Below, piece after piece: positions 1-64,000 of a DNA stretch of 64,000 nt; position 1 is the first letter of the stretch, and each line of letters opens with the position of its first letter. Below the pieces are notes generated by a model. That model was not told where the DNA came from. It saw only the letters and a list, made by a program, of their open reading frames with translations, and did no database searches. Origin of the DNA: Geosiphon pyriformis (taxonomy: Eukaryota; Glomeromycota; Glomeromycetes; Archaeosporales; Geosiphonaceae). The stretch spans positions 4,223 through 68,222 of the forward strand of contig JAAOMT010000770.1 in NCBI GenBank assembly GCA_016748015.1, given 5' to 3'. The translations under genes were made by a program, and so were the position numbers.

Positions 1-389
1 TGCTGCAAGGTGTAACAAGAGCACCGGATTGGGCCCTTATTTCCTTGGAATTGGTGATAACCTTCTTTTGTCTATTTCTAAGCACAAAATTGAGGTAACA
101 AAGTTCTGCGAGTTCTTTGGGAAGAAATGAACACTGAAAGAAGAGGAGGTATGTAATATGTCTCAATCACGAATCTCATCATAACTTTTCTATGGCCACA
201 GTTTAATATGAGCCTTAATATATAGGTGAGTACATCGAGAGTAACGAACACACTTGCTACTCATCAAAAGACTCAAGTCATCAGGCAAATGGTAACTCGG
301 AGCGCCGATGGCGACATTTAGTGGCAAGGTACGCTGGACACTATGCACGTGGTTCATATCGAAGCTTGAGATGCTAACTGATATTTCAG

Positions 390-818
390 ATTAATGAGAA
401 AGAGGAGGAGAAAGAGAAAGAGAAAGTTGGTGGTGAGAGAAAGGAAGGTTTATTGGAGCCAGAGAAAGATGCATTTTTAAAAAAATTGAAGCGACTCTTG
501 TTTGAGACATTACCGGTCTTGTAAGTATCTTTCTTTGGGCTCTGTTTTGTTGGAGTACTTGAAGATGACTTTGTGTTTTCTTTTAGTTTTGATGCATATG
601 CCTGGCCATACGATAATCCTCTCAAGAACCGCGATATGTTGGAGGAGAAATTTATGAATACATACATTTATCCCGTGTTAAAGAAGACGCTTCATCGATT
701 TTCGAATATTTGCTATATACGTAAGGTTTTTTTTTTAAGTGTTTAAAGTAAAGGCCACTACATTTCTCATTTTTTTGTAGCGGCAATAAGCAATCGACGC
801 CTCGACATATTTCTTTAG
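390..818 (+). pseudogene. Remnant or 3' part of a lineage-specific multi-exon gene
   Basis: Three open segments join across two introns with good borders: exon 390-520 (entered after ttcag), intron 521-586 (gtaagt..ttttag), exon 587-720, intron 721-780 (gtaagg..ttgtag), exon 781-818 ending in TAG. Phases agree (2, then 1). The product has a Glu/Lys-rich charged start (INEKEEEKEKEK), a basic helix, then a segment with DAYAWPYDNPL, LEEKFMNTYIYPVL and ISNRRLDIFL. The tone resembles uncharacterised, highly multiplied proteins of arbuscular mycorrhizal fungi, but I cannot name a domain. Upstream, positions 2-127 hold a separate open frame and 236-300 a possible exon, but neither joins in phase. 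The gene may be broken, or cut by the window edge. Function unknown. Confidence 0.35.
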
Positions 819-2284
819 GTATCCATAAACTTTTTTGAAATTGACACGTGCGAAATTCCGACAGATCTGAGGTGCTACTGATAGAGAATTCCAATTGGTG
901 AGGACCAAACGAAGCTACGGTACAGCAATACGCACAACCTGATGGTTCTCTTATGGTTAACCCACAATGGATTCCAAGCGAACAGTACGAAACCCATAAA
1001 CGCGAGCAAGATTATTTAGGTGGATTGTGGCAAAAGTGCAGAATTATAAAATTATAGAATTATGGAGGGAAGATGACCTAAGTTAAATATGAAAAAGTTA
1101 GCCAAGACAATCCAAAACTAATGCCACATTATTCTCTATTTGCGTGAGTGGGTGTTCAAGCTTTAACTTTATCACACCTATTGTACCCTGACACTTAATC
1201 TGGACTTGAATTTCATTGATTAAAACAGGAAAAAACATGAATTTAGTTTTACATTTTCTCGTGAAAACACCAATTACATTCTTTGTAGAGAAATATTTAT
1301 CTTTTCTCTCTCTCTTATGAGATTTATCTGTTATCAAATTTTTGAAGTTTATACGATAACCAAAAACTGTAAATCTCATTATGACATCATTAAATGGATA
1401 CGCCATTAAACGCCATCACTAGATTACTTTGAATCTAAAGTTTTTCCAAAAAAAAAGGTAAAATTTATGTCAGGTTTAATAAAGTTTATAAAAGATATAG
1501 CTTTAGACAAAATTTTCAGCTGTGAAATAATCATTCAAATTGATATTAAAATAAAGTTTAAAAATTGAAAATTCTAGTTTTTACATTTATAATATTATTA
1601 TAATAAGCCAATTTTGTAAATTGTACATTAACTTTTAAAATAATATATATATTGGAGTTGTAGTATTATATTAAAATAAAGTTTCACCATAGGAATTACA
1701 AAAAAAACCATTCAAAGTATACTTTACAAAATAATCTTTGCAAATTATAATCATTATTATTAATTATCTATTGCTTTATTTTTGTTTACAAATTACAAAG
1801 CACAATTTTTTAGACAATCAGTATAATTTAATGTAGATTATTTAAAAGATTTTAAAAACAACTCAAATAAGAAAGCTTTATTTTTTTTGAAGTGTTTAAA
1901 TTAATGTTTCTAATCAGTTAATTACTTAAAAATTTTTAACCAGTATTACTCATAAAGTAATAGAGAAAAATTATAATAAATTAATATATAGCATAAATAG
2001 CCAATTAAATATTAGAAGTTAATAGATAATATAATAGAAATTTTAACAATAATTCAGAAAAAGTGTAAAAATTATTAGAGATTCTAATAATTTGAATAAT
2101 GAAAATTATGTTTATATAACAGTATTAAAAACAGAAAAAATATCTTCCAATTTTCAAAATTTAATTTCTATCAAGTATTTTTAGTAGTTAGAGAATTTAA
2201 TATTTTAAACCAAGTTTATTCTAATAAAGTTACTATTATTATTATTTAATATTTAATTTTATAAATTCATATTTATCTTGTTAA
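819..2284. other. Intergenic, increasingly AT-rich
   Basis: No convincing coding sequence. From about 1440 onward the sequence is nearly all A and T with short A or T runs. An open frame on the minus strand at 1098-1406 shows no recognisable motif and is not called. Confidence 0.5.
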
Positions 2285-4920
2285 AATTTTTTTTTTTATT
2301 ACAAGTTTTATAAGTAAAGTCCAACTGCTATTTAGTACATAGAACCAAACCAAGTGGAACCAATTAAATACAGCTTATGCACAAACTACATGTGGCCAGC
2401 CACTCAGGCCAGACAAGACAACACTACACACCTATGATAATGAAAGCATCACCATCCAAACCAGAAAAAAAATGACACAATTTGCACCTACCAAACCTAA
2501 CAGCAAAAGATTTTAAAACACCAAGCATATAAACAACACCAGCTGACAATGGAGAAACCATACTGCTGGCCAAGCCAGAAACCATACTATTATCCCTAAC
2601 TAAGCCAGCCTTCTCTATTTCTGCTCTATGCTTGGCTTTAACAGCCCATATTCAAATGCACTACAACTCTACTACAAATCTGACATATTCCACAAGGGTC
2701 TGAACAGCTTTCTTCTTTCTCTCAAAAACTGAAACAGCTTTGGCATACCAACCTTTCATTACAAAACTCTTGCACACTGCCATATAAAGATTTACATCCA
2801 AAGAATACAATGAGAGTAAGAGCAAAATAGCAAATAAAAACGCACTTGAAAGACTAGATATCAACATCTATTTCTCAGCAGCTTCAACTAAAATGTTCCC
2901 ATGGAGACCAGAGTCACCAGAACAAGTAAAAGCATGATCAAAGAACTCTATCTTACCACACAGCAAACACAAAACACCAGGATAACCTCTGTTATACAAT
3001 CTCTTTCTAACTACAACTAACAGTTGTTTATATACAGTCTTTATCAAATATGTGTGTAAATTGGCCGACTTCCTATTGGTAAACCCAGAAAACATGTGTA
3101 AATCAGGATGCCAAATTGTTGCAGTAGCATCCCAATCTATATCCTTAACTATAACATTTGGAACTATATCAAAACTTAGACCAGCTTCCCAATAGACACA
3201 GCATATTGATTGGTGTAAGTCTCTAGCAAAATGACAAACATTGCCAGATATGGCAGTCTTCTCAGTGACCAAAAACCTCTCTCAGATTTTAACTGGCAAA
3301 GAAAAAGATGAGGAAATAGTCTTACTAGCCAGCACATCAGTCTTTACATTGCCTAACACATCTGAATGTCCTTTAATCTTTACCCACTTAATTGAAATAT
3401 TCTTGTCTCTAAGAAGATTGACAATTTGCAATCTTTCAATCCAACAATGGTTATGAAAGTCAAGTGTAGTTGAAGAAGCCTCAGAAATGCAGGCATCAAT
3501 TGCAGATTGACTATTTGAGTACAAAACCACTGAGCAAAAAGATGGAACACACTTCAAAGCCAACACCATAGCTTGCAGTTCAGTTAACATAGAAGACAAA
3601 AGTTCAGTAATCTTAATTTCAATGTCTGTGTTCACAGCTAGAAAGTATGTAGCTGCTCCATCTGCTGCCTTAACAGAACTAGTACCTCTCAAGGACTCAT
3701 CTGTATAAACTTCAATGCAATCAGACCACACCTTTAGTAAACTATTACAAATTTCAGAGAACTTATTAGAATCCAAAATACTCAGCACATCTTTCTTAGT
3801 AGCAGTAGCAGCTTCAACCTTTAAAGAAACAGAATTGTTCATAAAATCAGACATCAAAGAAAACCAGTGAGGCACAGGACTCCTTGGGTCTAATTGTTTC
3901 CAACACCAAAATGTTTTCTATTCCATTACTCTTTCTTTTTTATCAAGAATTCTGTTACCAAAAGCAACACCAAAATGCTTCAATGAAAAAATAGACTTGT
4001 AATACAAAGACTAACTCGAAATGCCAGACATTGGAAAATCACCAGACTCATGAAAGACACAAGGTAAATTGTTTGCCAAAAATAGCTCATTCTCCAAAAA
4101 AATTTTCACTATCTCAGCCAAAAAATTGTTTACAGAATTGACATGCAACTTAAAAAAAAATTGCAAAGGATTCAGAGGAGATCATCCCAAAACTTGCAAA
4201 TCCAAAAATCTATGATTAAATAAACCCCCAAAAATGCCATGTTCATTAGAAAATAAAATCAGTAAAGCCAGTTTTCCTTCAGACTGTACTTGCTCAAAGG
4301 GCTTCAAACCATATAAAGAAGAATGGTACAAGACCTTACTGAAAAAGTCATATAGTAAACCAGCTTTGGCTCTAAGATCTTTTCTAACCATGATATCCCA
4401 CTTATGACACACATCTAAAATAACAAAACTGAACTGTGTACGATAGCTAACAATAGATTGCAAAACTACTAAAACCAAATAACAGAATTGTTTGTCTGTA
4501 ATAGCTTTTCTCAACACTATATTAGAAAAAAACCTAACATCCTTATGGGCATGAGCCAAACTGGGCTTAAAGAGACCCTCAGTTAAGAGAAAAATATCCA
4601 AATATCAGTGTGATTCACCCTTTTTAGTAATTAAAATCGGCAAACCATTAATTAATAGCAAAGCATTCTTAACTCTCTGATTGATAGGAATTGCCACTGT
4701 CTTATTATTATTAATTAAGATATTATTGATCACAAAAAACTCACTTGCAATGTTTAAAATATACTGCATAGATGCTTAACTACTTCCGACCCAAATTGTA
4801 TCATCAACAAAAGCACCTGCAGCCAAAAAAAAAGTTTTTTCTCCACTCACTTCAATTTTGCCAGACTTTGCTACAAACTTAGAATCAATTCTATATTCAC
4901 ATAAGCATTCATGCCTTTTT
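2285..4920 (-). mobile_element. 5'-truncated LINE (non-LTR retrotransposon) with RT end, RNase H and zinc-knuckle C-terminus, decayed
   Basis: Read on the minus strand in one continuous frame, the element starts inside the reverse transcriptase. The catalytic signature AFVDDTIWVGSS lies at about 4778-4814. RT thumb/connection sequence follows (4600-4180), then an RNase H domain at 3875-3285 with the expected order YTDES, TELQAMVLAL, SNSQSAID and KGHSD, then a C-terminal cysteine/histidine motif (CLLCG..H..C, near 2960-2910), ending at TAG 2424-2426. The 3' end carries an A-rich tail (plus-strand T run at about 2287-2297). There are eight premature in-frame stops (4776, 4182, 4011, 3918, 3282, 2868, 2661, 2655) but no frameshift that I could find. 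The 5' truncation near 4920 is typical of incomplete LINE insertion. The wording matches the LINE family I know from Rhizophagus-type fungi. Not mobile itself. Confidence 0.88.
3285..3890 (-). pseudogene. RNase H domain segment of the LINE ORF
   Basis: This is the best preserved uninterrupted part of the LINE polyprotein, about 200 codons between stops at 3918 and 3282. The catalytic acidic residues are visible: Asp in YTDESLRG, Glu in TELQAMVLALK, Asp in SNSQSAIDAC, and Asp in the final block KGHSDVLGNVKTDVLA. In the family this domain removes RNA from the RNA:DNA hybrid during target-primed reverse transcription. No start codon of its own is expected, because it is an internal part of a longer polyprotein. 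Confidence 0.85.
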
Positions 4921-7288
4921 ACTTTACATATTGTTAAAATTACTTATTGTTAATACTTAGTTTATTAAAACAACTAAAAAATCTAATTAATAAAATACTA
5001 ATTCTTTATTTATTATTTTTATTATTATTATTAATTTTTTTTGTTTTGTATACTAATTGATTACAGAAAAACATTAAAATTATAACACTAAAAAAAGATT
5101 GTTTGGTGAAAAATACAAAAATAAACATAAAATTAACTTATTAGATATTAAATTACTTACTAAAAAAGTACTAAATACTAAAATAAACTAGTTAAGATGC
5201 CAAAAAAGCCAAACACCAAATGTTATTAGTTATTACAACTTGAATTTCTGTTTATTATACAAAAAAATTAACTGTTAAAATCTTCAAATTTATTAAAACT
5301 TCCAGAATTATTTACCAAAGTACAGTACTAACTTACAAAATTCTTAGTTAAATCTGTTTTATTTTTTATTTTTTTAATACTAATTATTATTTTAAGTTTA
5401 AAAAAGTTTTTAATAAAGTAATAGTTAAAATTAGTATTTATATAAAAATTGTATTTGGTAAAAAAACTTTTGAACATTAATATTATTATAAATACTAAAG
5501 TTTAGATTACTTAGTTTTTAATTATTAAGCTGTTTTTTATAGTTTTTTAAAACAGTTTTTAAGTTTTTTGATATATACAAAAGTTTTATTAGTTAATTTG
5601 CTAACTTAAAATTTTATGTTAAAGCTTTGTTTTTTTGTTAAAGTTTAGTTTAGTTTTTTCTAATAGTTCTGTTAATATAGAATGTAAATTAAAATTGATT
5701 TCTTTAAAATTTAAGTTGTAAAATTTGTTAAGTTTAATTAAATCTGTGATAACAAAAATTGATTCTTTAATAAATTTAATTGTTATTTTTTAGCTGCTAA
5801 AATTGATTTTATTATAGACGTTGAAAGTTGTTTTGTTTTTTAAAAGCTCAGATGATGCTTGTAAATCTGGATGTTTTAAATCAATTATAATTAATTATAA
5901 AAAAGATATAAATATATATTATGTTGAAGAATAAGATTAAGTTTAATAAGAATATAATTAAAAAATAACTGCATAAACATATTAAAAATAAACAGGCATT
6001 TGCTAAATACTTTGGTAAAATTGAAGCATTAAGTACTTTTGATTTGAAAAATAGATGATTTAAGTTTGAATGGTTGGTCACATGTAGTAAATTCATAAAT
6101 CATACTTATAGTTTAACTTCTTTAGAGTTTATATTATAGATTATGATAAAACCATATTTAGTTATTAAAAATCTTTTATTAATTATAACATTATTTATGA
6201 ATTTTTGAAATAAAACAAATTATAAGCTTATAAATGTTTGAATAATAATCAGTTTTTAGACAAAATAAAAGTCATATAAAGATAATTAATTAAGTTATGA
6301 TATATCAAGAAATTGAATTAAAATGATGGTTTGAATGAATTTTATAAAAAATAAAAATAAAATTATTTTGCTTTAGAAAAGTCATAATAATAAGTTTTAC
6401 ATTACAATATAAAATATTTTAATATTTTATAATTTATAATTTATTATTTAATTGTTCAATTATCTAATTATTTAGTTTAATTATTGTAATAATTATTAAT
6501 ATTAATTAAAATTAGCATTAATTTACAAAAAAATTTACGAGTACATTAAATACTTTTCATTATTATTATTTTTTCAAGTTTGTAATTTAAACAGGCTTTG
6601 ATACAAATTTATCGTTCAAAAATTTCATTTTTTGTAATTATTAGTTGTTTGAAATAATTATAAAAAAAAGAATTTGATGAATTTGTATATTTATATAAAT
6701 AAAATAATAAAAAATAATTATAGTTTAAAAACAAATTAATAATTTCACAATCAGAAATATGATTGGTTTAAATTTATTTATATAATAAAACAAATATTAA
6801 TTACCATAATCAAAAGCCTTTTTATTTCTATTCCGATATTTACTATTGCAGTCACCTGAAAATTGCTACAAAACATATTAATTTAATCAAATAAAAAAAG
6901 AGGCAATAGGATCATAACTTTCCTAAAATCAGAAAGCCGCAATGAATAATAGCAATCAAACTCTTATCTTATATAGAGTGGTGTTTACGATAAAATCCTC
7001 ATCATAGCCAAAACCAAATATATTTCGGCGAAACCTCAATACGATAAATCAAATAATGTTTCGAAAATAACGATTTAAGAGCTCCTCTTGTTTACTTTGG
7101 CTCTATTTTCCCGTTTCAATTCTCTATCTTTAATGAAATCTAACCATTCGTTTTCCGTTGCAGATCATTATTTCGGTAAAAACTTCATAAAATGTAATGA
7201 TACAATACGCTAAAACTGCAAGTGTTTGGATCAATTTACCATGTGTAAGTTTATCGTCGTATCTAACGATAGGCTTGATTTGCACCAA
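4921..7288. other. AT-extreme intergenic block
   Basis: From about 4920 to 6900 the sequence is almost only A and T, with long runs of TTTA and AATT words and no motif. It looks like old, decayed repeat sequence. From about 6900 the base composition becomes more normal on the approach to the alcohol oxidase gene. Confidence 0.5.
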
Positions 7289-7296
7289 TATAAATA
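7289..7296 (+). promoter_or_regulatory. Possible TATA box of the alcohol oxidase gene
   Basis: TATAAATA lies 64 bases before the start codon and directly follows CCAA. Spacing fits a fungal core promoter with a short leader. In a genome this AT-rich such a match can arise by chance. Confidence 0.3.
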
Positions 7297-7360
7297 ATAG
7301 TAGTGTTTGAGGGCTTTAATAAACTCTTGCTTTGTAGAAATTTTACTTCTCACCTTTTAA

Positions 7361-9755
7361 ATGTCTGATTTACAAGAACAACAGCAGGAAAACATTCCTG
7401 CTAATTCTGAAATCTTTAGTGAAAAAAAAGTCAAGGTTCTACGGGCTCTAATTGGAGCTTTCATAGCTGAACTCGATGAAACCGAGCAACTAATCTTTTT
7501 GAACAGTGATGGCAAAGCTATCACTTCAAAACCGGAATTGTTGGAAGAACTCGGCAAATTTGATTTATCAAAATCAGACGATTTTTTAGTTAAAATTCAA
7601 AATAGGCTCAAAAGCCTCCCAGCTGACAAAATTCAACAATTGAACTCGAATCTGAAATTGTTGTCAAATGGGGTTACCGCTTATCCATTGACCGGAGCAG
7701 CAAAACCTTTTTATGAACTTTCAAGGAAGCAACGTGAAGCAGTGTTACTTAAATGGAGTACCAGTTCACAAGGGTTCTCCCGAAAGCTATTCACTTCATT
7801 TTCTAAAATGATTTGTGGCAGTTTTTGGTCAGGAGCATATCATTTTTACCCTGCAATTGGATATCCAGGTGTTGATCCAGAGCTTAATGGACCTAAATAC
7901 AAAAATAAAGATTTCCCACGGTTTGAATTTTTAAACCCACCAGAAGAACACGAAGCTGAATTACAATTTGATGTGATTGTCATTGGTTCAGGCGCTGGTG
8001 GCAGTGTTGTGGCCGCTGAATTATCCAAAACGGGGCAAAAAGTTTTGGTCATTGAAAAAGGCAAATATTATCATCAAAGTGAACTCTCTTTGGATCAACA
8101 AGACTCACAAAAATTATTTGAGGGTAATGGAGGTTTGTTAAGCGAAGATGGGAGCTTAAATGTGGCCGCTGGTTCCACTTTTGGTGGTGGAACTACCGTG
8201 AATTGGTCTGGATCTCTCAGGGTTTGTATAGCTTGAACTTTAGTTAAAAAAATCTTGATTTAGAATTTTCAATTTTCGATCTTCTCAATTTCCAATTATT
8301 CTATATTCCGTTGCTCTGAACGACTTTTGATTTAAAACCTCCTTAATTCAGCCCCAACATTTTATACGCGAAGAATGGTCCCGAAAAGGATTGCCATTTT
8401 TCTTGTCTGATGAATATAGTAAATGTTTAAATATTGTCACGGCAAGAATGGGTGTCACAGAGGAGAATATTATACATAATGGATCCAACAAAGTTCTTAT
8501 TGATGGCTGCAAGAAACTCGGATTTGATGTTGAAACGATTCCACAAAATTCAGCAGCCTATCCCCATCAATGTGGATGGTGCTGTTTTGGTTGTAGATAT
8601 GGTGAAAAACAAGGTGCATTAATGACATTCTTACGCGATGCCAAAGATAATGGTGCCAAATTCATACAAAACTGTTATGTCGAAAAGGTCATTATCAATA
8701 ACGGAAAAGCCGTTGGAGTTTCAGCAAAAATTGATGGACATGAATTTACGATTCATGCACAGAAAATTATTGTTTCAGCAGGATCACTTAACAGTCCAGC
8801 GATATTAATTCGAAGTGGATTAAAGAACAAAAATATTGGGAAAAACCTTCATGTACACCCTGTCACCTTTATATATGGCGTTTTTGATAAGGAAATAAAA
8901 TCTTATTCTGGTACCCTCATGACCTCATTATCAAAAGTTGTTGAAAATCTAGATGGTCAATATCACGGTGCAAAAATTGAGGGCATGGCTACACATCCAG
9001 CCCTGTTGTCACTTATATGTCCATGGAAGTCGTCTTTGCAACATAAAACGATGATGACTCAACTCAATCACATCGCTCCTCTGACAATTTTAGTTCGTGA
9101 TAAAGACTCGGGAAGAATAGCCGTAGACAATGAGGGTAAACTACGTGTTCACTATACAATCAGTCCACATGACGCCAAGAGTATGGTGGCTGGAATTATT
9201 GCTGGTTTGAAAATTCTTGTTGCTGCTGGTGCTAAGCGAATAGCAACGGGTCAAGCGGGCATAGAAGAGTTTGTAACCGCAAAAGAAGATCCGTCAAATG
9301 ATCCTAAATTCTTGAAATATTTAGAAAAAGTAGCTAAAGTTGGTGTAGCCCCAAACCAAACATTCATGACAACAGGACATCAAATGGGCACATGGTAAAA
9401 TTTATTCTGATGGGTTTTCTAATGTTATTCAACTATTTAATCAAAATTCATCCTTTGAAAAGCCAAATGGGTTCCAGCCCATCAAGTTCAGTTGTAGACT
9501 CTAACGGTGAGAGCTGGGAGATCAAAAATTTGTATGTCGCTGACGCTAGTATATTCCCGAGTGCATCTGGCGTTGATCCAATGGTAATTTAAAATGGGTT
9601 CTTCCTCTATCCAAATTTTAGGATCAATTGCCAATATTCAATTTATTTTTTATTCTTCAATTTTAAAGGTCACCAATATGAGTCTAGCATATTCAGTCGC
9701 CAAAGGCATCATTTATAAAGATACACCGAAGGTAAGCAATGGATTTTTTTTTTAA
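7361..9755 (+). CDS. FAO: Long-chain alcohol oxidase (GMC oxidoreductase family), four exons
   Basis: FAD-dependent oxidation of long-chain fatty alcohols to aldehydes with O2 as acceptor, a membrane-associated step of lipid or alkane breakdown (family knowledge). Exons: 7361-8221, 8352-9394, 9463-9583, 9669-9755, all phases consistent, about 703 residues, the usual family length. Residues 1-200 are the family's helical N-terminal region. The FAD-binding motif VIVIGSGAGG sits at about 205-214 and GSTFGGGTTVNWSGS follows before residue 287. The C-terminal GMC signature begins at GHQMGT (His near residue 630), is restored across the third exon junction (TG|C) as GTCQMGSSPSSS, and continues to ASGVDPMVTNMS. 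The first in-frame ATG follows a plausible leader. The last exon reads through a gtaagc at 9732 to TAA 9753; if that site is spliced, the last residues differ. No frameshift, so probably functional. Confidence 0.88.
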
Positions 9756-10647
9756 ATATAGTTTCTTTCAAACTTTTTGTGAAAAAGTTCCAAAAGTCAA
9801 CAGGAATCGTCCACTTAGCTATACCGTTTGATTATTTCCCTGTCTCAAATTAGGCGATACCACGCGCCGTCCACACAAAAAGACGAACATTGAGTATGCG
9901 CATTCAAAGTCGTAATTTCTCTTTATAAGAATAGTCATTTTTAATTAATTGTGAGTTTAATGCTCTAAAAAATAATTTTTTCAATTTTTCCACAATCTAA
10001 ATTTAACGTTACCAAATTCCTTACAATGTATTAGCAATGATAAAGATCGTTTCTCAATATTCAAAAATATAACGCAATTTGATATAGAAGATGGAGAAAA
10101 TTTAATAATAATAATAATAATTTACAAATGCTTGAAACTTTATTTTATATTGGACAATTTAAGTTTGCATTATTTTATTTTGGCTTTCTTCCTTTGTTTC
10201 ATGGTTTGTGCTATAAAAGTCTGAGTTTTGAAAAGCTTTGAATTTATTCTCAAACGTAATATCTTGCCATAATATTAAATTCAAATGAAATCAAAACGCC
10301 CGAGGTATTCATATCCTTTTACATACTTCTTGTTGCAACCTGAGCAGTCATTATTTGGAGCATTAATATGTTTCGACATCTGGCTAACAATCGCTTAGAA
10401 ACAGAAATATAAGATTTTTCTTTAAACTTAATTAAGCCTTATTGTGGTATTGACAACTTTCAAATTTTCAACCTTAAACTGGTATACATCTGAGTTTCTA
10501 ACAATAAAGCTCGCTCTGAAGTTGTAACAGAATTTTCAAGCTGACACATCAATATAAAAAAATCAGTGTTGATCGCCTACGCTGACAGTGACAGATATAT
10601 GAACATGCCAAATCATTCCCTGATCTATTCATCTTACCACAAATGCG
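9756..10647. other. Intergenic between alcohol oxidase and TIMMDC1-like gene
   Basis: No coding sequence recognised. Contains an (AAT)n run near 10108-10125. The last 150 bases are less AT-rich and probably hold the promoter of the next gene. Confidence 0.5.
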
Positions 10648-11408
10648 ATGTCTTTTCCTGATCTTACAAAATTACCTTCAGCCAATAAAAAAATTGAATC
10701 TATACCTCCCCAACAAACTCCCCGAAACCCGCCCGACCTTCTTGACAGGTATGGTTTATCACCTAAGGATCGAATTTCTGCGACCACTATAGTTGGGCTT
10801 TTTTATGGATTCTTGTACGGGTCATATGAAGGTGGAAAACGAACAGGGTTTCAATACCTCGCCGAAAATGCGCATAAATTGCCAACGACACGTAGTGGAT
10901 GGTATTTTTATCATAAACGCAAAAATCACAAAGTTATTTTAGGTGGCATGAAACATGGGGTACGTTATTCTGTGAAAACTGGTAGCTTGTGTTTTTTATT
11001 TGTTGGTATCGAAGCTGGATGGGATTCTGTGAGAGGTGAAGCCGATTTCGCTAATACTCTGATATCAGGCCTTTCTACTGCGTTAATTTTTTCATCAATT
11101 TGTGAGTATTTTTATTTTATGATTTACATCTACTGGTAAATATAAATACTTTCAACTACACCAAACCAATTTTTACGCTAATAGATCGCTTACCAATGCA
11201 AAGCATAAAATATGCATGTATGTTTGGGGGTGGGTTTGGCCTTTTTTCTGGAGTAGCCCAGGATGCCTATAGATATTATAAAGGTGAAAGAATCTGGTAT
11301 TTTGATCGATTTCTGAGTTCGAACAAGGCCACAGTTAAAATTTCGGAACCCCAAGTAGAAAATTATGATGCCCGAGATTTTAGGGATGAAAAGTTAGATT
11401 TCAAATAA
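10648..11408 (+). CDS. TIMMDC1: Tim17/Tim22/Tim23-family protein, TIMMDC1-like (complex I assembly)
   Basis: Two exons, 10648-11101 and 11185-11408, joined by an 83-bp intron (gtgagt..aatag) in phase 1, give 225 residues. After a proline-rich N-terminus (residues 10-35) come the glycine-rich membrane segments of the Tim17 family: TTIVGLFYGFLYGSYEGG, a basic loop with YHKRKNHKVILGGMKHGVRY, SLCFLFVGIEAGWDSVRG, and TLISGLSTALIFSS. After the intron follow YRLPMQSIKYACMFGGGFGL and a charged tail. Four membrane spans and the loop pattern fit TIMMDC1 (C3orf1), an inner mitochondrial membrane factor for assembly of the complex I membrane arm. A general Tim17-family protein is the alternative. An overlapping ATG at 10643 is out of frame. 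No presequence is obvious, as is usual in this family. Confidence 0.7.
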
Positions 11409-14400
11409 TTAGAGTTTCAAAAGTGTAATTCTCTCCGAATTATTTGTTCAACGATGGTATTTTCTGTGGATAAATAATTTTTACGAGCAATATAAAGGTG
11501 TAATTTCTAAATTGAAAAACTTTAACTCTGAAATATGATGCCCTAAAAAAATCTTCAAAAAATCTACTTTATACTTTGAAGTTACATAGAGAAATGCAAT
11601 TTAGGTAAAACTTGTTTCTTTAAGTTTATTTTTGGAATTATTCAGAAATCATTTTCAGTTGTATTTAACAAGAAATGTAGTACTGTATCAAAAGCCTCAA
11701 ACCTTCTGTGTTAAATTCTGCTATTCAAACTGGTTATGGTAAATTATATTGTTCGACAAAATGAACTGAAAATTTTTTATCTTTCTCTTGAATCAAAGAA
11801 TTGTAAAAAGAATATAGTATTCACATCTTTTAAAATTTGATTAGATATTTAAAGATTTGTGACCAATCAAATTGTTAGTTTGTCTGAGTACACTTGATAG
11901 TGTCCAGATGAGAATTCAAGTTAAGAAAGCCTCCAGAAATGGGTGAGAATATCACATTTTTTAATGTGCCTGGTATTATAAGAGAGAATTCATAACAATT
12001 ATTTTTGATTTCATGATTGTTTTAAACAATTACCGAAGAATGATATATCAAGATTAAGTTCGAGTTTTCGCTTTTGTTGTTCAGTGATGAGGGCTGAAAT
12101 TAAATTCAAATTTATTAACTTTCACAAAAAAGATAATATTTCTTGATAAAAATTGATGCTAGTTAAAAAGTCCACCAAAATGGTAAAACAAAGGTTCTTT
12201 AAGTATACTTCAATATGAACAAATTATCATCATTAATTTTTTAACAATAAATTCTATTTTAAATAATTTTAGAAATTAATATGGTGCTTAAATTGTAAGT
12301 TGAATGATTTTTTATAACGTGAGTAATTACATATTATTGCAGAAACTTTTCTTTGCAAATTATGCAGGGAAACCAGGTATCAAACAATTACGCAAGCGCT
12401 GTACTAAATCAAAGCCCAAGAAATTGTTGCGAAACATAGAATTGTTTATTTTAATGTGATACTATTTTCACATCTTTGAATTGCTAGAAGAAACAAAAAT
12501 CTTGATTCAAATAGCAAGGCACAATTTAAAAAAACATGATATATTTGGTAAACCCGATACTTAACAAAAGGTTACTATCTCAAATGAGTCTACATTCTTT
12601 TTTTTTTTTACAAAAAAACCAGGTAGGTACATTATGACCAAATAAAAAATGGAGCAACCAGTTAAACCAATTTTAATTGCTTAGCTGTTTTGTTATAAAA
12701 GAAAAATCCATGCCAAAATGGTTTAAAGAAATATATATTTGTGGATAGAAATATAATTTTTGATAAAATACATGGGTCGAAATTTATGAGTATATATTTT
12801 TATATTAAATCATAATATTAGTAAAAAATGTAAAGCCTACAAATTTAAAATACAAAAAATTTTGAAAAATTAAACATTTTAAGAATTTTTACTATAGTAC
12901 TTTATCAAAAAAAGTACAGAAATTTAAAAAAAAACATATGTTACATAGTTATTTAATTATGGCATTAATACAATATTTAACTTTACATAATTTTATTATT
13001 ATGTTCAATTTTCAACATTTTGAATTTATACCTAATAAAATTATGAAATAGATTTTACTAAATAACATAAAACAAAGTATTTTATAATATAAATAATATT
13101 AAAATTTATTTTAAAAAATTACTATAAGTGTTAATGTTATAAGGAAAATACTGTTAAATTTAATAATACAATTTTTTGTAAAATACGATAAATTTTATAA
13201 TAAAACATATTATTAAAGTATTTATACAATTATTAAATTATTATATATATTTTTAATAAAATTTAAGTTATTTAATTAATATTTTTTTGTTAAAAAAACT
13301 CGTAGTTGTTAAAATAAAAATTTAATCTCAAATGTACAATATATAAAAATAAAATATTATCTTTGTAAATTAAAGAAGTTTTTTTGTTACATATTGTCAA
13401 TAAAACTTGAAAGAAATAATTTATTTTAAATTTTTAAATTCCTAAACTTTTGATTAAAAAACATTGGATAAATTGTTTAAAATAAATATATAAAGATATC
13501 CTTTAAATCAAATAATCATTTTAAAATAGCAAGGTTTAGGAAGGAAAAAACAAAACAATAAATATGATTACGAAATTTATTTAACATTTAATGATGGATA
13601 TAGATTAAGACTTAATCTGCAATAGTTCAACCTACAGCGATTCGTATCTTAAAGGTTTTCTTATGGTGTAGATTTAGCGTCAATTAGAGTTACGAAACTA
13701 TGGGCATTGATATCATTAAGCACATGGTATCAAAAAATTTAAGAGAGCATATCAATAACGAATCTCAAATATCCGCCTTGATTTGAGAATACCAGATTAA
13801 AAAATGTATTCAAATAATAATGTTCCAAAATAGGGTGTAAAATGATTAGAATTTAATACTTTTTTGGTGTGTCTCCTCTGAGTTTCTCATAAACATCAAA
13901 AGAATGTAAAAGGATTGAAAAAATACATATATATATACTATGATATACATGAAAAAACGTAAAATTAATGTAGACTCGATGAACCTAAGGAATAATGATG
14001 ATAATGTTGGTGATTATGGTAATGATGATAGAGTGTTTTAGGTTAGGTTGGTATGCGCTTGATCTTTTGAAAAAGGGGAAAATTTATAATAACTATATTA
14101 TATAACAGAGAAGCATATGAAGCTAATGGCGGACAAAGTTTATAAGTTTAATTGTAAAAGATGATTTAAATAAAATTATTCAGTTAAGATTTTAAATAAT
14201 TAGGCTTGAATCCTGTTAAATTCAATGACCCTGAATGAAATCCCGCCCAGTCGACATTTAAAGATATACTTTACTCAATAACAAAAAAGATATTTTCAAG
14301 AAATTTACAAAATTTACGGTTTCTTCCCATCATAAATAAGTTTCTAAATAGAATATCCAAAAATGGGAATAGAGTCCTAAAGAAGGTAATATATGGGCAT

Positions 14401-14541
14401 ATATCGACTTATGCCCCTTAGTTGTTTAGCATTATTCCGAAATCCGAAGTGTGGTTCAATTCCAGCTGCATAGAGTGTAACTGCTTTCCGAACTTGGAGA
14501 ACCGTAACCTTTGGTCAATTTCAACCAAGGCTAATAATCTC
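11409..14541. other. Long intergenic stretch, AT-extreme in the middle
   Basis: No coding sequence recognised. 12640-13560 is close to pure A/T. The flanks look like ordinary non-coding DNA, including the presumed 3' region of the minus-strand kelch gene (13600-14540), which has several AATAAA-like words by chance composition. Confidence 0.45.
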
Positions 14542-17070
14542 TTAAAAACCTAAATTGGCTAAACCTTTGCTAACAAAACCAAAGCCAGAATCTTGTTGCC
14601 TTTGGGATTGTGCACCACCCGTTACGTAACCTCCATTTGGAGTGACAAAACTGCGTTGGGAACGTAATGATTTCAAGGAACTATTTGACCTTGTAGAACG
14701 TATATCGCCATTAATAACTGTCGATGTTGAAGATTGTCCATCATCTACAAAGGTTTCTGATGAATTTAAATCTTCTATTGTTGGAAGAAAACCTCGGGGG
14801 CTACTTGAACCGGACATTGTGGAAGTATTTGACAAGGCACGGGATCTATTACTAAAACCATTAAATGGCAATGAAGTCAGATGAGCTGCATATGGATCAT
14901 AATAGGAAGCTCGTGTATGATCTAGGGCTGCAATTGGAGGAGGACTAGAATTATTTGACGCCCAATGGCCCGATAAAATTATATCCTGATCAATAAGTGA
15001 GTGTCGTGAACTCTTTGATCCATCACTAATGTTATATCCTCGTATTGATGAAGCCGGAGATGAAGACCTTAGGCTGTATTCGTCAATCGAATTTTGCTGA
15101 TGATGAGTTTGGTACTGCTGATGCATCATTTTCTTAGTAGCGACCATTACTTTAAGAGCACGAATCTGGAGACCTGTCTGTCCAGATAAGGCAGCTGTTT
15201 CGTATATCAATGCAGCCGTCACCATACTGAGAGAAGCATGGAGAGCGTGTGTAGCCAATTGACGAAGTCTGCCCAGATTGTAAATATCAGCTAATAATAA
15301 AAGTTGAGAAAGGATCGCTGGCTGATGTTGTTGTGCTGTCAGTAAATGATCTGTATACAAAAATTGCAAAAATGCTAAAGTGACAGGATAAGTTTCTGGA
15401 AATTCTAAGGCTCGATATTTAAACATGAGAATCGCTGTCTCTTGAACAATTTCTTGAGGAGCATCTTGGTCATATTGGATCTCCGCAGCAAGATCAGCAT
15501 ATTTATCAACCAACATTTTAAAATGTGGCCATCTTTGAGATAATATTCGTGAATTGACAGGTATTTTTTTATTGTCAAGAGTAACAATTTCAAAATCGGC
15601 CATGTTTGGTTCATTCATCAATGCTAGTCCAAGCTCCTGAGCAGCTGTTGACATTGTTGCTGGGGGTGGTTGATAAATTCCAAAAGCTTCTAAATTCACC
15701 ACAGTCACGTGATCAAAGTTTGTTTGACGATGGTTGTAGTCTTCCACAAGAGATCGATCACGATGCCCAAGTACAATATAAGTGTTATTTTCTTCACATA
15801 ACACACCACGATTCCATGATCCAAAATTAAAACATGAGCCAGTGTCAATACGTGACCATACTAAATTCGCCAAGTTTAATGCCCATATACTAAATGTTTT
15901 GATGCTATTTGTGAGGTAAGTTCCTGAAATTATTAAGTGATGACCTAGAATCGCGCCAGTAGGAAAACGTAATCCTGGAGGTAGAAAAGCCCCGGTCATG
16001 TTAGCAGAATGATCTATGATCGGATAATCTTGTGATTGAGGTGGGGTTATAACTTGAAGTTCTCGTTTAACTTCGGTGAAATTGTAGTTAGAATACAAAT
16101 ACACTGGATTCGGATTGTTTTCAGTGACATTTGATGAATAAGAAAGTCGGTGTAATGAATTTCCCCTGGATGTTTGGATTCGTCTTGTAGATCGCGACCT
16201 AATAAGATTTTGTCCAGAAGGAGATCTACGCAATGAAGCTCGATTAGCACCAAATGCACCAATCGATGGCGGTTTTCGAATACTATTATTGCTAGCCAGA
16301 CTGCTACTCGAAGGTAAAGATTGTGAAGAGATGGATCTTCGAAGTACAGGAGGTGCATCACCAATTGGTGTTGATGGTCTTGATCCATTTTCGTATGATG
16401 AGAATGAAGATGATGTATGAGGTGGTGATACAGCTTGGCCAATATTATTCGCAAATAATGGTAAATTCGTATTACTTGTACTGCTTACTGCGAGTGAACG
16501 ATAGGTTCCACATTGCTTCTCGAAAGGTTTTGAAGAGGTCCAAATACATTGTTCCAAATCCAGCACGTTAATCTCCTCAATATAAGAATTTGTCAAATCT
16601 TGACCACCAATTACGACCAATTTATTAGCGGTCACTGAAGCTAAATGCGCGTATCTTGCACGAGGTGATGAAATTGATGATGAAATCTGTGGAACTACCC
16701 ATGAATAAGTGTCCAAATCAAAAATCGTAATATCATCAAGCACACATAGACCATCACTTGAAGCCCTTGAATAACCCATCCCGCCAAAGAATACAATTTT
16801 ATTTTGATATTGATTAGCCGAATGAAAGTATCTTGGTTTTGGAGCCCGTTTTTCGTAATCCATAAATCTGGTCCAGACGTAAGTCTTCAAATCGAGAATG
16901 TAAAGTTCATTCGTCATTCTGCGTGATGACACTAATCGACCGGCAAATAAAAATAATCGCATTCCAATCACTGTAGTTGATGAACCCACTAGCGGTGGTG
17001 GAATATCACCAGTTGTGACGCATGTGGTTGCGGTTAAATCAGCGATCCCTTGAAATCCAGGTGATGTCAT
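14542..17070 (-). CDS. Kelch-repeat and BTB-domain protein (Mds3/Ral2-like architecture)
   Basis: An uninterrupted 842-residue frame without introns. The N-terminal third carries kelch beta-propeller blades with the hydrophobic-plus-GG pattern: MRLFLFAGR, NKIVFFGGMG, NKLVVIGGQD, each followed by a DLxTYxW-type strand (LDLKTYVWTR, FDLDTYSWVV, LDLEQCIWTS). A long Ser/Asn/Arg-rich low-complexity linker spans roughly residues 200-320, then further blades (HHLIISGTYL, WALNLANLVW). A BTB/POZ fold starts near residue 490 at NMADFEIVTLDNKKIPVNSR and runs to about 640 (FLQFLYTDHL, LLLLADIYNLGRLRQLA). The tail is Ser-rich. In fungi, proteins of this architecture (Mds3/Pmd1, Ral2) act in TOR/Ras-linked morphology and sporulation control. 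Here that role is inferred from architecture only. Start: first ATG, no upstream in-frame extension seen. Confidence 0.85.
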   Translation of the reverse strand: MTSPGFQGIADLTATTCVTTGDIPPPLVGSSTTVIGMRLFLFAGRLVSSRRMTNELYILDLKTYVWTRFMDYEKRAPKPRYFHSANQYQNKIVFFGGMGYSRASSDGLCVLDDITIFDLDTYSWVVPQISSSISSPRARYAHLASVTANKLVVIGGQDLTNSYIEEINVLDLEQCIWTSSKPFEKQCGTYRSLAVSSTSNTNLPLFANNIGQAVSPPHTSSSFSSYENGSRPSTPIGDAPPVLRRSISSQSLPSSSSLASNNSIRKPPSIGAFGANRASLRRSPSGQNLIRSRSTRRIQTSRGNSLHRLSYSSNVTENNPNPVYLYSNYNFTEVKRELQVITPPQSQDYPIIDHSANMTGAFLPPGLRFPTGAILGHHLIISGTYLTNSIKTFSIWALNLANLVWSRIDTGSCFNFGSWNRGVLCEENNTYIVLGHRDRSLVEDYNHRQTNFDHVTVVNLEAFGIYQPPPATMSTAAQELGLALMNEPNMADFEIVTLDNKKIPVNSRILSQRWPHFKMLVDKYADLAAEIQYDQDAPQEIVQETAILMFKYRALEFPETYPVTLAFLQFLYTDHLLTAQQHQPAILSQLLLLADIYNLGRLRQLATHALHASLSMVTAALIYETAALSGQTGLQIRALKVMVATKKMMHQQYQTHHQQNSIDEYSLRSSSPASSIRGYNISDGSKSSRHSLIDQDIILSGHWASNNSSPPPIAALDHTRASYYDPYAAHLTSLPFNGFSNRSRALSNTSTMSGSSSPRGFLPTIEDLNSSETFVDDGQSSTSTVINGDIRSTRSNSSLKSLRSQRSFVTPNGGYVTGGAQSQRQQDSGFGFVSKGLANLGF

Positions 17071-19420
17071 TTTGTTTATTGAAGATAAGAGAATTGATAA
17101 TAATGAAGTAATCGTTTTATGAATTCAAAATATGAGATAACACATAAAGAATAATGTACAGAGGACTTGGTAAAAAAAAAAAAAAATTCCAAGCCTTGAA
17201 AGGAAAAAGTCTTTACTCGTTGAATGGGGTGTATCCAAGGCGAAGCCTGGTTAAGTATTTAAAAGAAGGTAAAACAACGGTAGCTTTTTTTGTTTAGATT
17301 ATTTAAGATGAGGAGGCTAGACCAAGTTTTTAAAAGATAGTTATTTTGGATTTTTCGTTCCCAAATTAGCTTGAAAATTTTGAACCTCTAAGGTAGTGTG
17401 TAAAAGAGAGTAGAATCGTTGCCTGCGATTCAAGTCGTGGTAGTTCTTGGACAAAGAAATAGTTTTGCCTTCAGACACCAAATAGTTTTGAACTGTCTTC
17501 GAGTGCGCGCACGTATACTCTGATAATAATTGTTATAAACTTTTAAGGAAGCCGAAAGAATGAACGGGACGTGCGGTGTACTAGATACCGTTTTGCAAAG
17601 AAACCACTCTTTCAACTCGTCGTTTCAATGTCTTGATGTGTCGTAAAAAATTGTTTTTTTAAGTTAAATAATAAATCATTTATTATAGTTTCCAACTCTA
17701 CTTTTGGTACGACTTTATATATTAACAACGTTGTTGATTTGTATATTTATGGTGTTGCTTGTGTACGAATGCTTTTAAAAGAGGTCATTATCTCAATGAA
17801 TAAATTAGTTCTAAATATCAAATACTAAGTTAATTTTTTAATTCTCCACATTTTTGTACTTCACAATGCATTCACAGTCTATGACTGACTGACTTACAAA
17901 TTGGGTTTAAAATTTAAATGGTAATGATAATTTAATTGGTGATTTTAAATTTTTATCAGTATGCCAAACATTAACCTAACTTTTAGTGTTTAGTTAAAAG
18001 ATAATTCGTTCATTTTACATTTACCCAACTATTTCATATTAGAAAATGGAAATTATAAAAACCAATTGGTCTCCAATTTCAAAACATAATCACGTGATAA
18101 TCTTTATTTTATATTTTAAATTTAACCTTGGCTTTGATTCATATAATAAAGACTAGTTATCGATAGCCATACAAAACCGGGAACGACCCATCGATTCCCT
18201 GGCATTGGTTAAATCTGGCTTATGTTTGTTATAATTTTCAGCCTGGGTATACATACTTTAGATTGACACCAGTTTCAAGTTACCCAAATGATTGACTCTA
18301 GAAGTACAAAGTGATTGACGATAACAAAGACTTTATTAGGCAAGTAAATATATATGATGTTGGTGCGAGTGTCTCACACACGATTCAAACTCCTTTAAGT
18401 CTTGTATCAAAAGTAGTTGTTGTATGGGAAAGAATATTTTCTTTTTTTTATATAGGGTATATCAAACACCAAAAAGGGTTCTACTATCTTTACTTTCTAT
18501 TTCTTGTTCATTAATATTCTTTCACAACTTCACTCCCTTCTTCTAAACACACTATATCATAATTATTCATTTAATTTAATTGATGGTGAGTAATTTGATT
18601 AGTTCCCTAGATTAATTGTCTACTTTTTCGCTTTCTCCTTTGAAAGTTTTATTATTTCGATTTTTATATGAATAATAAGGCAATATTTCTATTTAAATCG
18701 TAACTTTTATAATACAAAACATTAATAAATATTTGATTAATAAAAATTTTCAGTTAATAAATTTTGTACATTTGTTGTTTTCTTCATCAGAAATGTGGTA
18801 CATGTATATTTAGACTTAATCTTTACGTGTAATGGTCAATGAGTATTCTTTGTTCCTTTAATTTTATAATTTGTAATAATAGCCTTTTTTTTTTTGACAA
18901 ATTTTTATTATATTTTTATATTTATATTGCATAATATATATCTTTGAATGTTGATCAAATAGTTTTAAAATATATTACATCTTAATTGATTTGAAACATA
19001 AAATTTTTGGAAAATAAGTTTATCGCTTATATCTGTTGATGACCAAATAAATTTTTATTTAATTTTAACATTATTTGAATTTTTAAATTATTATTATTAT
19101 TATTTTAATTATTAACATAAGAGTTTAAATTTATTAAGGTAAAAGGAAGTATTTTGACGAATTACGATATTGAGTATTATGGGAAAGTTAGCAAAATAAA
19201 TTCGGTGCGAGAATAAGACGCCATTTTTTCATACTCTTTTATCACAACCCTGAACAAATTATTAACTTCTCCATAATACTGTAATTCGCTAAAATACCCC
19301 CTTTTATTTTATATAGTTTCAAATCATTATTAAAATTATTAACAAAATATATTAAATTGAAAAAATCTCTTCCAATAGTTTCTCGTTTTTGCATATGTTA
19401 ACCATTTGGAGAGCGCCTAA
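17071..19420. other. Intergenic, upstream of the kelch/BTB gene
   Basis: 17100-18550 is moderately AT-rich with no supported gene. A homopolymer A run lies at about 17172-17185. 18600-19400 is AT-extreme. Short open frames here (18311-18514 plus, 17430-17615 minus) lack motifs and splice support. Confidence 0.45.
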
Positions 19421-19422
19421 TT

Positions 19423-19850
19423 CTCAGCAGAGCTTGACTGTCCAAAAACTTCAGTTTGAATTCCAACTTGGCGAGACATACACTGGCTATACCTAGAACT
19501 CTTGATTTATCCTTGCGGCAGTCTGAATTCGGAAAACATTTTAGAGATTATTTAGGTAAATTTGGTCCGGCTAATTATCCTCATAATTAGTATTAGAGAG
19601 CAAGAGTGTGTATTCGACTTTGCTGTAAATATATTTTCGAATTAGTTCCTCGTGTGTTCCTGACAATAGGAACAGCAGAATTTTCAAATCCCAGGATGTG
19701 TGAGGTAAGCAAGCCATTGATTCGAAAATTTTTCGACAAATTCTTATTTTTCCGAGGATTAGTATAACATCATTGATTATACTTTTTGCAGTATTGTATG
19801 CTTTGTGCAACTCGGTTTCATTTACCAACACATTTCTAATTAGCGTTCGC
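19423..19850 (-). pseudogene. Decayed coding-like segments, unrecognised
   Basis: Two minus-strand open segments stand out against AT-rich surroundings by base composition and amino-acid texture. One reaches back from about 19850 (RNVLVNETELHKAYN) through KIRICRKIFESMACLPHTSW to a stop at 19571. The other covers about 19560-19423 with CRKDKSRVLGIASVCLAKLE and LDSQALLRIRRSPNG. I do not recognise either. The plus strand of the second segment is also nearly open, so even the strand is uncertain. They may be later exons of the gene starting at 20483 or an unrelated relic. Confidence 0.25.
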
Positions 19851-20109
19851 GTTTCACTTTGAATACTTCAAGTATACAATAGATGTGCCCTAATTTCAAA
19901 TTTTACTATTATTGGAGCTATAAGATTATAACTTCAGGATGGCCGTTATTTTATGGAAATGAGTAGGGGAAACACCAACATTTTTGTATTGGCAGACGGC
20001 GTAACCTTTCGTTATTGGAGGCTTCCATTGTTTACAGCCGTCGAAGGTGCATGGTAGGTGGAAAAAAATTATGCGTTTTTGATCGAAATGGGATGACGCA
20101 TTAAATGCC

Positions 20110-20483
20110 TTAGTAAGTAGTTTCCCATGGCTCTACCAGCTCGTGGAGCACTTTAGCAACGCTGCGTTGGTTGTACTCCTTGTCAAATTTGGATAAATTT
20201 CGAGGATGGGAAAAGCTCTTTAGAAAAGTTCTTGTTTGATAAGCTTTAAAACTGTAAACTAACTCACTTTTTTGTTCACTAAAAATGCATCAAGTTTTTC
20301 CTTCACCATCCCTCACCCCTATCCCCTATATTTCTTGACTAATTACATCAGAAAACTCACCTGAAACACGGTCCCGATGGTCCTCGACGGAACGGAAGCA
20401 GGCATAAGAGAAAGTGGAAGTAGGTATAACTTAGCCAACGTCACAAACAGTAAAATAAATCTCCTAATCATGATCTGACTCAT
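20110..20483 (-). CDS. Possible small two-exon gene with signal-peptide-like N-terminus
   Basis: Exon 1 (20361-20483) begins with ATG and encodes MSQIMIRRFILLFVTLAKLY followed by a hydrophobic, proline-containing stretch typical of a signal peptide or anchor. It ends at a consensus donor (CAG|gtgagt). Exon 2 (20110-20217) enters after ctaaag in the same phase and encodes FSHPRNLSKFDKEYN and VLHELVEPWETTY before TAA, about 76 residues in total with a 143-bp intron. In another frame just downstream (about 20140-19940) lies a cysteine-bearing stretch, HLPCTFDGCKQWKPPI, that could be the true continuation after a frameshift. The gene may therefore be longer, spliced differently, or already broken. 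No family recognised. Confidence 0.35.
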
Positions 20484-21349
20484 CAGTATGGCGTGATTTA
20501 TAATTTCCTAACTAGCAGATTGAGTTTAAGCTATAGAAGGCTAGTGAAAAAAGTCCTATTTTCAGTATTAGTATGCCTTCATATATTCCGTGATTAATTT
20601 TAGAAACCATTAAAAAGTCATTTTTAGCAACAAAGAACGGGGCTATCACATATGCAACTTAAATTTGGTACAAATTTTAATCAGACAAAAAAAACCTTTA
20701 AAAAATCAAAAAGTTTTTTTCGGGAAATTCACAATTGGAGAACAAAATGAAGCAATTATTTCATCGATCTATTTTAATTTTGATTCTAAGGAATGTTGTA
20801 CACTGTAATACCTGATCGTTTGGATTTTGAAGTCTTAAAGTGATATCTATTGTATGATTTGCCATCTCATTTTATTATATTTAGATTTAAATGCACAGAT
20901 TATGAGTTTAGGAGGTAGGTTTTACATTAGAGATGAATATTAAAATTTTTTTGTTTAAAACATCCTTATTCTTTGAAGAGTTATCTATTCCTTGTCAATT
21001 AGAATAATGCTACGTAAAGGCCAATTTTATTCAACATTGGAAAACAAAGAAAATATTTAAAATTTCTCTTTTTAAAGTTTTTCAAGCAACAAAGTAAAAT
21101 AATAAATGAGCTTGGTCAAAACTTTTCCAACTGAATTTAAAACTGAAAAAGTGATTTTAACTAGATTGAATTATTTATTGACTATTAATTCATAACATAA
21201 AATAATAGTAAGAAAAAAAAATTAATTCTTTTTTAAAATGTTTAACAAAATTTTTAATATGCATTTTAATAAATAAGCTGTATGTCTTGGTATAGTTAAT
21301 TGAATTTTTTTCTTTTGATAAGTTTATTTTTGTTTTTATTAAGTATGAC
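20484..21349. other. Intergenic
   Basis: Moderately AT-rich; no open frame with recognisable content on either strand. Confidence 0.4.
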
Positions 21350-21480
21350 CTCTTCGCTATCTATTGTATTAATACATATAGATGCCCAAAATAAATATGA
21401 ATCATGCACTTTCTACATGTGATCAGCCACCTGGACTTATTTTAAAATTACATTAAGCCAGACACTAAAAATAACTCTTT
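21350..21480 (-). repeat. Probable LINE 3'-end relic
   Basis: The plus-strand words ATCATGCAC and CTACATGTGATCAGCCAC, followed by a shifted AGCCAGACA, match the minus-strand LINE's 3' untranslated region at about 2374-2415 (TTATGCAC, CTACATGTGGCCAGCCAC, GGCCAGACA) in the same order and spacing up to a small insertion. This suggests a second, much older 3' fragment of the same LINE family in the same orientation. Confidence 0.45.
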
Positions 21481-23640
21481 TGTATCAAAGTTGTGCTGTT
21501 TTCAACAAATTTACTTATTCAGATTCTGGTATGTTTTTTATCAGATTTTACATTAAATCAAAGCAACTTTCATAGAATTACTAAACAATTAAATGTGGTT
21601 TCATTTTTTGAAGACTTAATTTTACTACTTACTTTATTAAGTTTTTAAGTAAACTAGTTATTAATTTACCAAAAATTTTAATTTAAGTATCTAAAATGAA
21701 AACTGGTCTTTTATTTTTGTATTAATTTTGTTTTTACTAATTAACAAAAAAGCTATTTGTGTTATCAAAAATTCATCATTAATTTTTATAAAATTAAATT
21801 TAAAAATATTTATAACTAATTTTTAAATAATAAAATAAATAATTGAATAGATTAATTTAAAAAAATTTGGATATTTTTCAAAACTAAAAACCATTATATA
21901 TATACATTAATTTGTGGTTATACAAAAAAAAATTATTTTAATTATAAACAATTTTATACTGTTGAGCTACTTATTTCTTAATTAAAATTTTTTATTTTTT
22001 ATACTACTAATTTTTTTTGTATATATATATTATTGTGTTTAATTATATATAATTGTTAATATTATATTAATAATTTTAATATTAATTAATTAAAAACTTT
22101 TATTGAAATAACAACTATTTATAATAACTTTGAAATTAAGAAATAGTAAAAAATATTTATAATAAACCAAAAAAATTAATTAATTTAAATTTAAAAGTAT
22201 TTTTAAAGAATTTATTTCTTTTTAATTTTTTTAAAAAAATTATTATTATTATTTACCAAGACAAAAAATAAGCAAAAAAATTTTTAAATAAACAATAGTA
22301 TTTACCAAAAACCAGATATTTTTAATATTATTAAAAAATATATAAAAAAAAACGTTACAAAAATGTTAAAAAAAGCTTTTTTTTTAAATTACAAACAAAT
22401 AGACTATTGCTATTTAAATAATAGTTAAAAACTGTTTTTGGCCACCTTTTTTTATCAATATAAAAAAAATAATAGTAATAATAATTAAATTATATAATAT
22501 TTTCTATTTTTTAGATTATATTTATTATTTTCAATTAATTAAAATTTATAAAATATTATTTTTGGTTAGGTTTAAATAAATTTATTTTTGAAAATTATAT
22601 AATTAAATTTTTGACAAACAATTTATTAAATTAATAATGAATTCAATTTTACTCTTATATTTAATAATATATTTTTAAAGTAACATTTTATATGTTTAAT
22701 GTTGTTAAATCAAAATCAAATTAATAAATTTTAATTTTTATAAAATAATATAATAAAGATTATTAATTCGCTTAATTTAAAAAGATATTGTAAACTTAAT
22801 AATAAAAATTATTAAAAAATTTTAACAATTTATATTTTATTAATAGTTGAAAATTAAAATAATTTTTTTTATTCATTATCAAATTTGAAATAATTTATAA
22901 ATGTAACTAAATGTAATAATTAAATTATGTATTATTTTAACTTCTTTAACAATTGAAAATTTGCTAGAATTTGGAAAATTAAAAATTATTTACAATGTGT
23001 AAAAAAAAAGCATTTTTCAAAAGTAGCAAATTTAACAACTTAAGTTATCAGAGAGAATTTCAATATTAAAATTACAATTTTTTAAATATTTAATTATAAC
23101 ACAATTAGCATTAATATTTAAAAATATTTTTATTAATAATATGCTTTTGATTTAGCAAGTTATTGCTTTTTTAAATTTTTGCTATGGTTTTTAATTTCAA
23201 GATTTTTTATTAAAACAAATAAACTTGTATTAAAACATTAAAAAAAACAGGTTACTTAAATATTGTATTAATTTTTGCTTTAAATCTTTTTTAACCATGT
23301 GCCAAAATTTTATTATACATTGCCAGTTATTCTTTATTTTATTATTTTACAATTAATCTTATTATATGTATTATTTTTTAATCTGATTATTAACTTTTTT
23401 ATTGACCTAATTATCAACTTAATTATTAATCTGGTCGTTAAAATTTTTTTAATTGTAATTAAAAAATTTAATAAAGTCTTTTTCAATGTTTTAAGCAAGA
23501 TATTAAATTCTTTTATATTTACTTATTGACAATTGACATTATTAAATATCAAATGACCAGTTAAAGTTAAAAGCAGCAAAAAACTGGATGATTGGATGAA
23601 AAAATTGCCTTAAACCTAAAAAAAAATGTACTTTGATGTT
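21481..23640. other. AT-extreme block
   Basis: About 2 kb of nearly pure A/T. The open frame at 23299-23529 consists almost only of Leu/Ile/Phe/Asn/Tyr codons, as expected from base composition, and is not called. Confidence 0.5.
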
Positions 23641-25340
23641 GTAGAAAATAGGAGGAGCAGGCTTTAAATACTCATATATTTATATGCTTTGGATTATGTT
23701 GGTAGGTAAGATTTGGTTTGATTATGCAGTATAATGATCAATAAAGATTTTATTACTTAACTGAAGTAGATAGTGCAGCTGTATTCAGACAATTTTTTAA
23801 AATCAGAGAGTTTACATTCTTCTATGAGGCCATTATAAAATGCGGTGGTAAGTGTTATTTGGAGCTCTGGATATATTTTCAAAGTTGTCTTTTAAAAATA
23901 GGAGGTTTTAGAGAAAGTTCATTTGTTTGGCGTTTCGATGGTGTTAATGGGATCTACAAAATATTTTGCAATCAATAAGTTTTGTCTGTGGGACACATTT
24001 TCATTTTATAATATTTAAGGGTTTTAGGTGTACAAGGAAATTAATAATTTCAATGAACATTGATTATTGATTTTTTTCCGTGGTGGTACGCATTAATTAT
24101 AACTCACATATTACAGCTTTTATTGAGTTCCCGAAATTAGTTTGTGCTAATCAAATGAGATATAGTATGTTGTTTTACATGTTTAGGCGTTTCGCTGTTT
24201 ATAAGATGTTTTATAATCATAAAAAGCAATCTCCTTTGTTAATAGATTAAGTATGAAGAAAGAGTGTTTGGTTTTTTCAAAGGCGAGAGTTAAAATAGCT
24301 TATATTGAAAATAAATTTTTTTTTCGTATTATCCTATGGAGCCTTTTTGAAACATTGAAACTTTAAAGCCCCAGAAATTTTAAAAATATAATTATACATT
24401 AAAAACTTATTCTTTGAATATATTAAATTAAGTTTTTATTAAAAAATATATTACCCTTACAATTAATTTCAAATTAAGCCATTTTAATTGTAAGAAATAA
24501 ATTAAATTAGTCTAATTATTTATTTATATAATTATTTTCGAGATATTAGATTTATATATCATATATATTAAAAAAAAACAAAAAACAAAAATTATTTTAT
24601 CTTTTGACTTTTTATATAATAATTTTTATATAATAATTTTTATATAATAATTTTTATTTAAATTTTATATATTTTAAAATTTTTATTAACTAAATTTAAT
24701 AAATTATTGCTTTTGAATTTACTTTTAAATCAATTATTCAAAATAATTTTATTATTAAAACTTTAAAACCAATATTCGTATATTATTTATTTAAATTAAT
24801 TATTTTAATTTTTCTTTCAATAATTATTAACTTAATTGTTAATAAATAAATAAATATATATATATATATATATATATTTTTGATTTTTAAAACATGTTTA
24901 TATGCACATCAAATTATATATATTTATATATATATAATTAACTAAAAATTATTAAGAAAATTTTAAAAAAAAATATTTAATATTTTAAATTTTAAAACAT
25001 AAATTTGATTTTTATTATTCATATTTTTTAGCTGTCTTTTTATTTGTAATTTGATACAAAATATGTCATGAATTATATTTGAAAAAACAAAACAAAAATA
25101 ATTATTGTATAAATGCAGAGAAAATATTTTGTCTTAAAAAAATACCAAAAAGTAGAATTTTTTTTATGGCTTTAAAAAATAATATTAATCAATAAATAAT
25201 CCATGAATAAACATATTTCATTTTTTTCTTAATCTTAACTCAATTTATTATTTTTACTTTAAGTTTAAAACGGTTCCAGATAATTCTTTTGTCAATCTCA
25301 AAGCCCGGATGCATTTCTTCGAGCTATAGCTTAATTTAGC
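23641..25340. other. Intergenic; AT-extreme with short tandem repeats
   Basis: 23640-24300 has more normal composition but no supported frame. 24300-25250 is AT-extreme and includes a three-fold 14-bp tandem repeat (TTTTTATATAATAA) near 24609-24650 and an AT dinucleotide run near 24855-24878. Confidence 0.45.
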
Positions 25341-25700
25341 TGTCATAATAAAATAATTTTTGCTTGTGATTCTGCTAATTGGCGACGTTTACAAGAGGTA
25401 AGCTTGTGTGGGCAGACAAAATAATAAATATCTAAAATCTGGCCGTTCTTGCGAAAGAAGTTGACCGGAACAAAGTTGGCGGTGGGAATAAATAAGAGAT
25501 TATACCGCATATGAAATAAACAAAAATAAAAGATTGATGTATTGGATGGATGAAGCGGAAAAATGCCAAAGGTGGTGGATTGGGCGAAGTTAGTAGTCAT
25601 ATTACTGACAGAGCATGTGGATATTTTCTCTCTCATTCGTTATTTATAAAAAAAAAAGACAGAAACCATTGTGATTATTTTTTTAAGAAAACTGAAATAA

Positions 25701-25886
25701 GTTGTTGCTGGCTGTCGACTGAATGACAACTCGCCATTGCTGGGTTTAGCCTTGTCGCAGGCGTTTATTACATGGCTAATAGAACTAGGGTTTATAGAGA
25801 GGAAATATTCATTCGATCTATTTGATGCGCGCGTAAACAAAAAGGGGATTCAATTTCGAACTCCTGAATTTTGTGCTATCTTTTAG
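25701..25886 (+). pseudogene. Coding-like exon fragment, unrecognised
   Basis: An open plus-strand frame without ATG encodes a globular-looking stretch: NDNSPLLGLALSQAFITWLI, then ELGFIERKYSFDLFDARVNK and FRTPEFCAIF before TAG. Composition differs clearly from the AT-rich surroundings. A possible acceptor (aataag) lies just upstream. No family recognised and no partner exons could be joined. The antisense frame at 25640-25840 looks less protein-like. Confidence 0.25.
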
Positions 25887-26570
25887 GGTGTTTTTTTTTT
25901 TTAAAATATGAAAATCAATTTTAATGATCATGTAGCGTATGTTATAAGAAGTTCCTTGTCGGTGGAGAATGCAACCATGCTAAGGTTTCTCATGTCTGTC
26001 CAGGCATTAGCAGTGAAGCTATGAGTTAGTGGATATCCAAATTATCTAGCCTCCTGTCAGTTCATCTATGAGATTCTTATCCCATAGCCATTCCAAAGTT
26101 TGATTTTTATCGTTTAAAGTAAGTTTCATAGCATTTACAGGGACTATAAATTAAAATTTTGGCAAAGATTTTTTTTATCTACTTTGGGAATAACAATCAA
26201 ATTAATCACTTTTGCTTCTCCCATACTTTACTGTAAAACTTGCAAGTCTATATTATGTGTCACGAGACCATACCCAATTCAAGGATAACGCGGAAACAAT
26301 ATCCAATTTGAAGGCTATAATTTCTCTCTTTATTCTTTTTTGTCATACAAGGCAGGAGGTGTAAGATTTAAAATCATTGCTACAACACACTAGTCAACCT
26401 TTGTGTTCGTCTCTGTTTGTTAACAGTGCATGTAGTATTTATTATTTTCACTGAACTTTTTAATACTAATAATTTTCTACTTTGAAGTATCAAAAGAATT
26501 TGGTGTAAGTAAAAAAATTTTGGACTAACCAATATACGAAGAAACTGAAAGAGGAGATAAAATTTCAATG
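25887..26570. other. Intergenic
   Basis: No supported gene on either strand; ordinary AT-rich sequence with scattered higher-GC words. Confidence 0.4.
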
Positions 26571-26910
26571 GTTACAAAGGATGAAGAAATATCCGGTGAA
26601 TCAAGTAGTCAGAAGCAAAAGACGTGAGTTTCTTGCATACCACAATCAAGCAGACTGAGTAAAGGTAAAAAGACGAGCGAATATCCCAGTTTCGCTTGGT
26701 TGATAATTCAATTTATCACGCGCTGAATAAGAACGACGATAGTGATGAAGAGACTGCTGCAGAGGAGACAGCAATTGATAACATCTGAGAGCAACTAGCT
26801 CAAAATGCAGAAAAACTGAAATACTTCATAGACTTACACTTCCAAAAGCAAATAAAGCAGCTAAGAGAACAAAAGACCAAATTAGTAAGCCAAACTAAAA
26901 GTACTTGAAA
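26569..26910 (+). pseudogene. Decayed coding sequence with acidic and coiled-coil segments
   Basis: An ATG at 26569 opens MVTKDEEISGESSSQKQKT, ending at a consensus donor (ac|gtgagt). A second open segment (from 26676) encodes ISQFRLVDNSIYHALNKNDD, then an acidic run DSDEETAAEETAIDNI, an in-frame TGA, and a Lys/Gln/Glu-rich helix (EQLAQNAEKLKYFIDLHF, KQIKQLREQKTKL). The two parts do not join cleanly in phase. This reads like a disrupted gene with an N-terminal disordered region and a C-terminal coiled coil. I do not recognise the family. Confidence 0.3.
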
Positions 26911-27192
26911 AACATCTCCTCACTTTAGAAAATTGTCTTTGAAAGGCCTATAATATTTTTTAATTGAAAATGATATCTAAAATAGAGGTTTTGTCATAAA
27001 ATAATTGTATTTTAAAATTTATTTAATAAATTCGATCGATGGAAAATTCTTTTCAAATTGCAGCGCGTTAATGAAACAAAATTAATAGTCTAATTCCTTG
27101 AAATGCTTTTAAAATAAAAATAGATTCAATGTACAAATAGGTGACCAAATTTATCGGCCGAATTTCAATATTCTATAACATACATTGGGGAA

Positions 27193-28937
27193 CTAAAAAT
27201 ATGGAGCCTCTTTTACATCCACACTAATTAAATCCGACCAACTACCCTCTTTCTTAACGGTCAAGCAAGATATTTCGACGCCGAAATGTTCAAGTTCATC
27301 AAGAAGAGTCTTTTTTCGTCCAGCTTTCAAATGACACAGCTCATGTCTCGGTATAAACATTTTTCCTTCTTGATTTAAAAATGCAGTGTTAAACCAGAAT
27401 TGAAAAAGACGCGTCTAGTAGGGTATGAAAAAATCTTGAGGGTTAAAAGAAATTGGGTCTAGAAAAATGGGCTTATTTGATTAATCATGTGCCTAATCTT
27501 TACCTTCCGAAAAGTTGTTTTTTTAAAGACAGTTACAAGTACGTCCTCACTTAAAAATATCCCATCCACAGAGTTTTTTGAGTCTGACAGCGTTATGTCA
27601 CTCGCGTCTGGTGAATGCTGGGTAAAAAGAATTGATTAACAAACGAAGAATAGTCTAAACACCGAAAAAATTATGCTTACATAATGTCTTTCCGAACAAA
27701 AAAGTTTGACAGTAGTATTTAGAGAAGCAGTTGAAGTGATAAATTTGACTACAAAGTAAAGAGAATTGAAGGAGATTGAAAAAAGTTTAAAGAATTCATC
27801 ATCATTGAAACCCAAAAAACATACCATTGGGTTGACTAATATTTGCTGAAACACCCTCATCCCAAGGACTGAGTTGCAATGTGAGGTATTGCAACTTAAC
27901 CATCTTGGGAACGTATTTTTCTCTGCGCCGTATGAATACCTCGAATTGTCTCAAATAACGTATTTGTGATTTGATAGTGAGACCCTAAAATAAATTAATC
28001 ATTTATTCAAAGATTATCATATATTCAAAGATTTTTATATAATAATTTGTATGATATTTATTAAAACCGGTGACTACATACGCGTCCTGCTCGAGACCTT
28101 TTTTGTGCAAAGACTTGCATTGCTTCGTCGCTCGTCTTACAAATTCCCACATATAATAGATAGCAGCAGATAATTGTTCCTGTCCGACCTTTCCCAGCTT
28201 TACAGTGTATCACTGCTGTGTTCTCAGTGTTTTCAGAAAGGTATTTTTGGATATCGGCACAAAGAGGCTCAATCATGGCGAATGGTGGGGGGTGATGGTT
28301 AGAGAATTGATAATAGGAGACTGGAAAAAGTCGAAAGATGAGAGTACACAGCATTGAAATTTGTGAATTTTGATTTTTTAGAAAATAAAATGATATAGTT
28401 TAACTGAATTTACTTTTTCCCGAAAATTTCTTTGGGTCATATTTTCGCTCCAGACATCTAATAAGAAAAAGGAAGGTAAATTAAAATTAAAATTAAAATT
28501 AAAAGCAAGAGAGAAAATAACGATTTGAAAGAAATAATACGATAACTCACAAGTTGTAGATTTTGTAATGGCCATGATGTTTTGTGTCGAGAAACCTAAA
28601 CAGCGTATTATTTTAAAATACTTTTTCCTAGCGAGAGATCAAACTTTTTTATTTGGATGCTCACCTTACAACTTGAGAAATTGGGTTATAAAAGAAGCGT
28701 TCATAATTTTCTGCTGGTATGCCCATAGCTATTATATTGTCCGTAATATCTTGGAAAGGGTGAATTTTATTATTGAAGGAATATTTCAAAAAAATTTGTC
28801 AATCGAAGAATTCTAAATATTTTAATATATTGGGAATCCTTCATGTAAAACTTACAGCTTAAATCGAGGTCAAATCCATTTTCTTTATCCACAAAACGCC
28901 TCTTCCCCATTGAAACTGCTCTACGAATACTATTCAT
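27193..28937 (-). CDS. PTEN: PTEN-type phosphoinositide 3-phosphatase, nine exons
   Basis: Exons (minus strand, 5' to 3'): 28937-28856, 28749-28665, 28595-28551, 28457-28414, 28320-28082, 27984-27825, 27748-27681, 27617-27504, 27414-27193. All junctions are GT..AG and all phases agree, giving 352 residues. The N-terminus has the PTEN-like ENGFDLDLSYITDNIIAMG. Then come VVRFLDTKHHGHYKIYNL and the catalytic P-loop HCKAGKGRTG (Cys nucleophile, Arg, and the two lysines typical of PTEN). After GLTIKSQIRY follows a C2-type beta domain ending in FQFWFNTAFLNQEGKMFIPR. In PTEN this architecture dephosphorylates PIP3 at the membrane, opposing PI3-kinase. The protein stops soon after the C2 domain, without the long phosphorylated tail of animal PTEN. 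The second intron from the catalytic side carries an AAATT repeat. Confidence 0.92.
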
Positions 28938-31900
28938 GAGAACTTTTAATATGAGACGATAATTAAATTGAAAATTATTAATGTCGCGTAAAGTGATTAG
29001 ATAAAAATTAATTTCTTGGATTCAACAATTCTTGAGGGGTGGATAATTTCTTTTTTATATAGACATTTACCTGATGCACATTTTTAATTATTTCCACTTT
29101 TAAAAATGAATCTGCATACAGTATGGTATATAATAAGAGTTAGTCCGACGACAGGTATCCAAATACGGAAACTGCATTGTTTCTCAGCCACTCATTCACC
29201 CGTGCATTTGCTGAATAACCGAAGGTCATATCTTAATTGTGGTTGCCTTTTTTTATTCTATTAATACAAACCAAAAGTTCGTCTTACAGACTCAATTTGA
29301 GCGATTCTTTGATGCTGAAAGAAATAACTGTGACTATCACTCTACCAAAATTGAATGACTGGAATAGAGTCCCTTTTGCAAAACCAGACAAAAGAATTTA
29401 TAAAAGATGGAAATCCGCTTGTGAATTGAAGTCAAATAATAATATGGCAATTTTTATCATTTTGATTTGATTTGACGCCTGATATCTATCACTTGATTAT
29501 GGGAAGAAAAATTCAAGATGTGTAGTACACGAGAAAAAGGACATGTAATTAGAATTCTCTTTGAATGTGCTCGTCAATTTGCGAACATGAAATAAAGAAG
29601 GGCTAGGATGAAAATTGCGATTAAGTTTTTACACCAGATTTGGCTTTGGAAGACCTCCAAGAAATGAAAAGGTGTTGGCTCATAGCAAGGATATCAATTC
29701 AAGAGGAAATTGCTTCTGAATTTATTAAATCTAAATAAAATAATGGCAAGAAACCAATCATACCTACTCAATAGAAAACTGAGACTATTAAGAATTTTTC
29801 CGATTCGAGTCTTGGTGAATTTTTGAAGGTTTTAGCTGTAATCGAAGGAAATCCTCTGGTAAAAATTGGTTCTGCAATATAAATTTCATCACACTGACTA
29901 CCATGACGCCAGAGGATGGATGACTATTAATATTTCTATACTAAATATTGAAAGTAAAGACTTGAAATTCTTTCCTCCATATTTCGAAGGATTTACCTTT
30001 TAAATTTAAAACAAGTTTTAAAGCTATAAGCAAATATCAATAATTTTCTATTTACCAATTTTAGAGTATCAGAATTAAAAATTTTTTCTCAGATTAGTCA
30101 TCCACCTTAATATTTAAAGAATTAAAATTTTTAATAATTACTTTATAGTATGAAATTTTTTGCCATAAAGCTCCTAATTTGGTTAGAATTTTAACAAAGG
30201 ATCTCAGATCATAATGTGCTCTAAAAATTCTCAGATAAAATAATATTTTGATTACCAGAGCAAAGGATAATATTTTTTGTTACCAATTAGACATTATCTC
30301 CTTTTTTTTGTTGTCAAGGCAAGTCACATATATCAAGATTCTGTAGCTATTGAATTTTGAAAATTTTGTTTTGTTACTTTTTCATTGATGGTATCCCAAT
30401 CTGATCTTATAATATTTACTAAAAGAAATTATCCAATCTGTTTTTTAAAATTAAATAACTCTTAAATATATATTATGATTGATAAAAGAGAAAAGTTTTT
30501 TTGGTTTGTGTGTTTTCTATTCAAGCTCAAATTTGAAGATTTACGTAATTTTTTAAATTTATCTGTCCATTGCGAGAAATAAAAAGTTACTACATAAAAT
30601 CTTTTGGTATCCTTAATGTTGACTTTTGCGAAATTTCGATGTTAAAAAGTGATGATAAAACATTGGATTCATCTCAACTATAATTTTTCCCAATTTTTAA
30701 ATCAAATAATGACTGTCATTTAAATTATTTCTTCACTTGAATTGTAACTGATAATATTATAAATTTATTCATTTAAATTTTATCATTCAAATTAATTACT
30801 TCAAGAATTTTCAAATCATTTGTATTTCGTCCTAAACAATTTACTTTATATAATTTTTTCATTCTCTCAAATATATATTCAAATAGAAATTATAAATCCA
30901 ATTTAGAAATAAATTTTTTATTTTATTTTTTTTTTAGAATTTATTTTTACAAACCTATCCATTAGCTTATTATTTTCGACACGAGATTGATCATATATTA
31001 AAATTATTACTCAAGAATAACCCAAGGAACATTTTATCACATCCTTTTGGGAAGTTTTAAGTAGGAAAAAAATTCTCCAAATATAATTGTAAAACTCAAA
31101 TTCATCATAATGAAAAATTTTTGTCATTGGCAATTTACAGAGCTAAAAAAAAATTTCTAATTCAAATTTTGTGCTTATTCAATAAAAAATATTTTCGCTC
31201 AAAGTCACAGTTGAAAAAATTAATTCGTCTTTCAAATAAGTTAAAAATCAATTGGCAACCTTAAAAAGAATCGATATCCGCTATTTCATAATTATGATAG
31301 AGGTAACCTTATTTCTGGTTAAATTTTGCTTGAAAAACTTTAGCAACTCCAATAAATTTTCTTTCATATATAGTAATTGAATAATTGTGAGTAAGATAAT
31401 AAGTATTATTTATCACAAAATTGAAAAGTTAAAGTATTTTTTGAATATTTTATTTATATATGCAATAAAAACTTGATGAACTTTACATTTTTTGCTCAAT
31501 TAAAAATTCAAAAAAAAAAATTAATTAATTTGACAAAATTTGATACCATTTCAGAAGAAAGTAATAACTTTTGAAAATATATTAATAGAAAACTTTGTTA
31601 AAAATTTTAAATATACTAAAAAAGAAAGTTCTAAATTAATTAATTTTTGGTTTTAGTAGACCTCAAAATACTAGTTTTTAAAATCATGATAAATTCAGAG
31701 TTATACCTAATCTAAATTTATAAAATTTTAAAATAGCTTTTTAAACTTAAACCTATATTGTTTGCAATAGACTTGTTAATTTCAAAACTATTTGAAAATA
31801 ATTATAATATACATGGTTGTTTTTTTTTCTATTCGTCCAAAAAATTTAAGATTATTCAATTTTTTTTTAAAAAAAATGTCTATGATTAATGTGTCCATTA

Positions 31901-33676
31901 ATTATACTTGCGTGTTTGGATACAAGATTTTTGATAATGGTTCATTACACATGTACTAATTAGTATATAATTTCTCATTTCAAGTTGAGTTAATTGAAAA
32001 TTTGAATTAAAAATAATTTCTGGGACTAGTTCTTGCATTTGATTTACTTGCTTATACTCCTTATGAGGTTTTGTTTTGGTGATATTATATAAAATCAACT
32101 TTTTTAAAACCGTTAAGATGCATTTTAGAAAATGTGGCTTTTTCATCAAAGTAATTGTGTTATTAGTTTTTATAGATTCATTTTTCACATATCTTTAAAT
32201 TTGAAATTTGAAAAAATAATTATATTTCCTGTGATTTTAGGTGGTAATAAAAAAATTGTCATCTTTTTCGTGCTTGAATCATGAAATGAATATGTTAGTC
32301 AACACTAATATATTTTGGACCGATTTCAAACACATAATTTTCAAAATATTTATATTTGTCTAGTTAATTTCAACCATAAAATTTCAAAGTATAAGGAGAA
32401 AGTAAAGAGACAGATGAATATTATTTACGGCTTAATGGTTGGGAAGTTATGACATAATTTTTAAGTGGAAAACTTTTTATAATAATTAAAAGTTTAAGAG
32501 AAAAATTTTTGAAACGGTCCAAATATTTGAAAACTATTCTTTGAACATCTACATGGAAAATATTAGACCATACAATCTTGTGATCAATCTTAAAAAAACC
32601 ATATGGGAGGGGATAGTCAAAGAAGCTTCTTTAGAAATCACTACAATGGAAAATCTAAAAGGCTTTGTATAGATCACAATGATAGTCATTATATATTCCA
32701 AAATTAGAATGAAAATAGACTTCCAATATCTGCTTTCAATATTGAGTATTTTCTGATTTTAATAAAATGGTAATAATTTGTTCATAATAATAATTAAAAA
32801 ATACTCCAAATTCATTGGCGAAAATTTTTGCGTTTACCTATATTGTAGGCTCCAATAGCTAGTTTAGAAGGTTCTATGCATTATCGAGAGTGAAAAGGGT
32901 CGCAATAATTACCTCTTTTATGTTAGAAATGAAAAATGCATCAACATGCGAAATTTCGTAATTTCAATTTTCAAGCATATTCTCCCTTGGGACGAAAATG
33001 TCAATCTGACTGAATATATGCTATTACTATTTAATAGCTGATTTCGAAAGTTTTAGTTTTATCTATCTTTTCTGCATATGTCTAGTATTATCGACAAGAA
33101 AAAATTTGAAACAATGTCAGTCTCCTTCCCCATAAAAACACAAATAACTTGTAACGATAAATATATCCAGAAAGATTGGCAATTAAAGTATTAAATTTTT
33201 TGAGATAGTTTATAAATTAATGGAAATAAAAATTATTTTAAATTCTTGAAAATTTTCTAATAAAGTTATCAAAGAATTGATTCACCAAAACAAAATATTA
33301 TGATAATTTTTTATTTTCATTTTTCACATGTTTAAAAGAAAAAAGTTTTCAAATATTTTAAATTCAGAATTTCTACATAAATATCCTGAAACAAGATTTA
33401 TTGATCCTTGCAGGTTTCATAGCTTTTATTAGAATTTATACATTAGATCAAATATGGCTCTTTAATGGGAGGTAAAAAGAAGACAATTCTAATTGTTTAT
33501 TTCTTTAGAAAAACACTTTTTTACATTTTTTCTGGACTATAATCTATTTATCTAGCCAAATTAATTATTGAATCTAATATTATTATACCTAAATCTGTAA
33601 TAATTAATTTATAAACTTTTATTATTATATCAATTTTTTTTAATTATTCATTGATTCTGACGTCAAAAATAACGTA
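28938..33676. other. Long intergenic stretch
   Basis: 4.7 kb without a gene I can support. 29100-29900 has near-normal composition and short open frames (29237-29470 plus, and a short minus-strand frame near 29150) but no recognisable motif. 30000-33650 is AT-rich throughout. The minus-strand frame at 31898-32188 is Lys/Asn/Ile-rich, as expected by composition, and is not called. Confidence 0.45.
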
Positions 33677-34264
33677 TTACTCCGGAATTCGTTTCCACAT
33701 ATCCAAAAACGCTTGCCAACTCAAAAACTCTGCGGTCCCTAATGAACATCGATTTAAAATTTCTGCTTCCAATTTTTTCCTAACCAACCTTTTTTCTGAT
33801 TCAGAGACATTCTCACCTCGTTCGATTCGTGCTAAAATTCTGGCTGCTTCTAAAATTAATGATTGTTTCGGGTAGCCGAAATAAAATAGCTGAAAACTAT
33901 CTAATGGAGGTAAAGCGTGTGATGTGTGACGTGAGATTCGTAAAGAAGAAAATGATAATGATGTTGAGGAAGATTTGGTATGGTTTGTATGTATACTACT
34001 TTTCATGGAATCTTTTTCGGTAGATGTGAAACATCTGGTAGAATTAGGTAAAATCAATGGATCAAAATCGTTTCCGGTTGGCCAAGTACCTTTTTGGAGG
34101 TTAGAAGTTGTTTGTTTCGTGTTATTTTTTCCATTCGGCTCACTTTTTTTACGTAGTCTTGCTACGGTGGTGCGATACACTTTTGCAAGAAATTTTGTTG
34201 GCTGTAATTTTTGACCGACACAACACGCTGACGTTATTGATTTATTTATTTTTTGATTTTTCAT
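33677..34264 (-). CDS. Hypothetical 195-residue protein
   Basis: A single uninterrupted frame from ATG to TAA in sequence clearly less AT-rich than its surroundings, which supports real coding. The N-terminal third is basic (KVYRTTVARLRKKSEPNG), the middle is Ser/Thr/His/Asn-rich and probably disordered (TKSSSTSLSFSSLRISRHTS), and the last 60 residues look like an amphipathic helical domain (SLILEAARILARIERGENVS, SESEKRLVRKKLEAEILNR, FLSWQAFLDMWKRIPE). No signal peptide or membrane segment. I do not recognise a family. The order basic, disordered, helical would suit a nuclear or adaptor protein, but that is speculation. Confidence 0.5.
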   Translation of the reverse strand: MKNQKINKSITSACCVGQKLQPTKFLAKVYRTTVARLRKKSEPNGKNNTKQTTSNLQKGTWPTGNDFDPLILPNSTRCFTSTEKDSMKSSIHTNHTKSSSTSLSFSSLRISRHTSHALPPLDSFQLFYFGYPKQSLILEAARILARIERGENVSESEKRLVRKKLEAEILNRCSLGTAEFLSWQAFLDMWKRIPE

Positions 34265-35609
34265 ATTGAGTAAAAGTTTTTAAAATTATTATCGTGATGT
34301 GTTAAGTTTGAAACCCTTTTTTCGAAATTAAAAGTAGTCAAAAAATATTAATTCACGCCAGGCAAAATATATATATTCTCAGAATACTGAAAAAGGTATT
34401 TCAGAGAAAAAGAAACAGCAAGTTAAAAATCTTGCAGCGTTCAATAAAATGAAAAATAGAGGAAGAGAAGGAGAGCTTTTTGACTGGCATTGGAAACATA
34501 AAATCAAAGTACTAAACAGCTTTTAAATAACTGTTACTTGTTTGTACCACGATAATTATTTACTGTTGACCAATAAAATATCCTTTGTCTTTTGACGTTT
34601 TGATCCAATTTTACTTGGTTCATAATATATTCGGACGTTTTGTTAGACAAATGGATAAAAGATATTATCTGCAAAATGCTATAAATTAAATGTGATCCCA
34701 ATAACAACTGACAACATTAGAAAATTCTATTTTTAACTTTTTATTAGAACATCTTTCTTAATTTGAAATCATTCCTTTGTTTGGTAACCAGTTTGAAAAT
34801 GCTTAATCTACCTAAAATGATTAATATTCTTTTTATAATATTAAAGAAGCTGACAGTTCCCCCCGTAAACAATGAAAAATAAACAGCCTTGATTTTAGTA
34901 ATCTTAGTATTGATCTAAATTTTCTAAAGATTATAGTGATAATAGTTAGTGATGATCAATGAAAACAATCAATTCTGAAAAAAAGAAAAAAAAGGAATAC
35001 ACATTAGATAATGTTTTTTGTTTCTAGTTTCAAAAATTCAAAACAGGGGGAGTTAATTTTAAAATAAAAAAATTTCAACGTTACTCAGAGTTATAACGGA
35101 ATTAAGAAAAGAAGGATTGTGAATAATAAAATAATGAATTTTTAACTTTTTACCTGATGTTAAATGTTTTGAGATTTTAAAATTTTTTAACGTTATTATC
35201 GAACAAAAAAGAGCAAATAAAGTTTTTAAAATTTCATATTCTTTCAATTAACTAATCAATTCTGTTATCTCATTTCATGTTTTAATGAATTATTTATTCA
35301 AAGTCAAAGATTTACAAAAAGAATATCTCAAACTTTTTAGTGTTAAACATTCGAATATTCTGGAAATCTAAGTAGAATTCTTGAATTTCTCTTAGATTTA
35401 AATAATTAAATTGATATTAAATATAAAATTTAAATACTCACATCTTTATTTTCATTAAAATTTAATACCTAATAATTTTTAATTCAATAATTATTTATTG
35501 AGAAAGGCTCAAGTTATAAATATATACAAAAGCCAAACCCCGATTCTTAACTATCATAATCCTAATTCAACTCTAATTTATCATCATCTAATTCTCTAAT
35601 TCTAAATTT
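34265..35609. other. Intergenic
   Basis: AT-rich, no supported frame on either strand; includes the presumed promoter of the 195-residue gene (34265-34600) and the 3' region of the secreted-protein gene (35400-35609). Confidence 0.45.
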
Positions 35610-36146
35610 TTAATTTTCTTCATTAAAACCTGCGGCAGTAAGGCCAGAATTCTGTGAAGCAGTAGAAACCACTGTCGGAAAATATAATCGACAAAATTGA
35701 GTTAAAAAGTACGGATAAAACTGGCAATAATTATATGGACCGAAAGAAAATGACCAAATCCCGGGGAATCCAAAATCTGCGTAACGCCTGATAATAAACT
35801 GCCTGAATCGTCGAAAACCAATGAGTGCACCTCTGCGACGAACCGCCAATCTAGGCAAAATGCCAACCCGACGAACTCCAAAACCCAGTCTTCCGACTCC
35901 CATGTGACTAAAACGAATTGCTGCTCCTTCAACTTCAGCCTCAGAAACTTTAGTATCATTATCTAGGATTGATGATGCTTCAGTGGCGTCATATAATTCA
36001 TTATTTATATTTTCATTAGCCTCAAATTCTTCCGGAAACGTGATATCTTTCACCGTTTGAGAATTTGGGAAAGAGAAGGTGGATGAAATGATGACAATGG
36101 TAACCAAAAAAAATAAGAGGTAATTAAATCTAAGAGAGAAAATCAT
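35610..36146 (-). CDS. Candidate secreted protein with acidic pro-region and arginine-rich core
   Basis: An intact 178-residue frame with a clear N-terminal signal peptide (MIFSLRFNYLLFFLVTIVII, cleavage likely shortly after the SSTFSF that follows). Residues 34-73 hold 13 Asp/Glu and two Lys (EEFEANENINNE, SEAEVEG). Residues 78-121 hold 13 Arg and no Lys, spaced among Gly, Val, Leu and Phe (RLGFGVRRVGILPRLAVRRR). The remainder is rich in Phe, Tyr and Pro with two Cys (GPYNYCQFYPYF, QFCRLYF). The charge-balanced order, acidic then cationic, recalls precursors of cationic peptides, but no family is recognised. No dibasic Lys-Arg site is present between the parts. Antisense frames exist but have no signal peptide. 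Confidence 0.6.
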   Translation of the reverse strand: MIFSLRFNYLLFFLVTIVIISSTFSFPNSQTVKDITFPEEFEANENINNELYDATEASSILDNDTKVSEAEVEGAAIRFSHMGVGRLGFGVRRVGILPRLAVRRRGALIGFRRFRQFIIRRYADFGFPGIWSFSFGPYNYCQFYPYFLTQFCRLYFPTVVSTASQNSGLTAAGFNEEN

Positions 36147-37134
36147 TTTTTATGAAAAAAGTTATTTAAATATTTGTCTTGATTATTTGATTTTTTTTTT
36201 TGTCAACTTGTTAGAAAAATAGAATGGTTTATGACTGGTTTTTATGGCTTTTCTCTACAGTTGTAGGCTGGTGTGGATTCATTCTTGCTAGTGATTGGAA
36301 AAATTAATGAACGTTTTTGTTAACAATTTTGATATATTATTCGTTACGCCTAACGAGTTTTATATCTTGGAGAATTGTTTACTTTTTTCTATTTTTTCTC
36401 AGGTATCTGATATATCCAAGATTTATTGGAGATGAAAAAATTCAAAACGTCGTTTAAAAATGATTTTGTTGCCCAATTTTTTATTAATCTTCGTATTTAG
36501 GCGATTTAGAACTCTATTATAAATTATCTCACTACTCTTCTCTAAAAGCAATTAGAAACTATATGACGTTTTTTGATCTCGATGATTTATGAAAACGTTC
36601 AATTATTACATTTATCCTCAATTTTAAGAAAAATTTTAAATTTTTTTTATTAAACAATACGGAAATAGTATAACCAATCACCCAATAAATCACAACAACC
36701 AATAAAAATATCATTTAAAAAATTTTTGTAATACGGCGAAAGATTAATAACGATCATGAGTACACTCTTTTGGGTATGATCACGCACATTTACCATTTTT
36801 GATCATAGAATTCCAAAATATGTTTGCAGAGTTTGACTATAAGATCAACGATTTGCTTTGACTTTAACTTTTTTTACGAAAAGTGAATCCTTATTGAAAA
36901 GTTTCTTGCAGCAGTCAAATTTTTTTTATGGTTACCTATCGATTCTTGGCCCAATAATATCCCTTATAATTAATAATTTTCCTTCAATTAAAGCAACATT
37001 TTAATAAAGTTAGGCATTTTGGGTTTAAATCTAATTCTTATTTGCATGACTGTACTATTGATTTCATTTTTCTAATCTCTTCTTGTTACTGAAAACTTAA
37101 TATACTATAAAAATATTTTATAAAAAATTTCAGA
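36147..37134. other. Intergenic
   Basis: No supported frame; presumed promoter of the secreted-protein gene lies at 36147-36300. Confidence 0.4.
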
Positions 37135-37347
37135 ATGGCTCACATTGATCGATTTCACTTAATAATGATTATTACAATTATTTTTATTATTGTTACTTTT
37201 AATTTAATTGCATTGGATTACAAACCTGGAGATAGTAAGGATCATAGACAACTAAAAAAGCGTTTAGCCCGTAGTAATCGGGTAATATATCATAATTCAG
37301 CTTATTTATTAAATTTTAAATTAATGATTGATTGCTTGTCATCTTGA
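37135..37347 (+). CDS. Possible small secreted or membrane peptide
   Basis: A 70-codon frame starts one base after a strong acceptor-like ttcag. It encodes a hydrophobic N-terminus (FHLIMIITIIFIIVTFNLIA) followed by a charged stretch with a dibasic LKKR, then LARSNR. A gtaata just after the SNR codons (37280) could be a donor, so the last 21 residues may be intronic. The pattern, signal sequence plus dibasic site, fits small secreted fungal peptides, but base composition could also generate the hydrophobic run. No family recognised. Confidence 0.3.
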   Translation: MAHIDRFHLIMIITIIFIIVTFNLIALDYKPGDSKDHRQLKKRLARSNRVIYHNSAYLLNFKLMIDCLSS

Positions 37348-38013
37348 AATTAATTTATTTAATTGTATGTGATTCTCAATAACCTTTTTTTTTTAATTTT
37401 GATATATTAACTAAAATTAATTTAATTTTACAACAACTCTAAGTTGAAGCTAAAAAAAAAATTATCAAGAAATTATCAATAAAAAATAAAATTGGTACAA
37501 ATTTAACCTATTTGATCTTTAGCACACTTTGAGTTAATTGCTATCTTTAAAGAATTTATTAAACCCAGTTTCATCCAATGTTTGATTAAAAAAAAGTTGA
37601 AATAAGTTTAATCAGCTAATATTATTCTTTTTTTTTTTTTGATAAAAAGTTAATAAAATAGCAGTCAAAAAAGGTTAAAATAATATTTTTTAATATTACA
37701 GCAAAAAAATAAATTTTAACAAAGTTAATATTACAAATTTTTTAAAATTATGATTATTAAAATTATTTCAAGTTTACAAAGTTTACCATGAAAAATAAAT
37801 TGTTTTACATAAATTTAGGAATTTTATTTTAAAATTGAAATTATAAAAGCATTTTTTAAATATGAATATTGTAAATATAATTAAAATTGTCTTGTTTATT
37901 CAATATTTTAATTTTTTCTTCTTAGTTTAAAATTTTTATTTTATATTATTGTATATTAATAATAATTTTTTTATTTAAATTTATTATTAAACTTATCAAA
38001 ACCTGATAACAGC

Positions 38014-38052
<39 letters not shown>

Positions 38053-38894
38053 TTGTGAAATTATTTACAAGTTAAAAAATTGTAAAATATTTTTATTATT
38101 TATGTAAATGAAATGATTTTAGTTAATTAAATCAGTTTACAAGTTCAACACATTTCATTTTATGAAAATGAATTTATAAATGTAGATTCGTTGAGTGGGG
38201 TGATATTGAATAACCCTAAAGTTTTTAATAAACTTGTTCAAAAACGTAACTATTTATTTTACTTATTTTATAAAAATTTCATTAGAAATTAATCCAAACA
38301 AAACCACTTGATTTTACTTTACTTTACTTTACTTTACTTTACTTTACTTTACTTTAGTCGATTTATTTCCCAAATAAAACATACCTCTAACTGAAACTAT
38401 TTCGCGAAATAAAGAGTATATTATAATGAACGGTATCCAAAAGTGATCCCATTAAGTAGGCGATTAATTAATTTACTGGTTTTTTTTCTTCACAAAAACA
38501 ATATAAAATTCTACCTTAAACCACAATTTTTTAATCCTATCTTTGATAGTTAATAATTCTTTAAATCAACGAAAAATTGAATCTTATTTTAATCTGATCG
38601 AATAAGATACTAACGATCTTATTAAAAATTATTGAAGGATGTCCTCCCTTTTGAAAGGAGAATTCAAAAGCATATAAATTAGAGGACTAATGGGAAACAA
38701 TAACGTGAGGCTTATTGAAAAGAGTAAATGAAGATCCAGAAAAGAGACCATGAGCTTTTGCAGAAATTGAATGAAGGCTTTTTAAATTTATTAAGTTGTG
38801 CAATGAGTTTATAATGGCAGAAACAGTAGTTTTAAATAAATGAAAGCTGCTATTGTAATTCGGACAATTTTAAAAAATTATTTGTAAATTCTAG
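37348..38894. other. AT-extreme intergenic block with microsatellites
   Basis: Mostly A/T. A TA dinucleotide run lies near 38015-38040, followed by GTATGTATGTA. An eight-fold ACTTT repeat lies at 38316-38355. Nothing coding recognised. Confidence 0.5.
38316..38355. repeat. ACTTT pentanucleotide microsatellite, 8 copies
   Basis: Eight perfect tandem copies of ACTTT, read directly from the sequence. Confidence 0.95.
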
Positions 38895-39531
38895 GAAGGC
38901 GTCTCAGCTACCATGTATTAATTTATTGCAATTTTATCAAATCATCCAGAGTTTCAGCATAAAGTGCACGACGAATTTGACAAAGTAGTTGGACATGAAC
39001 GTTTATCAAGCATTTTTGACTTTGGCTCACTTCAATATATCCATTATTTTATTAAAGAAGTTATTCGTTGGTCTACTCCAATTTCGAAAATTCTCGATAT
39101 TTGCTATCATGTTTTTCCCCGAAAATACATTAACTTGACATTCATAATTTTTCCATTATTATTAGATCTTAACAATTCTTAGGTTTCTTGAACAAGATGA
39201 TGAGTATTTACGATATCATATTCAAGACTCTATTTAAATTTTTACGCATTGAACTCGGACAAAAATCGATCATTATTCCTTTTCGGTTGGAAGACTAATT
39301 TGTAGTGGGATTTACTTGGTAAACTTCTATACCAAGGTTTCTAAAATAAAATTATTTTTGAATAGGCTAAAGCAGAATTACTTTTCATTACCATTGGGCT
39401 ACTTTGGGTCTTCAAAATCGAAAATGCGAAACGGAAGGCCTCTTCCAATTGATCCAAGCAATTCTGCTGAGATTTTATATCAACTTCCTAAACCATACAA
39501 TGTTCAATTATTCCGAAATATCAAGAGATAA
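38895..39531 (+). pseudogene. Cytochrome P450 relic (C-terminal half)
   Basis: After an intact acceptor (tctag) the frame reads EGVSATMY, a degenerate I-helix motif, then HPEFQHKVHDEFDKVVGHER and a K-helix with the ExxR pair (IKEVIRWSTP). A PERF-like element RFLEQDDEY follows at about 39184-39210 in another frame. The heme-binding loop is degenerate but visible as FSVGRLICSGIYL (expected FxxGxRxCxG) near 39267-39305, and a typical C-terminus ends with LPKPYNVQLFRN before TAA 39529. Stops at 38917 and 39180 and several frame changes show it is dead. P450 monooxygenases of this type would act in the ER on lipophilic substrates. Confidence 0.75.
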
Positions 39532-40734
39532 AACCTATCTTAATTAACTTTGATGAAAAAAAGTATTAAAATAATTAGTTAGCAAGTTATAACAATATGT
39601 TAATTAAAACATAAAATATTAAATTGGATTAAATATTCTTAACATTTAAAAATATTTTTATTTGCATATTATTAAAATTAATTTTTTTATTAATTTTATT
39701 ATAATTAATTTTATATCATTTTTTAATTTAATTTAATTAGAATTAATTACAATTAATATAATGGTTTGTAAATATTAAAATTAATTATAAATATTTAATT
39801 AATTGTTATAATGTAATTTCATAATTATTAAAAAATATTATTTTATTAATTATAACTATTTAAAAATATATTTATATATATTTATTATATTAAAAAAAAT
39901 TAAAATAATCAAGTTTTTTAAAATTAAAAAATATTTAGTATTTTTAAATTTTAAAAATCAATTACTTTTTTATTTATTTATTTATTATTATTTTTTAAAG
40001 TATCTATTTACTTTACATTTAATTTAATTAAATTTTTTTTTTTTTATAAAACAATTAAAAAACTTGGTATTTTATTAAATTGTTGAGTCTATTAATTTAA
40101 ACGAAAAAATTGCTATAAATCTAATTTTTTAATTATTACATAATTACAACTTTATTTATCATATTTAAATTTTATTATTAATTAAAACTTATAATTTTAT
40201 TGAAATTTTATTATTTAATATAATTTTTTTTTTTTACAATATTGTTGTTTTTATTAAAATTATTATATTAATTTTATAAACCAAATTTGATAAATCTTGA
40301 TTTTTTTAAAAATTAAACTTGAATTATTAAAGATTCATTAATTGTTAGAAATAAAATTATCAAGCATAATACAAATTAATAAAGCTTAATTTCATATAAT
40401 TTTTGAAAAAATTATATTAAACATTTATAATTGTGCACAAAGTTATACTTAATATTTACATATTTCATTAATATTAATATACATTGTTATATGATAGGAT
40501 TATTTATTTTAATTGATTTGAAATTAATTTAATTAATTTATGAGAATAAAGATATTTTTTTGCCTTTCCACTTTAAAAAGAAGTGCATTTATATGAACAA
40601 TTTAATATCATGAAAAGATTGTTCACACAATCAACCTCCAAACATAAAAAGGCTAAAAGACTTGATAAAACAGTGACATGTATGTTGTGAATAATTATAA
40701 TGATCCTGCAGTTCGAGGTATCTAACATAATAAA
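39532..40734. other. AT-extreme intergenic block
   Basis: Nearly pure A/T from 39540 to 40560, no coding content. Confidence 0.5.
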
Positions 40735-41034
40735 TTAAAAAGGTCCGAAAAATGCTTGGTTGAGCACATTATCAATTTCGTCAACGTTTTGGTAGCCAAA
40801 GCAGAAGAATAATTGGAGTGTGTCATTGTCTAGAATGAAACTTATAGATCCAAGAACTGTAGCTGGCGTGGTAACGTCCAAAGAATCAGAACTTAAATGG
40901 GTGGAGACGAAAGTGGGGCTCGGGTAATTTTTCTGCGGGCATTGCTTGATGGAGGCCAGCGATCAAGAAATGAAATGAAGCAAAGAAAATGGAGATCTTC
41001 GTGATACTGATCTTCTTCTTCTTCACCTTTACAT
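40735..41034 (-). pseudogene. Relic of a small secreted protein
   Basis: On the minus strand a 72-codon open frame ends at TAA 40735 and reads well: QCPQKNYPSPTFVSTHL, then SSDSLDVTTPATVLGSISF and DNDTLQLFFCFGYQNVDEID, ending LNQAFFGPF. Directly upstream, in another frame, lies KISITKISIFFASFHFLIAG, a signal-peptide-like stretch after a lysine cluster. A single frameshift between them and loss of the initiating ATG (a GTG stands at the lysine cluster) would explain the arrangement, as would an unseen splice. Base composition is much higher in G+C than nearby. No family recognised. Confidence 0.4.
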
Positions 41035-41104
41035 GTCTGTAATACTACTAGCCTTTCTTTCAATTATAGGAATAAATAGAATTATAGAGAAAAAAAGCGT
41101 TACT

Positions 41105-41460
41105 TTGAATATTCCAATGCAGTGGTACCTTGCTGGAGTTCCCTAATTAACTCTCCGAACGCGCCATTGTAAGTTTCCTTTAAAATAAGTCAACGAAGGG
41201 ACGACATCAAGTTGCACAGATTTATCATAAGACGAATTCAGTAAATCACGTGAATTTTCAAAATATGTGACTGTTTTTATTAAAAAAATCTACGATACTG
41301 CTTGAACTCATCATTCCTTTATAGTTTTATATGACGAGAAGCTTCGTAATTTTGCTCCTTTAAAACATATCTTTGAAACTGCCTTAACAGTAATCTTTTC
41401 TTCCCGCAAAATCTCGCGGCCAGAGGGGTGGAAATTTCATTGAAAGTCGCTTACACGTAT
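41105..41460 (-). pseudogene. Decayed coding segments, unrecognised
   Basis: Minus-strand open pieces in shifting frames: FHPSGREILREEKITVKAV (about 41440-41380), VTYFENSRDLLNSSYDKSVQ with LDVVPSLTYFKGN (about 41270-41175), and NGAFGELIRELQQGTTALEY (about 41172-41110) ending at TAA. The last two join by a one-base shift. They lie just upstream of the secreted-protein relic and may belong to it or to a separate dead gene. Confidence 0.3.
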
Positions 41461-41995
41461 CCCTTGCAGAGATGACTTCCTTTAAATATGGTTTATGTAA
41501 AAAGCAAGCTGAATTGCTAACATGACATCGGAGTGTAGGATATGAAAAAGGGGATTTAGTATTGGGAAGTGCGTCTTAAATTTTTTGGGGTCGATAGAAA
41601 CTGTCATAGACTACTCGTCTTAGTTTTCCTATTTAAATTCAACTTTTCAGGATATATTGGTACATATACGGTTACAAATATACGAGCACATGTATAGATA
41701 ATGAAATTTCCCATTAAATTTTTCTCTGGGAAATCAATTTTTTACAAGGACGTATAGAGAAACAAATAGAAACCTTTTTTGACCCGTCCTAAATAATATT
41801 TACAGAATTAGGAATGCGTCAGGTAAGCTAGGATGCTAAGCATTCCTTGGCGCATATTAGTTAATTCCAATCCAGAGAGATAAGCTAGTTCGCTACGTAG
41901 CCCCTCGACACATGGTGCCTCGAGACTTCAGAAAAGTTAGGATATTACGTATCCCCTTAGCATGAGATACTTCAGCTTCAAATGCGTCGGAAATT
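41461..41995. other. Intergenic, unusually GC-rich patches
   Basis: 41830-41960 contains GC-richer words (TAGCCCCTCGACAC, TGGTGCCTCGAGAC) unlike the surroundings. No RNA fold or family recognised. Confidence 0.35.
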
Positions 41996-42175
41996 ATGAA
42001 ATGCCATGCATTCAAAGGCGTTTATAAAGAAGAATTTAAAAAAACTCAATCAAAACATTTAGATGTTGATCTTTTGAATAATGTAGTTTTTTGGAATCAA
42101 CGCTTAAAAAAAGATGGATTGTCAAAAGATTATTTTTGGTCTATATATTTACTTTACGACAACATTTTGTCTTGA
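41996..42175 (+). CDS. Short hypothetical ORF, 59 residues, possibly a gene fragment
   Basis: ATG to TGA without interruption, encoding KCHAFKGVYKEEFKKTQSKH, LDVDLLNNVVFWNQRLKKDG and LSKDYFWSIYLLYDNILS. The alternation of charged and aromatic residues looks like a helical domain of a real protein rather than AT-driven noise. The frame is also open upstream to about 41975. I do not recognise the family. It may be the surviving exon of a larger gene. Confidence 0.35.
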   Translation: MKCHAFKGVYKEEFKKTQSKHLDVDLLNNVVFWNQRLKKDGLSKDYFWSIYLLYDNILS

Positions 42176-44302
42176 TTAACTCATCCTTTTTATTTGCATA
42201 AACAAATATTTTGTTTGAAAAAGTTGGTATGTTTTTAGCTTGAGAATACAATCGGAGGAACTTTAGTCCATTTGCCATATACATCCCCTAGAAAAAAGTC
42301 ATTAAACACTTTTTATTTTATAATATTATGAATGCTAAATAATAATTAATATCTAGTGGGTTCGTCATGATTCCTGAATGGATTTCCCATTCTTGCAAAA
42401 CCACAAATAATTTGCGAAAATTGATTGGCCACAGATTTTCCATTTCCATATTCTTAATTGAATTGAATTGGGAAATTGTGCAGGCCAATTTGAATGATCA
42501 AAATTTCGTCATTTTTGGCAATATGAATCAGAGTATTCTCATGTTAAAACATAAATAATAGAAAAATTAAATTTATGGGTAAATTTATAATTTTTTCCAA
42601 AAGTTTTATATAATAAATTTTGGACATATAATAGATTTAAAATATTTTTTTACTGATTTGTTTTTTTTAAAGTTCAATAAATTTTTATTTTTAATAACTA
42701 AAAATTCATTTTGTTTTTTAAAAATTTATTGAACCAATTGTTGTAAACTTAAATTCTTATTTGTAAATACTTGAATGGTCATTTTTATGAAATGATTTGT
42801 GATTATTTTTTGTTTTTTATTTGTTTTGTAAATATTGAGTTGATTTTTTTATTATATCTTATTGTTTTGTAAAATATTTTTGTTTTTCTGATATTCATTT
42901 TGAACAATTGTATTATCTCTTTATATAATGTATTATAAAAGAACCAATCATTAGTTACTTGAGTTTAGTCCATTCACATGACTTGATTATATGAATGACT
43001 TTGATGAAAAAATCTCAAGTTTGTTTCTGTAACAATCTTGTTATCCCACTTCTATTTAATCATCACGATTTGACATTGCTTACATAATTATTATCCTTAA
43101 CTTATTAGATGTATGACTTGCTCTTTATGATTATCGAAAAAATGATTACTATTTGATAAAACGCAAATTTTGAGAGAATAATTTTTAATCCGTAATATTA
43201 TAATACTCATTCGCTTATTCATATTCACAAAGAAGAGTATATCTTACAATCTAATAACTCGTCCTAGATCAGAAGCCAGGTTTTGAGTTCGCTTTTATAT
43301 TCCGTTTCAAGCATCAAACTCGGCTTACCCCGTTTTTCAAACTTTTATTGAAATTGAGGGTTGTCATATCTTTTCAAGGAAAATCTTGTTCAGTTTTAGA
43401 TGGTCGCTGATCAGAGGAGCTCTTGAATATCTACTTCACATGGACAAACACGAACTTTGAGAATGGAAACTAAACTCCAAATAATCATTAGTCGAAAAGC
43501 AATATCAAGTAATGGGGATACACATCGCATGCAGATGTTATGGATTCACAATTTTCCGAACAATTCTCCTTGATCGTCAAAACTTCAAAGATGTTCCGTA
43601 CCAATACTTTCAACAAAATGTTATCATATATCAATTTTGAAGATCTAGATTGGAGGTGCCAATTCTTAAGACCGAAAATTCTCTTTTGTAAAGTTTACCC
43701 TTTTATAACGAATGGAACAATCGTTTAAGACGATTTTATAATTAGCGATATTGAAGATCTTTACTCTCAAGACGAAATATTCTGATTTCCGGAGAATCTC
43801 TTTCTCACACTTTTAACACACAAACAAAAGAAATTTCATCGTCGATGAACCCTATCTCTACAAGCAATGATATAACTCATAATAACCAAGATATTACTCT
43901 ATTGGTTATCAGTCTTTTTTATTAAGGCAAGAGTAAAGAGCTCAATTGGTGGCCTCGTTCACAAACCCTAATTTCCAATTACAAAACCTCCGTTGATATT
44001 TATATATTTACCGAGTTTTTAACTTTCTCACTTAGTTTAACTTTTTGTGTTCTGCTCGACGGAGACTGAGGGTTTTTTTTATATTTAAATCTAGGTTTGA
44101 TACCTTGACTCACAAAAACCGTCTTCAATACCCCATCTCATTTTTCCGCGTAAAAATTTAGCCATTTATTCTTTTGCTATTTTAAAGAAATACCCTTTTG
44201 ACCAGGAGTCAAAATTAAAAGGTTAATCAAAAAGTCGAAGCATTTTCTCATAATTTTCTTAGGCCTCTCTCATTAGCGGCCAAGGTATCTTTGGTTGTTA
44301 AA
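42176..44302. other. Intergenic, with scattered coding-like debris
   Basis: 42367-42558 and 43540-43728 (plus) are open but carry no motif. 42590-43000 is AT-rich. 43980-44300 is the presumed promoter and leader of the first receptor gene. Nothing else recognised. Confidence 0.4.
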
Positions 44303-45750
44303 ATGAGCAACCCAGCTTTATATTTAGGTTATCCGGAGTGGTATGATCCAAAATCGTTAAAAGAGGCTGTTCAGGGCATGATTGCAATTTGCTCGTTTAG
44401 TACATTGAGTAATTTGGTTGTGATGGGAACTTTCATTTGGATATACTTTCACAAATATACCAATAAAACTACCGGGCGATTGGTGCTGAATTTGTTGTTT
44501 GCGGATTGGATTCAAAGTATTGGTTATATGATGAGCTATTATTGGATAAGTCAGGATGGTAATATCAAAAGTTATCCTAATTGTAATATTCAAGGGATGC
44601 TTATAAACATTGGTGGAGTAGCTTCTGGTAAGTAAGGATAGAAATACTATTGAACAAGAAAGCAGCTTGTGTGAGAATATTTCTGAAAGATGATCTAAAA
44701 TATTAACTTTGAATTCCAGGGTGTTGGGCGTTTACATTATGCCTTCAAACTTATTTGATGGTCGTGCACTCTTATGATCCCAAATGGCTCTTTACTGCTT
44801 CAATGATGATAATTTGGCCATTCAATATCATTTTATCAACAATTGGGACATTGATTCAAAACCCTCACATACCATTCTACAGCTCTGCTGGTGGTGCCTG
44901 GTGCTGGATTAATGCAGAATACAGCACCTATCGACTCATATTTCATTATGGGATAATCACTGTTTTAGCTGTCTCAATTTACTTGTTATATGGAAGGTTG
45001 ATTTACATTATTTACCGTCGCCAAGCTACGATAAGAACGGAAAAGAACCAGACATTAAAAAAGAATGGCATAAAACTTTTATTATACCCTGGAGCTCACT
45101 GTTTGATCACCTTACCATTGGCTTTGCGTAAGTCTAACCTCTTTTGATTTTTTTTATTAGAAGAAAATTCCTAATTGGTAAACTTTTTTTTTTATAGACC
45201 GATTAATGGAAAGTGGCGAAACACAGACATCATTTTCATTGTGAGTGACTCAATAAATTTTTCATGTTTAATTATTTCGATTTAGGAAAATTGTCATTGA
45301 CTCTATAATTTCTTTATTCACATAAATTCCAGCCTTATCATAGCTGGTTGCATAGCGGCTTCATCTGGACTCGTAAACAGTTTAATTTACGGAATGACGC
45401 GTAGTATGCCATCCACTAAACCAATATTTGAAATCGTTCCAAAATTCAACATTCGTGTCCGAAATGTTCAGATTGCTCCATCAGCCATTCGTACCGTTTC
45501 CATCTCCAGCAACGCGAGTGACATGAAACCACTAAATATGGCTATTAACATGCCGCCCCATACTGCCGAAAACCAGTCTCACCAACAACGAATGCAATAT
45601 AGGGGTTCAAATATTGGAGGAGGAGTACACGGGCATAAAGGACCCGTTACGACAGATTTGATGGCGAACAGGGAAACATTGTTTGAGGGCCTAACCTATT
45701 ATGAGAATATCGAAAGTATGGAACCGTTGCGTCCACGTGTTGAATATTAA
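44303..45750 (+). CDS. Seven-transmembrane receptor, cAMP-receptor/Git3-like, copy 1
   Basis: Exons 44303-44627, 44720-45127, 45198-45240 and 45333-45750 (phases 1, 1, 2) give 397 residues. Short N-terminus, TM1 (MIAICSFSTLSNLVVMGTFI), TM2 (LVLNLLFADWIQSIGYMMSY), a Cys before TM3 (YPNCNIQGMLINIGGVASG), TM3 after the first intron, TM4, an ECL2 with AGGAWCWI whose Cys can pair with the first, TM5 (FHYGIITVLAVSIYLLYGRL), a basic third loop (YIIYRRQATIRTEKNQ), TM6, the 43-nt exon for the outer loop, and TM7 (AGCIAASSGLVNSLIYGMTR). A Ser/Thr/Gln-rich cytoplasmic tail of about 110 residues follows. The layout fits the fungal/slime-mould class coupled to heterotrimeric G proteins. The ligand is unknown. 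The start is the ATG at 44303. Confidence 0.87.
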
Positions 45751-45961
45751 AATTTTCTCGTTTTCTCGTAGGGTATGAAATAATATAACCACATAAACTA
45801 TTTTTTTTCTTCTTTCTTTAAAATCAATTTATAATTAGCAACAATAAATATCGTTTTAATATTTGTAGATAAACTTTTGTTCAAAATTTGCTGTATTTTT
45901 TATATTCATATTATACGAAGCTTGGAGTTAGATGGTCTACATTGTATGTGTGACCAAAGAA

Positions 45962-46021
45962 CAAACGCGACCTGATCAATACAAATTTGATATTTGTGCT
46001 ATGAATAATGGGTCGCGTTTG
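45962..46021. repeat. Perfect 11-bp inverted repeat with nested 6-bp stem
   Basis: CAAACGCGACC (45962-45972) pairs perfectly with GGTCGCGTTTG (46011-46021). Within the 38-bp loop, ACAAAT (45981-45986) pairs with ATTTGT (45992-45997). It lies 212 bp past the stop codon of receptor copy 1 and is GC-rich for its surroundings. Confidence 0.8.
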
Positions 46022-49000
46022 AAGTTTATAATGATATTAATAAACAAGTTGAAAGAAATGCTTCGTGAAAAAATGGTTGATAATGTTGTCTGAATTATCT
46101 TGGAAAATTTTATTAAACCTGTTTATCGTATATGATGTAATTATAATACATTATACCTGATGAAAAAAAATTCTTTCGTTCTAATGACTTGCTATCAGCG
46201 AATCTCGGTTTTTAATTTTATCTGATTTTCTATGTTATACGCAATAGAATGACCGAAAACTAGTGAAGACCATTAAAATTAAAAGGTGATAATTTAAAAT
46301 TAATGTACATTATTAATACTATTTAATATTTATTACGTTTACTCAAAATACAAATTTTATTAAAAGAGCTTTGAGTTATTTCTTATTTAATTCAAGTTTA
46401 TACATAATATAACAGTATTAGAGAGTAATTTAATTATTATTATATACTTTATGAATTTAAATTTTTTTTCTTTTAATATAATTGACTAAGATATATGAAC
46501 AAATTTTCAATGTGAAAAGAACAAAATTTTGAAAAAATAATTTTTATATAATTTATAAATCATATTTGTTTATTAAACATAGTGTATGACATTTAAACTT
46601 TTTTTGAAATTTTAAAAGATAAATGGAAATCATATTTTAGAGACATTTGAACTATATTTTAATTAAAAATTTTCATTTTCTTAATAATTTTATATAATAA
46701 AAAAATTATTCTTAAAATGTATATTTGTCTAAATAATACCAGTTCAAAATTTAAAAAAAAATTAATTTACTAAAATCATAATTTTAATATTTGATAATTA
46801 TTGTTTTTACACCAAACTTAAAATCTATCCATGTTAAATAGTTTATAAACAAAATTAAAAAATTAATTAAAAACAATTTTGTTTAATGAATATTTTTCAT
46901 TTTCTTGATTTATTATTTAATTTTAAGATAAATCATTTAATTTAGTCATTCATTTTTTTATTCCTAAAAAATAAATTCTGGTTTTTGTTTTTTTGAACTT
47001 TGTTAATTACTAGGTTTGATTTTTCATAAAAATATTGTGATCACGATTCTTATTTTAAGTTACATTCCAGTGCTTAAATAGGATATTACTATGATTCTGA
47101 CATTTAAAAAAGTAATGATTGTTTATAGGTCTTTTGTATCTTTTGATTTTCCACTTTATGAAATATAATTCAGCTGTTTGAATTGGGATAGAGCTCATGA
47201 TAAAAGATAATTGTAATGATTTCAAAATTTTAGATCAATTTAATTATGTATTTTGAACATCATTAGGTAAAGTAGAAAAAGAAAATCCTCGGAAAGAATA
47301 AAAATAAAAAAATAGTTTCATTTTCTGGGTTTTATTATTTACATTGTAAAAAATCTTTCCTAAATACGGAAACCATCAACTGAGCGGTTTAAACAATTCA
47401 CCAACCACCAGGCCAATGTTAATGCGCCGAATCAACTCATTATTATTACGACCAGGAAAAAATTTATTCATGCATAAATTAATAATTTCAACAGAGACGT
47501 TCAAATTTGTAAGCCTTGGTTGCCTGCTTTATTTCTTAATTGAAAGGCTATTATTAAATATTTTATCTTTTTTTATTTTAGATTTACTTCGGAATTTTTC
47601 GTCCACCTTTTAATAGTGTAAAATCAAATGACTCTTACAAAATATGTAAATTCTCAGTATAAAAATTGTTATTTTCACAGGTGATATTCACTAGGGATGG
47701 ATAGTAACAAACTTGGTGAAAATCTATTTATCTCTCTATAAATTAAATTTTGAAGTACACTTTGGTTCTTTAGTCAAGATCACCACACAAAGGAATAAAT
47801 CTAGATTAAACTTTTAATTCAACATGAAATATTAGATTTTGATTTTGATTTTAAAATTACTAGAATCTTCGAGAGTATTTCTGAGCACAAAACTTTAGAT
47901 GATGAAAATTTTAATCAGGGCATGCTACGACAAATTTAGGCAAAGTGGACATTAATGATTGGGGATAAAATCTTTTCCTTTGCCCAATAACAGCATTCCT
48001 GGTGAAAGATAGTAAAATTCAAAGATAAAAGTATTGTTTGCAAGAGAAATAAATTTACATCTTCAGCAGTTTTTATCCAAAAAATGGACTTTTTGAAAAC
48101 AACCATCCTGAGATTATCATGCTACCTCTCTTTTTAATTGACTATGTGAATCTTAATGGTGCTATTCTCTTTGCAAAACCAAAGAAATTTTACAATAGAA
48201 CCATTCAAAGTTAAAGACAAGTGTATTTTTTTTATAAGTACAGAATCTCTTAAACAGTTCTTTATTCATCTTAGGAGAACAGAAAGTGATGCTAATACCA
48301 TTTTCTTTTTTATTCACTTTGTGGAATTTGTGAACTTCTTTTTGATAGTTTTATTTACCATTAAGTGTTAAAAGCATTGGTTTTATTCTCTTTTCCGTAA
48401 TAATAGTTATCTAATTTGCTTTTAAATTAGTAGAAATTGGCTAAAATAATTAATATAATTATATTTCAATAACTATAAGTGCCGGATATTAACAAACTAA
48501 ATTTTTTTGACTTGGCATTATTAAAAACCACAAAACTGTATCAAAAAAGATAGAAAATAAAATATTGCTAACAAAATAAATAAATAAGAGCAGTTTATAT
48601 ATTCAGCATTACTATAATTACTTTAATATCAATAAACAAATATATATATATATATATATATATAATCCAACAAAATTATATGTTTTAATAAAACAGAAGT
48701 ACAAAGATCTAAGTAACTAATTTATCATACAAATTAAATATAAAGATAAATAAACACAAATAGAAGCCACAATAATCTTGATTTTATATTTTTAATATAA
48801 GTATATAAAGTTAATTGATAAAACTAGGATCTATAACAAACTAAAAACAATAATATCTTGAAACCAGATTATAAAAACTTTTTCAAGTCTATAATAACAT
48901 TAAAAATGACAAATCATTGTAGAAGATGTCTTTTATAACTTTAATATGAAGCACAATACAAACAGTATGTTTATTTTATTTTGTAGCTTTATTATGATAA

Positions 49001-50189
49001 TATATTAAAGTTTAATAAATTAAACTTCAATGTTGTTAAATGTCTTTATTATTCTTTTTTTTTGACTCTAATAATGAACAAAAAAAGTGCTTTTATCAGT
49101 GTTTGTATATGTTTTTTATATATTTTTTTAAGTTTCTAAAAAAAGAACTGGGATCGGTCTTTTTCATCTATATCCAAAAAATAGCATATCAATTACTAAC
49201 CAAATTAATAAGCTGATACAAATGTTCCAGAATAGTCCGGCATATTCCTAATTAACCGTTTCCTCGTGACAATATAACTGTGCTAAAGTAAAAAACTATT
49301 GAAAAAGAAAAAAGAATTGAAACTTTTTAAATGTTAAAAAACATATTCAAATAGTCTGCATAATTTTCAACAAAAATAAATAGAAAATTTGAAAATTGGA
49401 GTTAATTAAATTCTTATATGTAAGTGTTTTCTTGGTATTTTTTATTTAATTTTTGTTTTTTATCATATTTATCATTATTTATGTTTTATTTTAGATTACA
49501 ATATTGCTGAATACATATGTTATGCTTTGTGTTTAAAGTTACTTAAAATTCTTTTACAAATTGCCCAATTCAATTCAAATATGCTTCTGTTATTTTGTTA
49601 ACCTAAAAAGTAGAGATAAATCATAATATATATTAATTTACAAGTATTTATTAACAGCCATTATAACTGTATTAGAGACTATTTTTTCCAACATAATCTA
49701 GTTAGTTAAAGAAGATTGGTTGCAAAGAATTAAGAAAAAAAATTAGAAAAATAATCTTGTTTATTATTTAATATATTACATAAATTTCTTTTACAAAATC
49801 AAACAAAATTATTTATATAGCAAACAATAAAAATATGAGAAAAATTTTCACTTTTAGAATTGGTTATGATTGTATATTAGTGTTTATCTTAACATTGAAA
49901 AAAAAGTTTAAAAATATTGTAAAAATAAAATGCAACAATAATTAATAAAAATATATTATTATAACTAAATCAATTTTTAATTTTTTCTTAATTCTAACAC
50001 TTTTAGCAAAAAAAACATAATAACAAAGATACTAAAATATGTTAAAAAAAAGTGGTTCTAATATTTTAACTAATTGGTTTAGTTAGATTAACAGTAAGGT
50101 AGTTAAATTTTTTGAGTACTACATTTAAAAAAATTACTAATTACCAAAGATTCTATTATTAAATTAAAAAACCATCAAAGCAGGCAAGA
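46022..50189. other. Long intergenic stretch, largely AT-extreme
   Basis: 46280-47000 and 48400-50170 are AT-extreme, with an AT run at about 48641-48663. 47820-48371 is less AT-rich and contains open pieces (for example 48156-48371 plus: NFTIEPFKVKDKCIFF, ESLKQFFIHLRRTES) that may be gene debris. No family recognised. Confidence 0.4.
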
Positions 50190-50209
50190 TAATTATTGTT
50201 TTGGGTTAT

Positions 50210-50790
50210 TATTTCTGAACTTATGATTCTGGTTGATTCTAAGATTTACACAGAAACTGAATTGGCTAATGACTTCATTCCCAAAGTTGCAATCTTGTGC
50301 ATAGTTTACGTTGGAGTTGAATCTGTCGGTCAAGAAACGAACAAGCAAAGCTATTTCATTTCTCGGATGAAGATGAACGTTTAGTATGAAAATCAAGTAA
50401 ACTCACCAAGATGCTTCTCTCAAATCCGAGATACAACGTCAAAAATTAATGACAATTGAGTAATTTTTTTCACAACATTATGGCGTATCATTGATGGAAG
50501 GTTTTACGCTAAGCTTTTGTGACAGCATGTTTAGAAAATTCTTGGAAGAAGTGGCCCTTTCAAAAAGATAACAATCCCAAGTGTACGAGTTGATAGCTAA
50601 AGACCTTTCTTACCGAGAAAGTCATTAACTGATCGTCTTGATCTAAATCCTATTGAAATTTTATAGGCGATAAATTCAATGTCACATATTAAATTGTTAT
50701 TAATAAAATCTGTTACTTTCGGCCTTTCCAACAATATGAATTAGAAAAAAATAGACACCTATTTGAATAAACATCATTATATGATCCTAA
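50210..50790 (+). pseudogene. Tc1/mariner-like transposase relic
   Basis: Degenerate but ordered DDE-transposase signatures on the plus strand in shifting frames: KLFHFSDEDERLV (about 50348-50385, matching the FSDE block that holds the first catalytic Asp), LLSNPRYNV, then WKKWPFQKDNNPKCTS (50540-50595, matching the FQQDNDPKHTS block with the second Asp), and LTDRLDLNPIEIL (50626-50665, matching the SPDLNPIENLW block with the third acidic residue). Stops and frame changes abound, so it is inactive. Confidence 0.65.
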
Positions 50791-51629
50791 ATTTTCCCAA
50801 GGATTAATTCAAAAATTCTGCGTAAATTAGTGAGTTAGCTTTTATTGCGAATATTTTTTGTCAGAAGCATTTAATTATTACAACTGATTTAATTGCGAAA
50901 AAAAAACAATAAATATGGTATTGGGTCTGATGAATTTATAATGTAAATAAATCTTTTTTACTAACACGAGTTTGAATATTAATTTTACAATATATTCACA
51001 AAAATGATTTCTTCGGATTTCAAATACTGTATTTTCTTCAACAATACATTGACACTGGTAATGGGGCTTTTCAATGACAATGGACAAGTACTTGTAGAAA
51101 GATTATCATCAAATTTTACGCCTTCACAACTCACTTTAGAAGATAGTGGAATCTCTTGGTCCAAAGGCCCAAGACATAAAGAACCAATATTTATCAGCAG
51201 CAAAAAGGTTTCGATTTGAAGCAAAATACATTTCCAATAGTACCAATCCTATGACTTTAGCCTTTTTGAAGCGAATGGTTCATGTAACCAATACGCCATA
51301 TTGTTCTAAAAGTAAAGAAATTGGAGATGGGAGTCCACAATTAATAAGTAAGCCGCTTACCTTGGATATTTATTGGCTTAGATTTGAATTTTGGCATTTA
51401 ATCCTGACTTCATTTTTCTTAAAACTGACGCTTTTGTGTGCCCAGAAAGTCAAAATATATATTAAGATACGCTCGAGGTACGATATAAATTCATTTTAAG
51501 AATTAAGAAAAGTTTTCAAGTTGCTAAAAGCTTTATTAAAATTCTAAAAAGGATCTAAACTGACGCCATGACAATGGCAATCCAGAAAATTTTATTTTTC
51601 GAAAATGCATGATAATCCCCACGTTTAAT
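50791..51629. other. Intergenic; open frames of unclear meaning
   Basis: 51004-51219 and 51146-51499 (plus) overlap in two frames, and the antisense is open too, so neither is preferred. They lie directly before the lipase relic and might be its decayed 5' part, but no lipase N-terminal motif is visible. Confidence 0.3.
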
Positions 51630-52300
51630 TTGATACAGATTTACAAAGAATAATTGATATCCTATTTAGATGTAGATTAATCGCTAAGTATTACTATAAA
51701 GTCATTTGATTCCCAAAGATAACTTTTCTATAATTGTAACTGGTCATAGTATTGGAGGTGGTAAGTGATGCTCTCACAATTTTGAAATTTTATTCTTTTT
51801 CATAGCATATGCCATGAGATTGGCAATGCTGATTTTAGGGACAATTAAAAACAGTTGTTACATTTGAACAGCCAAGGATAGGAAATGAGTCTTATGCTAA
51901 AATATATATCATCAGTGATACTAATCTTTCGTGTGACCAATACCAATGACTATATTCCGCAGTTTCTTAAAAAATCTCAATCTGGTATCGAATACGTGCA
52001 TCATGAAACTGAATACTGAATTGTTGAAGATTGTGAGTGCAATCACGAAACAGAACAAAAGTAAAGAAAATTATCAGGCGTAAAAATGTTCTGGATCTGC
52101 AAAAAAGTCAAAAAAAGCTGTAGAAAATAAAGCAAGTATTGAATCTTTTAAGTTATGTGATAAATTAAATTTGACTTTACTTTGTAAATTTAGAAATGCA
52201 ACTCTGGAACAGATGGACTGGTTGTCAATGTTCACCATGGACCATATTTTGGAGTTATTTTTGGTCAATGTGAAGATTTTTTTGATATGACAAAATAAAT
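51630..52300 (+). pseudogene. Class-3 (triacylglycerol) lipase relic
   Basis: The nucleophile elbow is intact: SIIVTGHSIGG ends the segment at 51760, a 45-bp intron (gtaagt..catag, 51761-51805) still splices in phase, and AYAMRLAMLILG follows. Next come VVTFEQPRIGNESYAK (expected TFGQPRVGN), RVTNTNDYIPQFL with the catalytic-Asp region, VHHETEY carrying the His region, EDCECNHETEQ, and after about 100 disrupted bases the C-terminal GTDGLVVNVHHGPYFGVIFG ending at TAA near 52300. A stop replaces the Trp expected after HHETEY, and frames shift near 51840-51930. In the family these are secreted alpha/beta hydrolases acting on triglycerides. Confidence 0.8.
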
Positions 52301-55300
52301 TATCTTTTACTTTGATAGCTTATTACATGTAAAAGTTTTCTGTTTTAAAATAAATTCAAATGATATGTCATGTCAGGTTTTTTGAAAAAAACGGTTAAGA
52401 TCAATGAGATTAATTGGATTGGGTTTGGGTCAAACTTTTCTTTGAGAAAATTGGTAGCAATATTGGAGGTGTGTGGTCTTGGATTATCTTGTTGAAACCA
52501 AGTTAATCAGGTGATAATTTTTGGTTTGACACTATAATTTATATATATTTTTTGAATTAATGATTAAAAATCATTTAAAATTTTAATAAGTTTAGTACTT
52601 ATTCATTTTCTATTGTATATATATATTAATAGTTATTTTCTTACCAGAATTTGAAAACGATAATATCTAAAGCTACAAATAAAGCTGAAAGCTATATTAT
52701 TTTGATATAAATACCCTTAAATCTTTTTCAAAAAAAAATCAAATTTCGATTTGATTTTTTTAATTAATAAAAATTCATTTTTTTGATTAATAATCTCATT
52801 TTCAGTTTAAAGTGATATAAAGAATATATTTCTCATAAATAAAAAAAAAATTTTCGGTGTCAAAATGAATATGTCATCTCCTTATAATCAACTAACTCGT
52901 TTTTGGAAAGTAAAGCTTAATATAAATTTATTTTAATTTTTAACAATTAATTTTCATTACTCGAAAAAAAAAATCTATTTCATACAAAAATTATAATATA
53001 TACATATATAATTTATGCCAATAATATTACCAAATGATAATAATTAAAAATTTTACTCATGTATTCTTTTAATGTGTGTTTATTAATTATTTGAAATTTT
53101 AATCCATTTTAAGTCTTTTAAAAAAGTGACAGAGATGCAATCATTCGACTTTTTTGTTTTTGGCTTTGTTTCCCTGAATTTGGGTAAAAATTTTCCTTTT
53201 TTTGAAAACAATCTTTTAACAATCAATTTATTTTGGTTCAGCTTCCCCCTTTTATATATTATTTAAACTGCATGGCAAATTTTAAGAATGCCTCTAATGC
53301 TTATTTTTAATTAATAATGTAATTGATTGAAGCATATTTTTTGGGAGTCTGCTATATTTTTTTAAAAATTCAATTTTTATTTCATGGTTTCAAAAAAAAC
53401 ATGATATTTTCTCTACACTATTCTTTCTGGCCAAAATTTAAAAGATCAAAAAGAAAAATATAAAAAATTTAATAGAAAACCAGCAATCTGGAAACTAATA
53501 CTTTTTTATTTTAGAAATTCCCAATCTTATGAATTTTCTATTTCAAATGTCTTTTTAAGAAATTCTTAAAAATAGTTTAAATAGAAGAATTATTATTTCT
53601 TTGACTTTAGCCAATCTACCCTATTGCCTACGTAATTAATCCAACAAACTATCAACAAGCTTTCCAGCAAAACTTGAAATCAATCATCTCGTACACTTTC
53701 AGAATTTCTTCTCCAATCCATGGACTTATTTACCACTTGACTAGTAATCATTTTTACTCCTTTTAACATAAAATTTGTCATTTTTTTAAAAAGTAAGTAA
53801 GATGTTTATTATTTTTTAAAATCAACCAAGATTCCTTCTACAGCCTCCAAATACCGTTGCTGGATTTTCGAACCGATTCAATATCAATATCAATATCAAA
53901 TATTGCTTTGATTTGACTAAGGTATATTGAATCTCCATGAATTGGGAGTTGGCTTATTGATACTTGGAGACGTAAATAAAGTTTTGCCTGGAAAGAAAAT
54001 CAATAAATAAGATATTTCTTGTCATATAAATAAGACCTGCTTAAAAAGTAATGATACTAAATAAAATTAGTTATTGAATTTTTTTAAGGATTTAGTGAAG
54101 AAATATTTTTTTTTTCTTTTATAATTTTACTTATATTGAAGAATAAAGACAAGTTTAAAAAAAGGAAAAGTCCTGTTAACTTATTTTGTCAAAAACCAAA
54201 GAAAGTTTCATAACTTACAAATAATTACTTGGTTAATTTTTATCTAAATTTGTAAAAATTTTATCACTTTATGATAAAATAAAAACTAATTTTATTTTAA
54301 CAAACTAATTTTAATACATTGATAAAATTTTTGATTATTATTTTTAAAAATAATTTAAGATTAAACATTAATGATTATTAATTTCTGCTGTCATTGTAAC
54401 AATGATGATAACAGTAATGGTGGGATTTTACAGGGATTAATAAAAGAACATGTAAGAAATAACCACATTAATCTGGTTTTGTTACAGTATGGCCCAATTC
54501 ATGTATTACAACACATTTCAAAATTGCTAGCCGAAAATTTCTTTTTGTTTTATTTACGGAAAAACTTAATCAATCATACAGATTAAAATATTTCTTGATT
54601 TCTTCCAATAATTGAGAAAAAAAACCTAATCACAATACAAATTAGTAAGTTTTTTTTTCAAATGTTATTACATTTAAATTGCTCGCTTACCAAGCTGCAA
54701 AGTAATGCCATCAATCACAGATATAAAGGCTGAGATTCCGTTAGTGTTATCATTATTCATACGATTAAAATTCGGGATTGAATATAATGTCAATTCAAAG
54801 AAAATTTTTTATTTCGGGTTATTTTGTGTGTATAAAGTTTTCAATGGAATAAAGTTACCAAAATATATTCCAAATATCGTAGCACTAGGCAATGTCATAG
54901 CATGTTAACCTTTTTACCATTTGTCCCTGCATGAAGATGAGAATGCTGTGGTCAAAAGTTGGTGCATAAGATTATCAAAGATGCTTTCCTGGAATAAAGT
55001 TGAATTTTTTGGGACTTGAATGTGAACTAAAAAGTCCTCATGATAGATGATTGACTAAATTTAAAATTTTATTCAAGTTTGCCTATTTGTAATTAGCCTA
55101 AAGAGGATGAAAAAGAGTTCTTTGTATTGAGAGAAATTTTTTAAGCAAGTAGTCTTTCGAATCGATCATTTATTATAAAATTCAGAAAATAATAAAATTA
55201 AAAAAAACTTTCAGGGAAAATTACTAGGAAAAGGAAAAGGAAAAGGAATACATGTTTAAAATTGTCATAATTAAACATTTAGGGAATATTTGAAAAAACG

Positions 55301-55530
55301 TCATTATTTGAATGGACAGCTTATTGTTCTTAGCACATGAATCTGTGAAATAATTCAATATTGGGAAATAATCGAATAAATTATACTCAAAATATGATGA
55401 TTAAAAATGATAATTATTATGAAAATAAAGTAAATATTCTACTAACAAATTATCTTATCGTTTCCATAGTCAAAGATAATGGACTTGTTTATTATCAAAA
55501 TTTCTAATTATTTACCTCATAACCAATCTT
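52301..55530. other. Long intergenic stretch
   Basis: Mostly AT-rich. 53600-53990 and 54370-55010 have more normal composition and short open frames (54371-54586, 54705-54908 plus) without motifs or joinable splice sites. Nothing supported. Confidence 0.4.
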
Positions 55531-55903
55531 GTGGGACCTTGTGCAGATTTGAATCGTTTCGAAAAATTAATTTTCAAGGATTTTCTCAAAATTCCTTTTT
55601 ATTTTTCTGTAAGATTCTCAAATGATTTTTCCAATAGTGATACCGAATTCATAAGCCGGTTTATATCCGAGAAGTGTATCACGCTTGATATTAAAAAGTT
55701 TTTTTTTCCCAAAAACGATGTCAACGAACAAAAACTTAAAGATACGAAACAAGAGAAGCTTTGCAAAAGGATTTTGTTCAGTGTATCAATTGTTTCAAAG
55801 AATTAGTAATGTCAACCTTCAATCATTTCTAAAGCAACTCTTTCGAAAAGCAAAAGAAACAGGGGCCGTAAGTCAATATTTTAAAAATTTAAAAATTTTA
55901 TAA
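55531..55903 (+). pseudogene. Coding-like fragment, unrecognised
   Basis: Two overlapping plus-strand frames: one without ATG (FEKLIFKDFLKIPFYFSVRF, DIKKFFFPKNDVNEQK, ending 55806) and one ending 55903 (SNVNLQSFLKQLFRKAKETG). The texture is Lys/Phe-rich, partly explained by base composition. It could be one broken coding sequence with a frameshift near 55750. No family recognised. Confidence 0.2.
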
Positions 55904-56544
55904 TAATAACCTTTCATGGGGTTAAAGCTTCTGTCGTTCAGTTTAATAAAAAAAAATAATTACACCGAATATGTTAGGTTCATACCCCTCCCCCTATAAA
56001 ATAATTGTGATCCACTTCACCATTTTCCAAAATTAGAATCGATTTCTTTCATTCCAGAGTGAAGGCTGTCTAATCAAAATTGCTTGAGTAATGTTTTTGA
56101 GAGAGATTAGGAAAAAAACTTAATAAATTCCATATCCGGAGAAACCTTTTCTAAGGGGAAAAATCTCTATAATTGCATTTTTGTCAAATAAATCTTTCTC
56201 GAGATCCATATTCCATTTGAAACTATATATATATATATATAGAGAGCTTTGCCAGTCACTGGTTAACGTTTCAAAAAAGTAAATAGGACTCCGTATTAAT
56301 TTTAATGCCATAAACCAATTTTTCAACGCCCTGCACTTGTTTCTTCTTTTCAAATAATACCTTTGAATAGGGGAACGATTGACGGTTAACATTAAAACTT
56401 TAATTTCTCGTATTGATATTTGAAAATTTGTTTTTGTGCTTTTTTTGAAAAAATAAAAACACCTTTGAAAAAGTATTTAGAGCTAGGGTGTATATAAAAA
56501 ATAACTTCATAAAATCTCCCTTCAAAAATCCTATTTTTTTTTTA
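55904..56544. other. Intergenic, promoter side of receptor copy 2
   Basis: Includes an AT run followed by AGAGAG near 56225-56247. No supported coding sequence; the minus-strand frame 56120-56392 has no motif. Confidence 0.4.
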
Positions 56545-57859
56545 ATGGAAGTAATGGGTTATTATGTGTCCGAGCATGATTTAGTCCAAGGTCAAGTAGC
56601 CGTTTGGATATTTGGTACACTTAGTAATCTCGTCACTACTGGAATACTGTTTTGGATTTGTGCCAAAACATCAACAAATAAGATGATAGGTCGTCTTGTT
56701 GTAAATTTATTAATTTCGGATTGGGTACAAAGTTTTGGCTTTGTAATGAGCTCTAATTGGATTTTTCAAGGTGGTATTTATGAAGGGTTTTTTTGTACTA
56801 TACAAGGAATGTTTTTGAATCTCGGTGACGTGGCTTCTGGTGAGCTATTTCAACTTTTCTCCATAAAAAAAAACTATTATTCTTTGATATTTCATCAGGC
56901 TGAGAATAAAATATCTCTTTTTGTTTTGTTTTGTTTTGTTTTTTCATTTTTTGTCAGGATGCTGGGCAATGTCAATATGTATTCATACATATCTTTTAGT
57001 CGTACATTCTTATGAATCAAAGTATCATCTAGTGATATCGATGGCAGTAATTTGGCCAGCAAATTTACTCATGATATTCATTGGACACGCTATACAAACG
57101 AAAAAAAATGGTTCATTTTGGGCACCAGCGGGAGGAGCTTGGTGTTGGATATCAATCAACTATCCTTTATATCGTATACTCTTTCATTATGGTATAATTG
57201 TATTACTGGCAGTTTTCATGGTTGGTATGTACGCAGTAATGTATATGTCATTATGGCGCCGACAAAATACTACCCAGCGGGAAGCTTCAAGACAAGTTCT
57301 CCAGAGAACTAGCAAGAAACTTGTATACTACCCAGTAGCATATGTTATTCTTGTTTTCCCTTTGGCTTTTCGTAAGTGTGATCAATCCAATTTAAATTTT
57401 TAATTTAACAATAATTTTTTATTATCTGACCAATATTTCTTTATTCTCTATATCTATATATGGTAGAACGTTTTTTGGCCTTTGGCGGTATACAAATGCC
57501 ATTCCCATTGTAAGTATTCTAATTACTAAATTTTATTGATCTATAATTTTTTTTTCTCATTATAAATCCTTTCAATTCAACAACTTTTACCCAATATTTT
57601 TATATTTTATAGTCTCGTGGCTGCTGGATGTATATTCGCGTTATCTGGAATAGTTAACAGTATAATATACGGGTTTACAAGACACGTGGTAACAATCACG
57701 CCAAACATTTCATTTCGACAAGTACAAAAACGACCAATAAGCACTTCAAATGGCATCGATTCTTCAAAACCAATGAACACTTTTACTATTAGTGTGACAA
57801 CACAGACTGAAACTCGACTTTCACATTGGAATCCGAATTTAAAAGAAGTAGAAATTTAG
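56545..57859 (+). CDS. Seven-transmembrane receptor, cAMP-receptor/Git3-like, copy 2
   Basis: Exons 56545-56839, 56958-57371, 57467-57509 and 57613-57859 (phases 1, 1, 2; third exon 43 nt, as in copy 1) give 332 residues. TM1 (AVWIFGTLSNLVTTGILFWI), TM2 (RLVVNLLISDWVQSFGFVMS), the TM3 cysteine (EGFFCTIQGMFLNLGDVASG), VVHSYESKYHLVISMAVIWP (TM4), ECL2 with APAGGAWCWIS, TM5 (LFHYGIIVLLAVFMVGMYAV), basic loop (SLWRRQNTTQREASRQ), TM6 (VAYVILVFPLAFRQRF) and TM7 (AGCIFALSGIVNSIIYGFTR). The tail is only about 60 residues, shorter than in copies 1 and 3. ATG 56545 and ATG 56554 are both possible starts. A longer frame upstream lacks an ATG. Confidence 0.87.
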
Positions 57860-58589
57860 TAATGTTCTAAACTAAATTAATATTATTTACTTATTTTTTG
57901 TATTTGATTTTGATTTTAAGTTGTAATTGTTTGGCTTTCTTCTTTTTTTTTTTTTTTTTTTTTTTTTTGTTTTGTTTGTAATATCAATCCTTTTAAATTT
58001 CATTATTGGGCTGGATTACTCCATCTTTCTGGAAAAAATATTAGAATAGAGTGTGTGTTGTTTGTCTGTATATAATTCAATCTTCAAATTTTTGATCTTT
58101 TTGTACATTAAGTTTAAGCATATAAAGAACAGGCAAACCATAAGTTTTTTTATTTTGAGAAAAATGTCAAAAATTTATGGATGACAAAAAAATAAAAAAA
58201 TTGAAGATTAATAATGATGATTTTTTTAAAGCGTCCCTATCATTAAAATTAATTAATTCCTTTTTAAATCATAAATCGGTTTTTATATAGGATTCGCTTT
58301 GAAATTTTCAGTTTCGTTATCTTGAAAAAAAAAAATATATTTAGAGAATTAAATGCATCAAAAATTTTATTTTTGCAAGTTTGAACTGAATTTTTGTGCT
58401 CAAAATAATTTTTTCATTCCTTTCCTATATCGTAAATTTATCTTAACTGACTGACCTCAAATACTTAAAGAACATCAACATTTTAATGCAAAATTAGTAA
58501 TTCAGATTGAATTATTCAAAAAATTTTAATTTAATAAATTCAAGATTACTAATAAAATTAAATTTTTTTCACTATAAATTTATTTTTGA
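57860..58589. other. Intergenic with long T homopolymer
   Basis: A run of about 27 T lies near 57943-57969, followed by GTTTTG. The rest is AT-rich non-coding sequence. Confidence 0.5.
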
Positions 58590-59190
58590 AAAATAAACGT
58601 CTACCAATCGATCGGATAACACTTCTTTGACACGTTTTGGTGTCGAGTCAATAAATTGAAGAATTATCTTTAATGAAATAACATTTCAAGGAGTAAAGAC
58701 TACCTCCTTCTATTCATGGCTTTCTGTTTCTCTCCATATATTTTCCATTTACCATTTCAAAGGTCATAATTTCAAAATTATCTTGGAGTTCTGATGATAT
58801 TGCTTCTTTGGTGGTCATAATCATTGGCTTTCATATGCTTCACCGGTCATAAGTGAAGAGGTACATCCCTATACCATGATAGATTTACATCCACTTTAAA
58901 CGGTTCCACTTGTATGATCAGAGTTATAAAGCTCATTTTTATGACACCATAAACGAAAATTTTCATAAGAATAGAAGATTCTTCTGTCCAAAGAACACGT
59001 CGTCAATTCCTCTTTGATCCAATGATTACAGGCTTTAGACCAATTTAGCCGTTTGATTCGGTTTACTTCATTAAATCATTGGTTTCTTGTGCATTATATA
59101 AGATATGATATTTTTCTTTCAGGGTTTTCATCAAAGTTCTAATGAATGTAGGAGAGAAAATCGTGTCACCCGTTTGAACAGTACCCCCAA
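58590..59190 (-). pseudogene. Tc1-like transposase relic (minus strand)
   Basis: Minus-strand fragments in order: NRIKRLNWSKACNHWIKEEL (about 59060-59000, matching the RLKWAKEHKNW block), VLWTEESS (the WSDES block, catalytic Asp replaced), SIMVWGCTSSLMTG (the SVMVWGC block, near 58880-58835), and near the end LIDSTPKRVKEVLSDR (about 58655-58610), the characteristic C-terminal helix. Frames shift repeatedly and the middle part with the second catalytic Asp is not visible. It lies between receptor copies 2 and 3. Confidence 0.65.
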
Positions 59191-59329
59191 AAAAGTCGCA
59201 ATTTGCATGTGTATCCCTTTTTGACTCGCCACCATTATAATATGACATCCACTCGTACACTGCTAAAGGAAACCATTAAATCACTAAAATCACAAAGATG
59301 TTTGGACATGACCCACAACAATATGCAGC

Positions 59330-60040
59330 TTTATTGTCAAGTATCAAAAAACTGGAAGATCACCAATACTTTCCAACCACCAAAAAAAATTTGCTGTGTC
59401 TAATGCCAAGGAAAAACAATATGCACCACTTCACGAAATTGTCAACAATTTAGGTCTTCCGTCAACTGCTGCAAATGTACTGTACAACTCTAGACTTCAT
59501 TCAGATATCGCAGAAACATATGCTTATACCCGTGTTAGGTGGTGCAAGGAATATAAAATTACAATTGGGCAAAATTTATCTTCTCTAGTAAGATGAGTGT
59601 GAAAATTGAGAAGCAATCATGACAACTAAGTGTTTTGGGGCACACTGGAAAATTTTTTAATGCTAATTGCTTAGAGCCTGCTTTCAAAAGTAGACGAAAA
59701 TTCATAATGGTTTAAGGGTGTTTCACGGGAGGATTAAAAAGATCATTATTATTTCGCGATGAATACAAAAAAATGATGAAAAAATAAATGCAAAAAACTT
59801 ACATTAAAATCTTAAAAACCAACTTGCTTCCCGTTTCACAAGGCAATTAAATATGTTAATGGAATTTGTCAGCAAGGTAACGCGCCGATCCATACTGCGG
59901 GAAATGGTTAAGGGAAAAATAAAATTACAACTATCAACTGGCTGGCGAATTCGCCCGACCTGAATTAATTTGAAGCTGTTAAAGGACAATATCCAAAAAC
60001 ATGGAGATTATTACTCTGATCCCAAGCAGTCAAATGGCCG
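59330..60040 (+). pseudogene. Tc1-like transposase relic (plus strand)
   Basis: The segment starts with a helix-turn-helix-like LHEIVNNLGLPSTAANVLYN, then RVRWCKEYKITIGQNLSSLV (the WCKEHKNWTIEQW block; open frame 59396-59596). Later come VTRRSILREMVKGKIKLQLS and WLANSPDLN followed by a stop and FEAVKGQYPK (near 59935-59995), matching SPDLNPIE. It differs in sequence from the adjacent minus-strand relic, so these are two Tc1 lineages with their 5' ends facing each other. Confidence 0.6.
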
Positions 60041-61626
60041 ACAAATTGTTAATAAGATTTAATTTTTTACTTTGGTGTATAAATTAGTAAATCGGGAAAG
60101 TATCCATTTTTTAATCGGGCGTTACTTTTTTGAACTATGCCACAGCCGATCCTAAATTGGGATTATAAAATTAGCAAACCAGTACCTCCGATTCCTAAAG
60201 CGTATAAGAAAAGCTCCACTTAGTTCTGCAGATTTAGACTTGAAACATTTTAAACAAAGTAGAACTCTCCTTCTCATTCATTAGAGTTGAAAGACTAATA
60301 TCTATTATTTGTTAATTTACTTTTTTTTTAAAAAAAAAAAGGAAAGTTACAATATGTAAAAAAATTTCGTAATATTACTCTCATTTCTGTTTTTCACTAC
60401 TTAATTTGTTAAAGGCCGCATGATCCAAATTTTGTTTAATATGAAAGTATTCATGGAACTCCTTATTTGCTAACCCATTTATTTGAATTTATATCAAGGG
60501 ATAAAATTAAGTCATCAACTTATTCTGAATTTTTACTTCAAAATTTAAAATACTATTTAGCTTTAAAAAAATAATCACGAGATCTAAATAAAACTAATGA
60601 TTTGAAACCAAAAAAAAATTATAGTTAAAAAAACTGCTAAATAATTTAGGGTAGCAAAAAATAAACCTAAATCTCCGAAAAAATGAATTTTTGATAATTT
60701 TTTTTAAAACACAAAAAAAATACCTTATTTGAAATGTTTTTTTTTTTTCAAATTCATTAACTTTAAAAAAAAAATTTGTAATCATTATGGCTTTGCGTAT
60801 TGTTCAATGAATTTGTTCTCTTAATTTGAATAAATTTTTAATATATAATTTATTAATTTCTATCAAATTTTTCATCCAAATATTTTTCAAAGAGAAAATT
60901 CTAACTGTAAAAAAAAAAAAAGGGGGACATTCATGAGCTGGTCAACTCCATCGCCTTTACTGTTTGTCCATACATGTCAATAGAAAATCTTTTATCGTAA
61001 ACAACCAATTTTTGGTGTTTGATAAACATGCTAGATAAATGGTCAAAATCTTTTGTTTGTTGTAGAAATAGGGATTTATTTGAGTTTTAAAAATGAGGCT
61101 CAGGCATTTTCAAGTTTCAAAATAAAAGTCTATTTTAAATGAATGGCTATTTTAAGTATATTTATTTATTTATTTGTATTCCAAGGTAACATTCTTTGAG
61201 GATAAATCAAGTATATCTCAAGATTGATCTCACGTACAAAAGTAAATATATATTTTTTTCGACTCCTCAATTCAGCGTCATAATTGTGATTAATTTTTTT
61301 TATTAAAGAAAAATTTACAATTCAATATTATGAAAGTGTTATCAAATAAGACAATTTGATTATATGCCAATACCTTTGAAATATATTAGTCACATATCTT
61401 CTAATACTATTTTCATTAAAATACAATCAATACATCGGTAAGTTGAACAAAGTAATCAAAGAAATCTTTAAAGAAAAAAAGGAAGATTGATCTAAAATAA
61501 TACAAATACATATAGGTTTGAAGGAAAATTCCTCAAAAAAATTGGATAAGCCATCAGGGCAAAAATGTCTTTTTGAAATAATGTTTTGACCAGTTTTTCC
61601 AGCATTAAATGGCATCAAAAATAAAA
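60041..61626. other. Intergenic between Tc1 relic and receptor copy 3
   Basis: AT-rich, several long A or T runs (about 60328-60350, 60911-60920). No supported coding sequence. This is the 3' side of both flanking genes. Confidence 0.45.
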
Positions 61627-62937
61627 TTAAGATTTAAAAACTGATAATCTTACATTAGAATCAATTTGAATCTTCACACATTCATGTTTACATTTCATTT
61701 CTTTATCGGAATTCTCCGCGTCATTTTTGGAGACTGATTGTTGTGTATTCGATTTTGTTTCTCTAGCGTCAATTTTTGAAACATTTTTAATGCTGACTGT
61801 GGTCTTGGCTTTTGAATCTTCATGAGTATTACTGCTGTTTAGACGATTTCTTATTCTTGGGACTATTTCGCTTACAGATTTGATTGATACTATATTTCTT
61901 GTGAAACCATAAATTATGCTGTTCACCGTGCCAGCCGAAGCGAGAAGACAGCCGCTCACAATAGTGCTGATTTATAGAATTTTACAAAGAAAAAATTAAT
62001 GATATGCTTTTTGTAAGCTAAACTAAAAAAAAACTCACATTGAATGATGCTTACTATGAAAATGGGAAATCTGGACCTTTAGCAATAACAGTGAAACGTT
62101 CTATGAATAAAAAAATATTAAATTTCAATCTCAAAAGTACAAATCTTAAAAAATAGTTTAGATACTCACGTAAGGCTAATGGAAATACGATTATAATGTA
62201 AACACCAGGATAATAAATCAATTTTCGTCTAACACGTTGTAAAACTTTTTTTGTATTATCCATTCTCATTACTCCCTGACGACGATATACTTTGATGAAC
62301 ATGAGCGAATACAAAACTATCATGAAGACTGCCAGGAATGCAATGATTGCATAATGAAAAAGAATTCGATATGAAGCATAACTTTCACTGATCCAGCACC
62401 AAGAGCCTGTCGCGGAACCATAAAATGGAACCCCATTTTTCTGTAATGCCAATCCTATGAGGCCAAAAGCAAGACTTATCGACCAAATTAAAGCGGCACA
62501 AACTCGAACATACCATTCAGGTTCAAATGAATGAACAACTACCATATATGTATGTAAACAAATAGCAGTTGCCCAAAATCCTGAAAAAAAAAAATTTGAA
62601 CTCTGATATAACTTATATTTCAAAAAGATTAAAAATCATGCGTTTCAAATTATAAATTTTTTTCACCTGAACCTATATCACCCAGATTAATCAAAATCCC
62701 TTGAGTCTCACAATATGAGTCTGATATCAGGTGCCCATGTGCCCACCATCTATATGTCATCATAAATCCAATGCTTTGAATCCAGTCTGAGAATAGCAAA
62801 TTCATCACTAGACGCGTTACCGTCTTGTTTGAAGTAGTTTGTCTCCAAATCCAGAGAAGCATTCCAGTCGTAGCGAAATTACTTATGGTACTAAAGATGC
62901 ACATTGCAATCATGCCTTTTTGTTCTTTTGTTGACAT
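61627..62937 (-). CDS. Seven-transmembrane receptor, cAMP-receptor/Git3-like, copy 3
   Basis: Minus-strand exons 62937-62667, 62580-62170, 62100-62055 and 61966-61627 (phases 1, 1, 2; third exon 46 nt) give 355 residues. TM1 (MIAMCIFSTISNFATTGMLL), TM2 (LVMNLLFSDWIQSIGFMMTY), Cys before TM3 (SDSYCETQGILINLGDIGSG), TM3/TM4 (VVVHSFEPEWYVRVCAALIW), ECL2 with GSATGSWCWIS, TM5 (LFHYAIIAFLAVFMIVLYSL), basic loop (KVYRRQGVMRMDNTKK), TM6 (PGVYIIIVFPLALRQRF) and TM7 (SGCLLASAGTVNSIIYGFTR). The tail of about 85 residues is Lys/Ser/Asn-rich. A gtaaga inside the last codons (after IQIDSN) might be a donor to a further exon, so the extreme C-terminus is uncertain. Confidence 0.86.
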
Positions 62938-64000
62938 TTTATATTATGAGGAAATACAAATTATTATTATTTTGTTTTGAAGTTTTAATCTAATGCCCTT
63001 TATTATCTGGTTTTTAGGAAATTCTGAAAATTAAAAAATTACAAGGATTAAAAGCATAACATGAAATTCTTTGTGAAAAAAAAAAAAACTGATAATTTCT
63101 TGTTAAAATGATTCAAGTTAGGGAATATATACGCGCGAAAAAGATTGAAAATTCCTTTTTTGCTTTGTTACACTGTTGATCAACATACGGCGTATAAATA
63201 GATAAAAAAATTTATTTATACATTTACTAATATAAAGAAACGTGGCTGAGAAAGCTGTTCAACGATATGATTAAAAAAAAAAAAACATTTCCAATTAAAT
63301 ATTAGGTTTGAAAAACTGAGACAGTTTTCTTTAATCTGACCCCTAGCACCTGAAAAACATCATGAAGTCAAAATCTTTAAAGAGCACAAGGGATGGAAGA
63401 CAGGTAACTTGAAAATTTATTCTTAACAAAATTTTTTTTTAGATTTGGTCAACGTCATGAAATAATGAAAATCTGTTTATCTGTTTCCCCCAGCTGTTAA
63501 TTAAGTCGGATAAATTAGAATCCTTGCCAAGATTTTACCTCATTCATCACCATTGATACAACTCATTCATTTTTATTTAAACTAAAATCTAATTAAAATT
63601 TCTCATATCTCGTTCGCAAATTAAAAAGTTACTTTCATAACTTCAACCACATCGAATTTCAAAAAAAATTGAAATTTGAAGTTATGATTGTTTGTCTTAT
63701 TATAAACCAAAAAAAATTATGACTGTTTCGCAAGATATTTCCCCGAATAGCAATTTCACGTCATCTTCATTTCATAATTTTAAATAATATAGTTTGAGTA
63801 ATAATTGCGGATAAACTATGACTAATTCTAATACATGTGCGCCTACATGTACATGTACATTAATTAAAGTGCATTTCGTTTTCCCACTTGCAGTTTTAAT
63901 AAAATATTAATATAAAGGACCTTTTTGAAAGAATATGGTTTGAATTTTTGAATACTATCATAACCATGCCTTCACTTTTAAATTCACTAGTAATAGCATT
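62938..64000. other. Intergenic to window end
   Basis: Promoter side of receptor copy 3. Contains short palindromic ACATGTACATGTACAT near 63846-63861. Short ATG frames (for example at 63718) end within about 25 codons. Nothing supported. Confidence 0.4.

What the first reader, a model, noticed from the sequence alone, without database searches (positions are those of the whole stretch)
35610..36146. Secreted protein with 13 acidic residues followed by 13 arginines
After a signal peptide, residues 34-73 carry 13 Asp/Glu and residues 78-121 carry 13 Arg with no Lys, followed by an aromatic tail with two Cys. An acidic pro-region that neutralises a cationic segment is a known design of cationic peptide precursors. 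Exclusive use of Arg in an AT-rich genome, where AAA Lys codons would be favoured, suggests selection. No family recognised.
Basis: partly seen in the sequence, partly recalled or inferred. Interest (0 to 1): 0.6.

Follow-up and report, generated by a model that had tools for sequence, protein, structure and literature searches.

The report
Secreted acidic-then-arginine fungal protein pair
A fungus that looks like an arbuscular-mycorrhizal relative carries two old copies of a gene for a secreted protein whose acidic first half precedes an arginine-only second half, and both copies have kept all 13 shared arginines, which makes it a credible but untested precursor of a cationic, possibly antimicrobial, peptide.

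Summary
Window 36146..35610 (minus strand) encodes an intact 178-aa protein: hydrophobic signal sequence, acidic segment (13 D/E), basic segment (13 Arg, no Lys), aromatic tail with two Cys. It is a gene, not a chance ORF: the genome holds one diverged paralogue (C104, 188 aa, ~59% identity, dS ~0.75) with the same order of parts. Purifying selection is clear (dN/dS 0.40 overall), strongest in the arginine core (0.14). All 13 arginines are conserved. The paralogue has 19 Arg and still no Lys in the block, and 16 acidic residues in front of it. Background ORFs use Lys more than Arg (R/(R+K) 0.375), and none of 39 shows the pattern. No relative was found in Pfam, NCBIfam, PDB, viral contigs, plasmids or prokaryote genomes; no fungal genome database was available, so novelty is unproven. 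Best explanation: a charge-balanced secreted precursor whose arginine-rich, probably helical part binds anionic surfaces, possibly as an antimicrobial. Release of the cationic part is not shown: no dibasic site lies at the acid/basic boundary, whereas four Arg-Arg sites inside the core are conserved, which keeps Kex2-cut short peptides as a serious rival. Expression, processing and activity are untested.

The parts
35610..36146 (-). Complete single-exon CDS, 178 aa (ATG at 36146, stop ends at 35610)
   Evidence: paralogue aligned along almost the whole length
36072..36146 (-). Signal sequence, residues 1-25 (...IISSTFS|FPNSQ; cleavage after Ser25 inferred from the -3/-1 rule)
   Evidence: sequence; dN/dS 0.11 for residues 1-26, conserved as ...IISSTLS|FPSSQ in the paralogue; single-sequence AlphaFold2 gives a helix at residues 2-23, pLDDT 69-81. 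No signal-peptide predictor was available.
35919..36071 (-). Acidic segment, residues 26-76 (13 D/E, no Arg)
   Evidence: 9 of 13 acidic residues identical in the paralogue, which has 16 and a 10-residue insertion carrying 3 of them
35781..35918 (-). Arginine segment, residues 77-122 (13 Arg, 0 Lys, 0 Asp/Glu)
   Evidence: 13 of 13 Arg identical in the paralogue, P = 1.2e-3 for that placement given 16 differences in 46 columns
35781..35873 (-). Conserved arginine core, residues 92-122 (RRVGI.PRLA.RRRGAL.GFRRFR.FI.RRY) with four conserved Arg-Arg sites; helix 97-124 in two low-confidence models
   Evidence: dN/dS 0.14
35667..35780 (-). Aromatic tail, residues 123-160, with Cys141 and Cys152 (PYNYC-x10-C), possibly one disulfide loop
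   Evidence: 10 of 11 Cys/Pro/Tyr conserved, P = 2e-3; dN/dS 0.46; disulfide inferred
35613..35666 (-). Unconstrained C-terminal end, residues 161-178
   Evidence: dN/dS above 1 with few sites

Best explanation
A secreted, charge-balanced precursor. Shown: the gene family, its order of parts, and selection to keep Arg in the core. Inferred: the signal sequence sends it into the secretory pathway; the acidic segment folds back on or masks the arginine segment inside the cell; outside, by proteolysis or by dissociation on contact with a strong polyanion, the arginine-rich, probably helical core binds anionic surfaces (bacterial envelopes, phospholipid, cell-wall polyanions or nucleic acid). The likeliest role is an antimicrobial or microbe-managing cationic peptide or protein. 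The tail with one possible disulfide may anchor or stabilise it.
For: Same order (signal, acidic, Arg-only, aromatic two-Cys tail) in both paralogues. All 13 Arg kept while synonymous sites diverged to dS ~0.75; six of the 13 conserved Arg positions use different Arg codons in the two copies. A neutral AT-biased simulation of this block keeps on average 3.6 and at most 11 of the 13 Arg in 20,000 runs. Both charges are higher in the paralogue: D/E 13 to 16, Arg 13 to 19. The window copy is exactly neutral after the signal. Both structure runs place one helix at residues 97-124, though at low confidence. A published predictor calls one third to one half of the non-CAZyme secretome of the glomeromycete R. 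irregularis candidate antimicrobials (PMC13127573), so the prior for such a role is not small.
Against: No recognisable cleavage site at the acidic/basic boundary. Hydrophobic moments of the core are not above shuffled sequence. The paralogue's charges do not cancel (net +9 after the signal), so strict neutralisation is not a shared property. With two sequences, the parallel rise in both charges is an anecdote. The models are of low confidence (mean pLDDT 51-52). No transcript, no peptide, no assay.
Confidence: 0.42

Rival explanations
1. Kex2-processed precursor of several short peptides: Golgi kexin cuts after the four conserved Arg-Arg sites and releases short hydrophobic peptides (VGI-x-PRLA-x, GAL-x-GF, FR-x-FI-x) and the two-Cys tail; the Arg serve mainly as cleavage sites.
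For: All four Arg-Arg sites are conserved. Kex2 sites in fungi are generally KR or RR, and R. irregularis has many Kex2-processed secreted proteins (PMC6339444; PMC5293756). The residues between the sites are well conserved (dN/dS 0.14 in the core).
Against: No repeated peptide motif: internal self-similarity is not above shuffled sequence (p = 0.70 and 0.33). Conserved single Arg outside dibasic sites (R78, R86, R99, R115) and extra single Arg in the paralogue are not needed for cutting. The sites are always RR, never the preferred KR.
Confidence: 0.22
2. An unprocessed secreted effector whose arginine segment acts as a nuclear-import or RNA/DNA-binding stretch in a partner's cells, with the acidic part as a solubility or interaction region.
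For: Arg-only basic stretch; secreted nuclear effectors are known in AM fungi: the SP7 family and GLOIN707/781/261 (PMC11333574; PMC11085264).
Against: No Lys-containing classical import signal. None of the hydrophilic imperfect repeats that define SP7-like proteins is present. The core is rich in Ile, Val, Leu and Phe, unlike an extended hydrophilic NLS.
Confidence: 0.18
3. A structural secreted protein of the fungal wall or spore that sticks to anionic polymers through Arg and aromatic residues, with no antimicrobial role.
For: Aromatic Tyr/Phe-rich two-Cys tail with conserved Pro, Tyr and Cys positions.
Against: The tail is less constrained than the Arg core (0.46 against 0.14); nothing points to a wall location.
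Confidence: 0.13
4. A chance open reading frame without function.
For: No transcript evidence; no family in any library searched.
Against: A paralogue with an intact frame, dN/dS 0.40, and differences by codon position of 51/38/68.
Confidence: 0.02

Closest known systems
Charge-neutralised cationic peptide precursors (mammalian defensins and cathelicidins; from general knowledge)
   Same: Signal sequence, acidic middle part, cationic C-terminal part.
   Different: No defensin cysteine pattern and no cathelin domain match in Pfam; no shared sequence; cleavage at the boundary not shown; an aromatic tail follows the cationic part.
KEX2-processed repeat proteins (KEPs) of fungi, PMC6339444
   Same: Signal sequence and several Arg-Arg sites.
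   Different: No internal repeats between the sites, which is a defining criterion.
SP7-like effectors of Glomeromycotina, PMC11333574
   Same: Small secreted protein in what appears to be the same fungal group.
   Different: No hydrophilic imperfect repeats; strongly hydrophobic and aromatic.
Candidate antimicrobial effectors of fungi (AMAPEC predictions), PMC13127573
   Same: Small secreted protein with charge and Cys features of the kind that predictor weighs.
   Different: The predictor could not be run here; no sequence relation tested.

Membership tests
Charge-neutralised cationic peptide precursor (a design, not a sequence family) | Signal sequence, then an anionic segment, then a cationic segment in one chain | tested here: met
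   both paralogues
Charge-neutralised cationic peptide precursor (a design, not a sequence family) | Net charge close to zero in the precursor | tested here: inconclusive
   window copy 0, paralogue +9 after the signal
Charge-neutralised cationic peptide precursor (a design, not a sequence family) | Proteolytic release of the cationic part | not testable with these tools
   no dibasic site at the boundary; needs mass spectrometry
Charge-neutralised cationic peptide precursor (a design, not a sequence family) | Amphipathic cationic helix or disulfide-rich cationic fold | tested here: inconclusive
   helix 97-124 in two low-confidence models; hydrophobic moment not above shuffled sequence
KEX2-processed repeat protein (KEP) | Signal peptide | tested here: met
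   sequence and conservation; no predictor was run
KEX2-processed repeat protein (KEP) | Repeated near-identical motifs separated by Kex2 sites | tested here: not met
   self-similarity not above shuffled sequence, p = 0.70 and 0.33
SP7-like effector | Series of hydrophilic imperfect repeats after the signal peptide | tested here: not met
   (arginine block only); the rest by inspection of the sequence
Any Pfam, NCBIfam or PDB family | Profile or sequence match | tested here: not met
   no match

The most novel reading that the evidence does not exclude
A new lineage-restricted family of arginine-only cationic peptides, delivered as self-masked acidic precursors, with which a symbiotic fungus controls bacteria living in or around it. 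This would parallel the way legumes manage rhizobia with NCR peptides, but with an unrelated sequence and no cysteine scaffold in the cationic part.
Probability: 0.12. Interest if true: 0.72.

Novelty: new member of a known kind. Interest (0 to 1): 0.38.

Why it matters
Very few secreted proteins of this fungal group have a known function. A two-gene family with an unusually clear, selected charge design gives a small, synthesisable candidate (the 46-residue arginine block) whose binding and antimicrobial activity can be tested directly, without having to transform the fungus.

Tried and rejected
Chance ORF: rejected by the paralogue and its purifying selection. Bacterial, viral or plasmid origin: no relative in viral contigs, GTDB genomes or plasmids. 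Larger family in the genome: only two members by full-length, paralogue and core-plus-tail queries. Amphipathic helix by hydrophobic moment: not above shuffles. Internal repeats: not above shuffles. Synteny between the two loci: only the gene itself matches convincingly. Fold search was not run because both models are of low confidence. The SSU family search failed on the server; a primer-site pattern search found the SSU instead. The sigma-70-type promoter scan is not meaningful for a fungus and gave chance numbers.

Full report
What is there. The finding's coordinates hold an ORF on the minus strand, 36146 to 35610, 178 aa, one exon. The composition is as described: 13 D/E in residues 27-76, 13 Arg and no Lys or D/E in residues 77-122, then an aromatic tail with Cys141 and Cys152. 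After the inferred signal cleavage (Ser25) the chain is exactly neutral: 14 R + 2 K against 16 D/E.

It is a gene. A protein search of the window's own genome (124.7 Mb, 406 contigs) finds exactly one other member, on contig C104 at 107597-108163, minus strand, 188 aa, 59% identical over 164 residues. Searches with the paralogue and with the core plus tail find nothing further. The tool warns that weak or masked matches may be missed. Nei-Gojobori counts give dS about 0.75, dN about 0.30 and dN/dS 0.40 overall; by part: signal 0.11, acidic segment 0.42, arginine core (92-122) 0.14, tail 0.46, last 18 residues above 1. Dissimilar flanks and the high dS point to an old duplication.

Selection for arginine. 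All 13 Arg of the window copy's basic block are Arg in the paralogue, although 16 of 46 residues in the block differ (P = 1.2e-3 for such placement); six of those 13 positions use different Arg codons in the two copies. The paralogue has six more Arg in the block and still no Lys. In 39 background ORFs from the same genome R/(R+K) is 0.375, and none has an acidic block followed by a Lys-free Arg block. A neutral AT-biased simulation keeps 3.6 of 13 Arg on average, at most 11. Some background ORFs may not be genes and the segment was chosen after inspection, so the probabilities are indicative; the paralogue comparison does not depend on them.

How it may work. The order signal - acidic - cationic is the layout of charge-balanced cationic peptide precursors, and both charges are higher in the paralogue (D/E 13 to 16, Arg 13 to 19). 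Strict neutrality is not kept there (+9). The boundary is conserved in sequence (SE-x-EV-x-G-x-AIR) but holds no dibasic site; the four conserved Arg-Arg sites lie inside the core. So either the acidic part masks the core without cleavage there, or another protease acts, or Kex2 cuts the core itself into short peptides. The absence of internal repeats speaks against a classical KEP (PMC6339444), and the conserved single Arg outside dibasic sites speak against Arg serving only as cleavage sites. Structure predictions from the single sequence are weak (mean pLDDT 51-52), but both place one helix at residues 97-124. The hydrophobic moment there is not above shuffled sequence, so a clean amphipathic helix is not shown.

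Relatives. No match in Pfam, NCBIfam, PDB sequences, viral contigs, GTDB genomes or plasmids. These libraries hold few fungal proteins apart from Pfam and PDB, so the family may well exist, unnamed, in other Glomeromycotina. That is the main gap.

Organism. The SSU rRNA gene on C320 matches the AML1 and AML2 primer sites with one mismatch each. Genome size and G+C (window 27.8%) fit Glomeromycotina as tabulated in PMC9453076. The primer sequences and their group specificity are from my own knowledge.

Verdict. A real, selected, two-member secreted protein family with a clear charge design. The precursor reading is plausible (0.42) but its key step, release or unmasking of the cationic part, is untested. 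Nothing here shows a new mechanism; it is best filed as a new member of a known kind of design, without membership of any named sequence family.

Noticed in passing
window 36576-36606: A 31-base stretch about 460 bases upstream of the ATG is 84% identical to one about 430 bases upstream of the paralogue's ATG (E 4e-4), the only clear non-coding similarity between the two loci; possibly a shared regulatory element, possibly chance.
   Followed up: partly
window 51851-52280; L004 1-1130: A Lipase (class 3) gene lies convergent, about 570 bases from the paralogue on C104, and lipase-like exon fragments also occur in the window 16 kb from this gene. Lipase_3 may simply be common in this genome.
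   Followed up: partly
window 44219-45750, 56449-57859, 61627-62943: Three similar seven-helix receptor-like genes (the first matches Pfam Dicty_CAR; the other two by likeness of sequence) within 19 kb: a local receptor cluster.
   Followed up: no
window 2868-3917 (minus): RNase H domain ORF with neighbouring frames that look like a decayed retroelement.
   Followed up: no
L013 5039-5313 (C285): An isolated 275-base LSU rRNA fragment outside an rRNA unit, probably a pseudogene.
   Followed up: no
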